Below are positions 1 through 64,000 of a stretch of DNA of 64,000 nt, piece by piece (within the stretch, counting starts at the first letter, position 1; each line of letters starts with the position of its first letter). Location: NCBI GenBank assembly GCA_012842605.1, contig DUSN01000090.1, forward strand, positions 1 to 64,000. Reading direction: 5' to 3'. The notes under the pieces are model-generated. The model made no database searches, had not been told where the DNA came from, and saw only the letters and a list, made by a program, of their open reading frames with translations. This DNA is from Clostridiales bacterium (lineage in GTDB: Bacteria; Bacillota; Clostridia; Caldicoprobacterales; DTU083). A program made the translations under genes and the position numbers.

Positions 1-1
1 C

Positions 2-325
2 ATTGAAGCCCCTGATGAATGCGGACACCGCAATGAAATTTCCAACAAGGTAAAAGCCATAGAGCTGATTGACAAAGAGGTTGTTGGTACCTTGCTCAAG
101 GGGTTGGACAAATACAGTGATTATAAAATAATGGTACTTCCCGACCATCCTACCCCGCTTTCTATCAGAACCCATAGCAGCGATCCAGTGCCTTATGTCA
201 TATACCAAAAAAGCAAGGCAAGACCGGGCACGATAACAGAGTATGATGAGAACTCGGCTCAAAAAAGCGGATTATTCCATATATCAGGTGAATCTCTCAT
301 GTCTCACTTTTTAGAGAGACGTTGA
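2..325 (+). CDS. apgM: 2,3-bisphosphoglycerate-independent phosphoglycerate mutase, archaeal (ApgM) type, C-terminal part
   Basis: The reading frame is open from base 2, so the gene begins before the window and only about 107 C-terminal residues are seen. They carry a DECGH motif followed by an N-E-I stretch, and further on a LPDHPTP motif. Both are typical of the alkaline-phosphatase-superfamily phosphoglycerate mutases of the ApgM group, where the Asp and His residues bind the two metal ions. The enzyme interconverts 3- and 2-phosphoglycerate in glycolysis in the cytoplasm. The stop is followed by about 145 bases before argS. The family assignment is firm for a fragment, but the N-terminal half cannot be inspected. 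Confidence 0.85.
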   Translation: MEAPDECGHRNEISNKVKAIELIDKEVVGTLLKGLDKYSDYKIMVLPDHPTPLSIRTHSSDPVPYVIYQKSKARPGTITEYDENSAQKSGLFHISGESLMSHFLERR

Positions 326-401
326 AAAAAGCAAGGTTGAATTAATGTTGATGATAGAATCATTGCATATATAAACTGGTAAAATATTAGGTAGTTGCTG
401 A

Positions 402-441
402 ATTTTACTGTTATTTTGTGATATGATATTTCCAGTAAAAT
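402..441 (+). other. Stem-loop in the argS leader
   Basis: A perfect 9-bp inverted repeat (bases 402-410 with 433-441) encloses a 22-base loop just upstream of the argS ribosome binding site. No T-box specifier loop or T-box consensus is visible, and no long T-run follows the stem. It may be leader-RNA structure; its function is unknown. Confidence 0.3.
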
Positions 442-470
442 CCATAGTATTATGAAAGAGGTTTAGTGTT

Positions 471-2180
471 ATGTTTGACGTAAAATTGGAAGTTTCCAAC
501 CTATTAGCATCAAAAATATCCGATGTTGATCAGCAGCAAATATATGATATGCTGGAGACCCCGCCCAATCCTGAAATGGGTGATTTAGCTCTTCCCTGCT
601 TTAAACTGAGCAGGATATTAAGAAAGCCGCCTGTACAGATAGCACAGGACCTGGCAGCCGCCATTCCGGAAAATGAAAACATTGAACGGGTTGAAAACGT
701 ATCCGGATACTTGAACATATTCCTGAATAAATCACAATTTATAAATAAAGTTTTATCTCATATTCTCAAAGCCGGTGAGACCTATGGTTCTTCCGACATG
801 GGCAAAGGAAAGAATATCGTCATCGACTACTCTTCTCCGAATATTGCAAAACCTTTCCATGTAGGCCACCTGCGTTCCACTGCCATAGGAAACTCATTAT
901 ACAGAATTTTTGAGTTTATGGGATATAATTGCATAGGCATCAACTACCTGGGTGACTGGGGCACCCAGTTTGGCAAACTGATAACAGCTTATAAGAAATG
1001 GGGCAATGAGCAGGCAGTAAAAGAAGGACTGATCAAGGAATTAGTAGCTCTTTATGTTAAGTTTCATCAGGAAGCAGAAAAAGATCCCTCCCTGGAAGAT
1101 GAAGCCAGGCAATGGTTTGTCCGCCTGGAACAGGGAGATGAGGAAGCCCGCAGTCTTTGGAAATGGTTTATTGAAATAAGCCTGGAAGAATATCAAAAAG
1201 TATATGATCTGCTGGACGTAAAATTTGATTCCTACAACGGTGAATCCTTTTTCAATGACAAAATGGAACCGGTTATTAAGGAACTTGAAGAAAAAGGCCT
1301 TCTGAAGGAAAGTCAGGGAGCCAGGATTGTAGACCTGGAAGAAGACGGCATGCCCCCCTGCCTGATACTTAAATCAGACGGCAGTACCCTTTATGCCACC
1401 CGGGATATTACAGCAGCCATTTATCGGAAAAACACATATAATTTCGATAAATGCATTTATGTTACCGGAGTTTCTCAGTCCCTGCACTTCAGACAATGGT
1501 TCAAGGTTATTGAAAAAATGGGATATGAATGGCATAAAGACCTTTATCATGTTCCCTTTGGCACAGTCAGCATAGGCGGGGAAAAATTGGCTACAAGAAC
1601 CGGCAATGTGGTGCTTCTTGAGGAAATTTTATCAAAAGCCATTGAAAAAACCCTGGAAACCATAGAATTAAAAAATCCACACCTTGAAAATAAACATGAA
1701 GTAGCCAAGCAAATGGGTGTAGGCGCAGTTATCTTCAGTGACCTGTACAGCAACCGGATTAAGGATGTCTCCTTCTCCTGGGATGAAGTGCTTAATTTTG
1801 ACGGGGAAACAGGTCCATATGTACAATATACTCACGCCCGGGCTTGCAGCGTACTGCGAAAGGCAGCAGATGCAGGCGCTGAATTAGACGGTGCATTTGA
1901 CAGCAGCCTGCTTTCTTCAAAAGAAGAATACCAGCTGGTAAAGATCCTGGCAGGTTTCCCTGACAAGGTAAAACAGGCTTTGGAAAATCTTGAGCCATCC
2001 ATCCTGACCAGATACCTTGTTGATGTTGCACAGGATTTCAACCGCTTCTATCATGAGCATTCCATTTTAGTCGATGATGAAGCTCTGAGAAATGCCAGAC
2101 TTGCACTGGTTCAGGCTGCAAAGCTGACTCTCTCAATTGGATTAAGACTGATAGGGCTTCATGCTCCCGAAAGGGTATAG
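471..2180 (+). CDS. argS: Arginyl-tRNA synthetase
   Basis: Charges tRNA-Arg with arginine in the cytoplasm (class I aminoacyl-tRNA synthetase). The 569-residue protein has the family's usual length and order: an N-terminal additional domain (about 1-110), the Rossmann catalytic core with an HVGH version of the HIGH motif at residues 130-133, a degenerate KMSKS region reading LATRTGN near residue 375, and the alpha-helical anticodon-binding DALR domain ending in LHAPERV. The ATG start has a GAAAGAGGT ribosome binding site about 10 bases upstream. The next gene follows after only 19 bases, so co-transcription with the methylase is likely. Confidence 0.97.
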   Translation: MFDVKLEVSNLLASKISDVDQQQIYDMLETPPNPEMGDLALPCFKLSRILRKPPVQIAQDLAAAIPENENIERVENVSGYLNIFLNKSQFINKVLSHILKAGETYGSSDMGKGKNIVIDYSSPNIAKPFHVGHLRSTAIGNSLYRIFEFMGYNCIGINYLGDWGTQFGKLITAYKKWGNEQAVKEGLIKELVALYVKFHQEAEKDPSLEDEARQWFVRLEQGDEEARSLWKWFIEISLEEYQKVYDLLDVKFDSYNGESFFNDKMEPVIKELEEKGLLKESQGARIVDLEEDGMPPCLILKSDGSTLYATRDITAAIYRKNTYNFDKCIYVTGVSQSLHFRQWFKVIEKMGYEWHKDLYHVPFGTVSIGGEKLATRTGNVVLLEEILSKAIEKTLETIELKNPHLENKHEVAKQMGVGAVIFSDLYSNRIKDVSFSWDEVLNFDGETGPYVQYTHARACSVLRKAADAGAELDGAFDSSLLSSKEEYQLVKILAGFPDKVKQALENLEPSILTRYLVDVAQDFNRFYHEHSILVDDEALRNARLALVQAAKLTLSIGLRLIGLHAPERV

Positions 2181-2199
2181 TTGAAGGAGTGAATGCTCA

Positions 2200-3237
2200 G
2201 TGCCAGATTACGGAATATTGATGTATCCTTCCTATAACCGGGTATATTTTCAATCATCAAAAGGTTTAGCCTTATCTGAACTCCAGGCAGCCGGCAGAAA
2301 GCTTTCTCAGGCCTGCCTGGATATTCATCATAAGGACATCGGCGGTGTAAACTATATAGCTTTTAGTACCAGGGAGCCTTTGAACGAAAGCGACATTCAG
2401 GTGCTGTCCCGGCTGTCTTTTGTCTATGCCTTATTCATACTGGAAGGACAGGACAGTCCTGTACTCCATCCGGTCATGCTTGATTCCGGGGCAGTATTTG
2501 AAGATGATCTTGTAACCATATTGAAATATTCAGGCAAAACCAATGAAACCTTTACCAAGCTGCTGGTAAACATCGGCTGGCTGCTTTGTGACAGTATAAA
2601 AGACGAACGCGTACACCTGCTGGACCCCGTCTGCGGCAGGGGAACCACCCTTTTCCAGGGCATGATATACGGATTTGACGTATCGGGCATTGAACTGGAC
2701 AAAATTCATGTTGAACAGGCAGTGAATTTTCTTGCCAAATACCTTAAAACAAAACGGTATAAACATAAGATGACCAAATCCAAAATGTCCGAGAACGGTA
2801 AAAAGCTTTGTGAAATTACCAGATTCGAAACAGCAGGTACAAAAGAGGATTTTAAAGCCGGGAAAGCCCTGCAGGTTAATTTTTACCGGGGGGATACCCT
2901 GCATACCGACAAATTTATAAAGAAGCATTCCGTAGATATTATAGCAGGAGATCTTCCCTATGGAGTTCAGCACGGCAGCAGCACCCGGACCGGCAGCTTT
3001 ACCAGAAATCCTGAGATTCTTATAGGAGAAGCACTGCCCCATTGGCATAAAGTATTGAAGACAGGCAGCTCAATTGTTCTTTCCTGGAACACCTTTGTAC
3101 TAAAAAAGGAACAAATAGCCGATTTGCTTAAAACCTCCGGGTTTGAGGTACAGACCGGAGAACCCTGGGACAACGGTTTTGTCCATCGTGTGGATCAGGC
3201 AATAATCAGAGATATTATTGCAGCAAGGAAAATTTAA
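2200..3237 (+). CDS. TRM11-like SAM-dependent RNA/DNA methylase (UPF0020 type)
   Basis: A predicted nucleic-acid N-methyltransferase of 345 residues. A GTG start is used, preceded by GAAGGAG. The C-terminal half carries the SAM-binding loop LDPVCGRGTT (about 141-150) and a GDLPYG motif near residue 250. The latter corresponds to the (D/N)PPY catalytic motif of enzymes that methylate exocyclic amino groups, as in the TRM11/THUMPD guanine-N2 methylases. The N-terminal half is less conserved and may contact RNA. Tight spacing to argS suggests a translation-linked operon, consistent with tRNA modification, but the substrate is not shown by the sequence. Confidence 0.75.
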   Translation: MPDYGILMYPSYNRVYFQSSKGLALSELQAAGRKLSQACLDIHHKDIGGVNYIAFSTREPLNESDIQVLSRLSFVYALFILEGQDSPVLHPVMLDSGAVFEDDLVTILKYSGKTNETFTKLLVNIGWLLCDSIKDERVHLLDPVCGRGTTLFQGMIYGFDVSGIELDKIHVEQAVNFLAKYLKTKRYKHKMTKSKMSENGKKLCEITRFETAGTKEDFKAGKALQVNFYRGDTLHTDKFIKKHSVDIIAGDLPYGVQHGSSTRTGSFTRNPEILIGEALPHWHKVLKTGSSIVLSWNTFVLKKEQIADLLKTSGFEVQTGEPWDNGFVHRVDQAIIRDIIAARKI

Positions 3238-3288
3238 TGAATATACTATTAAACAATAAGCACCGATTAAGTACTGGAGGTGTCAGAT

Positions 3289-4359
3289 TTGAAAAAAATA
3301 GTTCTTACCGGGGGCGGGACTGCCGGCCATGTTACTTCAAATATTGCCCTTATTCCCGAATTAAAGAAACAGGGCTGGGAAATACATTATATAGGAACTC
3401 ATGACGGCATAGAACATAAACTTATATCCGGGATACCCGGAATCACCTATCATAGTATTAAGTCAGGCAAACTAAGAAGATACATGGATATTAAAAATTT
3501 TACCGATCCTTTTAGGGTGTTGGCGGGCATCGGGCAATCCATTAACCTCATACGAAAGATCAAGCCCCAGGTCATTTTTTCAAAAGGCGGGTTTGTTTCA
3601 GTACCTGTTGTTATGGGCGGATGGTTTAACCGCGTCCCTGTTATAGTGCATGAATCTGACATAACGCCGGGCTTAGCGAATAAAATAGCTACACGTTTTG
3701 CCAAAGTTGTTTGTACCACCTTCCCAGAAACAGTCAAACACTTTGCGCCAGGGAAAGCCATTCATACCGGCACCCCCATACGGCGGGAGCTCTTAATGGG
3801 CAAAGCAGACATGGGAAGACGGCTGTGCGGCTTTAGTGCTGATAAGCCTGTTCTTCTGGTTATGGGCGGAAGTCAAGGCGCAGTTGCCATAAATAAAGCC
3901 ATACGGGCTTTGCTTAACAAACTGACACGCAGGTTCCAGGTTGTACATATTTGCGGTAAGGGCAACTACGATTCAATCCTGGAAGGTTATCCGGGATATA
4001 AGCAATTTGAATATATCAATGAAGAGCTTCCTGATATTATGGCCATGGCAGACCTGGTAGTATCCCGTGCAGGAGCCAATTCCATCTTTGAATTCCTGGC
4101 TCTTAAAAAACCTGCCCTGCTGATTCCTCTTCCCCTTAGCGCCAGCCGCGGAGACCAGATACTTAATGCCCGGTCTTTTGAAAAGCAGGGTTTCAGTAAA
4201 GTGCTGGAACAGGAAAACATGACCGAAGATACGCTTTATGATCATATTATGGACTTATACCATAACAGCGAAAAATATATTAACGCCATGAAAGAAAGCA
4301 ATTCCGGCAATGGTATAGAAAAAGTGCTCGAAATTATCAAGGCTCAGGCAAAGAAGTAA
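3289..4359 (+). CDS. murG: MurG-type undecaprenyl-PP-MurNAc-pentapeptide GlcNAc transferase
   Basis: Adds GlcNAc to lipid I to make lipid II on the inner face of the membrane (GT28 family). An in-frame GTG at 3280 overlaps the GGAGGTG ribosome binding site, so the TTG at 3289, seven bases downstream of that site, is the better start and gives 356 residues beginning MKKIVLTGGGTAGH. That glycine-rich loop is the MurG N-terminal lipid/acceptor signature. MGGSQGA near residue 192 and SRAGANSIFE near residue 258 form the UDP-GlcNAc site. The gene lies outside any division-and-cell-wall cluster. Many Clostridia carry a second murG of this kind, so it may be an accessory copy. Confidence 0.88.
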   Translation: MKKIVLTGGGTAGHVTSNIALIPELKKQGWEIHYIGTHDGIEHKLISGIPGITYHSIKSGKLRRYMDIKNFTDPFRVLAGIGQSINLIRKIKPQVIFSKGGFVSVPVVMGGWFNRVPVIVHESDITPGLANKIATRFAKVVCTTFPETVKHFAPGKAIHTGTPIRRELLMGKADMGRRLCGFSADKPVLLVMGGSQGAVAINKAIRALLNKLTRRFQVVHICGKGNYDSILEGYPGYKQFEYINEELPDIMAMADLVVSRAGANSIFEFLALKKPALLIPLPLSASRGDQILNARSFEKQGFSKVLEQENMTEDTLYDHIMDLYHNSEKYINAMKESNSGNGIEKVLEIIKAQAKK

Positions 4360-4395
4360 ATTAAAAATCTCTAGTTATACACAGGTAATATGCAC

Positions 4396-4424
4396 AAAGG
4401 CTGCTCAAAACGGGCAGCCTTTTA
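4396..4424 (+). terminator. Rho-independent terminator after murG
   Basis: A perfect 9-bp stem (4396-4404 AAAGGCTGC with 4414-4422 GCAGCCTTT) and a 9-base loop, followed by T and A residues. It lies 37 bases after the murG stop, at the end of the argS-methylase-murG run. Confidence 0.8.
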
Positions 4425-4464
4425 AATAAAATAGGCTTAAAATTTCATATTATGTTAACAGTCT

Positions 4465-4586
4465 TGTGGATATTGTGGATAAATTGGCGTTTTATCCACA
4501 ATATCGCTTTTGGTGCATAAAGTGTTTTAATATTAATCCCCATTATTATCCACATTATCCACAGATTTTTATATACGTTTTCCACA
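4465..4586. promoter_or_regulatory. DnaA-box cluster in a convergent intergenic region
   Basis: Four perfect TTATCCACA 9-mers lie here: 4474-4482 (minus), 4492-4500 (plus), and 4546-4554 and 4555-4563 (plus, directly abutting). One-mismatch copies sit at 4465-4473 (minus), 4512-4520 (minus, TTATGCACC) and 4578-4586 (plus). This is at least as many perfect sites as either side of dnaA holds, yet it is about 12 kb from dnaA and between the 3' ends of two convergent genes, so it cannot be a promoter operator for either. It is probably a DnaA-titrating or DnaA-reactivating locus, or an outlying origin element. Confidence 0.85.
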
Positions 4587-4598
4587 TGGCTGGGATAA

Positions 4599-5618
4599 CT
4601 ATATGGAAAGTATCTCCCTCAGAATGCTCTTATCGTGTATTATGCCCAGCAGTTCATCTTCAGTTCTGATTACATCATTTCTTGTCTTAAAATACCTGTT
4701 TGCTTTCCTGGCAATATCCCAGGAATCTCCGTCCATGGAAGAAATATAATCTGCTATGCTCATACCTTTATAAAGCGCTGTAAGATAAGGTGCAACGATA
4801 TACTTCACCTCATGCAGCATGGTATCTTCCAGCCAATAGTCCACATAAGGCAGGTTAACCTTTTTTTCCATCAGCTTAGTATACCATTTGAGACCATCAT
4901 CAGTTGATTCCCAGAAATCTATATAGACATAGTCAAACCTGCTCAGGAACTCTTCGTTGTAATATTCCAGGGCATCACCGTGAATGATATCAAGTTTCTT
5001 ATCAGTCCTGAACTGAGGCCTTATATACTCTTCAAATAAACTAATAACATCCTGGTTGATTTCTACTACCGTTACACTTTCAACCTGGTCTTTAAGCAGC
5101 CATAAATATGGAAGAACTCCTATGCCAAGTCCCATGGTAAGGCATTTTCCCTTCCCTCTTTCAATTCCGTCTCCCATGCTCTCAATTTCGCTGATGGCAG
5201 GAGACATCCATACCCTGTCGCCTTCCTTCAAGACCGGCATTTCAATGTCGGTTTCAAAATATCCTATAGGATGGTAATGGAACAGGTATTTTCCGATGGG
5301 TTTATGGAAGTTCATACTTATTAAAGTTCTCTTCCTGATAATATCCTTCTCATATCTCACTGTGTCCGTACATACCCTGCTTAATTTAATGTCCCTGTAG
5401 TATGGATTGTCCGTTAACTTTTTTATGTCGTATTTCAAACCGTCATAAGGAACGTTGTATTTTTTCAGTATGCTTACCAGATTTTTTTCCATCCCGGGGG
5501 TAAGTATTTTGCCTGTGTAATCTAAAATTTCTGTTAAGTATTTATTTACGTCAATCATTGACATCAGAAAGTTGCTAAAAGCCATATCCAGTTCCCTGTT
5601 TTTCTCAAATCTAATCAT
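4599..5618 (-). CDS. Spermidine-synthase-like / class I SAM-methyltransferase-fold protein
   Basis: A 339-residue cytoplasmic protein. Residues 1-140 match nothing I recognise. Residues 155-240 hold a Rossmann nucleotide-binding core: GLGIG at 163-167, an acidic strand end VVEIN around E186, HGDA at 213-216 and YIDFW at 232-236. That order is found in spermidine synthases and related SAM or decarboxylated-SAM enzymes. The usual polyamine-site residues cannot be assigned with confidence, so it may be a methyltransferase-like protein of other function. It is transcribed towards murG and its stop lies 13 bases from the DnaA-box cluster. Confidence 0.55.
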   Translation of the reverse strand: MIRFEKNRELDMAFSNFLMSMIDVNKYLTEILDYTGKILTPGMEKNLVSILKKYNVPYDGLKYDIKKLTDNPYYRDIKLSRVCTDTVRYEKDIIRKRTLISMNFHKPIGKYLFHYHPIGYFETDIEMPVLKEGDRVWMSPAISEIESMGDGIERGKGKCLTMGLGIGVLPYLWLLKDQVESVTVVEINQDVISLFEEYIRPQFRTDKKLDIIHGDALEYYNEEFLSRFDYVYIDFWESTDDGLKWYTKLMEKKVNLPYVDYWLEDTMLHEVKYIVAPYLTALYKGMSIADYISSMDGDSWDIARKANRYFKTRNDVIRTEDELLGIIHDKSILREILSI

Positions 5619-5712
5619 ACTGCGCCTCGTTCCAATTATTCTAACTTAATCCTATTGATGTTCTACTAAACTTTAACTTAATAATAGCACAATATTCAAT
5701 TATCTTCCAATA

Positions 5713-5784
5713 ATGGCTGTTTTAATGCAGGATTAATCTCACAATACTGTAAATCCTAATATTGTGAAGGCAAAAAACAGCCAT
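5713..5784. repeat. Nested inverted repeats between divergent genes
   Basis: An outer 11-bp perfect inverted repeat (5713-5723 with 5774-5784, ATGGCTGTTTT/AAAACAGCCAT) encloses an inner 8-bp one (5739-5746 TCACAATA with 5760-5767). It sits in the 275-bp gap between the divergent starts at 5618 and 5894, so it is a candidate operator or 5'-UTR structure rather than a terminator. Confidence 0.5.
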
Positions 5785-5893
5785 AAATTAAGTGAAAGAT
5801 TCTGCAGAACAAAACGAATACCAAAATAATAAGTAAGAATGTGCAGGATGTTCTGAAAAAGCTAAAGTTTATCATAGAAAGGAGATACATTTA

Positions 5894-7321
5894 ATGACAA
5901 ATACAAAAGCTAAGGCAGTTATTATTTTTTTATTAGCATCATTTATTATACTTAACGCCCCTGTTACCACGGTTCAAGCAATGCAATATTCAGCAGGCAA
6001 TGAGAAAAATGAATTCATCAAGCAGGAAAGTATCCTGCATGGCATTCTTGAGGTTGTCACCACAAACCAAAAAGGAGAGCAAAGCCTTCAGGCAAGAATG
6101 GACGTGTGGTGGGATTCAGACGGCCGATATCATTGCAAAATAATAGGCGGCTATCTGAAAGGCATTCAAATTGCAAATAACGGCCAGAAAAAATGGATGA
6201 TTATACCCGGTGAGAAAAGGTCTATCCTATATCCTGCCTATCCTGACACCTGGAAGTTTATATTTCAGCCGGGAAAAGAAATATACCTCTTGAAAAAAGA
6301 TCTTAAAGTCAAAAAAATAGGAGAAGACACAATCTCAGAAAGGCATGCAGTAATTGAAAAGGTATGGCCGAAAGGTGGCCTCCCATATTATGTTTGGATT
6401 GATAAGGCAACCGGATTGATAATGAAAAAAGAGACAGAGATGCAAAACGGACTTAAGCAGCGGATTGCATATACCCATATCGAATTTTGCAATGCTTTTC
6501 CGCCGGAATTATTAAATTACAGCCTTCCGGAAGGATATGCCGAAACTCCGGTAGAATATGAAGAATTCGCGGTCAGTCAGGAAGAAATCAGAAATTTATC
6601 AGGATTCACACCCAAACAGCCTGATAAAGTCCCAAAGGATTATGTAAATGCCGGAATGTCATTTATTAAGAATATGGGGTTGGTAAAATTAGTTTATGTC
6701 CACAAAAGCAAGCCCAGATTCATTGTTATGCTTCAAACCGCAGCAGATGTCAGGCTTTCCTCTAATCCTGCATACATGATCGGTAAAATAGACGATAACG
6801 ATATTGAAATTTACTATCCCCTGGAAGGCAATCATGGTATATTGAGCGGAGGCATTTTATACGGCAATATAACTGATTTGTGGTCTGCCAGGTGGCAGGA
6901 AGACGAACTGGAATACATGGTAATAGGCAATGCACCTGAAAAGGAAATGATTAATTTTATTAAGTTAATGAACCCCGGAAAAAAGGTGCGTATTCCCTAT
7001 AATGCCCCGTTCAAACCGGGTAAAAAGGCTGAATATGATATTGAGCGGGAAAAATATCAGCAGATAAACACTGATGCCGGTCACTCTCCATATCGCCTGA
7101 ACCCGGTCTTTACAGCACTGGCCTATATTTACCAGGCGCAGGAATCAATGCCGGAACAAAGATTGGAGTATGAAAATCTTAAAATAGTCATGAATAACGG
7201 AAAAGAAGCCATTGTGGAGATACCCGGCCACAAGGCTTCTTTAAAAAGAATATATCTGAAAAAACTTGTACGGCAGGATTATACAGGTATCTGGACTGTA
7301 GTTGGTCTAGACCAAAATTAA
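5894..7321 (+). CDS. Secreted protein with RseB/LolA-like N-terminal region, function unknown
   Basis: A 475-residue exported protein. The ATG follows a clear AGAAAGGAGAT ribosome binding site. A signal peptide (basic start, hydrophobic residues 9-20, likely cleavage after VQA at 27-29) shows export. No lipobox Cys is present. Residues about 45-215 look like the LolA/RseB-type lipoprotein-sorting half-barrel: repeated beta strands with DVWWDSDGRYHCK and an HAVIEKVWP/PYYVWIDKATGLIMK pair. The C-terminal half resembles DUF4367-type domains found in clostridial anti-sigma and envelope-sensing proteins. Its last four bases overlap the end of the convergent reductase gene. The role is inferred only as envelope-associated. 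Confidence 0.6.
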   Translation: MTNTKAKAVIIFLLASFIILNAPVTTVQAMQYSAGNEKNEFIKQESILHGILEVVTTNQKGEQSLQARMDVWWDSDGRYHCKIIGGYLKGIQIANNGQKKWMIIPGEKRSILYPAYPDTWKFIFQPGKEIYLLKKDLKVKKIGEDTISERHAVIEKVWPKGGLPYYVWIDKATGLIMKKETEMQNGLKQRIAYTHIEFCNAFPPELLNYSLPEGYAETPVEYEEFAVSQEEIRNLSGFTPKQPDKVPKDYVNAGMSFIKNMGLVKLVYVHKSKPRFIVMLQTAADVRLSSNPAYMIGKIDDNDIEIYYPLEGNHGILSGGILYGNITDLWSARWQEDELEYMVIGNAPEKEMINFIKLMNPGKKVRIPYNAPFKPGKKAEYDIEREKYQQINTDAGHSPYRLNPVFTALAYIYQAQESMPEQRLEYENLKIVMNNGKEAIVEIPGHKASLKRIYLKKLVRQDYTGIWTVVGLDQN

Positions 7322-7818
7322 TCAAAGTCAGGCCAAATTATATGCTGATTCAATAGACTAACAAAGTGGGTCAATCCATCGGCATCCTCATTGTCGAACC
7401 TGCCCTTTACAGGGCTGTCTATGTCAAGTACGCCTATCAGTCTGCCCATATGATAGATGGGCAGCACTATTTCTGACCGGGACGCGGCATCACAGGCAAT
7501 ATGTCCGGGAAACTGCTCTACATCTTCTACCACCTGTATCTGTCCTGTAGATGCTGCCGTCCCGCATACTCCCCTGCCCAGGGGAATGCGTACACAGGCA
7601 GGCTTTCCCTGAAACGGTCCTAAAACCAGCTCACCGCTTTTATAGAAATAAAAGCCTGCCCAATTAATGTCGGGCATCAGTTGATATAACAGCGAAGCCG
7701 CATTGGCGGTATTTGCCAGCCAGTCAGACTCACCGCTTATCAGCCCAGTCAGGCATGTATTCAATTCTTTATAAAAATCAGACTTGTTATCTGCTGAAAT
7801 AACAGGTACCTCAAACAT
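7318..7818 (-). CDS. msrC: Free methionine-(R)-sulfoxide reductase (GAF domain)
   Basis: Reduces free methionine-R-sulfoxide, an oxidative-damage repair function in the cytoplasm. The 166-residue protein is a single GAF domain. The three catalytic/resolving cysteines are present at residues 75, 85 and 109; their spacing of 10 and 24 equals that of the E. coli fRMsr cysteines. They sit in CVRIPLGRGVC and HIACDAASRSEIV. An upstream TTG at 7830 is in frame, but the ATG at 7818 has a TGAGGAT ribosome binding site and lies directly after the ilvE stop, so it is preferred. Likely co-transcribed with ilvE. Confidence 0.9.
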   Translation of the reverse strand: MFEVPVISADNKSDFYKELNTCLTGLISGESDWLANTANAASLLYQLMPDINWAGFYFYKSGELVLGPFQGKPACVRIPLGRGVCGTAASTGQIQVVEDVEQFPGHIACDAASRSEIVLPIYHMGRLIGVLDIDSPVKGRFDNEDADGLTHFVSLLNQHIIWPDFD

Positions 7819-7819
7819 A

Positions 7820-8890
7820 TTAATCCTCAATCTTTTCTATCCAGCCATACTTGTCAGGCTCTTTTCCGTATTGTATGGCTGTGATCTTATTGTACATCTT
7901 CTGAGACAGCTCACCCATTTTGCCGCCGTTAATTTCTATAATATTATCATTCCAGTTCATTTTGCCCACCGGTGATATAACGGCAGCCGTTCCGGTGCCG
8001 AATACTTCTTCCAAACGGCCTTCTTTATAAGCATCATATACCTCTTGGATGGACAGCTGCCTTTCTTCTACGGTATAGCCCATGTCCCTGGCCAGCTGAA
8101 TAACGGAATCCCGGGTTATTCCTCCTAAAATTGTGCCGCTGTCCAAAGGCGCTGTAATAAGAACATTATCAATCTTAAAGAAGATATTCATAGTGCCTAC
8201 TTCTTCGACATATTTACGCTCCTTGGCATCCAGCCACAGCACCTGGGTGTAGCCTTTCCTCATGGCTTCCTCTGCTGCATACAGGCTGACGGCATAATTG
8301 CCTGCGGTCTTGGTGAACCCTACCCCGCCCTCCGCGGCACGAACATACTTGTCAGTTACATAAATGCTTACAGGCTTCAGCCCTTCCTTGTAATAAGCAC
8401 CTACCGGGGACAAAATAATAAAGAACTTGTAGGTATGGGACGGTCTTACCCCCAAATAGGGATCTGTAGCAATAACAAACGGCCGGATATATAAGGAAGT
8501 TCCTTCTGTTTTGGGAATCCAGTCCTTTTCAATCTGCAATAGGGTTTTAAGTGCCTTCCAGACAAATTCCTCATCCAGTTGCGGAATGCAAAGGCGCTCG
8601 GCTGAACGATTCAAACGCCTGAAATTTGAAAACGGTCTGAATGTAACTGCTTCACCATTCCTGTTCAGGTAGGCCTTCATGCCTTCAAAAATAGCCTGGC
8701 CGTAATGAAATACCATGCATGACGGTTCCACTTCAAAAGGTCCGTATGGAATTATTCTGGGATCATACCAACCTTTGCTGACATCGTAATCCATAACAAA
8801 CATATGGTCTGTAAAATATCTGCCGAAACCAAGCTCATGATCCAATGGCTTAACTTTGGGGTTTTGAGTTTTAACTATTCTTATTTCCAT
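7820..8890 (-). CDS. ilvE: Branched-chain amino acid aminotransferase
   Basis: Transfers amino groups between glutamate and the keto acids of Leu, Ile and Val (fold type IV PLP enzyme). The 356-residue protein has the eukaryote-like/type II BCAT layout: FGRYFTDHMF near 22-31, FHYGQAIFEGMKAY at 61-74, and the PLP-binding lysine K194 in GFTKTAGNYA. An upstream ATG at 8908 would place the ribosome binding site GGAGGTTG inside the gene, so the ATG at 8890 is chosen. It lies 42 bases downstream of gyrA on the same strand. Confidence 0.95.
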   Translation of the reverse strand: MEIRIVKTQNPKVKPLDHELGFGRYFTDHMFVMDYDVSKGWYDPRIIPYGPFEVEPSCMVFHYGQAIFEGMKAYLNRNGEAVTFRPFSNFRRLNRSAERLCIPQLDEEFVWKALKTLLQIEKDWIPKTEGTSLYIRPFVIATDPYLGVRPSHTYKFFIILSPVGAYYKEGLKPVSIYVTDKYVRAAEGGVGFTKTAGNYAVSLYAAEEAMRKGYTQVLWLDAKERKYVEEVGTMNIFFKIDNVLITAPLDSGTILGGITRDSVIQLARDMGYTVEERQLSIQEVYDAYKEGRLEEVFGTGTAAVISPVGKMNWNDNIIEINGGKMGELSQKMYNKITAIQYGKEPDKYGWIEKIED

Positions 8891-8932
8891 GCTACAACCT
8901 CCAAACATTTATTTCTTAGGCAGACTTTATTG

Positions 8933-11509
8933 TTATATGTCCTGCCCGTCTTCTTTATTTTCCGCACGCTCCAGCAGCCTGTCCAAAGAGGTGTCAAATG
9001 GCATTAAATTATCCCGTTCTTCGCTTTCTTCTTCCTGCCTTTGATTTTCACCTGAATCTTCTTCATCAGGCACTTCGTCATCCTCTTTCTTTGCTTTGGC
9101 TACTGAAACAATATACTCATTATCTTCCATCCTCATTAAGGTAACTCCTTGAGTATTTCGGCTCATCCTTGATATTTCATTGGTATCTATCCGGATAATG
9201 ACACCTTCTGAATTAATCATAACCAGATCTTCTTCGCCGGTTACCACCTTCAAAGCTGCAAGACCGCCGGTTTTTTCGGTGATATTCATGGTTATGATTC
9301 CCTTTCCACCCCTGCTCTGAGAACGATATTCCCCTTCAGGAGTGCGCTTTCCGTATCCCTTTTCACTGATTGTCAGCACATCTGCATCCTTTTTGATTCG
9401 TTCCATATCTATCAGGTAATCATCACCCTGAAGCTCCATACCCTTTACACCCATTGCGGTACGACCCATTGCTCTTACGTCACTCTCGTGATAACGGATG
9501 GACAATCCGTTGCGGGATGCCATTATGATCTCTTGATTTCCATCAGTTAGAACTACTCTTATAAGCTCATCTTCTTCACGCAGTGTTATAGCAATAAGTC
9601 CTCCTTTACGGATATTGGAGAATTCCTTTAAGGATGTCTTTTTTACCAATCCCTTGCGGGTAGCCATGAATAAATAAAGATCTTTTTCAAAGTGCCCATC
9701 CTTAACAGGTATAAAAGCCTCTATCCTCTCGCCCGGATCCAGCTGCAGCAGGTTTATGATTGCTGTTCCCTTTGCCTGACGTCCGGCTTCCGGTATTTCA
9801 TAAGCCTTAAGCTCATACACCTTTCCTTTGGAAGAGAAGAACAGCAGCCGCTGGTGGGTGGAAGTCACAAATAAGTCTTTTACAAAATCCTCTTCTTTGG
9901 TTTGAAGACCGGTAATGCCTCTGCCTCCACGGCGCTGAGCCCGATAAGTGCTCAGGGGAGTGCGCTTTACATAGCCATAATGGGTTAAGGTAATCACCAC
10001 ATCATGCTCATCGATCAGGTCCTCAATGTCAATTTCGTCTTCTTCTGCTGCAATTTCCGTTCTTCTGGGGTCATTGTACTTATTCTTGATTGCAGTTAAT
10101 TCATCCTTGATAATTCCTAAAAGCATGCTTTCATTTGCCAATACATCCTTAAGGTACTGAATTGTTTTTATCAACTCTGCATATTCCTCTTGTATTTTCT
10201 CCCGCTCAAGACCTGTCAGTCTTTGCAGGCGCATATCCAGTATTGCCTGAGCCTGCTTTTCTGACAGGCTGAAATTAGCCATCAATCCCTCTTTTGCAAT
10301 CTGTGTAGTCTGAGAACTGCGGATCAAGTTAATTACGGCATCAATCTGATCCAGGGCAATAAGCAAGCCTTCCAAAATATGAGCCCTTGCTTCAGCCTTC
10401 TCCAGATCATACTTAGTCCGCCTGGTAACAACATCCTTCTGATGATTTATATAATGTGTCAGGATTTCCTTTAAATTCATAACCTTGGGCTGGTTGTCCA
10501 CCAAAGCCAGCATAATTACGCCAAAGGTATCCTGCAGCTGAGTATGCTTGAACAGATAGTTCAATACAATATTTGGGTTAACATCTTTCTTAATTTCAAT
10601 GACAATGGACATTCCATTGCGGTCTGACTCATCGCGGATGTCTGATATTCCATCAACTCTTTTATCTTTAACCAGATCGGCAATTTTTTCAATCAGCTTT
10701 GCTTTATTGACCTGGTAGGGAATTTCATGGACAACGATGCGAGACCGGTTATTGGGCATTTCCTGAATTTCTGTTTTTGCCCGGACAACCACCCGGCCCC
10801 TGCCGGTGCGGTATGCCTCGCGGATGCCGGATTTACCCAGTATAATTGCTCCTGTAGGAAAATCCGGGCCTTTAATTATCTTAATAAGATCTTCTATATC
10901 CGCCTGCGGATTATCAATGAGAGCTATAGTTCCGTCTATTACTTCTCCCAAATTATGAGGAGGTATATTGGTAGCCATGCCTACTGCGATGCCGGAAGAA
11001 CCGTTTACCAGCAGGTTCGGGAATCTTGACGGCAGGACTACAGGCTCTTTAAGGGATTCATCAAAGTTCGGCATGAAATCTACGGTTTCCTTGCCGATGT
11101 CAGCCAGCATTTCTGTTGTAATTTTCGCCATGCGTGCTTCGGTATAACGCATGGCTGCAGCTGAATCCCCGTCTACCGAACCAAAATTGCCATGACCGTC
11201 TACCAGCGGATATCGAATGGAGAAATCCTGTGCCATACGCACCATGGCATCATAAACGGCAGAATCGCCATGAGGATGATATTTACCCAAAACATCACCG
11301 ACGATTCTTGCTGATTTTCTATATGGCTTATCAGCAGTCATTCCCAGTTCATACATTGAATACAGGATCCGCCTGTGAACAGGCTTCAGGCCGTCCCTGA
11401 CATCCGGGAGGGCCCGGCCTACAATTACACTCATGGCATAATCAATATATGACCTTTTCATTTCATCTTCAAGATTTACATCTATAATTCTTTGATTCAA
11501 CGGTTCCAT
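8933..11509 (-). CDS. gyrA: DNA gyrase subunit A
   Basis: Breakage-reunion subunit of gyrase, which introduces negative supercoils ahead of the fork. The 858-residue protein has the catalytic Tyr122 in AMRYTEARM, and the quinolone region [11 protein letters not shown] with Ser83 and Asp87 in E. coli numbering, i.e. the usual sensitive residues. A GyrA-box QRRGGRG near residue 523 and six beta-pinwheel blades follow. The C-terminus ends in an acidic Asp/Glu-rich tail of about 50 residues. It lies 51 bases after gyrB on the same strand in the origin cluster. Confidence 0.98.
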
Positions 11510-11560
11510 CCAGTCTATTCCCCTTTTTTACTTTCAAAGATACCCAGACCGTAAAGGTCT

Positions 11561-13770
<2,210 letters not shown>

Positions 13771-13827
13771 ATCCGTACATCCCCTCTGTACAAAAATCTA
13801 TTATATTATATCCTATTTTCTTCCTGC

Positions 13828-14961
13828 TTAAAAGGACAAGCTTTCATCTAAAACAGCATTGCCTGAATATATACGGTACACCCGTTTGCTTCTGTCTTTT
13901 AGTACAGGAAGATGGTTCATATCGGTGAGAGTAATAAATGTTTGTACCTTCCCAATATACTCCATTAACATTTCCTGCCGGCCGGTATCCAGTTCAGACA
14001 TGGCGTCGTCCAGTAGGAGAAGCGGGTACTCACCTGTTTCCTTAAACATAAATTCAAGCTCCGAGAGCTTAAGTGACAAGACTGTTGTCCTTTTTTGTCC
14101 CTGGGAGCCGAACGTTCTGACATCCATTCCATTTATCTGAAATACTATATCATCCCTATGACAGCCTTTACCGGTCAGTCCGCTTTCAATATCCTCATCC
14201 TGCCTTGCCTTCAGTATCTTAAGAAAATTATCCCGAATTTTTTCTATGTTGCCGGAGTTGCATGGTATTGATGATTTATATTCAAGTGTCAATGTTTCCG
14301 AACCATGAGTAATTTTACTATGTATTTCCTGAGCAATTGTCTGAAGCGATGAAATAAAATGCATCCTCTGTAAAATAATAAAACTGCCTGCTTCAGCAAG
14401 CTGTTGATTCCAAACCGGCAAGGTACTGGTAAGTGAAGGTTTTTTTTGAATCTCTTTAAGCAGATTATTGCGATGATTAAGAATCCGGTTATATTGCTGC
14501 AGGTAATAAAAATACCTTGGACGAATCTGCGACAATTCCATATCCATGAAACGCCGACGTTCTGAAGGCCCCTCTTTTATCAGCTTTAGATCATCCGGAG
14601 AAAAAAGCACTGAATTAAGATGTCCCATCAATTCACCCAGCCTGGCAGCCGGACTTTGATTAATAAGTACTTTCTTTTTTTCGCGGGCATGCAGTCTAAT
14701 GGCTATTTCGCTGGTGCCTGTTTGTTTTTCTACTCTTGCCCGAATGAAAGCCTGTTCACTGCCCCACTGAATCAATTCCCGGTCTCTGGGCGTTCGATGT
14801 GAACGGCCGGTACAGGATAAAAAGATTGATTCCAGGATGTTGGTCTTGCCTTGTGCGTTTGGACCCACTATCAGGTTGAGTTTTGGATGAAAGGAAAGTT
14901 CAAGATCAATATAGTTTCTGTATTTCTTGAGAAATAATTCCCTTAGCTGCAAAACCAGCAC
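13828..14961 (-). CDS. recF: DNA replication and repair protein RecF
   Basis: SMC-like ATPase that loads RecA at single-strand gaps and stalled forks together with RecO and RecR. The 377-residue protein has Walker A GPNAQGKTN at residues 33-41, the ABC signature region FGSQGQKRTTVLSLKLSE and Walker B LLLLDDAMSELD in the C-terminal third. It lies six bases after the S4-domain gene on the same strand, the standard dnaN-yaaA-recF order. Confidence 0.97.
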   Translation of the reverse strand: MLVLQLRELFLKKYRNYIDLELSFHPKLNLIVGPNAQGKTNILESIFLSCTGRSHRTPRDRELIQWGSEQAFIRARVEKQTGTSEIAIRLHAREKKKVLINQSPAARLGELMGHLNSVLFSPDDLKLIKEGPSERRRFMDMELSQIRPRYFYYLQQYNRILNHRNNLLKEIQKKPSLTSTLPVWNQQLAEAGSFIILQRMHFISSLQTIAQEIHSKITHGSETLTLEYKSSIPCNSGNIEKIRDNFLKILKARQDEDIESGLTGKGCHRDDIVFQINGMDVRTFGSQGQKRTTVLSLKLSELEFMFKETGEYPLLLLDDAMSELDTGRQEMLMEYIGKVQTFITLTDMNHLPVLKDRSKRVYRIYSGNAVLDESLSF

Positions 14962-14967
14962 CCTTTC

Positions 14968-15177
14968 CTATTCCAAAAGAAAGCTCCCCATCTGATCTAC
15001 TTCCACAAGATCACCGGGGTAAATCTTCCTTCCTCTTTTCAGCTCAGTTTCTCCGTTTACCCTCACCAGGCCTTCCTTAATCATATGATTAGCTGCAGCT
15101 CCGGTCTCAGCAACATTGGCCCATTTCAGCAGCTGATTCAGTTTGATAAACTCCGTATGAATTTTTATGCACTTCAT
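14968..15177 (-). CDS. yaaA: S4-domain RNA-binding protein YaaA/RlbA
   Basis: A 69-residue protein made of one S4 RNA-binding domain (KLNQLLKWANVAETGAAANHMI, then VRVNGETELKRGRKIYPGD). The family sits between dnaN and recF in Firmicutes and is thought to act in ribosome assembly or RNA binding. The ORF lies 11 bases after dnaN and 6 before recF. The identification rests on the domain and the position together. Confidence 0.88.
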   Translation of the reverse strand: MKCIKIHTEFIKLNQLLKWANVAETGAAANHMIKEGLVRVNGETELKRGRKIYPGDLVEVDQMGSFLLE

Positions 15178-15188
15178 TTTACTCCGCC

Positions 15189-16292
15189 TTAACTGTATAT
15201 TCTAACCGGAAGGAGAAGATAGGTGTAATTGCTGCCTTCTATGGGACGTACCACACAAGGACTTACATTGGTGGTAAAATCCAGGCATATTTCCTGATCA
15301 CTTATCACTTTCAGCATATCCATGAAGTACCTGGCATTGAATGCTATGTCCAAATCCTTGCCTTCAAGAAGAACAGGGACCTCTTCATTTATATTCCCGG
15401 ATTCAGAGTTGGATGTTATGGTTATTTTCTGATCCCGCAAAGACAGTTTAATCAGGTTGTTCTTGCCTTCCCTTGCTATGAGGGATGCACGGTCTATACT
15501 GGAAGCCAGTATTTTCGTATCAACCTTTACCCTGGTCTTATAGTCCTCCGGTATAATCTGTTTGTAATTAATATATTCCCCTTCCAATACCCTGGATATA
15601 ATCCTTGTATATCCCAAATCAAACAAAACATGCCGATCGGATACGGTGATACTTATATTCTGATCATCTTCCTGCAATATTTTTCCAACTTCTGATAATG
15701 ATTTGCCAGGAATTATAACCTTTAGGTTATCATGGGAAGAATCAATCCTGCCTCTTCTCAGCGCCAGACGGTAGCCATCCAGGCATACCATGGTGACATT
15801 ATTTCCATCTACTTCCAGAAGTGCACCGGTGAGTATAGGACGGGCTTCATCAACAGCAACCGCAAAAATAGTCTCCCTGATCATATTGCCAAGCAGCATT
15901 TTGCTTATTTCTATCGGTTTGTTTTCACTGATGTCAGGAAGCGACGGATACTCATCTGCAGGAAAGCCCTGGAGGGTTACTGTGGAATTTAAGCAGGAAA
16001 ACTTCATTCTGTTATTATCCAGCATTGTTACTTCTATTTCAGCCTCAGGAAACTTTCGCACTATTTCTGCTAAAAGCCTGGAGGGAAGAACCACACTGCC
16101 TTCCTGGATGATATTGGCTTCAATATGGCTTTCTATTCCCAGTTCCAGGTTTGTTCCTACCAGCCTCAATACGTCTTTTTGCGTTTCAATCAGAATACCT
16201 TCCAGAATAGGTGTGCTGGATCTGGGTGAAACAGCTTTTTGCACCATTAGGATTACATCCAAAAAATTTTTTTGCAAACATGTAAATTTCAT
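15189..16292 (-). CDS. dnaN: DNA polymerase III beta subunit (sliding clamp)
   Basis: Ring-shaped processivity clamp of the replisome. At 367 residues it has the family's three-domain length. It starts MKFTCLQKNFLDVILMVQKAVS and ends in SNYTYLLLPVR, the conserved C-terminus near the client-binding pocket. GGAGGTATTCC precedes the ATG. It lies 167 bases from dnaA on the same strand; that gap holds the DnaA-trio and DnaA boxes. Confidence 0.98.
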   Translation of the reverse strand: MKFTCLQKNFLDVILMVQKAVSPRSSTPILEGILIETQKDVLRLVGTNLELGIESHIEANIIQEGSVVLPSRLLAEIVRKFPEAEIEVTMLDNNRMKFSCLNSTVTLQGFPADEYPSLPDISENKPIEISKMLLGNMIRETIFAVAVDEARPILTGALLEVDGNNVTMVCLDGYRLALRRGRIDSSHDNLKVIIPGKSLSEVGKILQEDDQNISITVSDRHVLFDLGYTRIISRVLEGEYINYKQIIPEDYKTRVKVDTKILASSIDRASLIAREGKNNLIKLSLRDQKITITSNSESGNINEEVPVLLEGKDLDIAFNARYFMDMLKVISDQEICLDFTTNVSPCVVRPIEGSNYTYLLLPVRIYS

Positions 16293-16329
16293 GGAATACC
16301 TCCTGAAGCAGTTGAATATAATAGTATTT

Positions 16330-16360
16330 TAGTAGTATTAGTAGTAGGGCCTGTGGAAAT
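16330..16360 (-). promoter_or_regulatory. oriC basal unwinding element: DnaA box, GC-rich step and DnaA-trios
   Basis: Read on the minus strand (dnaA to dnaN direction), a box-like ATTTCCACA (16360-16352) is followed by a GGCCC step and six triplets CTA CTA CTA ATA CTA CTA (16347-16330), then an A/T-only stretch. Five of the six fit the DnaA-trio consensus (3'-GAT-5' on the opposite strand). Order and spacing match the origin unwinding module described for Bacillus subtilis. This is where strand opening is expected. Confidence 0.82.
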
Positions 16361-16392
16361 GTGAATTATAGTGTCGAATCAAGTAACATCCC

Positions 16393-16451
16393 AAATCCAC
16401 ATGTGGATACAATGGGGATAAGTTACTTTACATATCAGGTATTTGTCCACA
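16393..16451. promoter_or_regulatory. oriC DnaA boxes between dnaA and dnaN
   Basis: Near-consensus boxes: TGTGGATAC (16402-16410), TGGGGATAA (16413-16421) and TTGTCCACA (16443-16451). Each differs by one base from TTATCCACA or its complement. A 14-bp perfect palindrome ATCCACATGTGGAT (16395-16408) joins two boxes head to head. AAGTAAC/GTTACTT (16381-16387 with 16422-16428) flank it. Confidence 0.8.
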
Positions 16452-16459
16452 CACCCCTG

Positions 16460-17791
16460 TTAGTTTTCGTTTATCCTCTTAATTAACTCATTAATAGTCC
16501 GTTTTACCTGCAGGTCGGAGTCAAGGTCACTGGTTATCTTGTCGCAGGCATGAATAACGGTTGTATGATCCCGCCCTCCGAATATTTCGCCGATTTTAGG
16601 CAGGGACAAGTCTGTAAGCTCCCTGCATAGATACATTGCAACCTGCCTGGGGTATGCTATAGGGCGGTTTCTCTTTTTGGATTTCAAATCTTCAACCTTT
16701 AACTGATAATAATCAGCAATAACTTTTTGTATCAGCTCAGGAGTAATCTTCCTGGGCTTATGATTGGATATAATATCCTTCAGAGCTTCCTCAGCTACAT
16801 CAACGTCCAGGGTACTGTTGGTAAGGGAGGAATAAGCCATTATGCGTGTTAAGGCTCCCTCGAGTTCCCTGATATTTGATTCAATGCGCTTTGCAATAAA
16901 AGCTAAAACTTCGTCATCAACTTCCAGACTTTCTAAGGTAGCCTTCTTCTTAAGAATAGCTATGCGGGTTTCCAGGTCCGGAGGCTGAATATCTGTAATC
17001 AGGCCCCATTCAAAACGGGAACGTAGACGGTCTTCCAGGGTAGGAATTTCCTTTGGAGGACGGTCGCTGGAAATTATAATTTGCTTATTAGCCTCATGCA
17101 AGGCATTGAAGGTGTGGAAAAACTCTTCCTGTGTACTTTCTTTGCCGGCAATAAATTGTATGTCGTCTATAAGAAGGACATCTACATTGCGGTACCGGTT
17201 GCGAAACTCCACATTTTTATTTGTCTGAATGGAATTAATAAGCTCATTTGTAAACTTTTCAGATGTTACATACAGCACTTTTGCCTTTTTATTATTGGAT
17301 AGAATATAATGGCCTATGGCATGCATGAGGTGAGTTTTTCCCAGTCCTACCCCTCCATATATAAACAGCGGGTTGTATGCTTTAGCCGGGGCCTCGGCAA
17401 CGGCCAAAGAAGCAGCATGGGCAAATCGATTGCTGTTTCCGATTACAAATGTACTAAAGGTATACTTGGGATTTAGGAGGCTGTTAATGCTGCTTTCTTC
17501 CTGATCCGCTTTTTTGGACTTGTCCATATACTTGTCAGCTTCACTGGTCAATACAAAAGTTATGTAATAAGTCCTGGATGCTACCTGCTTTACTGCATTT
17601 GAAATAAGGCTGGTATAACGTCCCTCCAATATACTTTTGGTAAAATCATTAGGAACACATAGATAAAGCTGGTCACCTTTTATGGAAACCGGTTCTATTG
17701 CCTTTATCCAGGTATCAAAGCTGACATCAGTTATTTCATTTCGGATCAAACGAAGGGTTTTTTGCCAAAGTTCCAACAAATAGGTATCCAT
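16460..17791 (-). CDS. dnaA: Chromosomal replication initiator DnaA
   Basis: AAA+ initiator that binds DnaA boxes and opens oriC. The 443-residue protein has domain I (1-85, [13 protein letters not shown]), a short linker, and the AAA+ domain with Walker [10 protein letters not shown] at 146-154 and a Walker B LLIDDIQF near 210. The C-terminal helix-turn-helix carries the DnaA signature [14 protein letters not shown] (about 408-421). An AGGAGG ribosome binding site sits 6-12 bases before the ATG. DnaA boxes on both sides imply autoregulation. It is the last gene of the minus-strand arm. Confidence 0.98.
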
Positions 17792-17917
17792 TACAAACCT
17801 CCTACATTACATGGGAAAAAATAAAGAATAAAATTGCTGTACAACGGCTTGACTCCTGCACAGCATAAAATAATTTTCGCATAAATAAACGGATAATTAG
17901 TCCGTTTCTTGGAAAAC

Positions 17918-18129
17918 TTATACACAAGGAATATATAATTAGTTAACATTGTTAACATGCTGTAAAGGCTTTAGAGGCAAGAAAAAAGTCGAATAAACGA
18001 CGAGTTATACACAATCTTATCCACAGATGTGCATAACTTTTATAATAAAATCTACTATTATTATAGTGGAGAAGTTATTAACAGTAAAGAACATTTATCA
18101 AAATATCTGTGGATTATTATTGTGGAAAA
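17918..18129. promoter_or_regulatory. Origin-proximal DnaA-box region between dnaA and rpmH (incC-like half of oriC)
   Basis: The 490-base gap between divergent dnaA and rpmH has four boxes that fit TTATNCACA exactly: 17918-17926, 18005-18013 and 18017-18025 on plus and 18028-18036 on minus. One-mismatch copies are at 18109-18117 and 18121-18129. A GTTAAC repeat (GTTAACATTGTTAACAT, 17942-17958) lies between them. With the dnaA-dnaN boxes this makes a bipartite origin as in Bacillus. Confidence 0.9.
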
Positions 18130-18150
18130 CCATTATCCTGCTTGATTTTC

Positions 18151-18180
18151 TTGACACGCTAAAGCAGCATGACTTATAAT
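18151..18180 (+). promoter_or_regulatory. Consensus sigma-A promoter for rpmH-rnpA
   Basis: A perfect -35 TTGACA (18151-18156) and perfect -10 TATAAT (18175-18180) with an 18-base spacer. It lies about 100 bases before rpmH and 22 bases after a DnaA-box-like site, so DnaA could modulate it. Confidence 0.85.
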
Positions 18181-18281
18181 ACTATACGTAGCATAATGCC
18201 GTTTCCCTTTCTAATGTGAATAGGGGAAGTGTGGTGCAATATAGAAATTTATGAAACAGATTGGAAAGGGGGCTGAGCATA

Positions 18282-18416
18282 ATGTTAAGGACATATCAGC
18301 CAAAGAAGAGACAGAGAAAAAAAGAGCATGGGTTCCGTAAAAGAATGAGCACAAAGAATGGCAGACTGGTGCTTAAGAGAAGAAGACAAAAAGGCAGGAA
18401 ACGACTTACAGCATAA
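18282..18416 (+). CDS. rpmH: 50S ribosomal protein L34
   Basis: A 44-residue, strongly basic protein beginning [20 protein letters not shown] and ending GRKRLTA, which is diagnostic for L34. GAAAGGGGG precedes the ATG. It marks the plus-strand arm of the origin cluster and is followed by rnpA. Confidence 0.97.
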
Positions 18417-18440
18417 GGCCGCTATTTAAGTGGCCTTTTC
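18415..18440 (+). terminator. Weak hairpin between rpmH and rnpA
   Basis: AAGGCC (18415-18420) pairs with GGCCTT (18432-18437), followed by TTC. It overlaps the rpmH stop. The short stem and T-run suggest partial attenuation, which would fit high L34 and low RNase P protein output. Confidence 0.45.
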
Positions 18441-18469
18441 TGACATCAACAACCTTTCTGGAGGCAAGG

Positions 18470-18820
18470 GTGAATAAAAAGTACCGGCTCAGGAAGAAAA
18501 GCGATTTTCAAAGCACTTATAAAAAGGGACGCTCGCTGGGACATCCCTTACTGGTGATGATATACCGTAAAACCAACAAATCCGATATCAGGGTTGGATT
18601 TTCTATTACCAAAAAATTCGGAAAAGCGGTAAAAAGAAACCGCATCAAGCGGCAATTGCGTGAGATTGTCAGGAGCCAGCTTAATAAGCTAAATCCGGGA
18701 TATGATATCATATTTGTAGTACGAAAAGAAGCAGGGGAGGCTTCGTTCAAAGATTTGGAAAGCGCAGTGAATAATCTCCTTATAAGAGGAAAATTATACA
18801 GACAGAGTGATACTGAATGA
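18470..18820 (+). CDS. rnpA: Ribonuclease P protein component
   Basis: Protein cofactor of RNase P, which trims tRNA 5' leaders. The 116-residue basic protein carries the family motif [17 protein letters not shown] (about residues 45-61) and a [11 protein letters not shown] strand. The GTG start follows CTGGAGG. It overlaps the next gene, yidD, by four bases (ATGA), indicating coupled translation. Confidence 0.96.
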
Positions 18821-19026
18821 AAGATATTCTTATAAAAATAATCGTGTTTTATCAGAAGAAGATCTCACCGCTCTTCCCTCCTCATTGCCGTTTTTATCCA
18901 ACCTGTTCTCAGTATTCAAAACAAGCTATTGAAAAATATGGGTCAATTAAAGGTTTGTATCTTTCTGTAAGAAGGATATTAAAATGCAATCCCCTGCACC
19001 CTGGTGGATATGACCCATTAAAATAA
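18817..19026 (+). CDS. yidD: Membrane protein insertion efficiency factor YidD
   Basis: A 69-residue peripheral membrane protein that assists YidC/Sec insertion. It shows the family signature [19 protein letters not shown] with its three cysteines/histidine, and ends [12 protein letters not shown]. Position between rnpA and yidC is the standard one. Confidence 0.95.
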
Positions 19027-19046
19027 ACCGACGGGGGTAACAAGAG

Positions 19047-19838
19047 ATGAATTTTACCATAATACTGATGAATGCTGCCCAGGGGGCTCAGAAGACTGGC
19101 TTATGGCAGTCGTTTGTTAATTTTCTTGGCAGCATTTTGGAAGGCTTGAATACTATAACCGGGTCGATTCCGGAGCCCTTTGGCGGCTACGGCCTGGCTA
19201 TTATCCTATTTACAATATTAATGAGATTGATTCTTCTGCCTTTGGACATTAGATCCCGTAAGGCAAACCAAAAGATGCAGGAGATTCAGCCTTTGATTAA
19301 TGAAATTAATCAGAAATATAAAAATGACCCTGAAAAAAGAAACAAAAAGACAATGGAGCTGTATCAGAAGTATCAAATAAACCCGTTGGGCGGGTGCCTT
19401 CCTTTGCTGCTCCAGATGCCTTTGTTTTTTGCATTGCTGGGAGCATTGAATGCTTTATCAGCAAGGGAGATTGCTGGCGGTTCCATACAGCAATTCTTAT
19501 GGATAAAGAATATATGGCATCCTGATTCACCGCTGAAAAACAAATTGGGTGAGGCTATTACATTATTTGGTCCGGATTTCAATGGTTTGTTCATACTGCC
19601 CATTCTTGCCGGAGTTACCTCATATTATCAGATGAAACTGACGCAGCCCCAGGGAGACAGCAACCAGCAAATGAAAGGCTTTACTTCAATCTTTCCGCTG
19701 CTGTCAGTATGGTTCTGCATTATGTATACCGCGTCTTTTGCAATATATTGGGTAACATCCAATGTGTTTCAGATTGTTCAGCAGCTGATTTTGAAAAGAG
19801 TATTTACGCCTCAAAAAAAGGAAGGTGACAATCAATGA
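19047..19838 (+). CDS. yidC: Membrane protein insertase YidC/SpoIIIJ type
   Basis: A 263-residue membrane insertase with five predicted membrane segments: one near the N-terminus, one at about 48-70 (GLAIILFTILMRLILLPL, including the conserved hydrophilic-groove arginine), and three after the cytoplasmic charged loop (QKMQEIQPLINEINQKYK). NPLGGCLPLLLQMPLFFAL and SVWFCIMYTASFAIYWVTSN are typical of the 60KD_IMP family. It has no lipobox, unlike the Bacillus SpoIIIJ lipoprotein. Its stop overlaps the start of jag by four bases. Confidence 0.95.
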   Translation: MNFTIILMNAAQGAQKTGLWQSFVNFLGSILEGLNTITGSIPEPFGGYGLAIILFTILMRLILLPLDIRSRKANQKMQEIQPLINEINQKYKNDPEKRNKKTMELYQKYQINPLGGCLPLLLQMPLFFALLGALNALSAREIAGGSIQQFLWIKNIWHPDSPLKNKLGEAITLFGPDFNGLFILPILAGVTSYYQMKLTQPQGDSNQQMKGFTSIFPLLSVWFCIMYTASFAIYWVTSNVFQIVQQLILKRVFTPQKKEGDNQ

Positions 19839-20452
19839 AGTCAGTTATAACTACCGGCAAAACAATTGAGGATGCCATATTAGCAGCAGCAATTCAGCTG
19901 GCAGTACAGAGGGATAAGCTGGAAATAGAAGTTTTAGAGGAGCCGGTAAAAGGTCTTTTTGGTGTATTTGGAGGTAAAGACGCAAAAATAAGGGCAGTGG
20001 TTAAGAGGTCCATGGGGGATATTGCAAGGAATTTCTTAGTAGAGTTGTTTGAAAAGATGGATTTGGAAGCCAAGGTAGATGTTACAGAAACAGATGACCT
20101 GATTTCAATAAATGTAAGTGGTCCTAAGATGGGTATATTAATAGGCCATAGAGGAGAAACACTGGATGCAGTACAATATCTGACCAGTTTAGCTGTCAGC
20201 CAGGCATCTGAAAAATACAAGAGAATTATTATAGATACTGAAAATTACAGGAGCAAACGTGAAGAAACTCTTGTTAAGCTGGCCAGGCGATTAGCTCAAA
20301 AGGTTCATAAAACAAAGAAAAAGATAGTATTGGAACCTATGAACCCATTTGAACGCAGGATAATACACTCTACTTTACAAAAGGATCCTTATGTTGTCAC
20401 CCATAGTGAAGGAGAAGAACCCTATCGAAAGGTAATCATATCATTAAAATAG
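19835..20452 (+). CDS. khpB: RNA-binding protein Jag/KhpB
   Basis: A 205-residue RNA-binding protein. It has the Jag N-terminal domain (KSVITTGKTIEDAILAAA), a KH domain with GILIGHRGETLDAVQYL near 108-124, and a C-terminal R3H domain (NPFERRIIHSTLQ, GEEPYRKVII). The family works with KhpA in cell-envelope and small-RNA control. It overlaps yidC by four bases, as in many Firmicutes. Confidence 0.94.
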   Translation: MKSVITTGKTIEDAILAAAIQLAVQRDKLEIEVLEEPVKGLFGVFGGKDAKIRAVVKRSMGDIARNFLVELFEKMDLEAKVDVTETDDLISINVSGPKMGILIGHRGETLDAVQYLTSLAVSQASEKYKRIIIDTENYRSKREETLVKLARRLAQKVHKTKKKIVLEPMNPFERRIIHSTLQKDPYVVTHSEGEEPYRKVIISLK

Positions 20453-20498
20453 GGTTATGGCCGCAGGGAATGAGCATAAATGAAATAATTAACTTTTT

Positions 20499-20526
20499 AA
20501 CCCAGTAGCAATACTGGGTTTCAATT
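20499..20526 (+). terminator. Hairpin terminator after khpB
   Basis: A perfect 9-bp stem AACCCAGTA (20499-20507) with TACTGGGTT (20512-20520), a GCAA tetraloop and a T/A-rich tail. It separates the rpmH-khpB unit from mnmE. Confidence 0.75.
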
Positions 20527-20583
20527 TAGGGTAAAGTACTGAGCATTAAAAGCGAGGTCTAAGAAAATCAAAGGAGATTTGAA

Positions 20584-21972
20584 ATGGTATTAGCGGCATT
20601 GGATGATACAATAGTTGCCCTGGCAACACCGCCGGGAGAAGGCGGAATAGCAGTGATCCGTATGAGCGGCAGTAAATCATCTGAGATTGCTTCAAGGCTG
20701 TTTGTTACTCCTAAAATGAAAAAAAAGCCGGAGTTTAAGGACAGATATTTTAATTATGGATTTATTTTGGACAAGGACAGAAATTTAGTTGACGAAGTCC
20801 TGCTGGTATACATGAAAGCTCCAAAGACATATACAAGGGAAGATATTATAGAGATCCACTGCCACGGCGGTATGATTCCCATAAGAAAAATAATATCCCT
20901 GGCAATAGAAGAAGGTGCCCGCCTGGCAGAGCCGGGAGAGTTTACTAAAAGAGCTTTTCTGAATGGTCGTATAGATCTTGCACAGGCTGAAGGAGTAATG
21001 GATTTGATTTCATCCAGGTCCGAGGAAGCAGCAAGGGCTTCCCTTAAGCAAATGGAAGGGTCTTTATCAAGTAAAATAAAAGAAATAAGGGATGAACTTC
21101 TGGATTTGCTGGCACGGATAGAGGTTACTGTTGATTACCCTGAAGAAGATATTGAAGAAGTGCTGATAAATTCGGTTAAGGAAAGCCTTTCGCTGGTACG
21201 CATCAAATGCAGGAAACTGCTTGATACAGCCGACCAGGGAAGGCTGGTCCGCGAGGGAATTAAAACTGTCATCATTGGAAAGCCCAATGTAGGAAAGTCT
21301 TCCCTTCTTAATGCACTGGTAAGGGAAAATCGTGCTATAGTAACTGATATTCCGGGAACAACCCGGGATGTAATAGAAGAATATGTAAACATAAAGGGAA
21401 TTCTGGTAAGAATACTGGATACAGCAGGTATTAGAGAAACCATGGATCTGGTTGAAAAAATCGGAGTAGAAAAGTCCAGAGAGCTGACTAAAGATGCTGA
21501 TCTTATTCTTTTGCTGCTGGATGCATCCAGGACTTTGGAAGATGAAGACAAGGCGATATTGAGCTGGTTAAAGGACAAAAAGGTATTGATTCTCCTGAAC
21601 AAGACAGACAAGCCCATTGAAATAAGGGAAGAGGAAATCAGGAGTTTTTCAGACAGCACCATTATAAAAACATCCATGATAGACGGGACAGGCCTGGATA
21701 AGGTGGAAGATTATATATATAATATGGTGTATTCCGGGCAGTTAGGTGCAAGGGAATCAGTCATGATTACCAATAACCGCCATAAAGAAGCCTTAATACG
21801 AGCTGAAAGACACTTAGGAGAAGCTTTGGAAGGTATTGACGAATTTATGCCGCTGGACATGGTTACCATAGACATCAGAAATGCCTGGAATGCTTTGGGG
21901 GAAATAACGGGCGAAAGCCTCACCGAAAACCTTATTGATAAGATATTTATGGAATTCTGTTTAGGAAAGTAG
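20584..21972 (+). CDS. mnmE: tRNA modification GTPase MnmE
   Basis: With MnmG it makes the 5-(carboxymethyl)aminomethyl group on U34 of tRNAs. The 462-residue protein has the tetrahydrofolate-binding N-terminal domain (IVALATPPGEGGIAVIRMSG), an inserted G domain with GKPNVGKSS (about 231-239), DIPGTTRD, DTAGIRET and NKTD, and the C-terminal FCLGK whose Cys is conserved. The stop is nine bases before mnmG. Confidence 0.97.
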   Translation: MVLAALDDTIVALATPPGEGGIAVIRMSGSKSSEIASRLFVTPKMKKKPEFKDRYFNYGFILDKDRNLVDEVLLVYMKAPKTYTREDIIEIHCHGGMIPIRKIISLAIEEGARLAEPGEFTKRAFLNGRIDLAQAEGVMDLISSRSEEAARASLKQMEGSLSSKIKEIRDELLDLLARIEVTVDYPEEDIEEVLINSVKESLSLVRIKCRKLLDTADQGRLVREGIKTVIIGKPNVGKSSLLNALVRENRAIVTDIPGTTRDVIEEYVNIKGILVRILDTAGIRETMDLVEKIGVEKSRELTKDADLILLLLDASRTLEDEDKAILSWLKDKKVLILLNKTDKPIEIREEEIRSFSDSTIIKTSMIDGTGLDKVEDYIYNMVYSGQLGARESVMITNNRHKEALIRAERHLGEALEGIDEFMPLDMVTIDIRNAWNALGEITGESLTENLIDKIFMEFCLGK

Positions 21973-21981
21973 GAAAAACAG

Positions 21982-23874
21982 ATGGAGTTTTGTGCCGGAA
22001 AATATGATATTGTCGTTGTTGGAGCAGGACATGCAGGCTGTGAAGCAGCCCTGGCATCCGCCAGAATGGGAATGAAGACTTTGGTAACAGCATTGAATCT
22101 TGATGCTATAGCCTTGATGGCTTGCAATCCTGCTATCGGCGGTACATCTAAAGGACATTTGGTACGAGAAGTGGACGCATTAGGCGGAGAAATGGGACTA
22201 AATATAGATAAAACACTGATACAAATTAGAATGCTGAATACCGGGAAAGGACCTGCTGTCCATTCGCTCAGGGCACAGGCAGACAAAAAACAATATCAGG
22301 CTGAAATGAAAAGGACAATTGAAAATCAGGAAAATCTTGACTTGATACAAGGAGAAGTAGAATGGATTCTTACCAATGGGGGCAAGGTGAGCGGAGTAAG
22401 GCTGGCTACCGGAGAAATATTTGAAAGCAGAGCAGTTGTAATTGCATCTGGCGTGTATTTAAAAAGCCGTGTCATCATAGGTGAGTATTCTGTTAACAGT
22501 GGCCCGAACAGGCTGTTCCCCGCCAATCGTTTATCCGAATGCCTTAAGGAACTGGGCTTTAGGCTGCAGCGCTTTAAAACCGGTACTCCTGCCAGGGTAA
22601 ATAAAAAATCCCTGGATTTAACTAAAATGACAATACAGCCCGGAGATCCACTGGCTCCTGCATTCTCTTTTTTAAACCGTCCTGTCGAAAGGGAGCAGGT
22701 TTGCTGCTGGCTTACATATACCAATGAGAAAACTCATCAGATAATCAGGGATAATCTTCACCGGTCTCCTCTCTATTCAGGGGATATTAAGGGGGTAGGC
22801 CCGCGCTACTGCCCTTCCATTGAGGACAAGGTTGTAAGATTTCATGAAAAGAAAAGCCACCAGGTTTTCATTGAGCCTGAGGGACTGAACACAAATGAAA
22901 TGTATGTGCAGGGCATGTCATCAAGCCTGCCGGTAGATGTTCAAAGAGCAGTTTACAAAACGATTCCGGGAATGGAGAATGTAGAAATAATGAGGCCTGC
23001 ATACGCCATTGAATATGACTGCATAGACCCTACCCAGCTAAAACTGACGCTGGAATCCTGGAATGTGGAAGGCTTATTCTTTGCCGGGCAGATAAACGGG
23101 AGCTCAGGGTATGAAGAAGCAGCTGCTCAGGGTATTATAGCCGGAATAAATGCCGTAAGATATGTTCAGCAAGAGGAACCGCTTATATTGGACAGGTCCG
23201 ATGCTTATATAGGTGTTTTGATCGATGATCTGGTAACCAAGGGAACAAGTGAACCCTATAGAATGATGACTTCCCGTGCAGAATACCGTCTTTTGCTCCG
23301 ACAGGATAATGCAGACCTCCGACTTACTGAAAAGAGTTATAAAATAGGGCTGGCAAGTGAAGAACGATATAAAAAGCTGATGGCTAAGAGAGAAGCCGTC
23401 CAAAAGCAATTGGAAAGAATTAAGAATGAAGTAGTATCTCCGTCAGATTGGGTAAATGAATATCTGGATAAAAAGGGCTCTTCTGTCCTGAAGAGCGGTG
23501 TAACTCTATATGATCTGTTAAAGCGCCCTGAATTAAGCATTACAGATATAATTTTGCTTGGTAATTTAACAGAGGAAATAGCTCCTGAGGTACAGGAGCA
23601 ACTGGAAATACAGGTAAAATATGAAGGTTATATCAACAAGCAATTGAGACAGGTAGAACAATTTAAAAAAACAGAGCAGCTTAGAATACCACAGGATATT
23701 GATTATACTGCCGTTACCGGTCTAAGGCTGGAAGCCGTGCAAAAACTGCAGGCACTAAAGCCTGAAAATATTGGGCAGGCATCCAGAATATCAGGGGTAT
23801 CCCCTGCTGATATTACAGTTCTGATGGTTTACCTTGAAAAACGACGGAGGGAGAAGAAGACCAATGAAATATGA
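21982..23874 (+). CDS. mnmG: tRNA uridine-5-carboxymethylaminomethyl synthase MnmG
   Basis: FAD-dependent partner of MnmE. The 630-residue length is standard. The FAD loop [11 protein letters not shown] is at residues 13-23. [21 protein letters not shown], the later [15 protein letters not shown]-like block (read here as [14 protein letters not shown]) and the C-terminal [22 protein letters not shown] helices that bind MnmE are present. The C-terminal end overlaps the start of rsmG by 11 bases. Confidence 0.97.
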
Positions 23875-24583
23875 TATGAAACCATTTCTGGATGGCTGCA
23901 CTGCCCTGGGGTTTAATCCAAATGATGAGCAGCTGAATAAATTTGAAAAATATCTTTCCATGCTGCTTGAATGGAATGAGAAGTTTAATCTGACGGCTAT
24001 TACAGATCCTAAGGAAATTATGGTACAGCACTTTCTGGACTCCATATCAATCCTTAAGCTTGAACACATTGCTGAAGGGTCCACTGTATTGGATTTAGGT
24101 TCTGGTGCCGGTTTTCCCGGTATTCCAGTTAAAATTATGATGCCCGGCATATCTCTGACATTGGTAGACTCAGTTAATAAAAAGGTAGGGTTTCTGAAAG
24201 AAGTTATTAAGCATTTGGATTTGAAGAGTACAGAATCTGTTCATGCCAGGGCCGAAGACCTGGCCAGAGAAGAAAGAAGAAGAGAAGCCTATGACACAGT
24301 AGTATCAAGGGCAGTTGCCGAGCTTCGGGTTTTAGCAGAGTACTGCCTTCCTTTTGTGAAGAAGGGCGGATACTTTATGGCTCATAAGGGTCCCGGTGCA
24401 ATGGAAGAAGTAGATCAGGCTGAAAAAGCACTCAGGGTTTTAGGAGGAGAGCTGATACAAGTAAAACAGATAGATATTCCCTTTTCTGAAAAAACACATA
24501 TGATTATTGTCGTCAGAAAAGTAAATAAAACACCGGTGCAGTACCCCAGAAGCGCCGGAAAACCAAAGAAATCTCCTCTATAA
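23864..24583 (+). CDS. rsmG: 16S rRNA (guanine527-N7)-methyltransferase RsmG
   Basis: Methylates G527 of 16S rRNA with SAM. The frame is open further upstream inside mnmG, but the ATG at 23864, after GGAGGGAGAAG, gives the usual 239 residues. The HFLDSI motif is at 56-61 and the SAM loop [13 protein letters not shown] at 76-88. [18 protein letters not shown] and [10 protein letters not shown] follow as in the family. It closes the mnmE-mnmG-rsmG unit. Confidence 0.96.
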
Positions 24584-24590
24584 AAGCAAC

Positions 24591-24617
24591 AAACCGCTTC
24601 ATCACGAAGCGGTTTTT
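24591..24617 (+). terminator. Rho-independent terminator after rsmG
   Basis: A perfect 10-bp stem AAACCGCTTC (24591-24600) with GAAGCGGTTT (24606-24615), a five-base loop and a T-run. Confidence 0.92.
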
Positions 24618-24774
24618 GTAGTTTTATGGAGATATTGGTGGAAAAATAAAGAAATATGGAGTAAAATGAAGAATAACACATGTAGAAAGACGTAAATTAA
24701 AATATGGGCTTATAAAGAAGGAAATTTCACCATTTTGGAGAATAGTACTATTATTGTTAAATGGGGGGATAAGC

Positions 24775-25644
24775 ATGATTAAACTTCTGAGTATAAATGG
24801 CGGTAATCAAACAACAGAAAGCAATAGTAATAAAAAGATTGAATACATTCCGGTTGATTTGATCAGGCCTAATCCTTACCAACCAAGAAAGCAGTTTCCA
24901 ATGCAAAGTTTAGAAGAGCTTGCCCAATCCATTAAACAATATGGTGTACTTCAGCCAATAACGGTTAGAAAATCAACACAAGAGGGCTATGAACTTATTG
25001 CCGGAGAGAGAAGACTAAGAGCAGCAAAACTGGCAGGGTTGGAAAACATACCGGCAATAGTTATAAATGCCTTTGAGCAGGATTCTGCCATTATGGCTAT
25101 GATAGAGAATCTTCAAAGAGAAAATCTTCATTTTTTAGAAGAAGCAAAAGGATATGCCAGTTTAATACAGGACCATGGATTTACGCAAGAAGAACTTGCT
25201 ATCAAATTAGGTAAAAATCAATCAACAATAGCAAATAAGCTGCGTATATTACGATTATCACCCGAAATCAAGGATATTCTTGTAAGAGAGAATCTCACAG
25301 AACGCCATGCAAGAGCATTACTGAAGCTGCCTGACGAAGAGTCAAGGTTAAAGGCTCTAAAACAGGTAGTAGAGAAAAATTTGAATGTTAAAGATACTGA
25401 AGCGGTAATTGAAAGCTATATACAGAGCATGGAAACTGAACAAAGCAAAATGCAAAGCCAGGAGAGTAAAAAAAGCAAAAATAAGCGGAAGAGAATTTTT
25501 GGGCAGACTAAGGATATTAGAATATTTGTAAATACAATAAAGAATGCAGTTAATATTTTAAAAAACTATGGCTTGACAGTACAGTATACGCAGGTGGATA
25601 AGGGAGACTCAATTGAAATTACGGTATCAATTCCAAAAGAATAA
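24775..25644 (+). CDS. noc: ParB-family nucleoid occlusion protein Noc
   Basis: A ParB/Spo0J paralogue that binds chromosomal sites and blocks division over DNA. An upstream TTG (24754) is in frame, but the ATG at 24775 follows a GGGGGG ribosome binding site and starts MIKLLSINGG, giving 289 residues. The N-terminal CTPase domain has the AGERRLRAAKLAG motif, followed by MIENLQRENLHFLEEA and the helix-turn-helix (FTQEELAIKLGKNQSTIANKL). The C-terminus is Lys/Ser-rich and differs from that of ParB. Position between rsmG and parA is the classical noc slot; a second ParB (26835) serves as Spo0J. Confidence 0.88.
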   Translation: MIKLLSINGGNQTTESNSNKKIEYIPVDLIRPNPYQPRKQFPMQSLEELAQSIKQYGVLQPITVRKSTQEGYELIAGERRLRAAKLAGLENIPAIVINAFEQDSAIMAMIENLQRENLHFLEEAKGYASLIQDHGFTQEELAIKLGKNQSTIANKLRILRLSPEIKDILVRENLTERHARALLKLPDEESRLKALKQVVEKNLNVKDTEAVIESYIQSMETEQSKMQSQESKKSKNKRKRIFGQTKDIRIFVNTIKNAVNILKNYGLTVQYTQVDKGDSIEITVSIPKE

Positions 25645-25661
25645 AGACTGACAAAAATGCT

Positions 25662-25928
25662 TTATAACCTGCCTGAAACTAAGAGAATGCCTATAATAAT
25701 AAAAGCAATACCTGAACCGTAATGAATATAACTTTCGGGAATATATTTAGTTATTAATGAACCGGCTAAAACCCCCAGTAATGATGAAGCAGCGAGGGCA
25801 CATACAGAGCCTATAAATACCAGCCATATTGATTTTGTTTTGGCAGCCATCAGCATGGTTGCCAATTGTGTTTTGTCACCTAATTCAGCCAGAAATATCA
25901 AAAAAAAAGTCATGATTAAAGTTTTCAT
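25662..25928 (-). CDS. TMEM165/GDT1 (UPF0016) family membrane transporter, single-domain
   Basis: An 88-residue membrane protein with the family signature ELGDKTQLATMLMAAK at residues 14-29 and three hydrophobic segments. GDT1 proteins export Mn2+ or Ca2+ (known for the family). Single-domain bacterial forms act as dimers; many genomes have a two-domain form. The ATG at 25928, preceded by GGGGGTTGCT, is preferred to the upstream one at 25949. It is transcribed away from parA and convergent with noc, with only 17 bases between them. No yybP-ykoY riboswitch is visible upstream. Confidence 0.8.
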   Translation of the reverse strand: MKTLIMTFFLIFLAELGDKTQLATMLMAAKTKSIWLVFIGSVCALAASSLLGVLAGSLITKYIPESYIHYGSGIAFIIIGILLVSGRL

Positions 25929-26061
25929 AGCAACCCCCGATATACCCATATATATTCTTAATCATCTATACTATAAATAGCTAAAAAATATGACATAGGC
26001 CTTTTAACTGCAGCAATTATACACTATAATAGATGTAACAACGTATAAAGGAGTGCGGTTC

Positions 26062-26844
26062 ATGTCGAGAATAATAGCAGTTGCCAACCAGAAGGGCGGT
26101 GTAGGAAAAACTACAACAAATGTAAACTTGAGCGCCTGTCTGGCATCTTTAGGTAAAAAAGTATTAACAATCGACATCGATCCTCAAGGCAATACAACTA
26201 GCGGACTGGGAATTAATAAGAACCAGGTTGATAAATCAATATACGATGTCATAATAAATGGTGTTCCTGTAAAAGAAACAATAGTACATACCAATTTTGA
26301 TAACCTTGATATAATAGTTTCAAAAATACAATTAGCTGGTGCGGAAATTGAACTGGTTCCCATGATGGCCAGAGAAACTATTCTAAAGAGAGCATTGCAG
26401 GAAATAAAAAACGATTATGATTATATATTCATTGACTGTCCCCCGTCCCTGGGTTTGATAACTATAAACGCTCTAACTGCAGCGGACAAGCTTCTGGTGC
26501 CTATCCAATGCGAATATTATGCATTGGAAGGTTTAACCCAGCTGTTAAATACCGTTGAATTAGTTAGAAAAAACTTAAACCCATCTTTGGAAATTGAGGG
26601 AGTAGTCCTTACCATGTTTGATTCCAGAACCAATCTGTCAATTCAGGTAGTGGATGAAGTGAAAAAGTTTTTCAAGAATAAAGTATATACAACAATTATC
26701 CCGAGAAATGTAAGGCTGGGAGAGGCACCAAGTCATGGAGTACCTATTATTGTATATGATCCCAAATGTGCCGGTGCAGAAGCTTATATGGATTTGGCCA
26801 ATGAAATGATAGAGAATGAACTGGAGGATGACGAATGGCTATAA
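26062..26844 (+). CDS. parA: Chromosome-partitioning ATPase ParA/Soj
   Basis: A deviant Walker ATPase that segregates origins and regulates DnaA. The ATG at 26062 follows AAAGGAGTG at 26047, giving 260 residues. NQKGGVGKTTT at 9-19 holds the deviant Walker A, and DIDPQGNTTSG and FIDCPPSLGLIT are the switch motifs. Its last ten bases overlap parB. Synteny noc-parA-parB is complete. Confidence 0.96.
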   Translation: MSRIIAVANQKGGVGKTTTNVNLSACLASLGKKVLTIDIDPQGNTTSGLGINKNQVDKSIYDVIINGVPVKETIVHTNFDNLDIIVSKIQLAGAEIELVPMMARETILKRALQEIKNDYDYIFIDCPPSLGLITINALTAADKLLVPIQCEYYALEGLTQLLNTVELVRKNLNPSLEIEGVVLTMFDSRTNLSIQVVDEVKKFFKNKVYTTIIPRNVRLGEAPSHGVPIIVYDPKCAGAEAYMDLANEMIENELEDDEWL

Positions 26845-27695
26845 AAAAAGGTTTGGGAAGAGGATTAGATGCTTTATTTGAAAGCTACAAGCAGGAAACT
26901 GATCTGGAGAAAAAACTGTATGCCCAGGTACAGGAAATTAGAATTACAGATATTGATCCCAACCCGGAGCAGCCAAGAAGGCAATTCGATGAAGAAAAAA
27001 TAAAAGAACTTGCTGATTCCATAAAGGTTCATGGGGTTGTACAGCCTATAATTGTAAAGCCATACGGCAGCCGTTATATGATAGTAGCCGGTGAACGCAG
27101 GTGGAGAGCAGCCAGAGCAGCAGGCAAAACTGAAATACCTGCAATCATCATGGACCTAGACGAAAGACAGATATTGGAGATAAGTTTAATAGAGAATCTC
27201 CAAAGGGAAGATTTAAATCCAATTGAAGAGGCAAAAGGGATACAGGTTTTAATAGACAAGCTAAATCTTACCCAGGAAGAAGCTGCAGAGAGATTAGGAA
27301 AAAGCAGGCCGGCAGTTGCAAATGCATTAAGATTATTAAATCTTTCTGATGAAATACAAAAACTTATTTATGAAAACAAGTTATCGGTAGGACATGCCCG
27401 AGCCTTGCTGGCTGTTAAGGATGAGAGGCTAAGAAAAGAAATAGCAGAAAAAGTTATAAATAAAAACCTAAGCGTAAGAGAAACAGAAAAGCTTATACAG
27501 AATATAAACAAAGAAAAAACAAAGAACAAGGAAAAACCGAAGCCGAGTTATATATTAGAGATAGAAGCCGGGCTGGAAGAATCCCTGGGAACAAGAGTGC
27601 AAATAATACCAGGAAAGAAAAAGGGCATAATTGCTATAGAATATTACAGCAATGATGATTTGGAGAGAATCATTGACAGGGTAGCACATCATTAA
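26835..27695 (+). CDS. parB: Chromosome-partitioning protein ParB/Spo0J
   Basis: A CTP-dependent clamp that loads at parS and spreads along the origin region. The 286-residue protein begins with the ParA-stimulating MAIKKGLGRGLDALF. It has the CTP-binding AGERRWRAARAAG motif around residue 86, SLIENLQREDLNPIEEA, a helix-turn-helix (LTQEEAAERLGKSRPAVANAL) and a C-terminal dimer domain. A parS site begins ten bases after the stop. Confidence 0.97.
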   Translation: MAIKKGLGRGLDALFESYKQETDLEKKLYAQVQEIRITDIDPNPEQPRRQFDEEKIKELADSIKVHGVVQPIIVKPYGSRYMIVAGERRWRAARAAGKTEIPAIIMDLDERQILEISLIENLQREDLNPIEEAKGIQVLIDKLNLTQEEAAERLGKSRPAVANALRLLNLSDEIQKLIYENKLSVGHARALLAVKDERLRKEIAEKVINKNLSVRETEKLIQNINKEKTKNKEKPKPSYILEIEAGLEESLGTRVQIIPGKKKGIIAIEYYSNDDLERIIDRVAHH

Positions 27696-27704
27696 AAGAT
27701 TAAG

Positions 27705-27720
27705 TGTTTCACGTGAAACA
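27705..27720. promoter_or_regulatory. parS centromere site
   Basis: A perfect 16-bp palindrome TGTTTCACGTGAAACA, matching the ParB site consensus TGTTNCACGTGAAACA, located just after parB. Confidence 0.97.
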
Positions 27721-28130
27721 TTTTTATTGATATTCCTGAGTAAAGCCTTTAAACTATGCATTGTCAAATTTATTATATTTGTTTTGTGAGATACTGCATA
27801 TTATTATTTCATTATGGTTGTTTAATGATAAAAAAGTAAGGCTTGTTTTAAAAAAATATAAGCAAAGTCTTGATGTTTCCAAGTCAATTGCTGTTATCTA
27901 TTGATAAGACTAATCAGAAAAGTCATAAGAAACCTTGTTTTATCAGATAGTTAGCGGGAGTGCATTAATGCAAATAAAATTAAATTAAATCAATTTTTAA
28001 ATTGAAACACACAGAGTTAACTGAAAGCATCGTATTTATTTAAAGATAAAGGTCAAATAATTGCTTGTATAAGGCAATACAATAGAAGAATAAATTAAGA
28101 GAAATATTACCCAGGCGGTGAAGAACGGAC
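27721..28130. other. AT-rich non-coding stretch after parS
   Basis: About 410 bases of A/T-rich sequence with no convincing ORF, RNA gene or strong terminator. AGGCGGTGAAGAACGG at its end is the ribosome binding region of the next gene. Confidence 0.6.
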
Positions 28131-28658
28131 ATGGGAGTTCAAAACAAAATAACATTTATTGCTGTTATAATCTTAGTAGCAATAGAACAAATCATTAAAG
28201 TTATAATTAACAATAATTTTCTCAGCAAAAAGTTTTCTATAATACCTCCTTTTTTGTATTTTGAGCCCATGTTTAACAAAGATTATTCATGGATTAATTC
28301 AATGTTACAGCTAGGCATAGGGAAATGGGTACATATTATAATAGTATCAGCTATGACGATCTTAATATTTCTATTTTATTTATACATAAGTAAACGATTC
28401 GGATCAGTCAAATTAATTGACACTATGTTTGCTTTTCTCTTATCTGGAGCCATATGTTCATTAATAGATAAAATTTTTTGGAATGGCAGCTTAGATTATA
28501 TTTTACTAAAAGGTTTTTTTACTTTTGATTTAAAAGATGTTTATATTAACGTTTTTATTGTATTGGTAATATTATCAATTATCTTAAACAACAAGGTTAT
28601 AAAACAAATTGATGACAGGGTATTTATAGATTTTATTAAATATGTTCTTCGAAGATAA
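28131..28658 (+). CDS. Divergent LspA-like (signal peptidase II fold) membrane protein
   Basis: A 175-residue protein with four hydrophobic segments (about 7-26, 67-86, 96-112 and 137-153), the LspA topology. Motifs parallel signal peptidase II in order: EQIIK (19-23) for DQ.xK, SGAICSLIDK (105-114) for GGAxGNxxDR, LDYI (121-124) for VDF and FDLKDVYI (132-139) for FNxAD. The two Asp residues that would form the catalytic pair (D122 and D136) are kept, but the spacing is shorter and the Asn and Arg residues are lost. It may be a prolipoprotein peptidase with altered specificity or a non-catalytic relative. It stands alone between parB and the GNAT gene. Confidence 0.55.
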   Translation: MGVQNKITFIAVIILVAIEQIIKVIINNNFLSKKFSIIPPFLYFEPMFNKDYSWINSMLQLGIGKWVHIIIVSAMTILIFLFYLYISKRFGSVKLIDTMFAFLLSGAICSLIDKIFWNGSLDYILLKGFFTFDLKDVYINVFIVLVILSIILNNKVIKQIDDRVFIDFIKYVLRR

Positions 28659-28755
28659 AATTAGTAAGCATCGTGTCAGTTAAGTATACAGTTCATAATA
28701 TAATAGCTGTTTTTAACAGAAGAATCTTCTTTCTTGAACAATTGGAGGTATAAAC

Positions 28756-29262
28756 ATGCTTATTGATACAAATATGAAAGATTTCAAGCTAAGATTTGCA
28801 GAGGCAAAGGATGTTCCGATAATATTAAATTTTATTAAGGAACTGGCTGAGTATGAAAAAATGCTGAATGAGGTTGCAGCTACAGAAGAAAACTTAAAGG
28901 AATTTGTATTTGAAAGAAAAATGGCAGAAGTAATTATTGGAGAGTTCAAAAACAAGCCAGTAGCATTTGCATTATTCTTTTATAACTTTTCCACATTTAT
29001 GGGCAGGCCAGGAATTTACCTGGAGGACTTGTATATAAAACCTGAGATGAGAGGGAAGGGTATAGGGAAAATTATACTTTCTTATCTTGCTAAATTGTGT
29101 GTGGAAAGAAAATATGGAAGGATAGAATGGTCATGTTTAAACTGGAACAAACCAGCAATTGAGTTTTATAGAAAAATAGGTGCAGTACCTATGGATGAAT
29201 GGACAGTTTATAGAGTATGTGATGATGCGCTTTATAAATTGGCTATGAAATGCAGCGAATAA
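28756..29262 (+). CDS. GNAT acetyltransferase, diamine/thialysine (SSAT2-like) type
   Basis: A 168-residue acetyl-CoA-dependent N-acetyltransferase. The ATG follows AATTGGAGG. FKLRFAEAKDVPIILNFIKELAEYE opens the fold (given here only as its family-typical start), with GIYLEDLYIKPEMRGKGIGK forming motif A (acetyl-CoA pyrophosphate loop RGKGIG) and NWNKPAIEFYRKIGA forming motif B. The pattern is that of the spermidine/thialysine acetyltransferase branch; the substrate is an inference. A strong terminator follows. Confidence 0.8.
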   Translation: MLIDTNMKDFKLRFAEAKDVPIILNFIKELAEYEKMLNEVAATEENLKEFVFERKMAEVIIGEFKNKPVAFALFFYNFSTFMGRPGIYLEDLYIKPEMRGKGIGKIILSYLAKLCVERKYGRIEWSCLNWNKPAIEFYRKIGAVPMDEWTVYRVCDDALYKLAMKCSE

Positions 29263-29323
29263 ATAATGCCATAGGAATCATGATTTAAAAGCATATTTTT
29301 CTTAATTTATAAAGACATAAAAT

Positions 29324-29353
29324 AAACGACTTACTATAATGTAAGTCGTTTTT
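29324..29353 (+). terminator. Rho-independent terminator after the GNAT gene
   Basis: An 11-bp perfect stem AAACGACTTAC (29324-29334) with GTAAGTCGTTT (29341-29351), a six-base loop and a T-run. Confidence 0.92.
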
Positions 29354-29430
29354 ACTGAACTACTATCCAAATTATTAAGTCTATTTAGACAGAGAAAAAA
29401 CACCATATATACGCAAGGCTGGTTTACTGT

Positions 29431-29464
29431 GTGAAACAATTCACTAATTGTTTCACGTGAAACA
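29431..29464. promoter_or_regulatory. Second parS site, embedded in a larger inverted repeat
   Basis: A perfect parS palindrome at 29449-29464. Its left half also pairs with 29431-29441 (GTGAAACAATT) as an 11-bp inverted repeat with a four-base spacer, so an extra half-site lies next to the full site. It is 1.7 kb from the first parS. Confidence 0.93.
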
Positions 29465-29466
29465 GT

Positions 29467-30165
29467 TTATCTTCCTCGAACAAAATTAGTAAATATGTTG
29501 GTATTCTGAAAGAAGTTCGCATACTTTGAGCCGTCGAGAAATTCACTCATTATATCGGTTGGTGCCAGCACTAACAGTATTGGGATTAAGGCAAATACCA
29601 AGTATAAAATAAATACGCCTCTTACTATTCCAAATCCTGCACCTGCTAAAGCATCAAATTTTCTAAGTACCGGCAGATTGGCAACTGCTTTGGTAACAGA
29701 TACGATTATCATAAACAGCAGCTTTACTAACAGAAAGAGTATTATAAAACTGCATATATTTATTATAACCATGGCCATTGTAGAATCAAAATATTCTCCT
29801 ACTGTTTTAATTCCTTCAAGAGATTGACTGAAATCAGATACTAAAATTCTGCCGAAAGGTTCGGGAAGATTAGCAGTCTCTACAATTGTGCCTATTTTTT
29901 CAGGGCTGAAATTTTTAATGCTTGCCAGTCTGTCCTCTACATCAGGAATCAGCGCTCTCCCATCTGTATATAAAGTAATGACATTCATCAGCTTAGGAAA
30001 AGTGCTCAGTATCATACTGGTAATTACTGGATATAAGAAAACTGATATTACCCATGATAAAAAAAATGAGATTGTGTGCATCGCTGAGGTAATAAGCCCG
30101 TTATACGACCCAGCCACCATACTTATTCCCATTATTATCAATACTATTATATCTATTATATTCAT
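29467..30165 (-). CDS. CvpA family membrane protein
   Basis: A 232-residue inner-membrane protein with four hydrophobic segments (about 5-22, 27-48, 130-160 and 178-203). It starts MNIIDIIVLIIMGISMVAGS and carries FDALAGAGFGIVRGVFILYL, the C-terminal CvpA signature. A 70-residue insertion between the second and third segments is predicted to be extracytoplasmic. CvpA members are linked to colicin V export and envelope robustness; the role here is unknown. Translationally coupled (four-base overlap) to the upstream DUF5711-like gene. Confidence 0.82.
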   Translation of the reverse strand: MNIIDIIVLIIMGISMVAGSYNGLITSAMHTISFFLSWVISVFLYPVITSMILSTFPKLMNVITLYTDGRALIPDVEDRLASIKNFSPEKIGTIVETANLPEPFGRILVSDFSQSLEGIKTVGEYFDSTMAMVIINICSFIILFLLVKLLFMIIVSVTKAVANLPVLRKFDALAGAGFGIVRGVFILYLVFALIPILLVLAPTDIMSEFLDGSKYANFFQNTNIFTNFVRGR

Positions 30166-31283
30166 TGATTTTCTTCCTCCTGTTTTTTGGTTGAAAATAT
30201 TTGCAGCGTATCATTCTTAGTGCGAACAAGTATATATTCAGGCCGGAATGAGTTAGTGAACAACTCGTCTGCTGGCTCCTGCAGCCTTTGCTTATGTATG
30301 ATTTTTCCTTCCTTGTTAACAATTACAAAGGTATTGCTAAACTCCAGGGCTATATAACCATACTGGTGAATTTTTATACCGGACAGATATTTGGGAAACA
30401 TTTTTACAGAATAACCCTTGCTATCAATAATAAGGGTGTTTCCCTTTTTATCTCCTAACTGCGTTTTTTCAGGAAAGTATATAAATAATCCGCCATCCGA
30501 TTTTATAGTTTCAAAATTTCCGTCGGATTCATGTCTTACTGTCCACTGCAATTCTCCCTCAATATTGTAACATAATATATCTTTTATTCCTATTAGAATA
30601 ATTTTGTCTTTCAGCCTGAATATTTCGTATATAAATTGATTTTCCAGTGTCAGCACCCCATATAACTCGTTCCGGTTAATATAGTGAAAAACACGGGTGA
30701 TAGGGAACGGTGAATTAACGCCTAAGGTTAACAGCGACACATCCCTGCTATAAAAATCAGCGGATATATACCTGGATTCTCCGGTACCATCCATAGATAT
30801 CAAAAAATCACTGTTATTCACCAAAATATATGGCTGAGCCAAATCACTGTCGTCATGGATCAGCAGGATTAAAAAATCTGTACATTCTTTAATATCCCAT
30901 ATCTTTAAATCCTGGTTTTCATACACCAGCGTAAAGGGAACGGTTCTTGTATCGTATATACGGCTGCTTTTGGTAACAATATAATTTTGGCTATGTGCTG
31001 TTATATATATGCTTCCGTTTTCAGCTGACAGGTCGTCTTGACTAAAAGGGGGAAGCATTTCTGTTTGATCCCAGTAATAGAATCTTGAGGGTGCACCGCA
31101 TACAATCCATCCTTCCGAGAAAAAGTGAAGGTCTTCTTCTTGCGACAAGACTATGTCTTCGGCAGAGAAGACCGGATACAGGACTGGTGAGTGCTGGTTA
31201 GCAATATATGAGTAAATAAAAAATATAGCTGCTGCTATTATTAAAAATATCATTGCCGGAACAAATCTTTTTTTACGACGCAT
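30162..31283 (-). CDS. Membrane-anchored DUF5711-like beta-propeller protein
   Basis: A 373-residue protein. The ATG at 31283, preceded by TTAAGGAGAAAACCT, is preferred over the upstream start at 31304. A basic N-terminus and one membrane helix (about 7-28) anchor a large outer domain. That domain consists of repeated beta-strand blocks with a W/Y/F-rich pattern (GSIYITA, NELYGVL, GGLFIYF, GYIALEF), as expected of a propeller, similar to clostridial DUF5711 proteins. It is coupled to cvpA. The function is unknown. Confidence 0.6.
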   Translation of the reverse strand: MRRKKRFVPAMIFLIIAAAIFFIYSYIANQHSPVLYPVFSAEDIVLSQEEDLHFFSEGWIVCGAPSRFYYWDQTEMLPPFSQDDLSAENGSIYITAHSQNYIVTKSSRIYDTRTVPFTLVYENQDLKIWDIKECTDFLILLIHDDSDLAQPYILVNNSDFLISMDGTGESRYISADFYSRDVSLLTLGVNSPFPITRVFHYINRNELYGVLTLENQFIYEIFRLKDKIILIGIKDILCYNIEGELQWTVRHESDGNFETIKSDGGLFIYFPEKTQLGDKKGNTLIIDSKGYSVKMFPKYLSGIKIHQYGYIALEFSNTFVIVNKEGKIIHKQRLQEPADELFTNSFRPEYILVRTKNDTLQIFSTKKQEEENQ

Positions 31284-31520
31284 AGGTTTTCTCCTTAAGA
31301 GCATTCATTAATAGTAATTCGTTGCAAATTGTCAAATTCCTTCCCTTAAGATAAATATCTCAGTGTTTGCAACTTAAACAATTACCTTGATGACATGCAT
31401 AAGTGGACGTTTTCTCTACATAAAATAATACTACTGGCAGGGAACAGCAATAATGTGTCATGCAATGATTTTTCATTTAATGGGAAAGATTTATGTAAAT
31501 GTTATTTTTGGGAGGTTTGT

Positions 31521-32177
31521 ATGGAGAGGATTCGAGATGAAATATCAATAGACGTAAACCATCCCCATGCATTAACCCTTTTCAGCAGAGAATTTGAGAA
31601 AATGTTCAAGCATCTTTATACAGATGAGTATAATGATGTAGTTATATTATGTATTGGAACAGACCGCTCCACAGGAGATTGCCTGGGACCTTTGGTGGGG
31701 CATAAGCTGAAACTTATTCAGTACAGCAATATTTTTATATATGGTACACTGGATAATCCGGTACATGCAAAAAACCTGGCAGATGTAATTAAAGAAATAG
31801 AAACCAAGCATGAACGGCCGTTTATAATTTCTATTGACGCCTGTCTGGGCAAGCCGGAGCGAGTAGGCAGGATCGGAATGGGAAAAGGACCGTTAAGGCC
31901 GGGTGCCGGTGTCAACAAAACACTGCCTGAAGTTGGACACATGCATATAATTGGAGTAGTCAACATTAGCGGGTTTATGGAATATCTGATTCTTCAAAAT
32001 ACAAGGCTTAATTTGATTATGAGGATGGCCGATACAATAAGCAGCGGTATTCATTTTAACATATGGAAGTATGTTAAAGGCAACAGTGTCAGGCCATTGC
32101 AGCAGCAAAGACCTGACAATGGCAAAGAAACTGAATACATAAAAGCAGCAAATCAGAAAAAGAACAGCGGGCTGTAG
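31521..32177 (+). CDS. yyaC: Spore protease-like sporulation protein YyaC
   Basis: A 218-residue protein of the YyaC/GPR-like fold. The ATG at 31521 follows GGGAGGTTTGT; an open frame further upstream has no such signal. Motifs: ILCIGTDRSTGDCLGPLVG near residue 40, IISIDACLGKPERVG near 100, and a glycine-rich KGPLRPGAGVNKTLPEVG. In Bacillus yyaC lies near spo0J and is made in the mother cell or forespore under sporulation sigma factors; its presence supports a spore-former. Its 3' end overlaps the convergent UPF0180 gene by 25 bases. Confidence 0.88.
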   Translation: MERIRDEISIDVNHPHALTLFSREFEKMFKHLYTDEYNDVVILCIGTDRSTGDCLGPLVGHKLKLIQYSNIFIYGTLDNPVHAKNLADVIKEIETKHERPFIISIDACLGKPERVGRIGMGKGPLRPGAGVNKTLPEVGHMHIIGVVNISGFMEYLILQNTRLNLIMRMADTISSGIHFNIWKYVKGNSVRPLQQQRPDNGKETEYIKAANQKKNSGL

Positions 32178-32446
32178 GTCCTGCTTTCTATCATGTATTT
32201 AATTTCCTCATTTGTTTTATTTCTTGCGTTAATCAGCAAAATGCCGGAAGGAGCAGAAGTTGTATCTGCCTTTAAGCTATTGTCAAGTGCCGCATGAAAT
32301 GTTTGCTGGCCCAGGATATTTTGATCCAAATATATGTAAACTGATATATTGCCGTCTATTTCATCGGCATAGACTGTTTTGTAGCCTTGGTTGTCCAAAT
32401 AGGATTTCAGTTCATCCAGTCCTCTTTCTAAAGCAATAGTGCTCAT
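32153..32446 (-). CDS. UPF0180/YkuS-like small protein
   Basis: A 97-residue protein. The first half (IALERGLDELKSYLDNQGYKTV) resembles the start of UPF0180 (YkuS) proteins, and residues 60-90 add an ILLINARNKTNEEIKYMIESR segment. The function is unknown. Its ribosome binding site GGGAGGTG lies inside the 3' arm of a terminator-like hairpin (32452-32493), so its translation may depend on that structure opening. Confidence 0.5.
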   Translation of the reverse strand: MSTIALERGLDELKSYLDNQGYKTVYADEIDGNISVYIYLDQNILGQQTFHAALDNSLKADTTSAPSGILLINARNKTNEEIKYMIESRTYSPLFFF

Positions 32447-32451
32447 AAAAA

Positions 32452-32493
32452 AACACCTCCCGTGTTATTTTATTATTCTTCCGGGAAGGTGTT
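32452..32493 (-). terminator. Terminator-like hairpin overlapping a ribosome binding site
   Basis: Read on the minus strand, AACACCTTCCCG (32493-32482) pairs with CGGGAGGTGTT (32462-32452) with one bulged base, followed by a run of seven T. It lies downstream of the DUF4446 gene, and the ATG of the UPF0180 gene follows the T-run immediately. Confidence 0.75.
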
Positions 32494-32512
32494 CTTATTA
32501 TTCGATTAAAAT

Positions 32513-33007
32513 TTATTTGAGGGCTTTTTCTATAGCTTCTTTTTCTTCATCGGACAAAGGATATGCGGATTGTTTTGCTTTTATGGGTTTTGCAAAACTG
32601 GTTGAAGTGTTTCTGCCATATAAGCTGGTTAGTACAAATCCATCCCCATTTTCATCAAGCATGGCAACTGAAAAGCTTTGATCGCTGCCCATATTTTCAA
32701 AAGCATTGTAACGAACTACTCCAACGTGCTGGACACAACGGTTCATTTTATTATTTATTGATGAACAGGCAAGTTCTAATTCCTTTATACGTGTATGGCT
32801 TGCCTGTATTTCTTCTAATTGCTGCAGGAGCATTGATTCCAGGTTTTTGCTGTCTGCTCCTCTCATCAGCCTTTTATATTTTCTTATAATCTTGCTTGTT
32901 CTTCTAAAGTTTACCAGTACCAGAATAAATGAAATTAAAGCTGCAATGGCTGAAGCACATATAACTTCCATTGAATATGTTCTCAGGAATTCTACTATAT
33001 ATTCCAT
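32513..33007 (-). CDS. DUF4446 family membrane-anchored protein
   Basis: A 164-residue protein with one N-terminal membrane helix (about 13-32), a coiled-coil-like Glu/Lys-rich stretch (about 40-85) and a C-terminal domain with CVQHVGVVRYNAFENMG and SFSVAMLDENGDGFVLTSLYGR, the DUF4446 signature. Members are conserved near parB in Clostridia; the function is unknown. The start has an AGGAGGTC ribosome binding site. Confidence 0.82.
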   Translation of the reverse strand: MEYIVEFLRTYSMEVICASAIAALISFILVLVNFRRTSKIIRKYKRLMRGADSKNLESMLLQQLEEIQASHTRIKELELACSSINNKMNRCVQHVGVVRYNAFENMGSDQSFSVAMLDENGDGFVLTSLYGRNTSTSFAKPIKAKQSAYPLSDEEKEAIEKALK

Positions 33008-33031
33008 ATGACCTCCTATTATGACTTCCTG

Positions 33032-33910
33032 CTATATGTTGCCGATTACATTTAAGGATAACGGTGCCAGTCTGATAGTTACCGGCGTAGTCATGGCACA
33101 TTCACCGTCTACATTGACTACTAAATCATTTGAATGAATTTGAATTTCTTTGCACCTGTATGTTTTTACTACGGGAAGGCTGAGGTGTTCGCCCTTTATA
33201 AATTTTACAAGCAGAAAGGGGATTTTGTAGCGCGGTACCGGCTCAATGTGAATCACATCCAAAAAGCCGTCTGTAATTGAACCATTAGGGTTTACTTTCA
33301 TCCCGCCCCCATAGCAGACGCCATTGCAAATAGCAGCAAGAAAAGTGTTTTCTACAACTTTGCTGCCGTCTATTACGTATTCAACTTTTTTAGGTTTATA
33401 AGTCAGGAATTTTACAAATACTGAAACCAAATAAGCGGATTTTCCTTTTATAAATCTTTTTATTTTATGAAGATCCCTGACTATTTCTGCATCAAAACCT
33501 ATACTGGCTATGTTAAGAAAAACCCTGCCGTTAAATTTGGCCAGGTCAACTGGGAAGGCAGGTTTGTCAGCAATAATATTAAGAGCCCTTTCAACATTGG
33601 AAAAACCTATCGGCATATTTAATGCCCGTGCAAAATCATTGCCGCTTCCTAATGGCAGGATGCCAAGAGGGATATCTGTTCCTGACAAGCCATTGGTTAC
33701 CTCCAGGACTGTTCCGTCTCCCCCTGCAGCTATAACTGCCGAATAGCCAGTGCAAGTATCTCTTACTACCTGAGTTGCTTCCCCTGCCGCATTTGTTTCA
33801 TGAATTGCATATTCAATATTACGGGCTGTGCAAAATTTCTCTATGATGGGTATTGCGTCCCTGGTCTTGCCCTTTCCTGCAACCGGATTAATTATAAATA
33901 ATAATTTCAT
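33032..33910 (-). CDS. Diacylglycerol/lipid kinase family protein (YegS/DgkB type)
   Basis: A 292-residue ATP-dependent lipid kinase. NPVAGKGK at residues 8-15 and AAGGDGTVLEVTNGL near 61-75 form the catalytic nucleotide loop, with LGILPLGSGNDFARAL following. These are hallmarks of the DAGK_cat fold; in Gram-positives such enzymes return diacylglycerol to phosphatidic acid. The length suits the family. Whether the lipid is diacylglycerol or another polyprenyl or ceramide-like substrate is not shown. Confidence 0.88.
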   Translation of the reverse strand: MKLLFIINPVAGKGKTRDAIPIIEKFCTARNIEYAIHETNAAGEATQVVRDTCTGYSAVIAAGGDGTVLEVTNGLSGTDIPLGILPLGSGNDFARALNMPIGFSNVERALNIIADKPAFPVDLAKFNGRVFLNIASIGFDAEIVRDLHKIKRFIKGKSAYLVSVFVKFLTYKPKKVEYVIDGSKVVENTFLAAICNGVCYGGGMKVNPNGSITDGFLDVIHIEPVPRYKIPFLLVKFIKGEHLSLPVVKTYRCKEIQIHSNDLVVNVDGECAMTTPVTIRLAPLSLNVIGNI

Positions 33911-33926
33911 ATTCAGTCTCCCATTA

Positions 33927-35273
33927 TTAATATCGGAAAATATAACCTCTGTTTCTGTGTTTCTTCCTTCTGCTTCTGCGTATTATTAAAGTCAATAAGA
34001 TAACCAGTGCTATAATAACCAGGAATAACACTTCTACTGAGATTTCATACTTTCCTATGGTAATTGATTTTATCAATTCCTTTTCATCATTTTCATCCTG
34101 TGCATTGCTTTCCTCAAGGGGAGGCTGTTCTACCGGAGGGGTTGGTTCAGGTTCCGGCATAAAGGTAGATTCCAGGTAGCTCAGTTCTTCTTCCATCCAC
34201 ATTAGGAATAGGGCATTGCCCATAACATAGCTCTTTGCGGAATCCAGGTAGTCGTAAAGTATAGTGTTTTCAGTCAGCAGTGATTTCATATGATAATATT
34301 TATCATAGATAATCCGATTTTTGAAGGTACCCTCCAATTCGCCGAATATGGGCTGTGACTCCAGCTGATCAAAGATATCAAATACATCTTTTATTTTGTA
34401 TAAGCCTTGATTTGCCAAGGCTTTCATATATAACAGCTCATTTTTCAAACCGGTTTCGTTCTGGGATTCCAGGTACTTGTCTATCAGTGCAACAGCTTCA
34501 TAATAGGATTTGCTGTCAAAAGCTTTTGTTATTGATGTTATAGACTTATCTCCCGCAGCCTGGGCCGAAATATATTCGCTGGCCAGTTGTTCGATATTAC
34601 GAAAATATACCTGTATATGCGAAGGAAATTCGTCATTGGTGAATTTCCAGTTCAACCGTCCCATTCTGTCATAGTAATGAGGCAGGACAGACGGGTTTGG
34701 CTCAAACACATAAGGCGGCGCATCTCCCAGGTCTACTGAAATCTCAATATTCTGCGGGACGTTTAACCATGTTTTAAGAAACTCCAGGGGGATATAAATA
34801 CTTTTTGTTCCGTCTTCAGATTTTTGATTTTCTGTTGTGTAGGATATGTCTATCACTTTATATCCGTTAGGCTCTAATGATACATACCAGGTATACCACC
34901 TTGCAGGAATATCAGACAACCCGCTTTCTTCCTTTTTAGTCCTGTCTCTTCTGGCAATAAGACGCTGATTTTTACCGTCCATAAACACTTCCAGGTTTTC
35001 TAGTTTTATAGTTTCCTGGTTTATGTGGGTCGGTATGCCAATCATTATATCAGTGCGCTTGTCTTCTGTATTTTTTATAACAATAGTGGAATTTGTCTGG
35101 GTAATATTATAATTTACCTTTAGATTAGCTTTATAGGAGACTGCCTGTACGGTTGGATCCTCAGATACACTGGCAGAGGATGATATTTTCGTTAACGGCG
35201 CAGGAGCAGCCAGCGAGGACATGGGCATCGCCAATGTCAGAAGAAAAATCAGTAATATTATGCATCTTTTCAT
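33927..35273 (-). CDS. Type I membrane protein with signal peptide and C-terminal anchor, function unknown
   Basis: A 448-residue exported protein: signal peptide (1-22, cleavage near SLAAP), an extracytoplasmic domain of about 380 residues, a proline/glutamate spacer (EPEPTPPVEQPP, about 378-390), one membrane helix (about 414-434) and a basic tail RRSRRKKHR. Residues 50-220 are beta-rich (IVIKNTEDKRTDIMIGIP, WYVSLEPNGYKVIDISY) and the second half is helical and TPR-like. No family is recognised. It starts next to a 9-bp inverted repeat upstream (35313-35345). Confidence 0.6.
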   Translation of the reverse strand: MKRCIILLIFLLTLAMPMSSLAAPAPLTKISSSASVSEDPTVQAVSYKANLKVNYNITQTNSTIVIKNTEDKRTDIMIGIPTHINQETIKLENLEVFMDGKNQRLIARRDRTKKEESGLSDIPARWYTWYVSLEPNGYKVIDISYTTENQKSEDGTKSIYIPLEFLKTWLNVPQNIEISVDLGDAPPYVFEPNPSVLPHYYDRMGRLNWKFTNDEFPSHIQVYFRNIEQLASEYISAQAAGDKSITSITKAFDSKSYYEAVALIDKYLESQNETGLKNELLYMKALANQGLYKIKDVFDIFDQLESQPIFGELEGTFKNRIIYDKYYHMKSLLTENTILYDYLDSAKSYVMGNALFLMWMEEELSYLESTFMPEPEPTPPVEQPPLEESNAQDENDEKELIKSITIGKYEISVEVLFLVIIALVILLTLIIRRSRRKKHRNRGYIFRY

Positions 35274-35729
35274 CTTCTATCCTCACCTCTCTGCCAAGTA
35301 CTGGCTGAAATGCTTATATAAAAGTATATCCATATCTTATATAAGTTTAGCATACTACATATGAAAGAACAAGATTATCTAAAACCGCTGAAGCTATTTT
35401 TATTTTGGCATTTCTGGAACCAAATCACTGTTAAATAGCAGAGAAGACATGATTACAGCAATAAGCATTAGATTTCAAATTTTTACAATATGTATAAAAT
35501 GTAATGTCGAATAAGAATACATTATATAATTTGGTGTAAATAGAAAAATATGGGAAATACTCCGGGAAATAAAGGGATTCTAAGAGGCCGGATTGAAGAT
35601 AATTAAAACAAATTACTTTGAATTTATGATTTTTCATGAAACAGCTAAATACCTTCCTATGGGTATATGATGCTGATTTTGCAAGTGGATTATAGCTTAT
35701 ACATTTGATTGCCGTATGGAGGAATAGAA
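35274..35729. other. Intergenic region with inverted repeat between divergent genes
   Basis: About 455 A/T-rich bases. A 9-bp perfect inverted repeat CTTATATAA (35313-35321) and TTATATAAG (35337-35345) lies about 40-70 bases before the minus-strand gene and is a candidate operator. No RNA gene or ORF is supported. Confidence 0.5.
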
Positions 35730-36842
35730 ATGTTTGAAAAAATAAAACCCGGCCATTTTAATAAAGTACCAACCAAAGTTTTGCTTGCATACAGGGTGTG
35801 CATATTATTATATTTATTGCTTATTGTTCTGAAAACAGAGCTGCAGTTAAATCTTAAACGAGACTTTGTAATTGTTTGCCTGGGGATATACCAGATGCTG
35901 GCTGCCTGTATGTTCCACCAGGTTATGAAAATTCCTGTTGCCCGCCTTCTTATGTGTATTGCAGATCTCTTAACAGCGCAGACCGCGGTATTGTTGACCG
36001 GCGGCAGCATGAGCCTGTTTATTCCGTGTGTATTTATCCCTATCTTTACCTTGCATATTATATACGGAATTAAAGGGCTTGTAGGCGGATTAATGGGTCT
36101 TATTGCCGGGAGCAGTGCTTATGTCATTTTTATAAATAATTCACAGTTAAGTTTTGAGGAAGCTCTGAACGGTGGATCGAGCATGGCAGCAGCAGCCATC
36201 AGTTTACTAATATTATACATTATTCCATATCTGGCACTTAACCATTATATTAGAACAACCAACCAGTTGAAAAACTTAGAGAACAGGTATGAAGAGCTTG
36301 ACAATATGAACAGCAAGCTGCTGGTTCTATATGAAATGACAGGCAGGTTTAATTTTGAAAACACTGTTGCACAGGTTATGGACAGGCTTCTTGCTTTATG
36401 CGGTGAACTCTTTCAGGCAGAACGCATCTGTGTTTTTCTGATTCGAGGGGGAGAGGTAGAGATATATGGTAAGTCTACTCCCCAGGAAAAAGAGGATATC
36501 TATAGGTTGATAATGGAGCAGAAAAAAAATGACAAGGATGAGGGAAGAGAATATATCCTTCGTGAAGATGCGCTGGTAATTCCCTTAATTAGGGGAACCC
36601 GCACCGATGGAGTACTGTACTTTCATGGATGGAAACAAAAAGAGATTACAAACCGGGATGCCATATTGTTTTCTATGATGGCTAATATGCTCTGTACCTA
36701 TTTAGAGAATCTTGAGTATGTTGAATCATTGCAGCAAAGACTGCTACCTGAAACCAGTATTCTGCTCAGCCACCTTGATTCAGGAAAATCTGTGAAGGGA
36801 ATTCTGGATAAGCGAATTGTTGGCCAGGATGAAAGGGAGTAG
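35730..36842 (+). CDS. Membrane protein with five to six helices and a C-terminal GAF domain
   Basis: A 370-residue protein. The ATG at 35730 follows TATGGAGGAATAG. Residues about 15-185 contain five or six hydrophobic segments, followed by a short coiled coil (LKNLENRYEELDNMNSKLL) and a GAF-like domain (about 205-345, with ERICVFLIRGG, LVIPLIRGTRTDGVLYFHG). No kinase, cyclase or HTH output domain follows, so it would have to signal through a partner. The architecture resembles membrane GAF sensors next to type IV pilus or sporulation loci in other genomes. The function is not known. Confidence 0.6.
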   Translation: MFEKIKPGHFNKVPTKVLLAYRVCILLYLLLIVLKTELQLNLKRDFVIVCLGIYQMLAACMFHQVMKIPVARLLMCIADLLTAQTAVLLTGGSMSLFIPCVFIPIFTLHIIYGIKGLVGGLMGLIAGSSAYVIFINNSQLSFEEALNGGSSMAAAAISLLILYIIPYLALNHYIRTTNQLKNLENRYEELDNMNSKLLVLYEMTGRFNFENTVAQVMDRLLALCGELFQAERICVFLIRGGEVEIYGKSTPQEKEDIYRLIMEQKKNDKDEGREYILREDALVIPLIRGTRTDGVLYFHGWKQKEITNRDAILFSMMANMLCTYLENLEYVESLQQRLLPETSILLSHLDSGKSVKGILDKRIVGQDERE

Positions 36843-37097
36843 CTTTTTACAGAAAAAAGCATCCCCTCTGCTTTTAATTGCTCCTACTGCGGTATATTCC
36901 TAAAATTTGATATACTGTCATTTCCATTTTGCTTTTTATAAATCTAAACATTTATTGCCGGATGTGCTATATTAGACATATCAGAATGCACATTGTTCAT
37001 GTCTTTTAAATAGTTTTATATGATTATATTTCCAGATAAATTGGGATGCTGGAAATGTGGTTTTTTTAATTTTTATGAGTAGTCAAAGGAGCTATGT

Positions 37098-39044
37098 ATG
37101 AATGCTGTTTTTAAAATGTATCCGACAGTTATAACCCCATTTAATCAGGAGGGTGACATAGACTATAACTCTTATGAGAAATTAATTGATCTTTTTGCCG
37201 GAAACGAATGTGATGGCTTGTTCGCAGTTTGTCAATCCAGTGAAATGTTTTATTTGTCCGAGGAAGAGAAATTGCAGCTGGCTGGCTGCAGTGTCAGGCT
37301 ATGCAGGGAGAAAAATATAAAATGTGTTATTTCAGGTCATACACAGGACACACTTTATGAGCAAATTGCATATTTGCAAAAAGCAGAGCTTCTGGGAGCA
37401 GATGCTCTGGTACTGGTATCCAACAGACTTGCAGCAGAGGACGAGAGCGATGAAATCTTAATAGATAATTTAAAATATATAATAGATCACCTGAAACCAG
37501 GTACCAGGCTGGGAATTTATGAGTGTCCGTATCCATACAAGCGGCTGCTGACACCTAAGGTTCTTGATTTTATAGCCTTATCGGGCAAATTTGATTTTAT
37601 CAAGGATACATGCTGTAATATTGAGTTAATCCGTCAACGCATCTGTCAATTGAAGGGAACATGTATAGAACTGTACAATGCCAATGCTGCAACACTGGTT
37701 GACAGTTTTCTGGCCGGTGCCGCAGGATATTCAGGAGTAATGCTGAATTTTATACCAGAGCATTTTAAGAAGCTAAAGAAATACCTAAGCACTGTATGTT
37801 CAGCCGGAGAACCTGCTGCATCCTTTAATCCGAGAACTGCCAGGTGGATAAGTGATTTTATAACAATGGCCAGTGTCTATGAGTATCAGTGCTACCCCCG
37901 TAATGCTAAGTATTTTCTGGTGCAGCGTGGGATTATTGCTGCTGATTTGGTACGAGACAAGCAGAAAGCTCTAACTGAAACCCAATGCAGGGAGTTAAAG
38001 GCTTTTGCTAATACTGCGCGAAGCAATTTGGCCCAATTAGGACCTTTTTCCAGCCCGGAGCTTATATTCCCTGAGAATACTTATTTCCGGAATTGTCATG
38101 CTTCTACTGTGCTGCCCCTTGAAGACGGAACGGTACTTGTTGCTTATTTTGCCGGTACTGAGGAGGGAAACCCTGATGTGGGAATCTGGCTGTCCCGCAG
38201 GGTAAACGGTGAGTGGCAGGAGCCTGTTCAGATAGCAAAGACCGAGCAGACTGCACATTGGAATCCGGTATTGTTTAAGACTGCTGACGGCATACGTATT
38301 GTATATAAGGTTGGGAAAGACATTTCTACATGGAAGAGCCGAACCATGGTGTCCAGGGATAAGGGGAAAACCTGGTCGCAGGAGGCATGCTATCCGCCGC
38401 CCAATGATGCCTGCGGTCCTGTTCGCAGCAAGCCACTGCTTATGAGCAATGGAAGGCTGCTGGCTCCTAATTCTGACGAAAAGGACGGAGTATGGCTGCC
38501 AAGGGTAGATGTGTCAGATGATTATGGAGAAAGCTTTAAATTGCTTTCGAAAATCAGCATAAACAGAACCAATCCTAATGAGCCTGACTACATAGAAGGA
38601 GAAGGGGCTATTCAGCCTACACTTTGGGAAAGTGAGCCCGGGCATATCCATATGCTGCTGCGCACTTCCTGCGGATATATCTATCGTTCAGATTCGGAAG
38701 ACTGGGGAGAAACATGGTGTCAGGCATACAATACTTATCTGCCAAGCAATAACAGCGGGATAGAAGCAGTATCTCATGGTAAAGAGCTGTATTTAATATT
38801 TAACCCGGTATCAGGAAACTGGGCTGCCCGTACACCTATTGTTATTTATAAATCCACAGATAACGGATTAACGTTTGATCATTTTATGACTCTTGAAAGC
38901 AGGACATTTGACAATAATAACTTTATAGCCGAATTTTCATATCCTGCTGCAGTTGTATTGGATGACACCTTATATGTCACATATACTTATATGAGGCGTC
39001 AGATAGCTTTTCACCAGATTTTCCTGGGAAATTCTAATACTTAA
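37098..39044 (+). CDS. Fusion of neuraminate-lyase/DHDPS-like aldolase and BNR sialidase-like domain
   Basis: A 648-residue cytoplasmic protein (no signal peptide) with two catalytic-type domains. Residues 1-300 form a DHDPS/NanA-type TIM barrel: the Schiff-base lysine is K169 in FIKDTC, the tyrosine is Y141 in YECPYP and the pyruvate-binding loop is CQSSEM (45-50, versus GGSTGE in NanA). Residues 315-648 form a BNR_2 propeller: RNCHASTVLPLEDGTVLVAYF opens it (longer motif, positions about 330-350), and Asp-boxes SRDKGKTW, SDDYGESF, SEDWGETW and STDNGLTF follow. The first is an aldolase or lyase family for 2-keto acids, the second a glycosidase or lyase family. The substrate of either half is inferred, not shown. 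Confidence 0.8.
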   Translation: MNAVFKMYPTVITPFNQEGDIDYNSYEKLIDLFAGNECDGLFAVCQSSEMFYLSEEEKLQLAGCSVRLCREKNIKCVISGHTQDTLYEQIAYLQKAELLGADALVLVSNRLAAEDESDEILIDNLKYIIDHLKPGTRLGIYECPYPYKRLLTPKVLDFIALSGKFDFIKDTCCNIELIRQRICQLKGTCIELYNANAATLVDSFLAGAAGYSGVMLNFIPEHFKKLKKYLSTVCSAGEPAASFNPRTARWISDFITMASVYEYQCYPRNAKYFLVQRGIIAADLVRDKQKALTETQCRELKAFANTARSNLAQLGPFSSPELIFPENTYFRNCHASTVLPLEDGTVLVAYFAGTEEGNPDVGIWLSRRVNGEWQEPVQIAKTEQTAHWNPVLFKTADGIRIVYKVGKDISTWKSRTMVSRDKGKTWSQEACYPPPNDACGPVRSKPLLMSNGRLLAPNSDEKDGVWLPRVDVSDDYGESFKLLSKISINRTNPNEPDYIEGEGAIQPTLWESEPGHIHMLLRTSCGYIYRSDSEDWGETWCQAYNTYLPSNNSGIEAVSHGKELYLIFNPVSGNWAARTPIVIYKSTDNGLTFDHFMTLESRTFDNNNFIAEFSYPAAVVLDDTLYVTYTYMRRQIAFHQIFLGNSNT

Positions 39045-39178
39045 GTTATCAGACTGGAGTATTCTTTATTCTGCGAATACACTTGGTATAAAAGCTAATA
39101 AACAGTAAGTTTTATATCACAATAGGGTTTGTTACCATTTCATATTTATATGTATTACAAGGAAGTGGTGATTACTTT

Positions 39179-40588
39179 ATGGCGAAGAAACCCAATGTAG
39201 TATTTCTGTTTTCAGACCAGCAGCGATGGGATACTGTAAGCTGCTATGGTGAGCCTTTAGGCGCTCATTTTCAATTAACCCCGAATATCGATCAACTGGC
39301 ACAAGAGGGCACCCGCTTTAACAATGCGATAACCTGTCAGCCTGTTTGCGGTCCTGCCCGTGCATGCATCCAAACAGGCAAATATCCGACAGCAATTAGA
39401 TGTCATACCAATGACAGGATGCTGCCTTTGACTGAGAAAGGAATTGCCCATTACTTTAATGAAGCCGGGTATGAGACAGCATATGTCGGGAAGTGGCATT
39501 TGGCATCCAACCATTCCTTTGTCCATCCGCCGAAGCCTGATACATTCAACTTCAAAACTACTGCTGTTCCGCCGGAGTTCAGGGGAGGTTATAAGGATTA
39601 CTGGATGGCAGCAGATGTGTTGGAGTTTACATCCCATGGATATGGCGGATATGTGTTTGACGGGGACATGAACAAAAGGGAGTTTACAAAATACCGTGCG
39701 GATGCCATTACTGACTTTGCTCTTGAGTACCTGGCAAGACCGAAGGATAAGCCGTTCTTCCTGTTTGTTTCCTACATAGAACCCCATCATCAGAATGACC
39801 GCAACTGCTTTGAAGGCCCGAAAGGTTCTAAGGAAATGTTCAGGGATTTTCCTGTGCCCGGAGATTTAGCGGGTACAGGCGGTGACTGGAGGGAGCAGAT
39901 GCCGGATTATCTTGGCTGCTGCAAGAGCCTGGATGACAATGTAGGGCGTATAGTACAGGCATTGAAGGAAAGCGGTGAATATGAGAACACGGTAATCTTC
40001 TATACCTCTGACCATGGCTCACACTTTAAAACTCGCAACAGTGAATATAAACGTTCATGCCATGACAACAGTGTAAAGGTTCCATTAATTGCAAGAGGAC
40101 CGGGTTTCCAGCGAGGATGTGTTGTTGACAATCTCACCAGCCTTATCGATATTGCTCCCACTCTCCTGGCTTGTGCCGGCATTGAAAAGCCTGTATACAT
40201 GCCGGGTACCCCCTTGCAGCAGCTTTCGATGAATCCGGATGTTCCAATCCATGATGAAGTATTTATTCAGATCAGCGAAAGCTGCATTGGCAGAGCGCTT
40301 CGCACCTTGGATTATACATACTGTGTGGAAGCACCAATTACTAATGATGACATGGATGAATATAAAAAAGGAATGCCTTATGACGGTTGGGAGGACAGCC
40401 CCCTGTCACAGCCGGCAAGTGATTTATATGTTGAAAAATATTTATATGATTTAAAAAAGGACCCTTATCAGAGATTCAACCTGGTGAAGGATCCTCAGTA
40501 TGCAGAGATTCGCAGTATGTTAAGAGAGAAACTAAAGCAGTGCATTTTGAAGGAAGAGGGCTTGACTGCAATTATACCGGAAGGCTGA
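39179..40588 (+). CDS. Cys-type sulfatase (formylglycine-dependent)
   Basis: A 469-residue sulfate ester hydrolase without signal peptide. The start MAKKPNVVFLFSDQQRWDT has the metal-binding SDQ at 12-14. The modification motif is C57-G-P-A-R61 in CQPVCGPARACIQTGKYP, where Cys57 becomes formylglycine. GKWHLA and YTSDHGSHF supply further active-site residues. Being Cys-type in an anaerobe, it would need a radical-SAM maturase (anSME), which is not in this window. It is downstream of the fusion gene on the same strand, and was probably acquired as part of a glycan locus. The substrate is unknown. Confidence 0.9.
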   Translation: MAKKPNVVFLFSDQQRWDTVSCYGEPLGAHFQLTPNIDQLAQEGTRFNNAITCQPVCGPARACIQTGKYPTAIRCHTNDRMLPLTEKGIAHYFNEAGYETAYVGKWHLASNHSFVHPPKPDTFNFKTTAVPPEFRGGYKDYWMAADVLEFTSHGYGGYVFDGDMNKREFTKYRADAITDFALEYLARPKDKPFFLFVSYIEPHHQNDRNCFEGPKGSKEMFRDFPVPGDLAGTGGDWREQMPDYLGCCKSLDDNVGRIVQALKESGEYENTVIFYTSDHGSHFKTRNSEYKRSCHDNSVKVPLIARGPGFQRGCVVDNLTSLIDIAPTLLACAGIEKPVYMPGTPLQQLSMNPDVPIHDEVFIQISESCIGRALRTLDYTYCVEAPITNDDMDEYKKGMPYDGWEDSPLSQPASDLYVEKYLYDLKKDPYQRFNLVKDPQYAEIRSMLREKLKQCILKEEGLTAIIPEG

Positions 40589-40620
40589 TAACGCTGAATT
40601 AAAACATGGCTGATTTGTGA

Positions 40621-41153
40621 CTATTTACCCAGTGAAATCAGCCTGGATATTTTATCCCATCTGTCAGGATGGCTTTCATGGGTAAACTTTGGCTGAAAAC
40701 CCAGCCTGAAATAGGTTTTTATAGCAGGCAGCCTGAAATCATCTGTTTCAAGAACAGCACTTGTCCATCCTTCTTTTTTCATTTGATGCAGTGCAGCCAG
40801 ACAGGCCTGCAGGCCCAACCCTTTCCCGGCATGCTCCGGCAGCAGCCTACCATATGGAGATACCCTGTAGTTTCTCCCCACTGAGGCCGATACCAGGCAG
40901 TTGCTGTGCCAACAGGTTCCTGACCGCAGCAGACAAACCAGACCCGCTCAGGCCGGAAGACTTCCTCTGCTTTAATGGCCTGGCTAAAGTCTGTCTGCCA
41001 CTGGAAGGCTTCCCATATAATCCTGTTCCAGGCTTGTGCATCCTCTTCACCGCTGTAATGCCGCAGGCTGTACCCTTCCGGGAGGCTGTTAGGCGGCAAG
41101 TCCTCCAGCGTAGACAGGAACATTACTAATTGGGGCAATTTATTATCACTCAT
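40621..41153 (-). pseudogene. GNAT acetyltransferase broken by a one-base frameshift
   Basis: The N-terminal part (from 41153, MSDNKLPQLVMFLSTLEDLP) continues in frame to GETTGYLHMVG. The rest of the acetyl-CoA motif (LLPEHAGKGLGLQACLAAL) continues in the next frame down to 40621. Adding a single base near 40844-40847 would read VGLLPEHAGKGLG, an intact GNAT motif A. Joined, it would be about 177 residues with two domains: a distinct N-terminal region and a GNAT core. It is either a genuine pseudogene or a sequencing error. Convergent with the sulfatase gene. Confidence 0.8.
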
Positions 41154-41271
41154 ATTAATTCACCTTAACCTTTCCTGATAATCAGACTGTACCATGTATG
41201 CAGTCCCTGATAATATAAGTAAAACAACATCGAAATCAGACTTTGGTATTTTGATTTATATATGGAACCGG

Positions 41272-42403
41272 CTATAACTTAATTATTTGATCTTTTGTGG
41301 AGGATGCTTTTCGGAAATCCGGCATATCCATAGGTCTTCCGCCGTTCATTACAGACAGTTCTGACAACAGTCCCACTGCTGTCCATTCGCATGCATCATA
41401 CACGTCTATGGCCGGCTTTGTACCGTTTTGAATGGCATCTACAAAATCATGTACCACAAAAAAAGTCTGCTCCCCAGTGGCCGGCTTTTTTCTGTTCCTC
41501 AGTCAAATTCTTATATCGTTCAGGCAAGTATTCCATAAAGTCTGATAATGGCCTCCAATGTGCACCATCTGTACTGTCATCAAAGTCTTTCAGCCAGATT
41601 TTATGTGTATCTCCTAACCCTCTTGGTGCTTCATAGCAGCCTTTTGTGCCCTGCAGTGAATAGTAGGCCATATTATGTGGTCTTTCCGAAATACAGTCTA
41701 TTCGTATTTTAATCAGTTTCCCGCTGGCTAGCTGGCAAATCGTTATGGTTGTATCCTCCTGCCTGAATTCCGGTGCTGTATGCCAGCCTGTTCCGAAACA
41801 GGAAACTGTTTTTATACGGTCACCTTTAAACCACTGCATAACGGGGCCTAAACTATGAGTGGGATAGAAGGCTCCCCTTTTACCAAGCTGCCAGTACTTC
41901 CTCCAGGAAATTTTTCCGCTGGGGTAGGCTGCTAAATTTTTTATATCATGTATATATTCGCCTTCGCCAAAATACACTTCGCCAAACAGGCCTGATTCAA
42001 CCATATTGTTAATTATCTGGTTCTCGGCAATATAGCAGTAGTTTTCTGCCATCATGTATACCTTGTTATATTTCTCTACGGATTCCTTGAGCCACCACAG
42101 CTCATCCATGGTTACACCAGCTGTAACTTCACTCAACACATGCTTGCCTGCTTCCAGTGCAGTTACAGTCTGCTGGAAATGAAATTGCATAGGAGTCGCT
42201 ACTACTACTGCATCAATGTCTGAGGCCAGCATATCTTCAAAAATCCGGTATGTATTTGGGATGTGGAATCTGGCTGACTGCTCTGCCAGCAGTTTTTCGT
42301 CCAGGTCGCACAATGCAGTCACAGAAACACCGGGTATTGAGCGAAAACCCAAAATTGTGCTTAATCCTCTTGCCCCTGCAATACCTATTTTCAGACTCAT
42401 CAT
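41272..42403 (-). pseudogene. Gfo/Idh/MocA oxidoreductase split by a frameshift at a seven-base homopolymer
   Basis: Residues 1-318 (from 42403: LKIGIAGARGLSTILGFRS, NAD-binding fold; EVTAGV in place of the usual EKP) read in frame to GHWGADFF, then hit a stop. In the next frame VHDFVDAIQNGTKPAIDVYDACEW continues to the C-terminus at 41272. The break falls in a run of seven A on the plus strand (41458-41464). Six would give an intact frame of about 377 residues ending in IIKL. The intact paralogue at 54318 shares the family. A conserved promoter (42575-42614) precedes it, suggesting it is or was expressed. Confidence 0.85.
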
Positions 42404-42574
42404 AATCCTCCTGTCAAGTATACTGTGCTATTTAATAATCCAGCCCATTGAAAAAGAATTTATTTCAGCAAGTCCAGTTAACTGTGTGTTATGTTATTGA
42501 AATTATGCATAGATATAGATTTACATCTGACAAAACCATTATTTGATTGTAGATAAACAATATTGCTAATAACG

Positions 42575-42614
42575 ATATAGTATCATTGTACATGCTAATA
42601 ATGCAAGTACTGTT
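42575..42614 (-). promoter_or_regulatory. Minus-strand promoter shared with the AraC gene
   Basis: On the minus strand: -35 TTGCAT (42606-42601), 18-base spacer, -10 TACTAT (42582-42577), with AACAGTAC just upstream. The 40-base element is matched at 48300-48339 with identical spacing (see findings). It would drive the oxidoreductase pseudogene with a leader of about 165 bases. Confidence 0.65.
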
Positions 42615-42639
42615 AGTTATCTAAAATTATTAAAATACT

Positions 42640-42691
42640 ACTATAAATTACAATATAGTTTAGTTACAATTGTTCAATTCTTTGATATCCT
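42640..42691 (+). promoter_or_regulatory. Plus-strand promoter with operator, shared with the ABC importer
   Basis: An ACTATAAATTACAATATAGT inverted repeat (42640-42659) precedes -35 TTACAA (42664-42669), a 16-base spacer and an extended -10 TGATATCCT (-10 hexamer 42686-42691). The same element, with 28 of 29 operator-region bases identical and the same downstream spacing, precedes the ABC importer at 59237-59288. It probably drives the wall-protein gene. Confidence 0.65.
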
Positions 42692-42981
42692 TTATTCGTG
42701 TGCAAACTCAAGTCTATTATTTTTTATATTATCAGGCTATTAGAATACTCAAAGTATTTGAATAGTTTTGTTTATATTCAAATTACCAGATGCAAGGCAG
42801 CAACGTGACTTGTAAACACTCTACTGTCTTAATTAATAGTGATTTTAGTAGAGATTCTGATTAAATAATCCTACGGTTTTATGAATAATAAAAATTTAAT
42901 GGTTTACTACCTGGATGAAATTGCATAATATTGGCAATTATTCGAAAGCTTATTAAAAATAAAAAACAAGGGGGATTTAAA

Positions 42982-45900
42982 ATGAAAGCAATGCAAAACA
43001 AAGTCAAAAAGCGAACTTTCTTTCGAGTGTTAAGTATGACGCTGGTGTTAACCCTTGGTTTGAGTTTATTTCAGCAGGTGCTGCCTTTCAGCTTTGCAGG
43101 CAGGGGCAATACTACTGCTCAGGCCATGGGTTCCGGAGAAAGAGAACGTCCGCTTGTAGGGGTCATTAACTATTCAGGTTTAACCGGACAGAACAAGACA
43201 TATGATGAAATCAGCCTGACACCTCCGCAGTTTAACCACCGGCTTCCTTTCTATGCGGTGCGTGAATATGACACAAGCCGCCTGGCCAGGAATGTCAATA
43301 CAGTTCAGGAGATTGTTTATTACTCAGAAACTGACATCACCAATGTGCGTATTTATGCTGCATTTGATGATTCCAAACCGTATGATGAAAACAATGATAT
43401 AAAAATCTTAACCTCACCTGACGGTATTACTTACACTGAAGCTCCTTCACCAGGTCTCTCAGGGAAAAGTGCCACTCCGATCAAAGGCGCAGAAAACTGG
43501 CAGAAGGTGAACATATCTTCTTCCTATGAATTTGGCATTCATTATGTTAAAATCCAGATTGCCAAAACTGATGATACTCCTCTCAACCCACAGATCATGA
43601 GAATAGAGTATTGGGTCATGAACGAAGAGAGGGATGACCTCATCCGCACTGTGGATAATTTAGATGATTTTTCAAAGATGCATTCCTATTCAGAAGGGTT
43701 AACACTTGTATCAGATAATCCTGAGAATTTTTTACTGGTAGCTGCTGACGATAATGAACCGGATATTGTGGCACAGCAGATTGCATATGCAAAAAGTGCT
43801 CAAATTGACTACATAGCATACCTGGACATGGAAACCAACTGGCATATGCCCTATCCTCGTGTATTTGATTTATTCCGTAAAAACCCGGACAAGGGGGATT
43901 TGAAGTACTGTGTGATTATGGGCGCTCCCACAGGCAATTATGAGAATTGGGAAAATCGTGTTGACCGTATTCTTGAATACTTTGCAGACAGCTTTTATGT
44001 TAGAGTACATGACAACAGGCCATTATTCTATATAATGAATATGAATAACTGGAGCAAATCTCATATTGACTATTTGCGCTCACAATCAATCGCTGCCGGG
44101 TTAGGCAACCCATATGTTGTTGGAATGACCAATCAGTCATACTATGCAGACTTTCTGGATGGAGCAAGCGATTATGCAGCTGTTGAGGCCGGTGTAGTCT
44201 ACAATTATGCCGGTACATCCAATACCATCCCACTGGTAAGCCTGGGCGTCAATGATGAGCCCCGGCATTTAAACCCGCCTTCATGGGGTGCGTGGGGACC
44301 AATAGAAGATCCGATTTCAACTGAGCAGCTAAAGAGTTATGTAAAAAGTGCAATGGATTGGACTGCAGCAAATCCGGATAAGAATCCAGCCAATACTATT
44401 CTGATTTATGCATGGAATGAGCATGCCGAGGCAGCATCCAACATAGAGCCGACTTTAAATTCAGACGGTACAATCAATACAGTTTATCTGGATGCGCTTG
44501 GTGATGCAATCAGCAGCTGGGATAATGAACCGGATGATCCGGACGAACCGGAAAATCTTCTATCTAATCCTGGTTTTGAGGAAGGGTTGACAGGTTGGTC
44601 GTGGCAGTCTGCTAATGTATCAATTACGACAGACAGTGTCAATTCCGGCAGCCGTGCTGCTTATGTATCCGGACGAACCGGGCAGTGGGGTTCTCCTGTG
44701 ATGAATGTGCTCCCCATAATGCAAACCAAAGGGCAGGGAGTTTACCGTTATGGTGCTTATGCACGATTTATCGGTGATGAAGATGATGTAACAATGATGC
44801 TTTATCTTGAGAGTACAGGAAATGGCCCGCAATGGTACAGCATTTGGCCGTCTGCCCATGTAGGCACAGAATTTACCAATGTATCGGGGCAGCGTGCAAT
44901 TACCTGGTCCGGAACACTCACCAAGGCTGAGCTATACATTCAAACAATTTCATCTACAGCTGATATGGTAGTTGATGACTTTTACTTTGGCTTTGTTACA
45001 GATGATATTACTGCTCCCAGTGCGATTACAGATCTGGCTGCAGGGGATCCGACCAGTTCTTCGTTAACTCTTACATGGACAGCGCCTGGTGATGATGGCA
45101 ATGTGGGGACAGCCGCAAGATATGACATTCGTTATGCCAGCTTTCCAATTGATGCAAGCAATGTTGAAGACAGTGGTGTAATTCAAATTACAAATCCTCC
45201 AACACCATTGGAGGCCGGAACCACACAGGAATTTACTATTTCCGGATTAGACCCGGATACAACCTATTATTTTGTGATCTTCGCTATTGACAATGGTGGT
45301 AATTATTCGCCTATTTCAAATACAGCAAGCGGGTCAACCATTGAATATATTGAAGGTACCACCAATCTTGCATTAACTGCTTCAGTTTCTGCTTCTGAAA
45401 CAGATGACGGATATTCAGCAGCAGGGGCAATTGACGGAAACACCGGTGATTTCCAGGGTTGGGCAACAAATCCCTTTGCTGATGACGATTGGCTGATGCT
45501 GGAATGGACAACTCCACAAACAATTAGCCGTGTGGATATTTACAGCACTACAGGATATCTGTTCAGTGGGTATACTATACAAGTCTGGGATGGATCCGGA
45601 TGGGTAGATATCATATCAACCGGCAATACTGATAAGCTCAAGACAACCAGGTTTTCTCCGGTAACCACAACAAAATTGAGGATTTTAGGTATGGCAGGTG
45701 ATATGTATGGTATTTACCGTATAGACGAAATTGAAGTTTACGGTGCAGCACCTCCCGAAGAAACAACAAACCTTTTAACAAATCCGGGTTTTGAAGATGG
45801 ATTGACTGGATGGTCGGGATTCGGCGGCACACTGAATCTGACAACTGATAATCCACATTCAGGCACATATGCAGCTTTGATAAGCAACCGCAGTGATGAC

Positions 45901-47304
45901 TGGCATGCATTATCCTATGATGTGCGATCCTTGCTCGAAGCAAATGGCCCTGGTATCTATCGATTCGGGATGCATGCGCGGTATCTTAGTGGAAGCGGGC
46001 AGGTATTCATGATCATTGATGGCGAAGCAGACAGTGGATTCTGGGCTGCCGGATGGCCTCTAACAGAAGTAGGATCAACTTATGTAGAAGTAGTGGCTCA
46101 GACTAAGGTTAACTGGACCGGATCAATTTCAAATGCAAGGCTGCGGTTTCAGACAATAGGAAACAATGCAGACATTGTGGTGGATGACTTTTTTATGGAG
46201 TATGTTTCCGATGACATTATATCTCCTTCTGCAGTGACTGATCTTGCAGTCAGTGAGGTTTCCGATACCAGTATAACCCTTACCTGGACCGCTCCGGGTG
46301 ATGATGGAGATGTAGGGACAGCTTCCGTATATGAAATCTTCTATTCTGATTCTCCTACAGGCGATGGTATTTTAATTGATAATCCACCGGTCCCACAACC
46401 GGCCGGATCAACACAGACTGTAACCATTACCGGACTTAACCCTGGTTCAACCTATTACTTTCACCTCTATACAGGTGATGAGGTTGGAAACTTCTCATCA
46501 ATTTCCAATAAGGTTAGCGGTGTTACCACAAACACTGCCCAGGACAATGCGGACATATCAGCAGCCAAGGGAACAATAGAAGCTGCATTCCCGGCAAGCG
46601 GAAGCCAGGAGGACATTGATGACATAGAAGCTGCCCGTGCAGCAGTAGAGGCTATTATAGCAGAACTTGATCTCAACGGTGTAACAGCTGAAGTGGAGGA
46701 CGGCACGTTCACTGCAGCAACAGCGGGTACGGCAGCCTCACCGGCAGGTACAAACGGGAGCTACACATTTACAGTTAGTTTGAGCAAAGGTGCAGGCACA
46801 GCACAGACAACCGCCCTGCTGACATTCAATATTGAAGCCCTGCCCTATGACAATACCCAGGACAATGCGGACATATCAGCAGCCAAGGGAACAATAGAAG
46901 CTGCATTCCCGGCAAGCGGAAGCCAGGAGGATATTGATGACATAGAAGCTGCCCGTGCAGCAGTAGAGGCTATTATAGCAGAGCTTGATCTCAACGGTGT
47001 AACAGCTGAAGTGGAGGACGGTACATTCACTGCAGCTTTAGCGGGTACGGCAGCCTCGCCGGCAGGAACAGACGGGAGTTACACATTTACCGTTACTTTG
47101 AGTAAGGGTGCAGGCATAGCACAGACAACTGCCCTGCTGACATTCAATATTGAAGCCCTGCCTTATGAAAATGACTCTGCAGAAGATGGTAATGAGACAC
47201 CAAAAACCGGAGATACTGCATTTATCCTTATATGGTTGTTGCTTTGCATACTTGCAGCAGCGAGCGTTATCCGTATTAAATTACTTAAACAGGTGAAAAA
47301 ATAA
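42982..47304 (+). CDS. Cell-wall-anchored multimodular glycan-active protein (GH99-like barrel with CBMs)
   Basis: A 1440-residue secreted protein starting at the ATG at 42982 (AAGGGGGAT site). A long signal peptide is present (about 1-46, cleavage after AQA). Residues about 60-510 form a TIM-barrel-like domain resembling GH99/WbsX-type proteins (WHMPYPRVFDLF, NMNNWSKSHI, ILIYAWNEHAEAAS). Then come CBM4/9-like (NPGFEEGLTGW, about 530-670), FN3 (about 675-790), F5/8-type CBM32 (about 793-925), a second CBM4/9 (about 932-1070), a second FN3 (about 1075-1180) and two 106-residue repeats. TPKTGD with a hydrophobic helix and KQVKK tail ends the protein, a sortase-type anchor lacking the usual leucine. 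Exact enzyme activity is not established. Confidence 0.72.
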   Translation: MKAMQNKVKKRTFFRVLSMTLVLTLGLSLFQQVLPFSFAGRGNTTAQAMGSGERERPLVGVINYSGLTGQNKTYDEISLTPPQFNHRLPFYAVREYDTSRLARNVNTVQEIVYYSETDITNVRIYAAFDDSKPYDENNDIKILTSPDGITYTEAPSPGLSGKSATPIKGAENWQKVNISSSYEFGIHYVKIQIAKTDDTPLNPQIMRIEYWVMNEERDDLIRTVDNLDDFSKMHSYSEGLTLVSDNPENFLLVAADDNEPDIVAQQIAYAKSAQIDYIAYLDMETNWHMPYPRVFDLFRKNPDKGDLKYCVIMGAPTGNYENWENRVDRILEYFADSFYVRVHDNRPLFYIMNMNNWSKSHIDYLRSQSIAAGLGNPYVVGMTNQSYYADFLDGASDYAAVEAGVVYNYAGTSNTIPLVSLGVNDEPRHLNPPSWGAWGPIEDPISTEQLKSYVKSAMDWTAANPDKNPANTILIYAWNEHAEAASNIEPTLNSDGTINTVYLDALGDAISSWDNEPDDPDEPENLLSNPGFEEGLTGWSWQSANVSITTDSVNSGSRAAYVSGRTGQWGSPVMNVLPIMQTKGQGVYRYGAYARFIGDEDDVTMMLYLESTGNGPQWYSIWPSAHVGTEFTNVSGQRAITWSGTLTKAELYIQTISSTADMVVDDFYFGFVTDDITAPSAITDLAAGDPTSSSLTLTWTAPGDDGNVGTAARYDIRYASFPIDASNVEDSGVIQITNPPTPLEAGTTQEFTISGLDPDTTYYFVIFAIDNGGNYSPISNTASGSTIEYIEGTTNLALTASVSASETDDGYSAAGAIDGNTGDFQGWATNPFADDDWLMLEWTTPQTISRVDIYSTTGYLFSGYTIQVWDGSGWVDIISTGNTDKLKTTRFSPVTTTKLRILGMAGDMYGIYRIDEIEVYGAAPPEETTNLLTNPGFEDGLTGWSGFGGTLNLTTDNPHSGTYAALISNRSDDWHALSYDVRSLLEANGPGIYRFGMHARYLSGSGQVFMIIDGEADSGFWAAGWPLTEVGSTYVEVVAQTKVNWTGSISNARLRFQTIGNNADIVVDDFFMEYVSDDIISPSAVTDLAVSEVSDTSITLTWTAPGDDGDVGTASVYEIFYSDSPTGDGILIDNPPVPQPAGSTQTVTITGLNPGSTYYFHLYTGDEVGNFSSISNKVSGVTTNTAQDNADISAAKGTIEAAFPASGSQEDIDDIEAARAAVEAIIAELDLNGVTAEVEDGTFTAATAGTAASPAGTNGSYTFTVSLSKGAGTAQTTALLTFNIEALPYDNTQDNADISAAKGTIEAAFPASGSQEDIDDIEAARAAVEAIIAELDLNGVTAEVEDGTFTAALAGTAASPAGTDGSYTFTVTLSKGAGIAQTTALLTFNIEALPYENDSAEDGNETPKTGDTAFILIWLLLCILAAASVIRIKLLKQVKK
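46540..47169 (+). repeat. Tandem 318-bp in-frame repeat
   Basis: Two copies with a period of 318 bases (106 codons), starting at 46540 and 46858. They are almost identical at DNA level (QDNADISAAKGTIEAAF in both), with synonymous and a few non-synonymous differences in the second half. A recent duplication that lengthens the stalk of the wall protein. Confidence 0.92.
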
Positions 47305-47324
47305 AAACTTGATTTGGTCTTAAT

Positions 47325-47360
47325 AACAGCAGGCGGGAGCTTTCGCTCCCGCCCGTGTTA
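47325..47360 (+). terminator. GC-rich hairpin between convergent genes
   Basis: A 9-bp perfect stem GGCGGGAGC (47332-47340) with GCTCCCGCC (47345-47353) and a TTTC loop, extended by flanking TAACA/TGTTA. It ends the wall-protein gene and, read the other way, the AraC gene. Confidence 0.75.
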
Positions 47361-47409
47361 TATATTGAATTGATATGGATTACTTCGCTGTTGAGAGATT
47401 TACAGAGCA

Positions 47410-48282
47410 TTATAAGACAGTTTTTTGAAATTCCTTTGGTGACATGTTAAACCTTTCTTTGAATGCACGTATGAAATAACTCAGGTTGTTAAAACCGCAC
47501 ATAAAAGCTGTCTGTGTTACTGTGCAGCCTTCGCTTAAGCATTTTACAGACTGCTCTATCCTAAAATCACGCAGATAAATAATAGGTGTAACTCCTGTTA
47601 TCTGTTTGAAAATTTTTATAAGATGGAACTTGCTGATGGAAACATTTTTTGCCATGTCATCGATAGTTATCTGCTTGTTATAGTTATTTTCCATATAGTA
47701 AATGGTAGCCTTCACATAAGATAGTTGGTTGAGGTCATAAGTACCCTTTGCCTCAGTCGGTATAAGCAGCATATTTGATGAATACAAGAGAAACAGTATC
47801 TCATATATATTGCACTTGATTTTAAGCTGCTTACCTGGGATGTCACTGTAATACAGACTTACCATCTCAAACAATTTTGCTTTTATCTGTTCATATTGAT
47901 TGTTTTGGGAATTAATAACAGATGGAAACAGCATTTTTTTACTCTTCAAAGGTTCAATAATATTAATCTGACAGAAATCATTGCTGTTAAAATCAATGAG
48001 ATTATAATCAAAGACTATTGCATAAATCATGCCATCAGACTGTACATTTGCCAGATGAAGCTGCTCCTTATTTATGAAAACTATGTCATTCTCCTTGATG
48101 TCAAAAGATGTACCTTCTATCTCGATTGTACCTCTGCAGTTAATATACAGAATTTCGGCTTCTTCATGCCAATGAGCATAAATTCCAATGGTATTGGCTT
48201 TACAATCGACTTTATATATATAGAATGGAAAATTGGTGCATTTTTCCAAACGGGTTTCATATGACTTGATTTTAGACTTCAC
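47410..48282 (-). CDS. AraC-family transcriptional regulator with cupin sensor domain
   Basis: A 290-residue regulator. Residues 15-120 form an AraC-type cupin (HWHEEAEILYINCRG, IEIEGTSFDIKENDIVFINKE) that usually senses a sugar. The C-terminal 100 residues hold two helix-turn-helix units: ITIDDMAKNVSISKFHLIKIF and VTQTAFMCGFNNLSYFIRAF, followed by the family's NMSPKEFQ. Its own promoter at 48300-48339 is one of the conserved island promoters, so it may control itself and the other copies. Divergent from the amidohydrolase operon. Confidence 0.9.
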   Translation of the reverse strand: MKSKIKSYETRLEKCTNFPFYIYKVDCKANTIGIYAHWHEEAEILYINCRGTIEIEGTSFDIKENDIVFINKEQLHLANVQSDGMIYAIVFDYNLIDFNSNDFCQINIIEPLKSKKMLFPSVINSQNNQYEQIKAKLFEMVSLYYSDIPGKQLKIKCNIYEILFLLYSSNMLLIPTEAKGTYDLNQLSYVKATIYYMENNYNKQITIDDMAKNVSISKFHLIKIFKQITGVTPIIYLRDFRIEQSVKCLSEGCTVTQTAFMCGFNNLSYFIRAFKERFNMSPKEFQKTVL

Positions 48283-48299
48283 AATACCACCTCATAACA

Positions 48300-48364
48300 A
48301 TATAGTATCATGTTATATCAAAATAATGCAAGTATTGTTCCATGTTTACACTATAAGATATAGT
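48300..48364 (-). promoter_or_regulatory. Promoter and upstream operator of the AraC gene
   Basis: Minus strand: -35 TTGCAT (48331-48326), an 18-base spacer and -10 TACTAT near 48307-48302, with AACAATAC upstream. Further upstream lies ACTATAAGATATAGT (48350-48364), a perfect ACTATA-AGA-TATAGT repeat. The 40-base core matches 42575-42614. Confidence 0.65.
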
Positions 48365-48475
48365 TGATGGAATAGTCACATTTTATGCGTCTATTTCTAT
48401 AATTCAGCTATAACTGGCGCTTAATGCAACAGGAATTTTAATATAATACTGTCATACAGGTTTGTTTATTTTATA

Positions 48476-48510
48476 ACAATATAGTTCATATAAGTTTGCA
48501 GATGATATCA
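48476..48510 (+). promoter_or_regulatory. Operator-like site upstream of the amidohydrolase operon
   Basis: ACAATATAGTT (48476-48486 region) and TGATATCA (48503-48510) repeat two parts of the island promoter, at a different spacing. A possible TTGACT -35 lies at 48519-48524. The plus-strand start point is uncertain. Confidence 0.4.
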
Positions 48511-48574
48511 GTAATAGTTTGACTAACATAAGATGTACATGGGTTAAATAAGCGTAATCAGGAGTGATAATAAG

Positions 48575-49780
48575 ATGACGAAGTCATATTCGAATGTTTA
48601 TGAGGAATTATACACTTACGCTAAGACTTTACCGGTAATTAATACCCATTCTCATCATATGACATCAATTGATCAAACCTATAATCTGGATACTATTTTA
48701 AGGTCATCTTATGTGAATTGGTGCGGCGTGTCATTTGGCGATACTTCAGAAAGCAGACGCCAGTTCCTGGAAATAGTGAGATTCAACTCATACTTTGTTT
48801 GGCTTGAAAAAGGAATAATGGATATATATGACCTTGATGAGCCTATAACCGAAGAAAACTGGGAAAAAGTATCGGATATTATAAACAAGGCGAACCAAAA
48901 TGACAAATACCACCTAAAGATCCTTAAAGAAAGATGCAGATATGAAAAAATTCTTCTTGATGCGTATTGGAACCCGGGATCAAATAACAATTCCGACTTA
49001 TTTGCACGGGTTTTCAGAACAGATATGTTTTTTCATGGATACAGTTCGGGTTTAACAGACCACAACAGCAACTCTCCAGAGAAATATATTGGCTCGGGCA
49101 TTAAGGATATTGATGAATATATAGCTCGAATGAGGGATGCAATTACTATTAAGAAAAATGAGGGATGCATTGCCTTGAAATCAGCAATTGCCTATGAGCG
49201 CAGCCTGGATTTCAATGAGGTGCCGAAGGAAAAGGCACAGTATGCAATGACCTGCAAAAAAGATGACTTAACGAAAGATGACATAAAAGCCTTCGGTGAC
49301 TATGTGTTTTTCAATATTTGCCGGATTGCTGCGGAACTGGATCTGCCGATGCAATGCCATGTAGGTTTAGGAAGGCTTAAGGATACGAATCCAATGCAGA
49401 TGTGGGAAGTCATACATAAAAATCCGGACACCAGGTTTGTGCTGTTTCATGGCGGGTACCCATGGACGGATGAAGTTCTTGGTCTTGCACACAACTGCCG
49501 TAATGTGTATCCGGATATTTGCTGGCTGCCCCTTATTTCTACTTCAGCTGCCGAAAAGATGCTGATTGAGCTGATTGAAGTCAGTACCATTGATAAAATA
49601 TGCTGGGGTTGTGACACGTGGACTTCAGAGGAAAGTGCCGGTGCTCTTTTGGCAATGGAACATGTTCTTGCATCCGCTCTTTCAAAAAAGATTGCTGAAG
49701 GGTACCTTTCAGTTGATTTGGCTAAAGCTATTATAAAAAATATTTTATATAAAAATGCTAAATTGATATATAACCTGTAG
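48575..49780 (+). CDS. Amidohydrolase-superfamily protein (copy 1)
   Basis: A 401-residue metal-dependent hydrolase or isomerase of the amidohydrolase superfamily. The HxH metal motif is THSHH with H25 and H27; later QCHVGLG, LFHGGYPW and WGCDTWTSEE supply the other metal/active-site His and Asp. The closest recognisable architecture is the Amidohydro_2/uronate-isomerase-like branch. An ALKSAIAYERSLDF segment with Lys and Arg may bind a substrate acid group. It is first in a plus-strand operon of amidohydrolase-amidohydrolase-GH36-isomerase-oxidoreductase (48575-55481). Substrate unknown; a sugar lactone or keto sugar acid fits the context. Confidence 0.72.
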   Translation: MTKSYSNVYEELYTYAKTLPVINTHSHHMTSIDQTYNLDTILRSSYVNWCGVSFGDTSESRRQFLEIVRFNSYFVWLEKGIMDIYDLDEPITEENWEKVSDIINKANQNDKYHLKILKERCRYEKILLDAYWNPGSNNNSDLFARVFRTDMFFHGYSSGLTDHNSNSPEKYIGSGIKDIDEYIARMRDAITIKKNEGCIALKSAIAYERSLDFNEVPKEKAQYAMTCKKDDLTKDDIKAFGDYVFFNICRIAAELDLPMQCHVGLGRLKDTNPMQMWEVIHKNPDTRFVLFHGGYPWTDEVLGLAHNCRNVYPDICWLPLISTSAAEKMLIELIEVSTIDKICWGCDTWTSEESAGALLAMEHVLASALSKKIAEGYLSVDLAKAIIKNILYKNAKLIYNL

Positions 49781-49794
49781 AAAGGAGATCATTT

Positions 49795-51060
49795 ATGACA
49801 AACACTTTTCAGGAAATATTTGATTATGTAAAAGGAATAACGATAATTGACTCGCATGAGCATCTGCCTTACTGTGAGGATGCCAGAAAAAAAGACACCG
49901 ATGTTATTGAAGAATACCTGATTCATTACTTTGTTTGTGATTTAATATCTGCGGGGCTGGACCGCAAAGCATTGGAGCGGCTGCGAAGCGGAGACTTGTC
50001 TGTTATTGAGAAATGGGATATAGTTGAGCCTTTCTGGAATGCCTGCCGGTACACAGGCTATGGCAGAGCGCTGGACATATCAGCAAAAGCTCTCTATGGA
50101 ATCAGCAAAATATCCAGAGATACCATAGAAGAATTGAATGAGGCTTTTCAAAAGTCTTTAAAGCCGGGGCATTTTAAAAGAGTGCTCAAGGATATGTCAA
50201 AAATTGAGGTCAGCCTCCTGGATCAGTGCCTTGATTGTGATCCGGTATTTTTTAAGAGTGTCTACCGGCTGGACAGCTTTTTATTTCCCCGGAGCCGTAA
50301 GGACATTGAGGAAGTAGAAAAAATGCATCATGTTAAAATTCATTCTATGGATGATTGGCTGAAGGCTTGTGAAGAATCCTTGGATGAGGGTTTAAGAAGA
50401 GGGGCTGTGGCACTAAAGAGCGGAATTGCATATGATCGGACTCTAAGGTTTGAAAAGACTACATTGGATGAAGCCAGATCAAGTTTTAACCAGATATATA
50501 TGACTCCTGACAATCCGGGATGGAATCCAAATCCGGATTATCCAGGGAAGCCTTTTCATGATTACATGATGCATTATATTCTTAAGCTTGCCAACAACCG
50601 GGGATTGACTTATCAATTTCATACCGGACTGCAGGAGGGTAATGGCAATATCATTTACAATAGTGATCCGTCACTTTTGTCCAACCTATTCCTTGAATAT
50701 CCTGATGTGAACTTTGATATTTTCCATATAGGTTACCCATACCAACATAAGTTATCGGCCCTGGCAAAAAATTTCCCCAATGTATTCATTGATATGTGCT
50801 GGGCGCATATTATATCGCCTCAGGCCTGTGTTGATGCCCTGTGTGAGTGGATAGACTCAGTGCCATTGAATAAGATAACTGCATTTGGAGGGGACTATTT
50901 GTTCATAGACGCTGTATACGGCCACCAGTATATTGCAAGGGAAAATATCAGCAAATCTTTAGCTTATAAGGTGGAAGAGGGCATCTTTAATGCAGATGAA
51001 GCTAAGCATATAGCTAAGATGCTGTTTTATGACAATCCCAAGAGGATATTTAAGCTATAA
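49795..51060 (+). CDS. Amidohydrolase-superfamily protein (copy 2)
   Basis: A 421-residue paralogue of the upstream gene, 14 bases downstream with an AGAAAGGAGAT ribosome binding site. HEH at 21-23, YQFHTGLQEG, DIFHIGYPYQ and AFGGDYLFIDA parallel the first copy; ALKSGIAYDRTLRF matches its ALKSAIAYERSLDF. The overall similarity is recognisable but not high, so the two are probably ancient duplicates with different substrates or subunits of one enzyme. The protein has no signal peptide and should be cytoplasmic. Confidence 0.72.
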   Translation: MTNTFQEIFDYVKGITIIDSHEHLPYCEDARKKDTDVIEEYLIHYFVCDLISAGLDRKALERLRSGDLSVIEKWDIVEPFWNACRYTGYGRALDISAKALYGISKISRDTIEELNEAFQKSLKPGHFKRVLKDMSKIEVSLLDQCLDCDPVFFKSVYRLDSFLFPRSRKDIEEVEKMHHVKIHSMDDWLKACEESLDEGLRRGAVALKSGIAYDRTLRFEKTTLDEARSSFNQIYMTPDNPGWNPNPDYPGKPFHDYMMHYILKLANNRGLTYQFHTGLQEGNGNIIYNSDPSLLSNLFLEYPDVNFDIFHIGYPYQHKLSALAKNFPNVFIDMCWAHIISPQACVDALCEWIDSVPLNKITAFGGDYLFIDAVYGHQYIARENISKSLAYKVEEGIFNADEAKHIAKMLFYDNPKRIFKL

Positions 51061-51108
51061 TTTATGTTTTAATTTTGTTTTTGGAATAAACGGAGAAGGG
51101 GTTGTACT

Positions 51109-53274
51109 ATGGGCAAAGTAATTATTAACGAGCAAGGTGATACAAGACTGGCAGAAATGATACCTGCTTTTCCAACAATCTCCTTTGAGACAGAGCTGTT
51201 TGTATGGGAAGAGGCTTTCTTTGAAAACAACTATAGAACCCTGTTTTTAAGCGGTATGGGAAGACGTCAGGCCAAAAACCGCGCTTATCAGCATCTGACA
51301 AACAGAAAGGTTCATAAGCAGCATACATTTGCTTTTGAAGTCGAAATCAACGGACAAATTTTGCGGGATTACTGGAAATATGAGGGTACATTTCATGAGA
51401 CGGATAACAGAGGATTTACCAGGGTTGTAACAAAGCTGTTTGATGAGGTCACTAAGGTTCGGGTATATGTAAATACTCTGATTGACAATACCTCTTTTTT
51501 AACCCGCTGGCTTGAAATAGAGAATCTGAATGATAAGATGCAGGCTGTAACATCGGTCAGTCCGCTATCCGGTATTATCTCCAGGATGAGAGAAGACGGC
51601 ATGCAATCCTATCCTGAAAATTCAAGATTTAATAAATATATGCTTGGACATTTCAGGGACAACTTTACTCAATCGGAAGGGGAATTTGAGTGGACAGAAC
51701 TTCCTACACCCAATTCAGGCCTGGTTTTTGATACCTTCCGCTCCAAGTATAATTTCCCGCTGTATATTCTAAAGAATATTAACACTGGAGAAAATTTCAT
51801 TATTAACTTTGAAACAACAATTAACTCCCAGTATACTTTCACTCACTGGGGCGATCCCAAGTGCCTTTCTTACGGGCTGAGCCTGCAGGATTATGTGCAA
51901 TGCAAGGTAGGCCTGTCCCAAGAGGCTGTCTTCAGATGGCTGGAACCGGGGCAGAAGGTCGTTACCCCCAGTGTTCACTTCAGCTGTGTATACGGAGACC
52001 TTGATATATGCGTAAACAGCTTGTATAAGCATCTACGTACCAGTGTGCTGCCTGATCAGCCGCAGGGAAGTGAACATCTTGTTGAATATAATCATGCTGG
52101 GTACACTGCCTTCAGGCCTGTTTCCAAAAAGCAGCTTATGGATGAGATTGATATCTGCGCAGAGCTGGGTGCTGAGCTTTTCACAATTGATGACGGATGG
52201 TATGGCAGTGTTGACCAGGGATGGTGGAAGGCTATCGGCGATTGGTATGAAAACTCATTGATCAACGGTGAACTGTCGGAGGTACTTGATTATGCCCGCG
52301 GTAAAGGAATCAAGGTAGGGCTTTGGCTGCCCATTGAGGAAGTTGGGCTGGAATCGGATGCCATTAAGGAACACCCGGATTGGTTCCAATATAAAGATGA
52401 AAAGGGTGGTGCCGTTTGGGATATTACTAATCCGGATGTAGAGAAATTTATGTATGAAACTTTGGTGAAACTTATAGACAAGTACAAACTGGATTGCTTC
52501 AGGCTGGATGGCGGATGCACCTGCACAGGTCAGAGAGTACGAAATGGGCATATAGAGAATAATATGTGGGAGTACATGGACAAGCTCTATGCTTTCTATG
52601 AAAAAATCTCAGCAAAATACCCGCACATGCTCATGGAAAATTGCTCGGGGGGCGGCGGCCGCAATGATCTGGGCATGCTCAGAAGATTCCACTACACTCA
52701 GGTTTCCGATAACTGGAATTGTGCACAGCAGCTGCGGATTTTCAATGGTACAACACTGGCTATGACACCTGAGCGCTGCCTGGTATATGTAGGCTTTATG
52801 ACTCCCTTTGAATCTGACATACGTTTCTCTATCCGTTCAGGCATGTTCGGGCACATAACCATAGCCGGGGCTATGCCGGACCTGGCCTCAGGAGACAATG
52901 AGGCTATGAAGGAATGGAAACGCTGTATTCAGCTGTATAAGGATGAGATACGGCCTATATTTATGTCAGGATGTGAAATGTATCATCATACGCCAGTTCA
53001 TAATTACAGCAATAATGGTGACTGGGTGGTTATGGAGATCTGCAATCCGGAGCATACAAGGAATGTTATCGGGATATTCCGGCTTCAGGACAGCAAAGCA
53101 AGTGAGATTTCAGTTATTCCTAAGGGAATCGATGTCGATAAGACTTATGAAATTACCTTTGATAATACCGGAAAGAGCGTAAGGCTGACTGGCTGGGAGA
53201 TAAATCAAAAAGGCATAAGAATAACCATACCAGGAGTGTTAATGAGCGAACTGCTTTTGATAAAAGAAGTCTGA
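51109..53274 (+). CDS. GH36-family alpha-galactosidase-like glycoside hydrolase
   Basis: A 721-residue cytoplasmic glycosidase. A beta-rich N-terminal domain (1-315) precedes the TIM barrel. FTIDDGWYG (about residue 361), GLWLPIEEVG, the nucleophile region CFRLDGG (Asp467), ENCSGGGGRNDLGMLRRF and the acid/base TQVSDNW (Asp534) are in the order of GH36. The C-terminal domain is beta. The nucleophile loop differs from the usual KWDMN, so the sugar may not be plain alpha-galactose; an N-acetylgalactosamine or modified galactose is possible. It lies in the operon with the amidohydrolases. Confidence 0.82.
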   Translation: MGKVIINEQGDTRLAEMIPAFPTISFETELFVWEEAFFENNYRTLFLSGMGRRQAKNRAYQHLTNRKVHKQHTFAFEVEINGQILRDYWKYEGTFHETDNRGFTRVVTKLFDEVTKVRVYVNTLIDNTSFLTRWLEIENLNDKMQAVTSVSPLSGIISRMREDGMQSYPENSRFNKYMLGHFRDNFTQSEGEFEWTELPTPNSGLVFDTFRSKYNFPLYILKNINTGENFIINFETTINSQYTFTHWGDPKCLSYGLSLQDYVQCKVGLSQEAVFRWLEPGQKVVTPSVHFSCVYGDLDICVNSLYKHLRTSVLPDQPQGSEHLVEYNHAGYTAFRPVSKKQLMDEIDICAELGAELFTIDDGWYGSVDQGWWKAIGDWYENSLINGELSEVLDYARGKGIKVGLWLPIEEVGLESDAIKEHPDWFQYKDEKGGAVWDITNPDVEKFMYETLVKLIDKYKLDCFRLDGGCTCTGQRVRNGHIENNMWEYMDKLYAFYEKISAKYPHMLMENCSGGGGRNDLGMLRRFHYTQVSDNWNCAQQLRIFNGTTLAMTPERCLVYVGFMTPFESDIRFSIRSGMFGHITIAGAMPDLASGDNEAMKEWKRCIQLYKDEIRPIFMSGCEMYHHTPVHNYSNNGDWVVMEICNPEHTRNVIGIFRLQDSKASEISVIPKGIDVDKTYEITFDNTGKSVRLTGWEINQKGIRITIPGVLMSELLLIKEV

Positions 53275-53288
53275 TAAATGCTTAATAT

Positions 53289-53303
53289 ACCACCTCTTGG
53301 GTG
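53289..53303 (+). other. Small hairpin between GH36 and isomerase genes
   Basis: CCACC TCTTG GGTGG, a five-base-pair stem in the 53-base gap. No T-run follows, so it is at most an mRNA-stability or processing element. Confidence 0.35.
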
Positions 53304-53327
53304 GATAAATAAAAGGAGGAAATTTTT

Positions 53328-54293
53328 ATGAAATTAGGTGTATTTGCAGTATTACTGGCGGACAAGAGTCTTGATGAAGCCTGTGCATATCTGGCTGCCC
53401 AGGGTGTTCAGGCTGTCGAAATCGGTACGGGAGGATATCCTGGCAATGCTCATTGCAAACCGGCTGAATTGCTGGGCGATGATGACAAGGTTAAGAAGCT
53501 AAAGGATACTGTTGAAAAGCACGGCCTGGAAATCTCCTGTCTTTCCTGTCATGGCAACCCGGTCCATCCCCAAAAGAACATTGCTGAAGCATTTCACAAG
53601 GATTTTGTTGATACCGTTCTGCTGGCGGAAAAATTAGGTGTGGATCGAGTTGTTACTTTCTCAGGATGCCCGGGTGATTCACCGGACAGCAAGTATCCCA
53701 ATTGGGTTACCTGCCCATGGCCGCCGGATTTTCTGGATGTCCTGGACTATCAATGGAATGAGGTTCTGATTCCATATTGGGAAAAGACAGCCAAATTCTG
53801 TCAGGATCATGGAGTAAACAGGATTGCTCTTGAAATGCACCCCGGGTTCTGCGTATATAATCCTGATACCTTATTAAAACTGCGAAGCGCTGTAGGGCCG
53901 GCTATCGGGGCTAATTTGGACCCCAGCCATCTGTTCTGGCAGGGAATGGATATTCCGACGGTAATCCGCAAACTGGGCAAGGCTATCTACTTCTTCCATG
54001 CCAAGGATTCTATCATAGATCCAATCAATAGTGCACAGAATGGTATTTTAGACACCAGGCATTATTCGGATGAAATCAACCGCAGCTGGCTTTTCAGGAC
54101 TGTTGGGTATGGTCACGGTTATCAGGTATGGAAGGACATATTCTCCAATCTGCGTATGGTTGGCTATGATGATGTGATCAGCATTGAACATGAGGACAGC
54201 CTGATGTCGGTTAATGAAGGATTAACAAAGGCTATAGCATTCCTGAAAGAAACCATTCCCTTTGAAACCCCCGGAGGAATGTGGTGGGCGTAA
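53328..54293 (+). CDS. Sugar phosphate isomerase/epimerase (xylose-isomerase-like TIM barrel)
   Basis: A 321-residue AP_endonuc_2-fold protein. The ATG follows AAGGAGG. Metal ligands are expected in ALEMHPGF (Glu), NLDPSHLFWQGMD (Asp, His), HAKDS (His) and ISIEHEDS (Glu), the typical Glu-Asp-His-Glu set. Members isomerise or epimerise sugars or act as keto-sugar lyases. The direct neighbour is a Gfo/Idh/MocA oxidoreductase, a pairing seen in inositol and 3-keto-sugar pathways. The exact reaction is unknown. Confidence 0.82.
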   Translation: MKLGVFAVLLADKSLDEACAYLAAQGVQAVEIGTGGYPGNAHCKPAELLGDDDKVKKLKDTVEKHGLEISCLSCHGNPVHPQKNIAEAFHKDFVDTVLLAEKLGVDRVVTFSGCPGDSPDSKYPNWVTCPWPPDFLDVLDYQWNEVLIPYWEKTAKFCQDHGVNRIALEMHPGFCVYNPDTLLKLRSAVGPAIGANLDPSHLFWQGMDIPTVIRKLGKAIYFFHAKDSIIDPINSAQNGILDTRHYSDEINRSWLFRTVGYGHGYQVWKDIFSNLRMVGYDDVISIEHEDSLMSVNEGLTKAIAFLKETIPFETPGGMWWA

Positions 54294-54317
54294 TAACAAA
54301 AGAGGAGGTATAACCAT

Positions 54318-55481
54318 ATGAGAAAGACGATTAATGTAGGTCTGGTAGGATACAAGTTTATGGGTAAAGCCCACAGCAATGCTTTTCAACGGATAGGCAT
54401 GTTTTTTGATCCTGATGCTGATATCTGTATGAAAGCCATATGCGGCCGTGACGAAGCTTGGGTAAAATCTGTAGCTGCTAAATATGGCTGGCAGGGATAT
54501 GAAACTGACTGGGAGAAGCTGGTGCAGCGGGATGATATAGACGTGATTGATATAACAGCTCCAAGCAATGTTCACAAGGAAATTGCCATTGCAGCAGCTC
54601 AGGCAGGAAAGCATGTTTTTTGTGAAAAACCATTGGCTTTAAATCTGGCAGATGCTCGCGAGATCACTGCTGCTGTAAAAAAATATGGAGTAAAGAACCA
54701 GATAGGGTTCAACTATCGCTTCTGCCCTGCAGTTAAGCTGGCAAAGCAGATGATTGAAAATGGTAAGCTGGGCCGCATATTCCATTTCCGGGGATTGTAC
54801 CTGCAGGATTGGATCATTGATCCTGAGTTTCCAAAAGTATGGCGTTTGGATAAAAAAGTAGCCGGTTCCGGTTCACTGGGGGATCTTGGTGCTCATGTCA
54901 TTGACATCGCAAGGTACCTGGTAGGCGATATTGCCAGGGTAGTGGGGATGAGCAAGACCTTTATAACCGAGAGACCATTGGTAGAAAAAATGACCGGTTT
55001 ATCAGGCAAGGCAGCAGAAAATGCGCCGCGCGGCATAGTTGATGTGGATGATGCAACAATGTTCCTGGGAGAATTTGAAAACGGTGCCCTTATGACATTG
55101 GAAGCAACGCGCTTTGCTCAGGGCCATAAAAACGCCATGTCCTTTGAAATCAATGGTGAAAAGGGTTCAATAAAATTTGAGTTTGAGCGCATGAATGAGC
55201 TTATTTACTTTAACGCTGATGATGAGGAAGGCTTGCAGGGTTATCGAACCATACAGGTTTCCGAGGGTGTCCATCCTTACTGGAGTCATTGGTGGCCGGC
55301 AGGACATGTCATTGGTTATGAGCATACATTTGTTCATGAATTGTATGAGTTTATCCAGTGTATAGCTAACGATAAAGAAGCAACCCCTGACTTTGTGGAC
55401 GGAGAAAAATGTTCACAGGTTATAGAGGCAGTTGAGAAATCAATAGAGGAACGCAGATGGATAGAGGTTAATTCGCTTTAA
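54318..55481 (+). CDS. Gfo/Idh/MocA-family oxidoreductase
   Basis: A 387-residue NAD(P)-dependent dehydrogenase. NVGLVGYKFMGKAHS opens the Rossmann domain. CEKPLAL with EKP at 103-105 and GDLGAHVIDIARY with catalytic-type His193 are the family hallmarks. The C-terminal domain (VDDATMFLGEFENGALMTLEATR) forms the substrate sheet. An AGAGGAGG site lies before the ATG. It is the last gene of the 48575-55481 operon and probably works with the neighbouring isomerase on the same keto-sugar intermediate. Confidence 0.9.
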   Translation: MRKTINVGLVGYKFMGKAHSNAFQRIGMFFDPDADICMKAICGRDEAWVKSVAAKYGWQGYETDWEKLVQRDDIDVIDITAPSNVHKEIAIAAAQAGKHVFCEKPLALNLADAREITAAVKKYGVKNQIGFNYRFCPAVKLAKQMIENGKLGRIFHFRGLYLQDWIIDPEFPKVWRLDKKVAGSGSLGDLGAHVIDIARYLVGDIARVVGMSKTFITERPLVEKMTGLSGKAAENAPRGIVDVDDATMFLGEFENGALMTLEATRFAQGHKNAMSFEINGEKGSIKFEFERMNELIYFNADDEEGLQGYRTIQVSEGVHPYWSHWWPAGHVIGYEHTFVHELYEFIQCIANDKEATPDFVDGEKCSQVIEAVEKSIEERRWIEVNSL

Positions 55482-55523
55482 GAGAACATAGAAGACCTTT
55501 TTTACAGGATATAAGCTGTTTTG

Positions 55524-55556
55524 AGATGTACGCCCATGGAGCGGGCGTACATCTTC
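55524..55556 (+). terminator. Strong hairpin at the end of the amidohydrolase-oxidoreductase operon
   Basis: A perfect 12-bp stem AGATGTACGCCC (55524-55535) with GGGCGTACATCT (55543-55554) and a seven-base loop, 43 bases after the oxidoreductase stop. The T-run after it is short. Confidence 0.78.
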
Positions 55557-55745
55557 CAATTTATGCATTTGACAAACAAGCATAAATTTAACATTATATA
55601 AGAGAGTTCTTTTTATTAGTACTCCTGTATTTAAACATTTTTATGTAATATTTACAAAAACTGAAAAATTATTTATACACGTCCGGCTCATTATTTTGTA
55701 TTATATAGTTTGTGCGACCGTATCTTATGTGGGGGTGTACAAAAG

Positions 55746-57281
55746 ATGAAAGTGCTTATAGTCGATGATGAAAGTGCTACCAGGGAAGGCCTAAGGGACT
55801 TGCTGCCATGGAAAGACCTTGGAATAGGCAGTGTTTATACGGCATCCGATGGCATTGAGGCATTAGAGTTGGCTGCACAGGTAAAGCCGGATATTATAAT
55901 AACGGATATACGTATGCCGAGAATGGATGGAATTAAGTACATTCAAAACATAAAAGCCATGTCATTAGACAGCAGAATTATCTTCATGAGTGCATACTCA
56001 GACAAGGATTATCTAATGTCAGCAATTAAGTTTAATGCCACCAGTTATGTTGAAAAGCCGATAAGCCTTGAAGAAATGACCTCTGCCATTAAGACAGCGG
56101 TTGAATCATTGAACAAACAGCGCAAAAGCATGGAATTGCTTTGCAGCAGTGTTGCCTTAAGTCTTACTGAACCTGATATAAGCTTGTCGGATATTACTAA
56201 CTCCATTAATTCATTAAAGCCTGATTTTCTATTGTCCAATAATTTTTGCACTATGATAATCAGGACAATCATGCCTATGGATGAAATTAAAAAACAAGCC
56301 TGTAATATGAGCGATTATACAGGGATTTTTGATGATATTTTTTCTGCAACCTTTTCAGCGAAGATGGATGAGAAAGAGATGGTTGTACATGTCTCTGACA
56401 AGAACATCACAAATGAAGTTGAGCTTAAGAAATCTGTACACAGAGTCATGTTAAAAATAAACCAATACTTTAATCTTCAGGATGGCGTTTTCATAGCTGT
56501 CGGACGTTGTGTTACGGGCATTGCTGATATTTGGCGTTCATACAAGACTGCGGTTGAAGCCTCAGCACTGTTTTTCTATACCGGGTATGGTTCTGCTGTT
56601 TTTTATGATTACAGGACTGGTTATGAAACCTTTTCAGATGAAAATAACTATAAGGATACTATTGAAAGGTGCTTGCGTTTCGACGACAAGCAAGGTACCA
56701 TATCTGCGCTTGAAAGGCTGTATATTCAGCTTAAACAGTTGCAATGCAATGATATCAACAGTGTTAGAAATATTTTTTTCAACATAGCAATGATGATTGC
56801 GGCAATGAGCGTCGAGCGGCTCATTCCTGCCGGTGATGAGAACAGCAGGGATTTTATATGGAAATCTATAGCGGAAAGAGAGACGCTGGATGATATTTAT
56901 ACCTATCTGGTGCAGAAAGTGGATACGTTTTTTACCTATGTTAATTATACCAATGCCCGCAAACCAATCTATAGCATTATCATGTATATTGAGAAAAACT
57001 ATTCTCGAAAGTCCATACCTATTCAGGAAATAGCTGACAGTGTACACCTGACTCCGGCTTATATTTGCAATGCATTTAAAAAAGAAACAGGCAAAACTAT
57101 AGTGCAGTACCTGAATGATTATCGAATTGAAAAGGCAAAGGAGCTGCTGAAATCAAATGGCATAAAGCTTGCCGATATTGCTGACCAGGTTGGTTTCGGT
57201 GATGTAAATTATTTCATCAAAGTATTTAAGAAGACAACGAATATTACTCCTTCTGAATATCGAAACAAGCTGCTGATTTAA
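55746..57281 (+). CDS. YesN-type response regulator with AraC HTH output
   Basis: A 511-residue two-component regulator. The ATG at 55746 follows GGGGGTG and starts MKVLIVDDESATREGL; the acceptor is Asp54 in IITDIRMPRMDG. A long middle region (about 130-400) is unassigned. The C-terminus holds an AraC double helix-turn-helix (IQEIADSVHLTPAYICNAF, LADIADQVGFGDVNYFIKVF, TPSEYRN). With the adjacent kinase it is expected to switch on sugar-uptake genes, as YesN-type regulators do; the ABC operon downstream is the likely target. Confidence 0.93.
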   Translation: MKVLIVDDESATREGLRDLLPWKDLGIGSVYTASDGIEALELAAQVKPDIIITDIRMPRMDGIKYIQNIKAMSLDSRIIFMSAYSDKDYLMSAIKFNATSYVEKPISLEEMTSAIKTAVESLNKQRKSMELLCSSVALSLTEPDISLSDITNSINSLKPDFLLSNNFCTMIIRTIMPMDEIKKQACNMSDYTGIFDDIFSATFSAKMDEKEMVVHVSDKNITNEVELKKSVHRVMLKINQYFNLQDGVFIAVGRCVTGIADIWRSYKTAVEASALFFYTGYGSAVFYDYRTGYETFSDENNYKDTIERCLRFDDKQGTISALERLYIQLKQLQCNDINSVRNIFFNIAMMIAAMSVERLIPAGDENSRDFIWKSIAERETLDDIYTYLVQKVDTFFTYVNYTNARKPIYSIIMYIEKNYSRKSIPIQEIADSVHLTPAYICNAFKKETGKTIVQYLNDYRIEKAKELLKSNGIKLADIADQVGFGDVNYFIKVFKKTTNITPSEYRNKLLI

Positions 57282-57331
57282 ACATTATATTCAGAATCTG
57301 CGTATAGAATAGTATATATTGGAGGCTTGTA

Positions 57332-59137
57332 ATGTCATTTATCAGAAAAAGGCACAGCAAATACAATATTAAGCTGAGAACCAAGCTGATGATTTTCTAT
57401 CTGATTCTGATTACGGTAGTTTTCGGCCTTTATACCTTGTTTTCATTTTTCAGTATTTCTGAATCCAGCAAGGAGCAAATGGAGGAAGCTGCAGACCAGG
57501 TGCTCAAGCAAACAAGCGAGCTGCTGAACTATAAGCTGGATAATATCATTTATGCTTCTGACCAGCTTTTTTACAATAGAACAATGAACAATATAATTAA
57601 GAGAGACCGGAATCTGCCGCTGAGTCCTCAGTTACTGAGTGACTTAAATCAGATGAAGGTGCTTATTTCAAGTGCTTTTAAAAATGATGACATGTATCGC
57701 CTGACATTATACCTGGATTCTTCTGTTTATTACTCACAGTCGTACAGCATTACAGGGAATTTTAAGACTCAATTTTCCAGTATATCCAGCATAGTAAATG
57801 AGCATTGGTATAAAAAGCTTCTTAAATTTGGCGGCAAGGTTATGTGGATAGAGCCGTCTATAGCGGAAAAATCCGATCCTGCTGAAGTTGTAATATCCTG
57901 TGTAAGATTCATAAAGGATATGGACAGTTATACAAACATAATTGGATTATTAAGATTTGATTTACTGCAAACAGATATTAACAGGATTGTAGAAAAGGCA
58001 GCTATTACCAACAATGGTGTGGTATATTTGCTGAACTCGGAAGATAAGGTCATGGCATATTCCAACCAGTCGCTGACTGAGAAGTATAAGGATCAAGTTA
58101 AGACGATAGTACGTGAAAGCAGAAGCAACGGGGAATGGAAAACAATAAATGTAGGCAATGAGTTCGTGTTAATTGGAGCTGTTCCTGTTAAAAATACAGA
58201 CTGGACATTGATATCTGTTATACCTTACATGGATTTGCAGGCAGCAGGCTGGCAGATAATAAACAGAATACTGTTTTTTCTGATGATTGCAATACCGCTG
58301 TCTTTTGCTATGTCCATTATGTTTTCACATAGTGTAACAAAACGTATTTATATGCTGTCTAAAAAAATGGTTACCGCTCTGGATGACAGGCTGCCTGATT
58401 ATATGGAAGAGGTGGGCTCAGATGAAATCAGCATGCTTATCAGGAGCTACAATTATATGATTAAAAAGATTAAGGAGTTTTCAGAAACACAGTACAGAAT
58501 GGGAATTGATGTTAAAAATGCTGAACTGAAGGCTTTGCAGGCTCAAATAGACCCTCATTTCCTGTACAATACCCTTGATCTGATTAATTGGATAGCATTA
58601 AGAAACGGTGTTCATGAAATATCAGACATAGTACAGAAATTGACTAAGTTTTACAAACTGAGCTTGAGCAAGGGGAGAGATATTATATCTGTAAGGGAGG
58701 AACTGGCTCATATAGAGATATATGTAGGATTGCAGAACTTAAGATTCAATAACAGAATAAACCTCATCATTGATGTGGATCAAAACATATACAGGTATAG
58801 CATGCCCAAGCTTATTCTGCAGCCTATTGTTGAAAATGCTATTTTGCACGGTATATTCTGTAAAGACTCCAAAACGGGGACAGTGACTATTACCGGTAAA
58901 ATGGATAATAACAACATCAGGTTAAGCATCAGTGATGATGGGGTTGGAATGGATCCTGCCAAGGCAGAGAGTTTGTTTAGAAGCGATAATCATAAAGAGG
59001 AAAAGGGCTATGGTATTATTAATGTGAATCATAGGATAAAACTGTTTTTTGGCAATGATTTCGGAATGACCTGTCATAGCAAGTTAGGAGAAGGAACAGT
59101 TGTGGAGATAGTAATACCGGCCATTCTTGCAGAATGA
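57332..59137 (+). CDS. YesM-type sensor histidine kinase
   Basis: A 601-residue membrane kinase. Helix 1 (about 17-42), an extracytoplasmic Cache-like sensor domain (about 43-300), helix 2 (about 308-335), HAMP, then the His_kinase domain with the phospho-acceptor His409 in QAQIDPHFLYNTLDLI. The ATP site follows: LQPIVENAILHG and DDGVGMD. It begins 50 bases after the regulator gene with GGAGG before the ATG. It probably senses an extracellular sugar or the solute-binding protein. Confidence 0.93.
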   Translation: MSFIRKRHSKYNIKLRTKLMIFYLILITVVFGLYTLFSFFSISESSKEQMEEAADQVLKQTSELLNYKLDNIIYASDQLFYNRTMNNIIKRDRNLPLSPQLLSDLNQMKVLISSAFKNDDMYRLTLYLDSSVYYSQSYSITGNFKTQFSSISSIVNEHWYKKLLKFGGKVMWIEPSIAEKSDPAEVVISCVRFIKDMDSYTNIIGLLRFDLLQTDINRIVEKAAITNNGVVYLLNSEDKVMAYSNQSLTEKYKDQVKTIVRESRSNGEWKTINVGNEFVLIGAVPVKNTDWTLISVIPYMDLQAAGWQIINRILFFLMIAIPLSFAMSIMFSHSVTKRIYMLSKKMVTALDDRLPDYMEEVGSDEISMLIRSYNYMIKKIKEFSETQYRMGIDVKNAELKALQAQIDPHFLYNTLDLINWIALRNGVHEISDIVQKLTKFYKLSLSKGRDIISVREELAHIEIYVGLQNLRFNNRINLIIDVDQNIYRYSMPKLILQPIVENAILHGIFCKDSKTGTVTITGKMDNNNIRLSISDDGVGMDPAKAESLFRSDNHKEEKGYGIINVNHRIKLFFGNDFGMTCHSKLGEGTVVEIVIPAILAE

Positions 59138-59236
59138 AATTAATGTATTTTATGTCCCCCATATACAGCATTGCTGTTGTCCATGCAAACAATATAAATT
59201 TGCTGAGAAACAGCGGACAAAAATTAGTAATATAGT

Positions 59237-59288
59237 ACTATAAATTACAAAATAGTTTAGTTACATGCATATTCATATCTGATATCAT
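59237..59288 (+). promoter_or_regulatory. Promoter and operator of the ABC importer operon
   Basis: ACTATAAATTACAAAATAGT (59237-59256), overlapped upstream by TATAGTACTATA (59231-59242, a perfect palindrome). It precedes -35 TTACAT (59261-59266), a 16-base spacer and extended -10 TGATATCAT (hexamer 59283-59288). It matches 42640-42691 in sequence and spacing; the leader to the ATG would be about 70 bases. Confidence 0.7.
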
Positions 59289-59364
59289 TTATTACACAGC
59301 ACTGCAGGCAACAGTGTTGCTGTTCAAAGAGCAATGCTACATACCATATGATCGGGGGATAATA

Positions 59365-60330
59365 ATGGCGAATCCTGAAATTTCTAACAACATACCCTTA
59401 CAGAAAAAGCGTCGGAAAGGCGTTTTTTACGAGCTTTTCATAAAGCATCCGCTGTTGACTTTAATGATAGCTCCTGCAGTTATATATGTATTTGTATTCT
59501 CTTATCTGCCAATGGCAGGTATTGTCATTGCATTTAAGGATTATACGTACACCAAGGGTATATTTGGAAGTGACTGGGCAGGCTTTAAAAACTTTGCTTT
59601 TTTATTTCAGACCGGTGTAATTTACAGGGTCACCATTAATACCATATTATACAATCTTGCATTTTTGACTGTGGACATTACAGTTCAAATTACAATTGCT
59701 GTCTTTTTGTCTGAATTATCAAATAAGTATTTCAAAAAAATAACCCAGACCATGCTGTTGTTTCCATTCTTTATATCATGGGTTGTAGCCGGAGCCATAG
59801 TATTCAACATATTGAGCTACCGGTTTGGCGTTATTAACAATATTCTGACATATCTCGGGAAAGAAAAAGTTGACATTATGAACAATCCGGTTATTTGGCC
59901 GCCTATTATCGTATTTTTCCGTATGTGGAAAGGAGTCGGCTATGGCTCGATTGTATACCTTGCAAATATTATGGGAATAGACCAGGAGATATATGAGGCT
60001 GCCAAGATAGACGGTGCTAATGTTTTTCAGCGTATTAAACACATTACATTGCCTCTGCTGAAACCGACTGTTGTAATCCTGATCCTGCTTAATCTGGGCA
60101 ACATTATAAGAGGAGATTTTGCAATGTTTTATAACCTGACCGGCAATAATGCACTTCTCCTGGATGTAACTGATATAATCGATACATTTGTATACCGGTC
60201 TCTTATGACCATGCAAAACTACAGTATGTCTACTGCTGCAGGGTTGTATCAATCTGTACTTGGATTTTTCATAATCATAACAGTTAATGCAATCATTAAA
60301 AAGGTGCAGCCTGATTATACACTATTCTAA
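59365..60330 (+). CDS. LplB-type sugar ABC transporter permease
   Basis: A 321-residue membrane permease with six predicted helices. An in-frame GTG at 59314 exists, but the ATG at 59365 follows GGGGGAT. The EAA-loop YEAAKIDGANVFQRIKHITLP (starts near residue 218; given in part) contacts the ATPase. LplB members import poly- or oligosaccharides. The partner ATPase is not encoded here; such importers usually share a MsmX-type ATPase. Confidence 0.9.
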   Translation: MANPEISNNIPLQKKRRKGVFYELFIKHPLLTLMIAPAVIYVFVFSYLPMAGIVIAFKDYTYTKGIFGSDWAGFKNFAFLFQTGVIYRVTINTILYNLAFLTVDITVQITIAVFLSELSNKYFKKITQTMLLFPFFISWVVAGAIVFNILSYRFGVINNILTYLGKEKVDIMNNPVIWPPIIVFFRMWKGVGYGSIVYLANIMGIDQEIYEAAKIDGANVFQRIKHITLPLLKPTVVILILLNLGNIIRGDFAMFYNLTGNNALLLDVTDIIDTFVYRSLMTMQNYSMSTAAGLYQSVLGFFIIITVNAIIKKVQPDYTLF

Positions 60331-60375
60331 GCCGGCGGATTTCAATATCATCATAATTAAAAGGTGGAAGCACAA

Positions 60376-61263
60376 ATGGTAAAATTAAGCAGAGACGAGA
60401 GAATTTTTCATACGCTTGGATATATTTTTGTAGGCTTCATGGCATTAATATGTGTTTTTCCTATGTATCTAATCATTGTAGGATCTTTTATGTCCAATGA
60501 AGTTATTGTAAAATATGGCTTCTCACTTTGGCCAAGCTCCTTTTCATTGGATGCCTATAAGCTTCTATTCAGCAATCCGAAACATATTCTTGATGCGTAC
60601 AAGGTTACAATAATTGTTACTGCCTGCGGCACTCTGCTGCTGCTCTTCCTTTGCACAATGACGGGGTATGTGCTTTCCAGGAAGGACTACAAGTATAGAA
60701 ATAAGTTTTCTTTCTATTTTTTCTTTACTACTATATTTGGCGGTGGTCTTGTTCCATTTTACATTCTTGCAGTTAACTACCTGAAATTTAAGGAACATCC
60801 ACTGATAGCCATGATAGCACCTGGTATATTCGGGTACTTTTATGTAATTATCATTCGCACTTATATGTCCAAAATACCCAGTTCCATAGTTGAATCAGTA
60901 AAAATAGACGGTGCTAATGATTTTGTAATCTATGCCCGAATTATCATGCCGATTTCAAAGCCCATCCTGGCGACTGTTGGACTGTTCAGCGCCCTGGGAT
61001 ATTGGAATGACTGGTTCAATTGCATGCTTTTTGTCAGCAATAAGCAATACTACAATCTTCAGTACTACCTATATACTACGCTTAACAGTGTGGCACCCAT
61101 GAATGCAGTAATGGCCAATGCAAACATATCTTATACCTCACCGCCTACACATACTTTTAAGCTGGCCATGACTATTGTTACCATAGGACCCATTCTATTG
61201 TTGTATCCATTCTTGCAGAAGTATTTCATTAAGGGCATAGCAGTTGGTGCAGTTAAGGGATAA
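60376..61263 (+). CDS. YtcP-type sugar ABC transporter permease
   Basis: A 295-residue second permease with six helices. The ATG at 60376 follows AAGGTGG; an upstream GTG at 60364 lies inside that signal. The EAA loop reads VESVKIDGANDFVIYARI. YTSPPTHTFKLAMTIVTIGP and KGIAVGAVKG at the C-terminus are typical of YtcP. It pairs with the LplB-type protein to form the channel. Confidence 0.9.
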   Translation: MVKLSRDERIFHTLGYIFVGFMALICVFPMYLIIVGSFMSNEVIVKYGFSLWPSSFSLDAYKLLFSNPKHILDAYKVTIIVTACGTLLLLFLCTMTGYVLSRKDYKYRNKFSFYFFFTTIFGGGLVPFYILAVNYLKFKEHPLIAMIAPGIFGYFYVIIIRTYMSKIPSSIVESVKIDGANDFVIYARIIMPISKPILATVGLFSALGYWNDWFNCMLFVSNKQYYNLQYYLYTTLNSVAPMNAVMANANISYTSPPTHTFKLAMTIVTIGPILLLYPFLQKYFIKGIAVGAVKG

Positions 61264-61321
61264 ACCCGGAGTTTTCCGGTTTATTAATAAAAATTATATT
61301 AAAATGAATGGAGGAATGGAA

Positions 61322-62905
61322 ATGAGTAAAAAATTAATTCTTGTTCTGGTCGTAGTGTTTCTGACTACTTCATTGCTTATGGGCTGCGGAACAGGCAGCA
61401 ATGTTAATGGTCCTGGCAATGCCACTCCTACACCACAGGCCACAGAGAAACCGACAGACCCGGAAGAAACAGAAGGGCCTCAGTCAGATATTGATCTATC
61501 TGAGTACGTCGAATTAAAAATGGTAATGGTAGGCCCTGAGCTGGATGACTATGAGAGAATTATCAAGCTGGTTAATGACAAACTTAAAGAAGACTTAAAT
61601 GCAACATTCACTGTAGAGTTCTTAGACTGGGGCGAATTCGCAACAAAGTATCCTTTGAAATTTGCATCAGGTGAAGAATTTGACTTCTGCTATACCTCTA
61701 ACTGGAGCTTTTATGGTGATCAGGCTGTAAAGGGCGGATTCCTGGAATTAACCATGGAGGATATTCAAAAGTATATGCCAAGAACCTATGCCAATGTAAC
61801 TCCTGATATGTGGGATGGCGTAAAAGTAGACGGAAAAATATACATGATTCCGCAGACAGGTCTTCAATTTACTGGGGATCACAATAACAAATTTGTTGTA
61901 CGCGGTGACTTGCTTGAGAAATATGGCATGAGCGAAATTAAAACTGCAGATGACCTTCTTGAATATTGGGACAATGTTCTTGAGCATGATCCAGACATGA
62001 TCCCGATAGGAATTAACCAGTCATGGTGGGGCTGGTGGGTAATAGCCAGCTTCAGACCGATTAAGTGGGTTGGTGAGAACTGGGGTGCTGGACCTTACAA
62101 TGCATATGACATATCTGACCCTGATAATATCAAGATAATAGACGGCGATGAATGGTGGGCCGACAGACTTGATGCATTTAAGCTAGCCAGAGAATTCCAG
62201 CAAAAAGGTTACTGGTCCAAGGATGCTCTTACACTGCAGGATGATAACGGAGTAATGTTTGAAAATGGCGTTAGTGCTACTGCTATCAGACAGATTACAA
62301 TGTGCAATGAAATGTATGAAAAGGTCAATGCCGCTCACCCAGAATGGAAGCCTATGATAGTTGATATTCATCCTGAAGCTCCTGCACCATATTATCCTGT
62401 TACCGGTGACGGAATGGCACTCCACGCTACTACAAAACATAAAGAAAGAGCTATGATGGTTCTGGATATAATCAGCTATGATCAGGAATATTATGACCTG
62501 ATTTATTATGGAGTAAAAGACCAGGACTATACACTGAATGCTGACGGCTCTTATACATGGATTAGCAAACCTGTAAATGTTGGCTTCAGGGGAATGAACA
62601 ATAAAATAGCCAGGATGTCCACCACAGTTGCTCCTAATTATAAAGAACTGTTGGACAACCAGGTTAAGAATGGTTTCCATCCCAAGTTCAACAACTTCAT
62701 TTACAACAACAAGAATGTAGAAGCCATAGCAGCTGCTATCAGCTCCATTGAAGAAAAATATGCTCCCATTCTGCAAATGGGATTTGCAGAAGATGTTGAA
62801 GGCATGACACAACAATGGAGAAGTGAAGTAGAGGCAGCCGGACTCAAGGAATACCAGGACGACTTCACTGCTCAGGTTATTGAATTTGCAAAGAGATATA
62901 AATAA
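61322..62905 (+). CDS. Sugar ABC transporter solute-binding lipoprotein (LplA type)
   Basis: A 527-residue lipoprotein. An open frame reaches back to 61244, but the ATG at 61322 follows ATGGAGGAATGG. Signal peptide with lipobox LLMGC (Cys near residue 22), then a Thr/Pro/Glu-rich linker and a type-2-like extracellular solute-binding domain with many surface Trp residues (SWWGWWVIASFRP), typical for oligosaccharide binding. It is the third gene of the importer operon; a strong hairpin follows. Confidence 0.92.
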   Translation: MSKKLILVLVVVFLTTSLLMGCGTGSNVNGPGNATPTPQATEKPTDPEETEGPQSDIDLSEYVELKMVMVGPELDDYERIIKLVNDKLKEDLNATFTVEFLDWGEFATKYPLKFASGEEFDFCYTSNWSFYGDQAVKGGFLELTMEDIQKYMPRTYANVTPDMWDGVKVDGKIYMIPQTGLQFTGDHNNKFVVRGDLLEKYGMSEIKTADDLLEYWDNVLEHDPDMIPIGINQSWWGWWVIASFRPIKWVGENWGAGPYNAYDISDPDNIKIIDGDEWWADRLDAFKLAREFQQKGYWSKDALTLQDDNGVMFENGVSATAIRQITMCNEMYEKVNAAHPEWKPMIVDIHPEAPAPYYPVTGDGMALHATTKHKERAMMVLDIISYDQEYYDLIYYGVKDQDYTLNADGSYTWISKPVNVGFRGMNNKIARMSTTVAPNYKELLDNQVKNGFHPKFNNFIYNNKNVEAIAAAISSIEEKYAPILQMGFAEDVEGMTQQWRSEVEAAGLKEYQDDFTAQVIEFAKRYK

Positions 62906-62970
62906 GATATAAAGACGTAAGCTTTTTAGACAGCAAATTTAAAAATTAACTGATTTCAGTACTATAAGCT

Positions 62971-63005
62971 TAAGCACAGCCGGTTTTATACTCCGGCTGT
63001 GCTTA
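62971..63005 (+). terminator. Hairpin after the solute-binding protein
   Basis: A perfect 13-bp stem TAAGCACAGCCGG (62971-62983) with CCGGCTGTGCTTA (62993-63005) and a nine-base loop. The T-run is weak, so it may also protect the solute-binding-protein mRNA end while allowing read-through. Confidence 0.75.
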
Positions 63006-63077
63006 GGGCACTTTTATGCCAGGCATATTTTTTGTTATATAAAAAGTTAATATAAAACTCCAAAAACTGGTGATGAT

Positions 63078-63830
63078 ATGTTAAGAGATTTTAGTTTAGA
63101 GAAGTTTGATATTATAATTCAGGCAGGGCAGTCGAACAGTGAAGGATGCGGGATAGGAAACGCTACCGTACCTTTTGTTCAAGGCCCTGATATTTTTTAC
63201 ATGGAAAATGATTTATCTATCTGTACAGCACATGAATATGTGTCGGGCAATTATATAATTGCGAACTTTTCACTATCCTTTTCCAGAAGGTATATGTCCA
63301 GCGGCTTTCTGGAACCCGGAAGAAAAATCTTAATTCTTAGAGCAGCAGTGGGAGGAACAGGTTTCAGAGACAAACGCTGGGGAATAAATGATGATCTGTA
63401 CTTAAAAATGGTTGAAATGACCAAAACAGCCCTGGAACTTAACCCTCAAAACAGACTGGCTGCTCTTCTGTGGCATCAGGGAGAAACTGATGCAATACTT
63501 AATGCCGGCAGACAGGAGCATTATGATAACCTGACCCAGATGGTCAACTCAGTCAGGAATACGTTTAACTGTCCGGATCTTCCTTTTATTGCAGGTGATT
63601 TTGTGAGTCATTGGAAAAACGATAACCTGGCAATTTGCATACCTGTAGTTGAAGCCATTAAGGATGTATGTGCCAGCGTAGGGTATGCGGCATTTGTTGA
63701 AACAGACGGGCTGACTTCCAATGCACAAGTGATTAACAATGATGATACCATTCATTTTTCAAGGGAAGCTCAATACCAGCTGGGAGATAGATATTTTGAT
63801 GCATTTGTCAGGATTAAAAATGCGAAATAA
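63078..63830 (+). CDS. Sialate O-acetylesterase-like (SASA/SGNH) carbohydrate esterase
   Basis: A 250-residue esterase of the SGNH hydrolase fold without signal peptide. The nucleophile block is IIIQAGQSNSEG with Ser19. LLWHQGETDA holds the family's WHQGE motif, and NNDDTIHFSREAQ supplies the catalytic His/Asp. The fold covers 9-O-acetylsialate esterases and plant-glycan deacetylases, so sialic acid is one option only. Probably co-transcribed with the next gene, 14 bases on. Confidence 0.82.
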   Translation: MLRDFSLEKFDIIIQAGQSNSEGCGIGNATVPFVQGPDIFYMENDLSICTAHEYVSGNYIIANFSLSFSRRYMSSGFLEPGRKILILRAAVGGTGFRDKRWGINDDLYLKMVEMTKTALELNPQNRLAALLWHQGETDAILNAGRQEHYDNLTQMVNSVRNTFNCPDLPFIAGDFVSHWKNDNLAICIPVVEAIKDVCASVGYAAFVETDGLTSNAQVINNDDTIHFSREAQYQLGDRYFDAFVRIKNAK

Positions 63831-63844
63831 CGGGAGACACAATA

Positions 63845-64000
63845 ATGAAAATTACATTGAATGATTACAAAAATAAAGTACTGGGATGCTGGATGGGCAA
63901 GAACATTGGCGGGACCTTAGGCGCTCCTTTTGAATGGTTACGGCAGATAAATGATGTCACTTTTTATCAGCAGGATCTTGGCGGGGATCCACTTCCAAAC
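63845..64000 (+). CDS. ADP-ribosylglycohydrolase family protein, N-terminal part
   Basis: The first 52 residues of a gene that runs off the window. An ATG follows CGGGAGAC. MKITLNDYKNKVLGCWMGK and NIGGTLGAPFE are the conserved start of ADP-ribosylglycohydrolase-fold proteins. In glycan and nucleoside loci such proteins are often found beside sugar importers, where the substrate is probably not ADP-ribosyl protein. The active-site Asp pairs lie beyond the edge. Confidence 0.8.
   Translation, partial: MKITLNDYKNKVLGCWMGKNIGGTLGAPFEWLRQINDVTFYQQDLGGDPLPN

Follow-up and report, generated by a model that had tools for sequence, protein, structure and literature searches.

In the window (the whole 64,000-nucleotide stretch of DNA that was analysed) one gene joins an aldolase to a sialidase-fold propeller in a single intact open reading frame of 648 codons, from ATG to TAA. 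Its features, and those of the gene that follows it, are given in Table 1. A one-chain fusion of this kind had been claimed in the initial annotation. The claim is confirmed by the unbroken frame, by Pfam matches above the curated cut-offs to both DHDPS (PF00701, residues 8–231, E=1.4e-17) and BNR_2 (PF13088, residues 344–626, E=6.5e-57), and by a second fusion, of 644 aa, in a metagenome-assembled genome. The latter lies on a separate contig, DUOA01000005.1 (also G003:C168), and with the same fusion there an assembly artefact is ruled out. Both halves are under purifying selection, since comparing the two fusions gives a dN/dS of about 0.13 in the aldolase and of about 0.08 in the propeller. 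A further genome (G004) has the propeller at 80% identity on a contig that stops before the aldolase start would come. As the N-terminus is without a signal-like stretch, the fusion protein is taken as cytoplasmic. Scans for promoters and terminators gave no more than they did in shuffled sequence.

Table 1. Positions, in the window, of the fusion gene, its parts and the gene downstream
Feature	Position	Strand	Remarks
Fusion gene	37098..39044	+	648 aa; single intact ORF; second fusion, 84% identical, in L022
Aldolase half, residues 1–300	37098..37997	+	Pfam DHDPS; invariant columns; model pLDDT 92
Tyr141	37518..37520	+	aligned with NanA Tyr137
Lys169, Schiff-base lysine	37602..37604	+	aligned with NanA Lys165
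Sialidase-fold propeller, residues 313–648, 'CHAST' subfamily of BNR_2	38034..39041	+	Pfam; model pLDDT 87
His334	38097..38099	+	place of GH33 Arg1 (FRIP motif); invariant in 26
Glu356	38163..38165	+	invariant; near place of GH33 acid Asp, assignment tentative
Four Asp-boxes	38352-38375, 38514-38537, 38694-38717, 38853-38876	+	motif count
Gln506	38613..38615	+	place of GH33 catalytic Glu
Arg522	38661..38663	+	GH33 Arg2
Arg578	38829..38831	+	GH33 Arg3
Tyr615	38940..38942	+	GH33 nucleophile Tyr
Sulfatase, possible partner	39179..40588	+	134 bases downstream of fusion; Pfam Sulfatase; intact CGPAR motif

The two halves were modelled separately with AlphaFold2, and the alignment used for the modelling left out plasmid-derived rows. 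Every one of the 50 best PDB matches of the aldolase barrel is an N-acetylneuraminate lyase or a variant of this enzyme, an engineered L-KDO aldolase being among the variants. As in NanA, the Schiff-base lysine and the tyrosine lie in an NAL/DHDPS barrel; they had been recognised at the outset as kept, and prove to be invariant in 26 of 26 relatives. By alignment Thr171 also matches NanA Thr167. The family to which this half belongs is marked by the motifs CQSSEM (residues 45–50) and YECPYPYKR (141–149). However, the Neu5Ac-binding D191, E192 and S208 of NanA are here Ala197, Ala198 and Val214, and in 29 relatives these columns have small or hydrophobic residues with neither Asp nor Glu among the common ones. 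The NCBIfam models for NanA score 17.5 and 22.4 bits against cut-offs of 382 and 281, and the curated dapA model 52.6 against 206.15 bits. The window's genome has no NanA above the curated cut-off.

The propeller model finds nearly all its best PDB matches among sialidases, along with 5hx0 (of unknown function), and superposes on GH33 structures with TM scores of 0.67–0.75. The BNR-type Asp-boxes noticed earlier, of the form S-x-D-x-G-x-[TS]-[WF], number exactly four (residues 419, 473, 533 and 586; shuffle mean 0.001), so that both fold and Asp-boxes are those of GH33. H334, E356, Q506, R522, R578 and Y615 are invariant in 26 propellers from Bacillota, Pseudomonadota and Bacteroidota. What had been expected of a sialidase site is thus borne out for the fold, two of the three arginines and the nucleophile tyrosine, but not for the catalytic Glu, which is Gln, nor for Arg1, which is His in 26 of 26. 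The Arg1 assignment comes from weak pairwise alignment, in which it is the commonest register (14 of the 26 members); in two members HAP stands in place of the RIP of GH33. The GH33-associated domain PF02973 had no match in the class, nor in the controls, and is hence uninformative.

These replacements bear on two readings. One is that of a sialidase fused to an N-acetylneuraminate lyase, with Neu5Ac being freed inside the cell and split to ManNAc and pyruvate. It would account for the sialidase fold, for NanA being the nearest aldolase fold with its Tyr and Schiff-base Lys kept, for a YhcH-type anomerase near some relatives and for the label exo-alpha-sialidase that PGAP gives the propellers. 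It is nevertheless very improbable, given the His and Gln of all 26 propellers, the absence across the aldolase family of the three NanA residues, the scores of the NanA models (17 to 22 bits), a genome without NanA above cut-off, and neighbours that are pentose kinases and pectin enzymes with none annotated as NanK or NanE. The other is that the propeller is a non-catalytic binding module that offers the aldolase a sugar acid, whether free or bound, as the loss of Glu and Arg at two key GH33 positions might suggest. This is highly doubtful, because neither replacement varies from phylum to phylum, and neither do Tyr615, Arg522, Arg578 and Glu356, which is an active-site-like pattern. In addition, purifying selection on the propeller is strong, and there are also propellers that have no aldolase with them but are joined to a rhamnosidase or lie next to glycosidases. 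The early proposal of an intracellular bifunctional enzyme for a 2-keto sugar acid is consistent with the architecture, the N-terminus and the conserved gene pairs beside uptake systems described next; its sialic acid version is not supported.

In other genomes the two halves are separate genes that are neighbours in the same order and on the same strand. This is so at three loci of the same taxonomic order or class within Clostridia (L025, L028 and L072), and the same order of genes is kept in Martelella (L093), Klebsiella (L092) and Proteus (L106), the tally of the pair being three phyla's worth of relatives plus the two fusions. Since the halves are adjacent in the same order elsewhere, the fusion merged a pre-existing conserved gene pair. 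The separate pairs adjoin uptake systems. Genes like either half are present in 5 other genomes of 398 sampled in the phylum and in 11 of 30 in the order. A BNR_2 propeller is immediately adjacent in 11 of the 24 separate loci of the CQSSEM aldolase family, and in 8 of these 11 it is from a second subfamily with an N-terminal extension. The window's genome has a single BNR_2 gene in 3.28 Mb, and at such a frequency these neighbours of the aldolase are not due to chance.

The members of that second subfamily (L082, L084-L088, L090, L091 and L033:8750-10183) are of about 440–460 aa, have an N-terminal fn3-like part, directly adjoin the same aldolase family and have, by alignment, Cys at the place of GH33 Arg1. 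[More distant BNR propeller genes are directly followed by genes for other DHDPS-family aldolases at L127:1392-3300 and L132:898-2684, and so pairing of a propeller with a DHDPS-type aldolase seems to have arisen repeatedly.]

The CQSSEM aldolase gene is also present, beside araC, in 576 of 5,426 complete E. coli genomes, about a tenth. The E. coli genomes have no DNA relative of the Klebsiella pair, though the aldolase is there. In NZ_AP018784.2 (L108:4743-9915) and at L097 it is accompanied by a ribokinase-like kinase with a DeoR-type HTH and by a tripartite tricarboxylate transporter. This kinase/aldolase/transporter operon, which in those 576 genomes sits between araC and yabI, may be one for Kdo uptake and breakdown.

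What surrounds the aldolase in relatives is informative about its products. The operon of Klebsiella and Proteus encodes an FGGY kinase, a protein with a Fucose_iso_C match, the aldolase, the propeller and a transporter, and in Klebsiella this kinase scores 564 bits with the curated FGGY pentulose kinase model, above its cut-off of 408.7. The kinase adjoining the aldolase passes as L-ribulokinase at L089 and as ribokinase in Burkholderia (L102), and that of E. coli (L108) is one bit short of the ribokinase cut-off. With pyruvate as the second product, a pentose means that the acid being split has eight carbons. The gene after the aldolase in Pantoea and Salmonella encodes a protein of the YhcH family, to which E. 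coli NanQ, annotated as N-acetylneuraminate anomerase, belongs, and an anomerase-type neighbour suggests a cyclic ulosonic acid. Acid transporters are also among the neighbours. Kdo is the one octulosonic acid that is common; its aldol cleavage yields D-arabinose, on which L-fucose isomerases act. The pentose could be a different one (D-lyxose, D-ribose) derived from another octulosonic acid. The isomerase-like protein of Klebsiella has no sequence match in the PDB and no relative in the window's genome among the loci examined. In vitro, NanA-type enzymes form Kdo from pyruvate and D-arabinose (PMC4016182).

The surroundings of the propeller point to pectin, and within it to rhamnogalacturonan II (RG-II), in whose side chain C rhamnose is linked to Kdo. 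A Bacteroides homologue of the propeller shares its chain with a GH78 alpha-L-rhamnosidase and adjoins a GH140 apiosidase; close by are GH28, GH78 and GH65-type genes. The Monoglobus propeller is with GH51, GH106, GH95 and a pectinesterase, those of Clostridia are beside GH106, GH78 or GH95, and that of Rufibacter is accompanied by a polysaccharide lyase as well as a pectinesterase. An apiosidase-family gene is present in 8 of 11 genomes that have the propeller versus 30 of 280 others (Fisher p = 5e-6), and GH106 in 10 of 11 versus 33 of 280 (p = 2e-8), though relatives are not independent and the counts are inflated by the relatedness of the genomes. Of the RG-II side chains, C contains Kdo and D contains Dha (PMC6852159), and an RG-II Kdo hydrolase has been placed in GH33 (PMC11214529).

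The RG-II-type clusters are around the relatives of the propeller, unlike what is seen in the window's own neighbourhood, where no rhamnosidase, isomerase or kinase adjoins the fusion gene. The window's genome has two apiosidase-family genes and, at 84% completeness, no GH106 match. [On another contig of that genome, C43 (L109:1266-2180 and 9164-10456), another DHDPS-type aldolase is clustered with a strong apiosidase-family gene and a pair of ABC permeases.]

The same RG-II context would serve for Dha in place of Kdo, Dha being likewise a 2-keto-3-deoxy acid of RG-II (PMC6852159), and the extra basic residues of YECPYPYKR could hold its second carboxylate. Dha is nonetheless an unlikely substrate: the C4 product would give no role to the pentulose kinases, ribokinases and fucose-isomerase-like neighbours, and the rhamnosidase fusion of the Bacteroides relative fits Rha-Kdo rather than Araf-Dha. 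Rhamnosidase neighbours would equally suit a route in which Rha-GlcA glycans are attacked by the propeller, as a polysaccharide lyase or an enzyme of glucuronyl type, and KDG is split to pyruvate and glyceraldehyde by the aldolase. KDG aldolases are known in the DHDPS family, and some of the loci have an IclR regulator. Such a route is quite improbable, since the nearest propeller folds are sialidases with the Tyr and two Arg kept, the aldolase is nearest to NanA rather than to KDG aldolases, and KDG does not match the pentose kinases and anomerase-type proteins among the neighbours. As leads, then, sialic acid, Dha, KDG and the pseudo-enzyme were all dropped.

The reading preferred is that the fusion works in the cytoplasm and carries out two successive steps on a C8 ulosonic acid, of which Kdo is the likeliest; from context this is probable by a modest degree. 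It is favoured because independent lines of context, one from the glycan side and one from the product side, meet at an octulosonic acid, to which the option of another ulosonic acid in the initial annotation is thereby narrowed. Computation shows both folds, the residues that are conserved, a second fusion, a gene pair kept in other bacteria and, around relatives, genes for pentose kinases, rhamnosidases and apiosidases. From these we infer Kdo as substrate, cleavage of a glycosidic bond, a retaining mechanism and transfer between the sites.

On this Kdo reading, a rhamnosidase would take Rha off side chain C of RG-II, so exposing a terminal Kdo whose ketosidic bond the propeller half would then cut with Tyr615 as nucleophile. 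Arg522, Arg578 and His334 would hold the carboxylate in a modified sialidase pocket. With Gln506 replacing the GH33 Glu, Tyr615 would have to be activated otherwise than in GH33, perhaps by His334 or by an invariant acid such as E356 or E461. This activation is the least certain and chemically the most interesting step. The freed acid would pass to the aldolase half, where Lys169 would form a Schiff base with C2 and Tyr141 would move a proton, with pyruvate and D-arabinose as products. The pentose could then enter central metabolism by way of an isomerase and a pentose-type kinase encoded elsewhere in the genome. Being on one chain could hasten transfer of the sugar before its anomer changes, or may merely fix the ratio of the two activities.

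Some features count against Kdo. The Glu to Gln replacement would mean, from the residues present, that the Tyr nucleophile is not activatable as in GH33. Another is the sulfatase 3′ of the fusion, RG-II not being known to carry sulfate. The immediate surroundings of the gene, lacking a rhamnosidase, isomerase or kinase, also weigh against it. In view of this sulfatase and of the lack of a GH106 match in the 84%-complete genome, it is possible that the glycan of the window's organism is a different one, Kdo-bearing or Kdo-like. A sulfatase 45% identical to that of the window is near a propeller gene at L075.

Some further genes of the window deserve mention in their own right. One, at 42931-47304, encodes a surface protein of 1457 aa with WbsX-like, carbohydrate-binding, F5/8C and fn3 domains and a PKTGD-type anchor, near whose C-terminus there are two near-identical repeats of about 100 residues. 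Two tandem amidohydrolase genes at 48575-51060 have partial similarity to uronate isomerase (UxaC), and a relative of theirs adjoins a second CQSSEM aldolase at L038. A TIM barrel of sugar-isomerase type (AP_endonuc_2; 53328-54293) is unusually conserved, with 67–70% identity in loci L033, L034 and L080, which hold an aldolase or a propeller as well. The gene at 63078-63830, which shares its stretch with an ABC sugar transporter, encodes a carbohydrate esterase of the SASA (sialic acid-specific acetylesterase) family.

The activity EC 4.1.2.23, Kdo aldolase, is in the list of orphan enzymes as one without a gene (PMC1940265). In the open-access literature, with subscription papers being outside the scope, no description was found of a DHDPS–sialidase fusion or of a Kdo aldolase gene. 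Already known are both folds, the mention of a Kdo hydrolase in GH33 and EC 4.1.2.23 as an activity. The CQSSEM aldolases are a candidate gene family for that orphan, and the relatives point to a candidate Kdo catabolic route, previously unrecognised, in many bacteria. The wider proposal, close to an even chance though somewhat short of it, is that the propeller subfamily with Arg replaced by His and Glu by Gln is a Kdo glycosidase of changed chemistry, that the CQSSEM family supplies the missing EC 4.1.2.23 across several phyla and in about one complete E. coli in ten, and that the two steps have been merged here. The fusion serves as a Rosetta stone: through it the group annotated 'exo-alpha-sialidase' is linked with the one annotated 'dihydrodipicolinate synthase family', and both with a single substrate that can be tested. 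Almost all Gram-negative outer membranes contain Kdo, as does plant pectin. If the wider proposal is true, many annotations would change, an orphan enzyme would gain its gene and Kdo would come to be recognised as a nutrient for bacteria of soil, plants and the gut.

With sialidases of GH33, the family in which an RG-II Kdo hydrolase is placed as well (PMC11214529), the fusion has in common the propeller fold, the Asp-boxes and the places of Arg2, Arg3 and the nucleophile Tyr. It differs in its residues for Arg1 and the catalytic Glu, in being (as taken here) cytoplasmic and in being joined to an aldolase. The aldolase half has the fold of NanA (TM 0.85), a member of the DHDPS superfamily, with equivalents of Tyr137, Lys165 and Thr167, but its Neu5Ac-binding residues are replaced and it has its own two motifs. 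The reaction predicted for it, Kdo to pyruvate and D-arabinose, is that of EC 4.1.2.23, an activity that is without a known sequence. The GH78-BNR_2 fusion of B. finegoldii (L095:2226-6092), in a pectin cluster and adjoining the GH140 apiosidase, has a homologous propeller, 33% identical and with the same invariant residues. There the propeller is joined to the enzyme of the preceding step, the rhamnosidase, whereas in the window it is joined to that of the following step, the aldolase.
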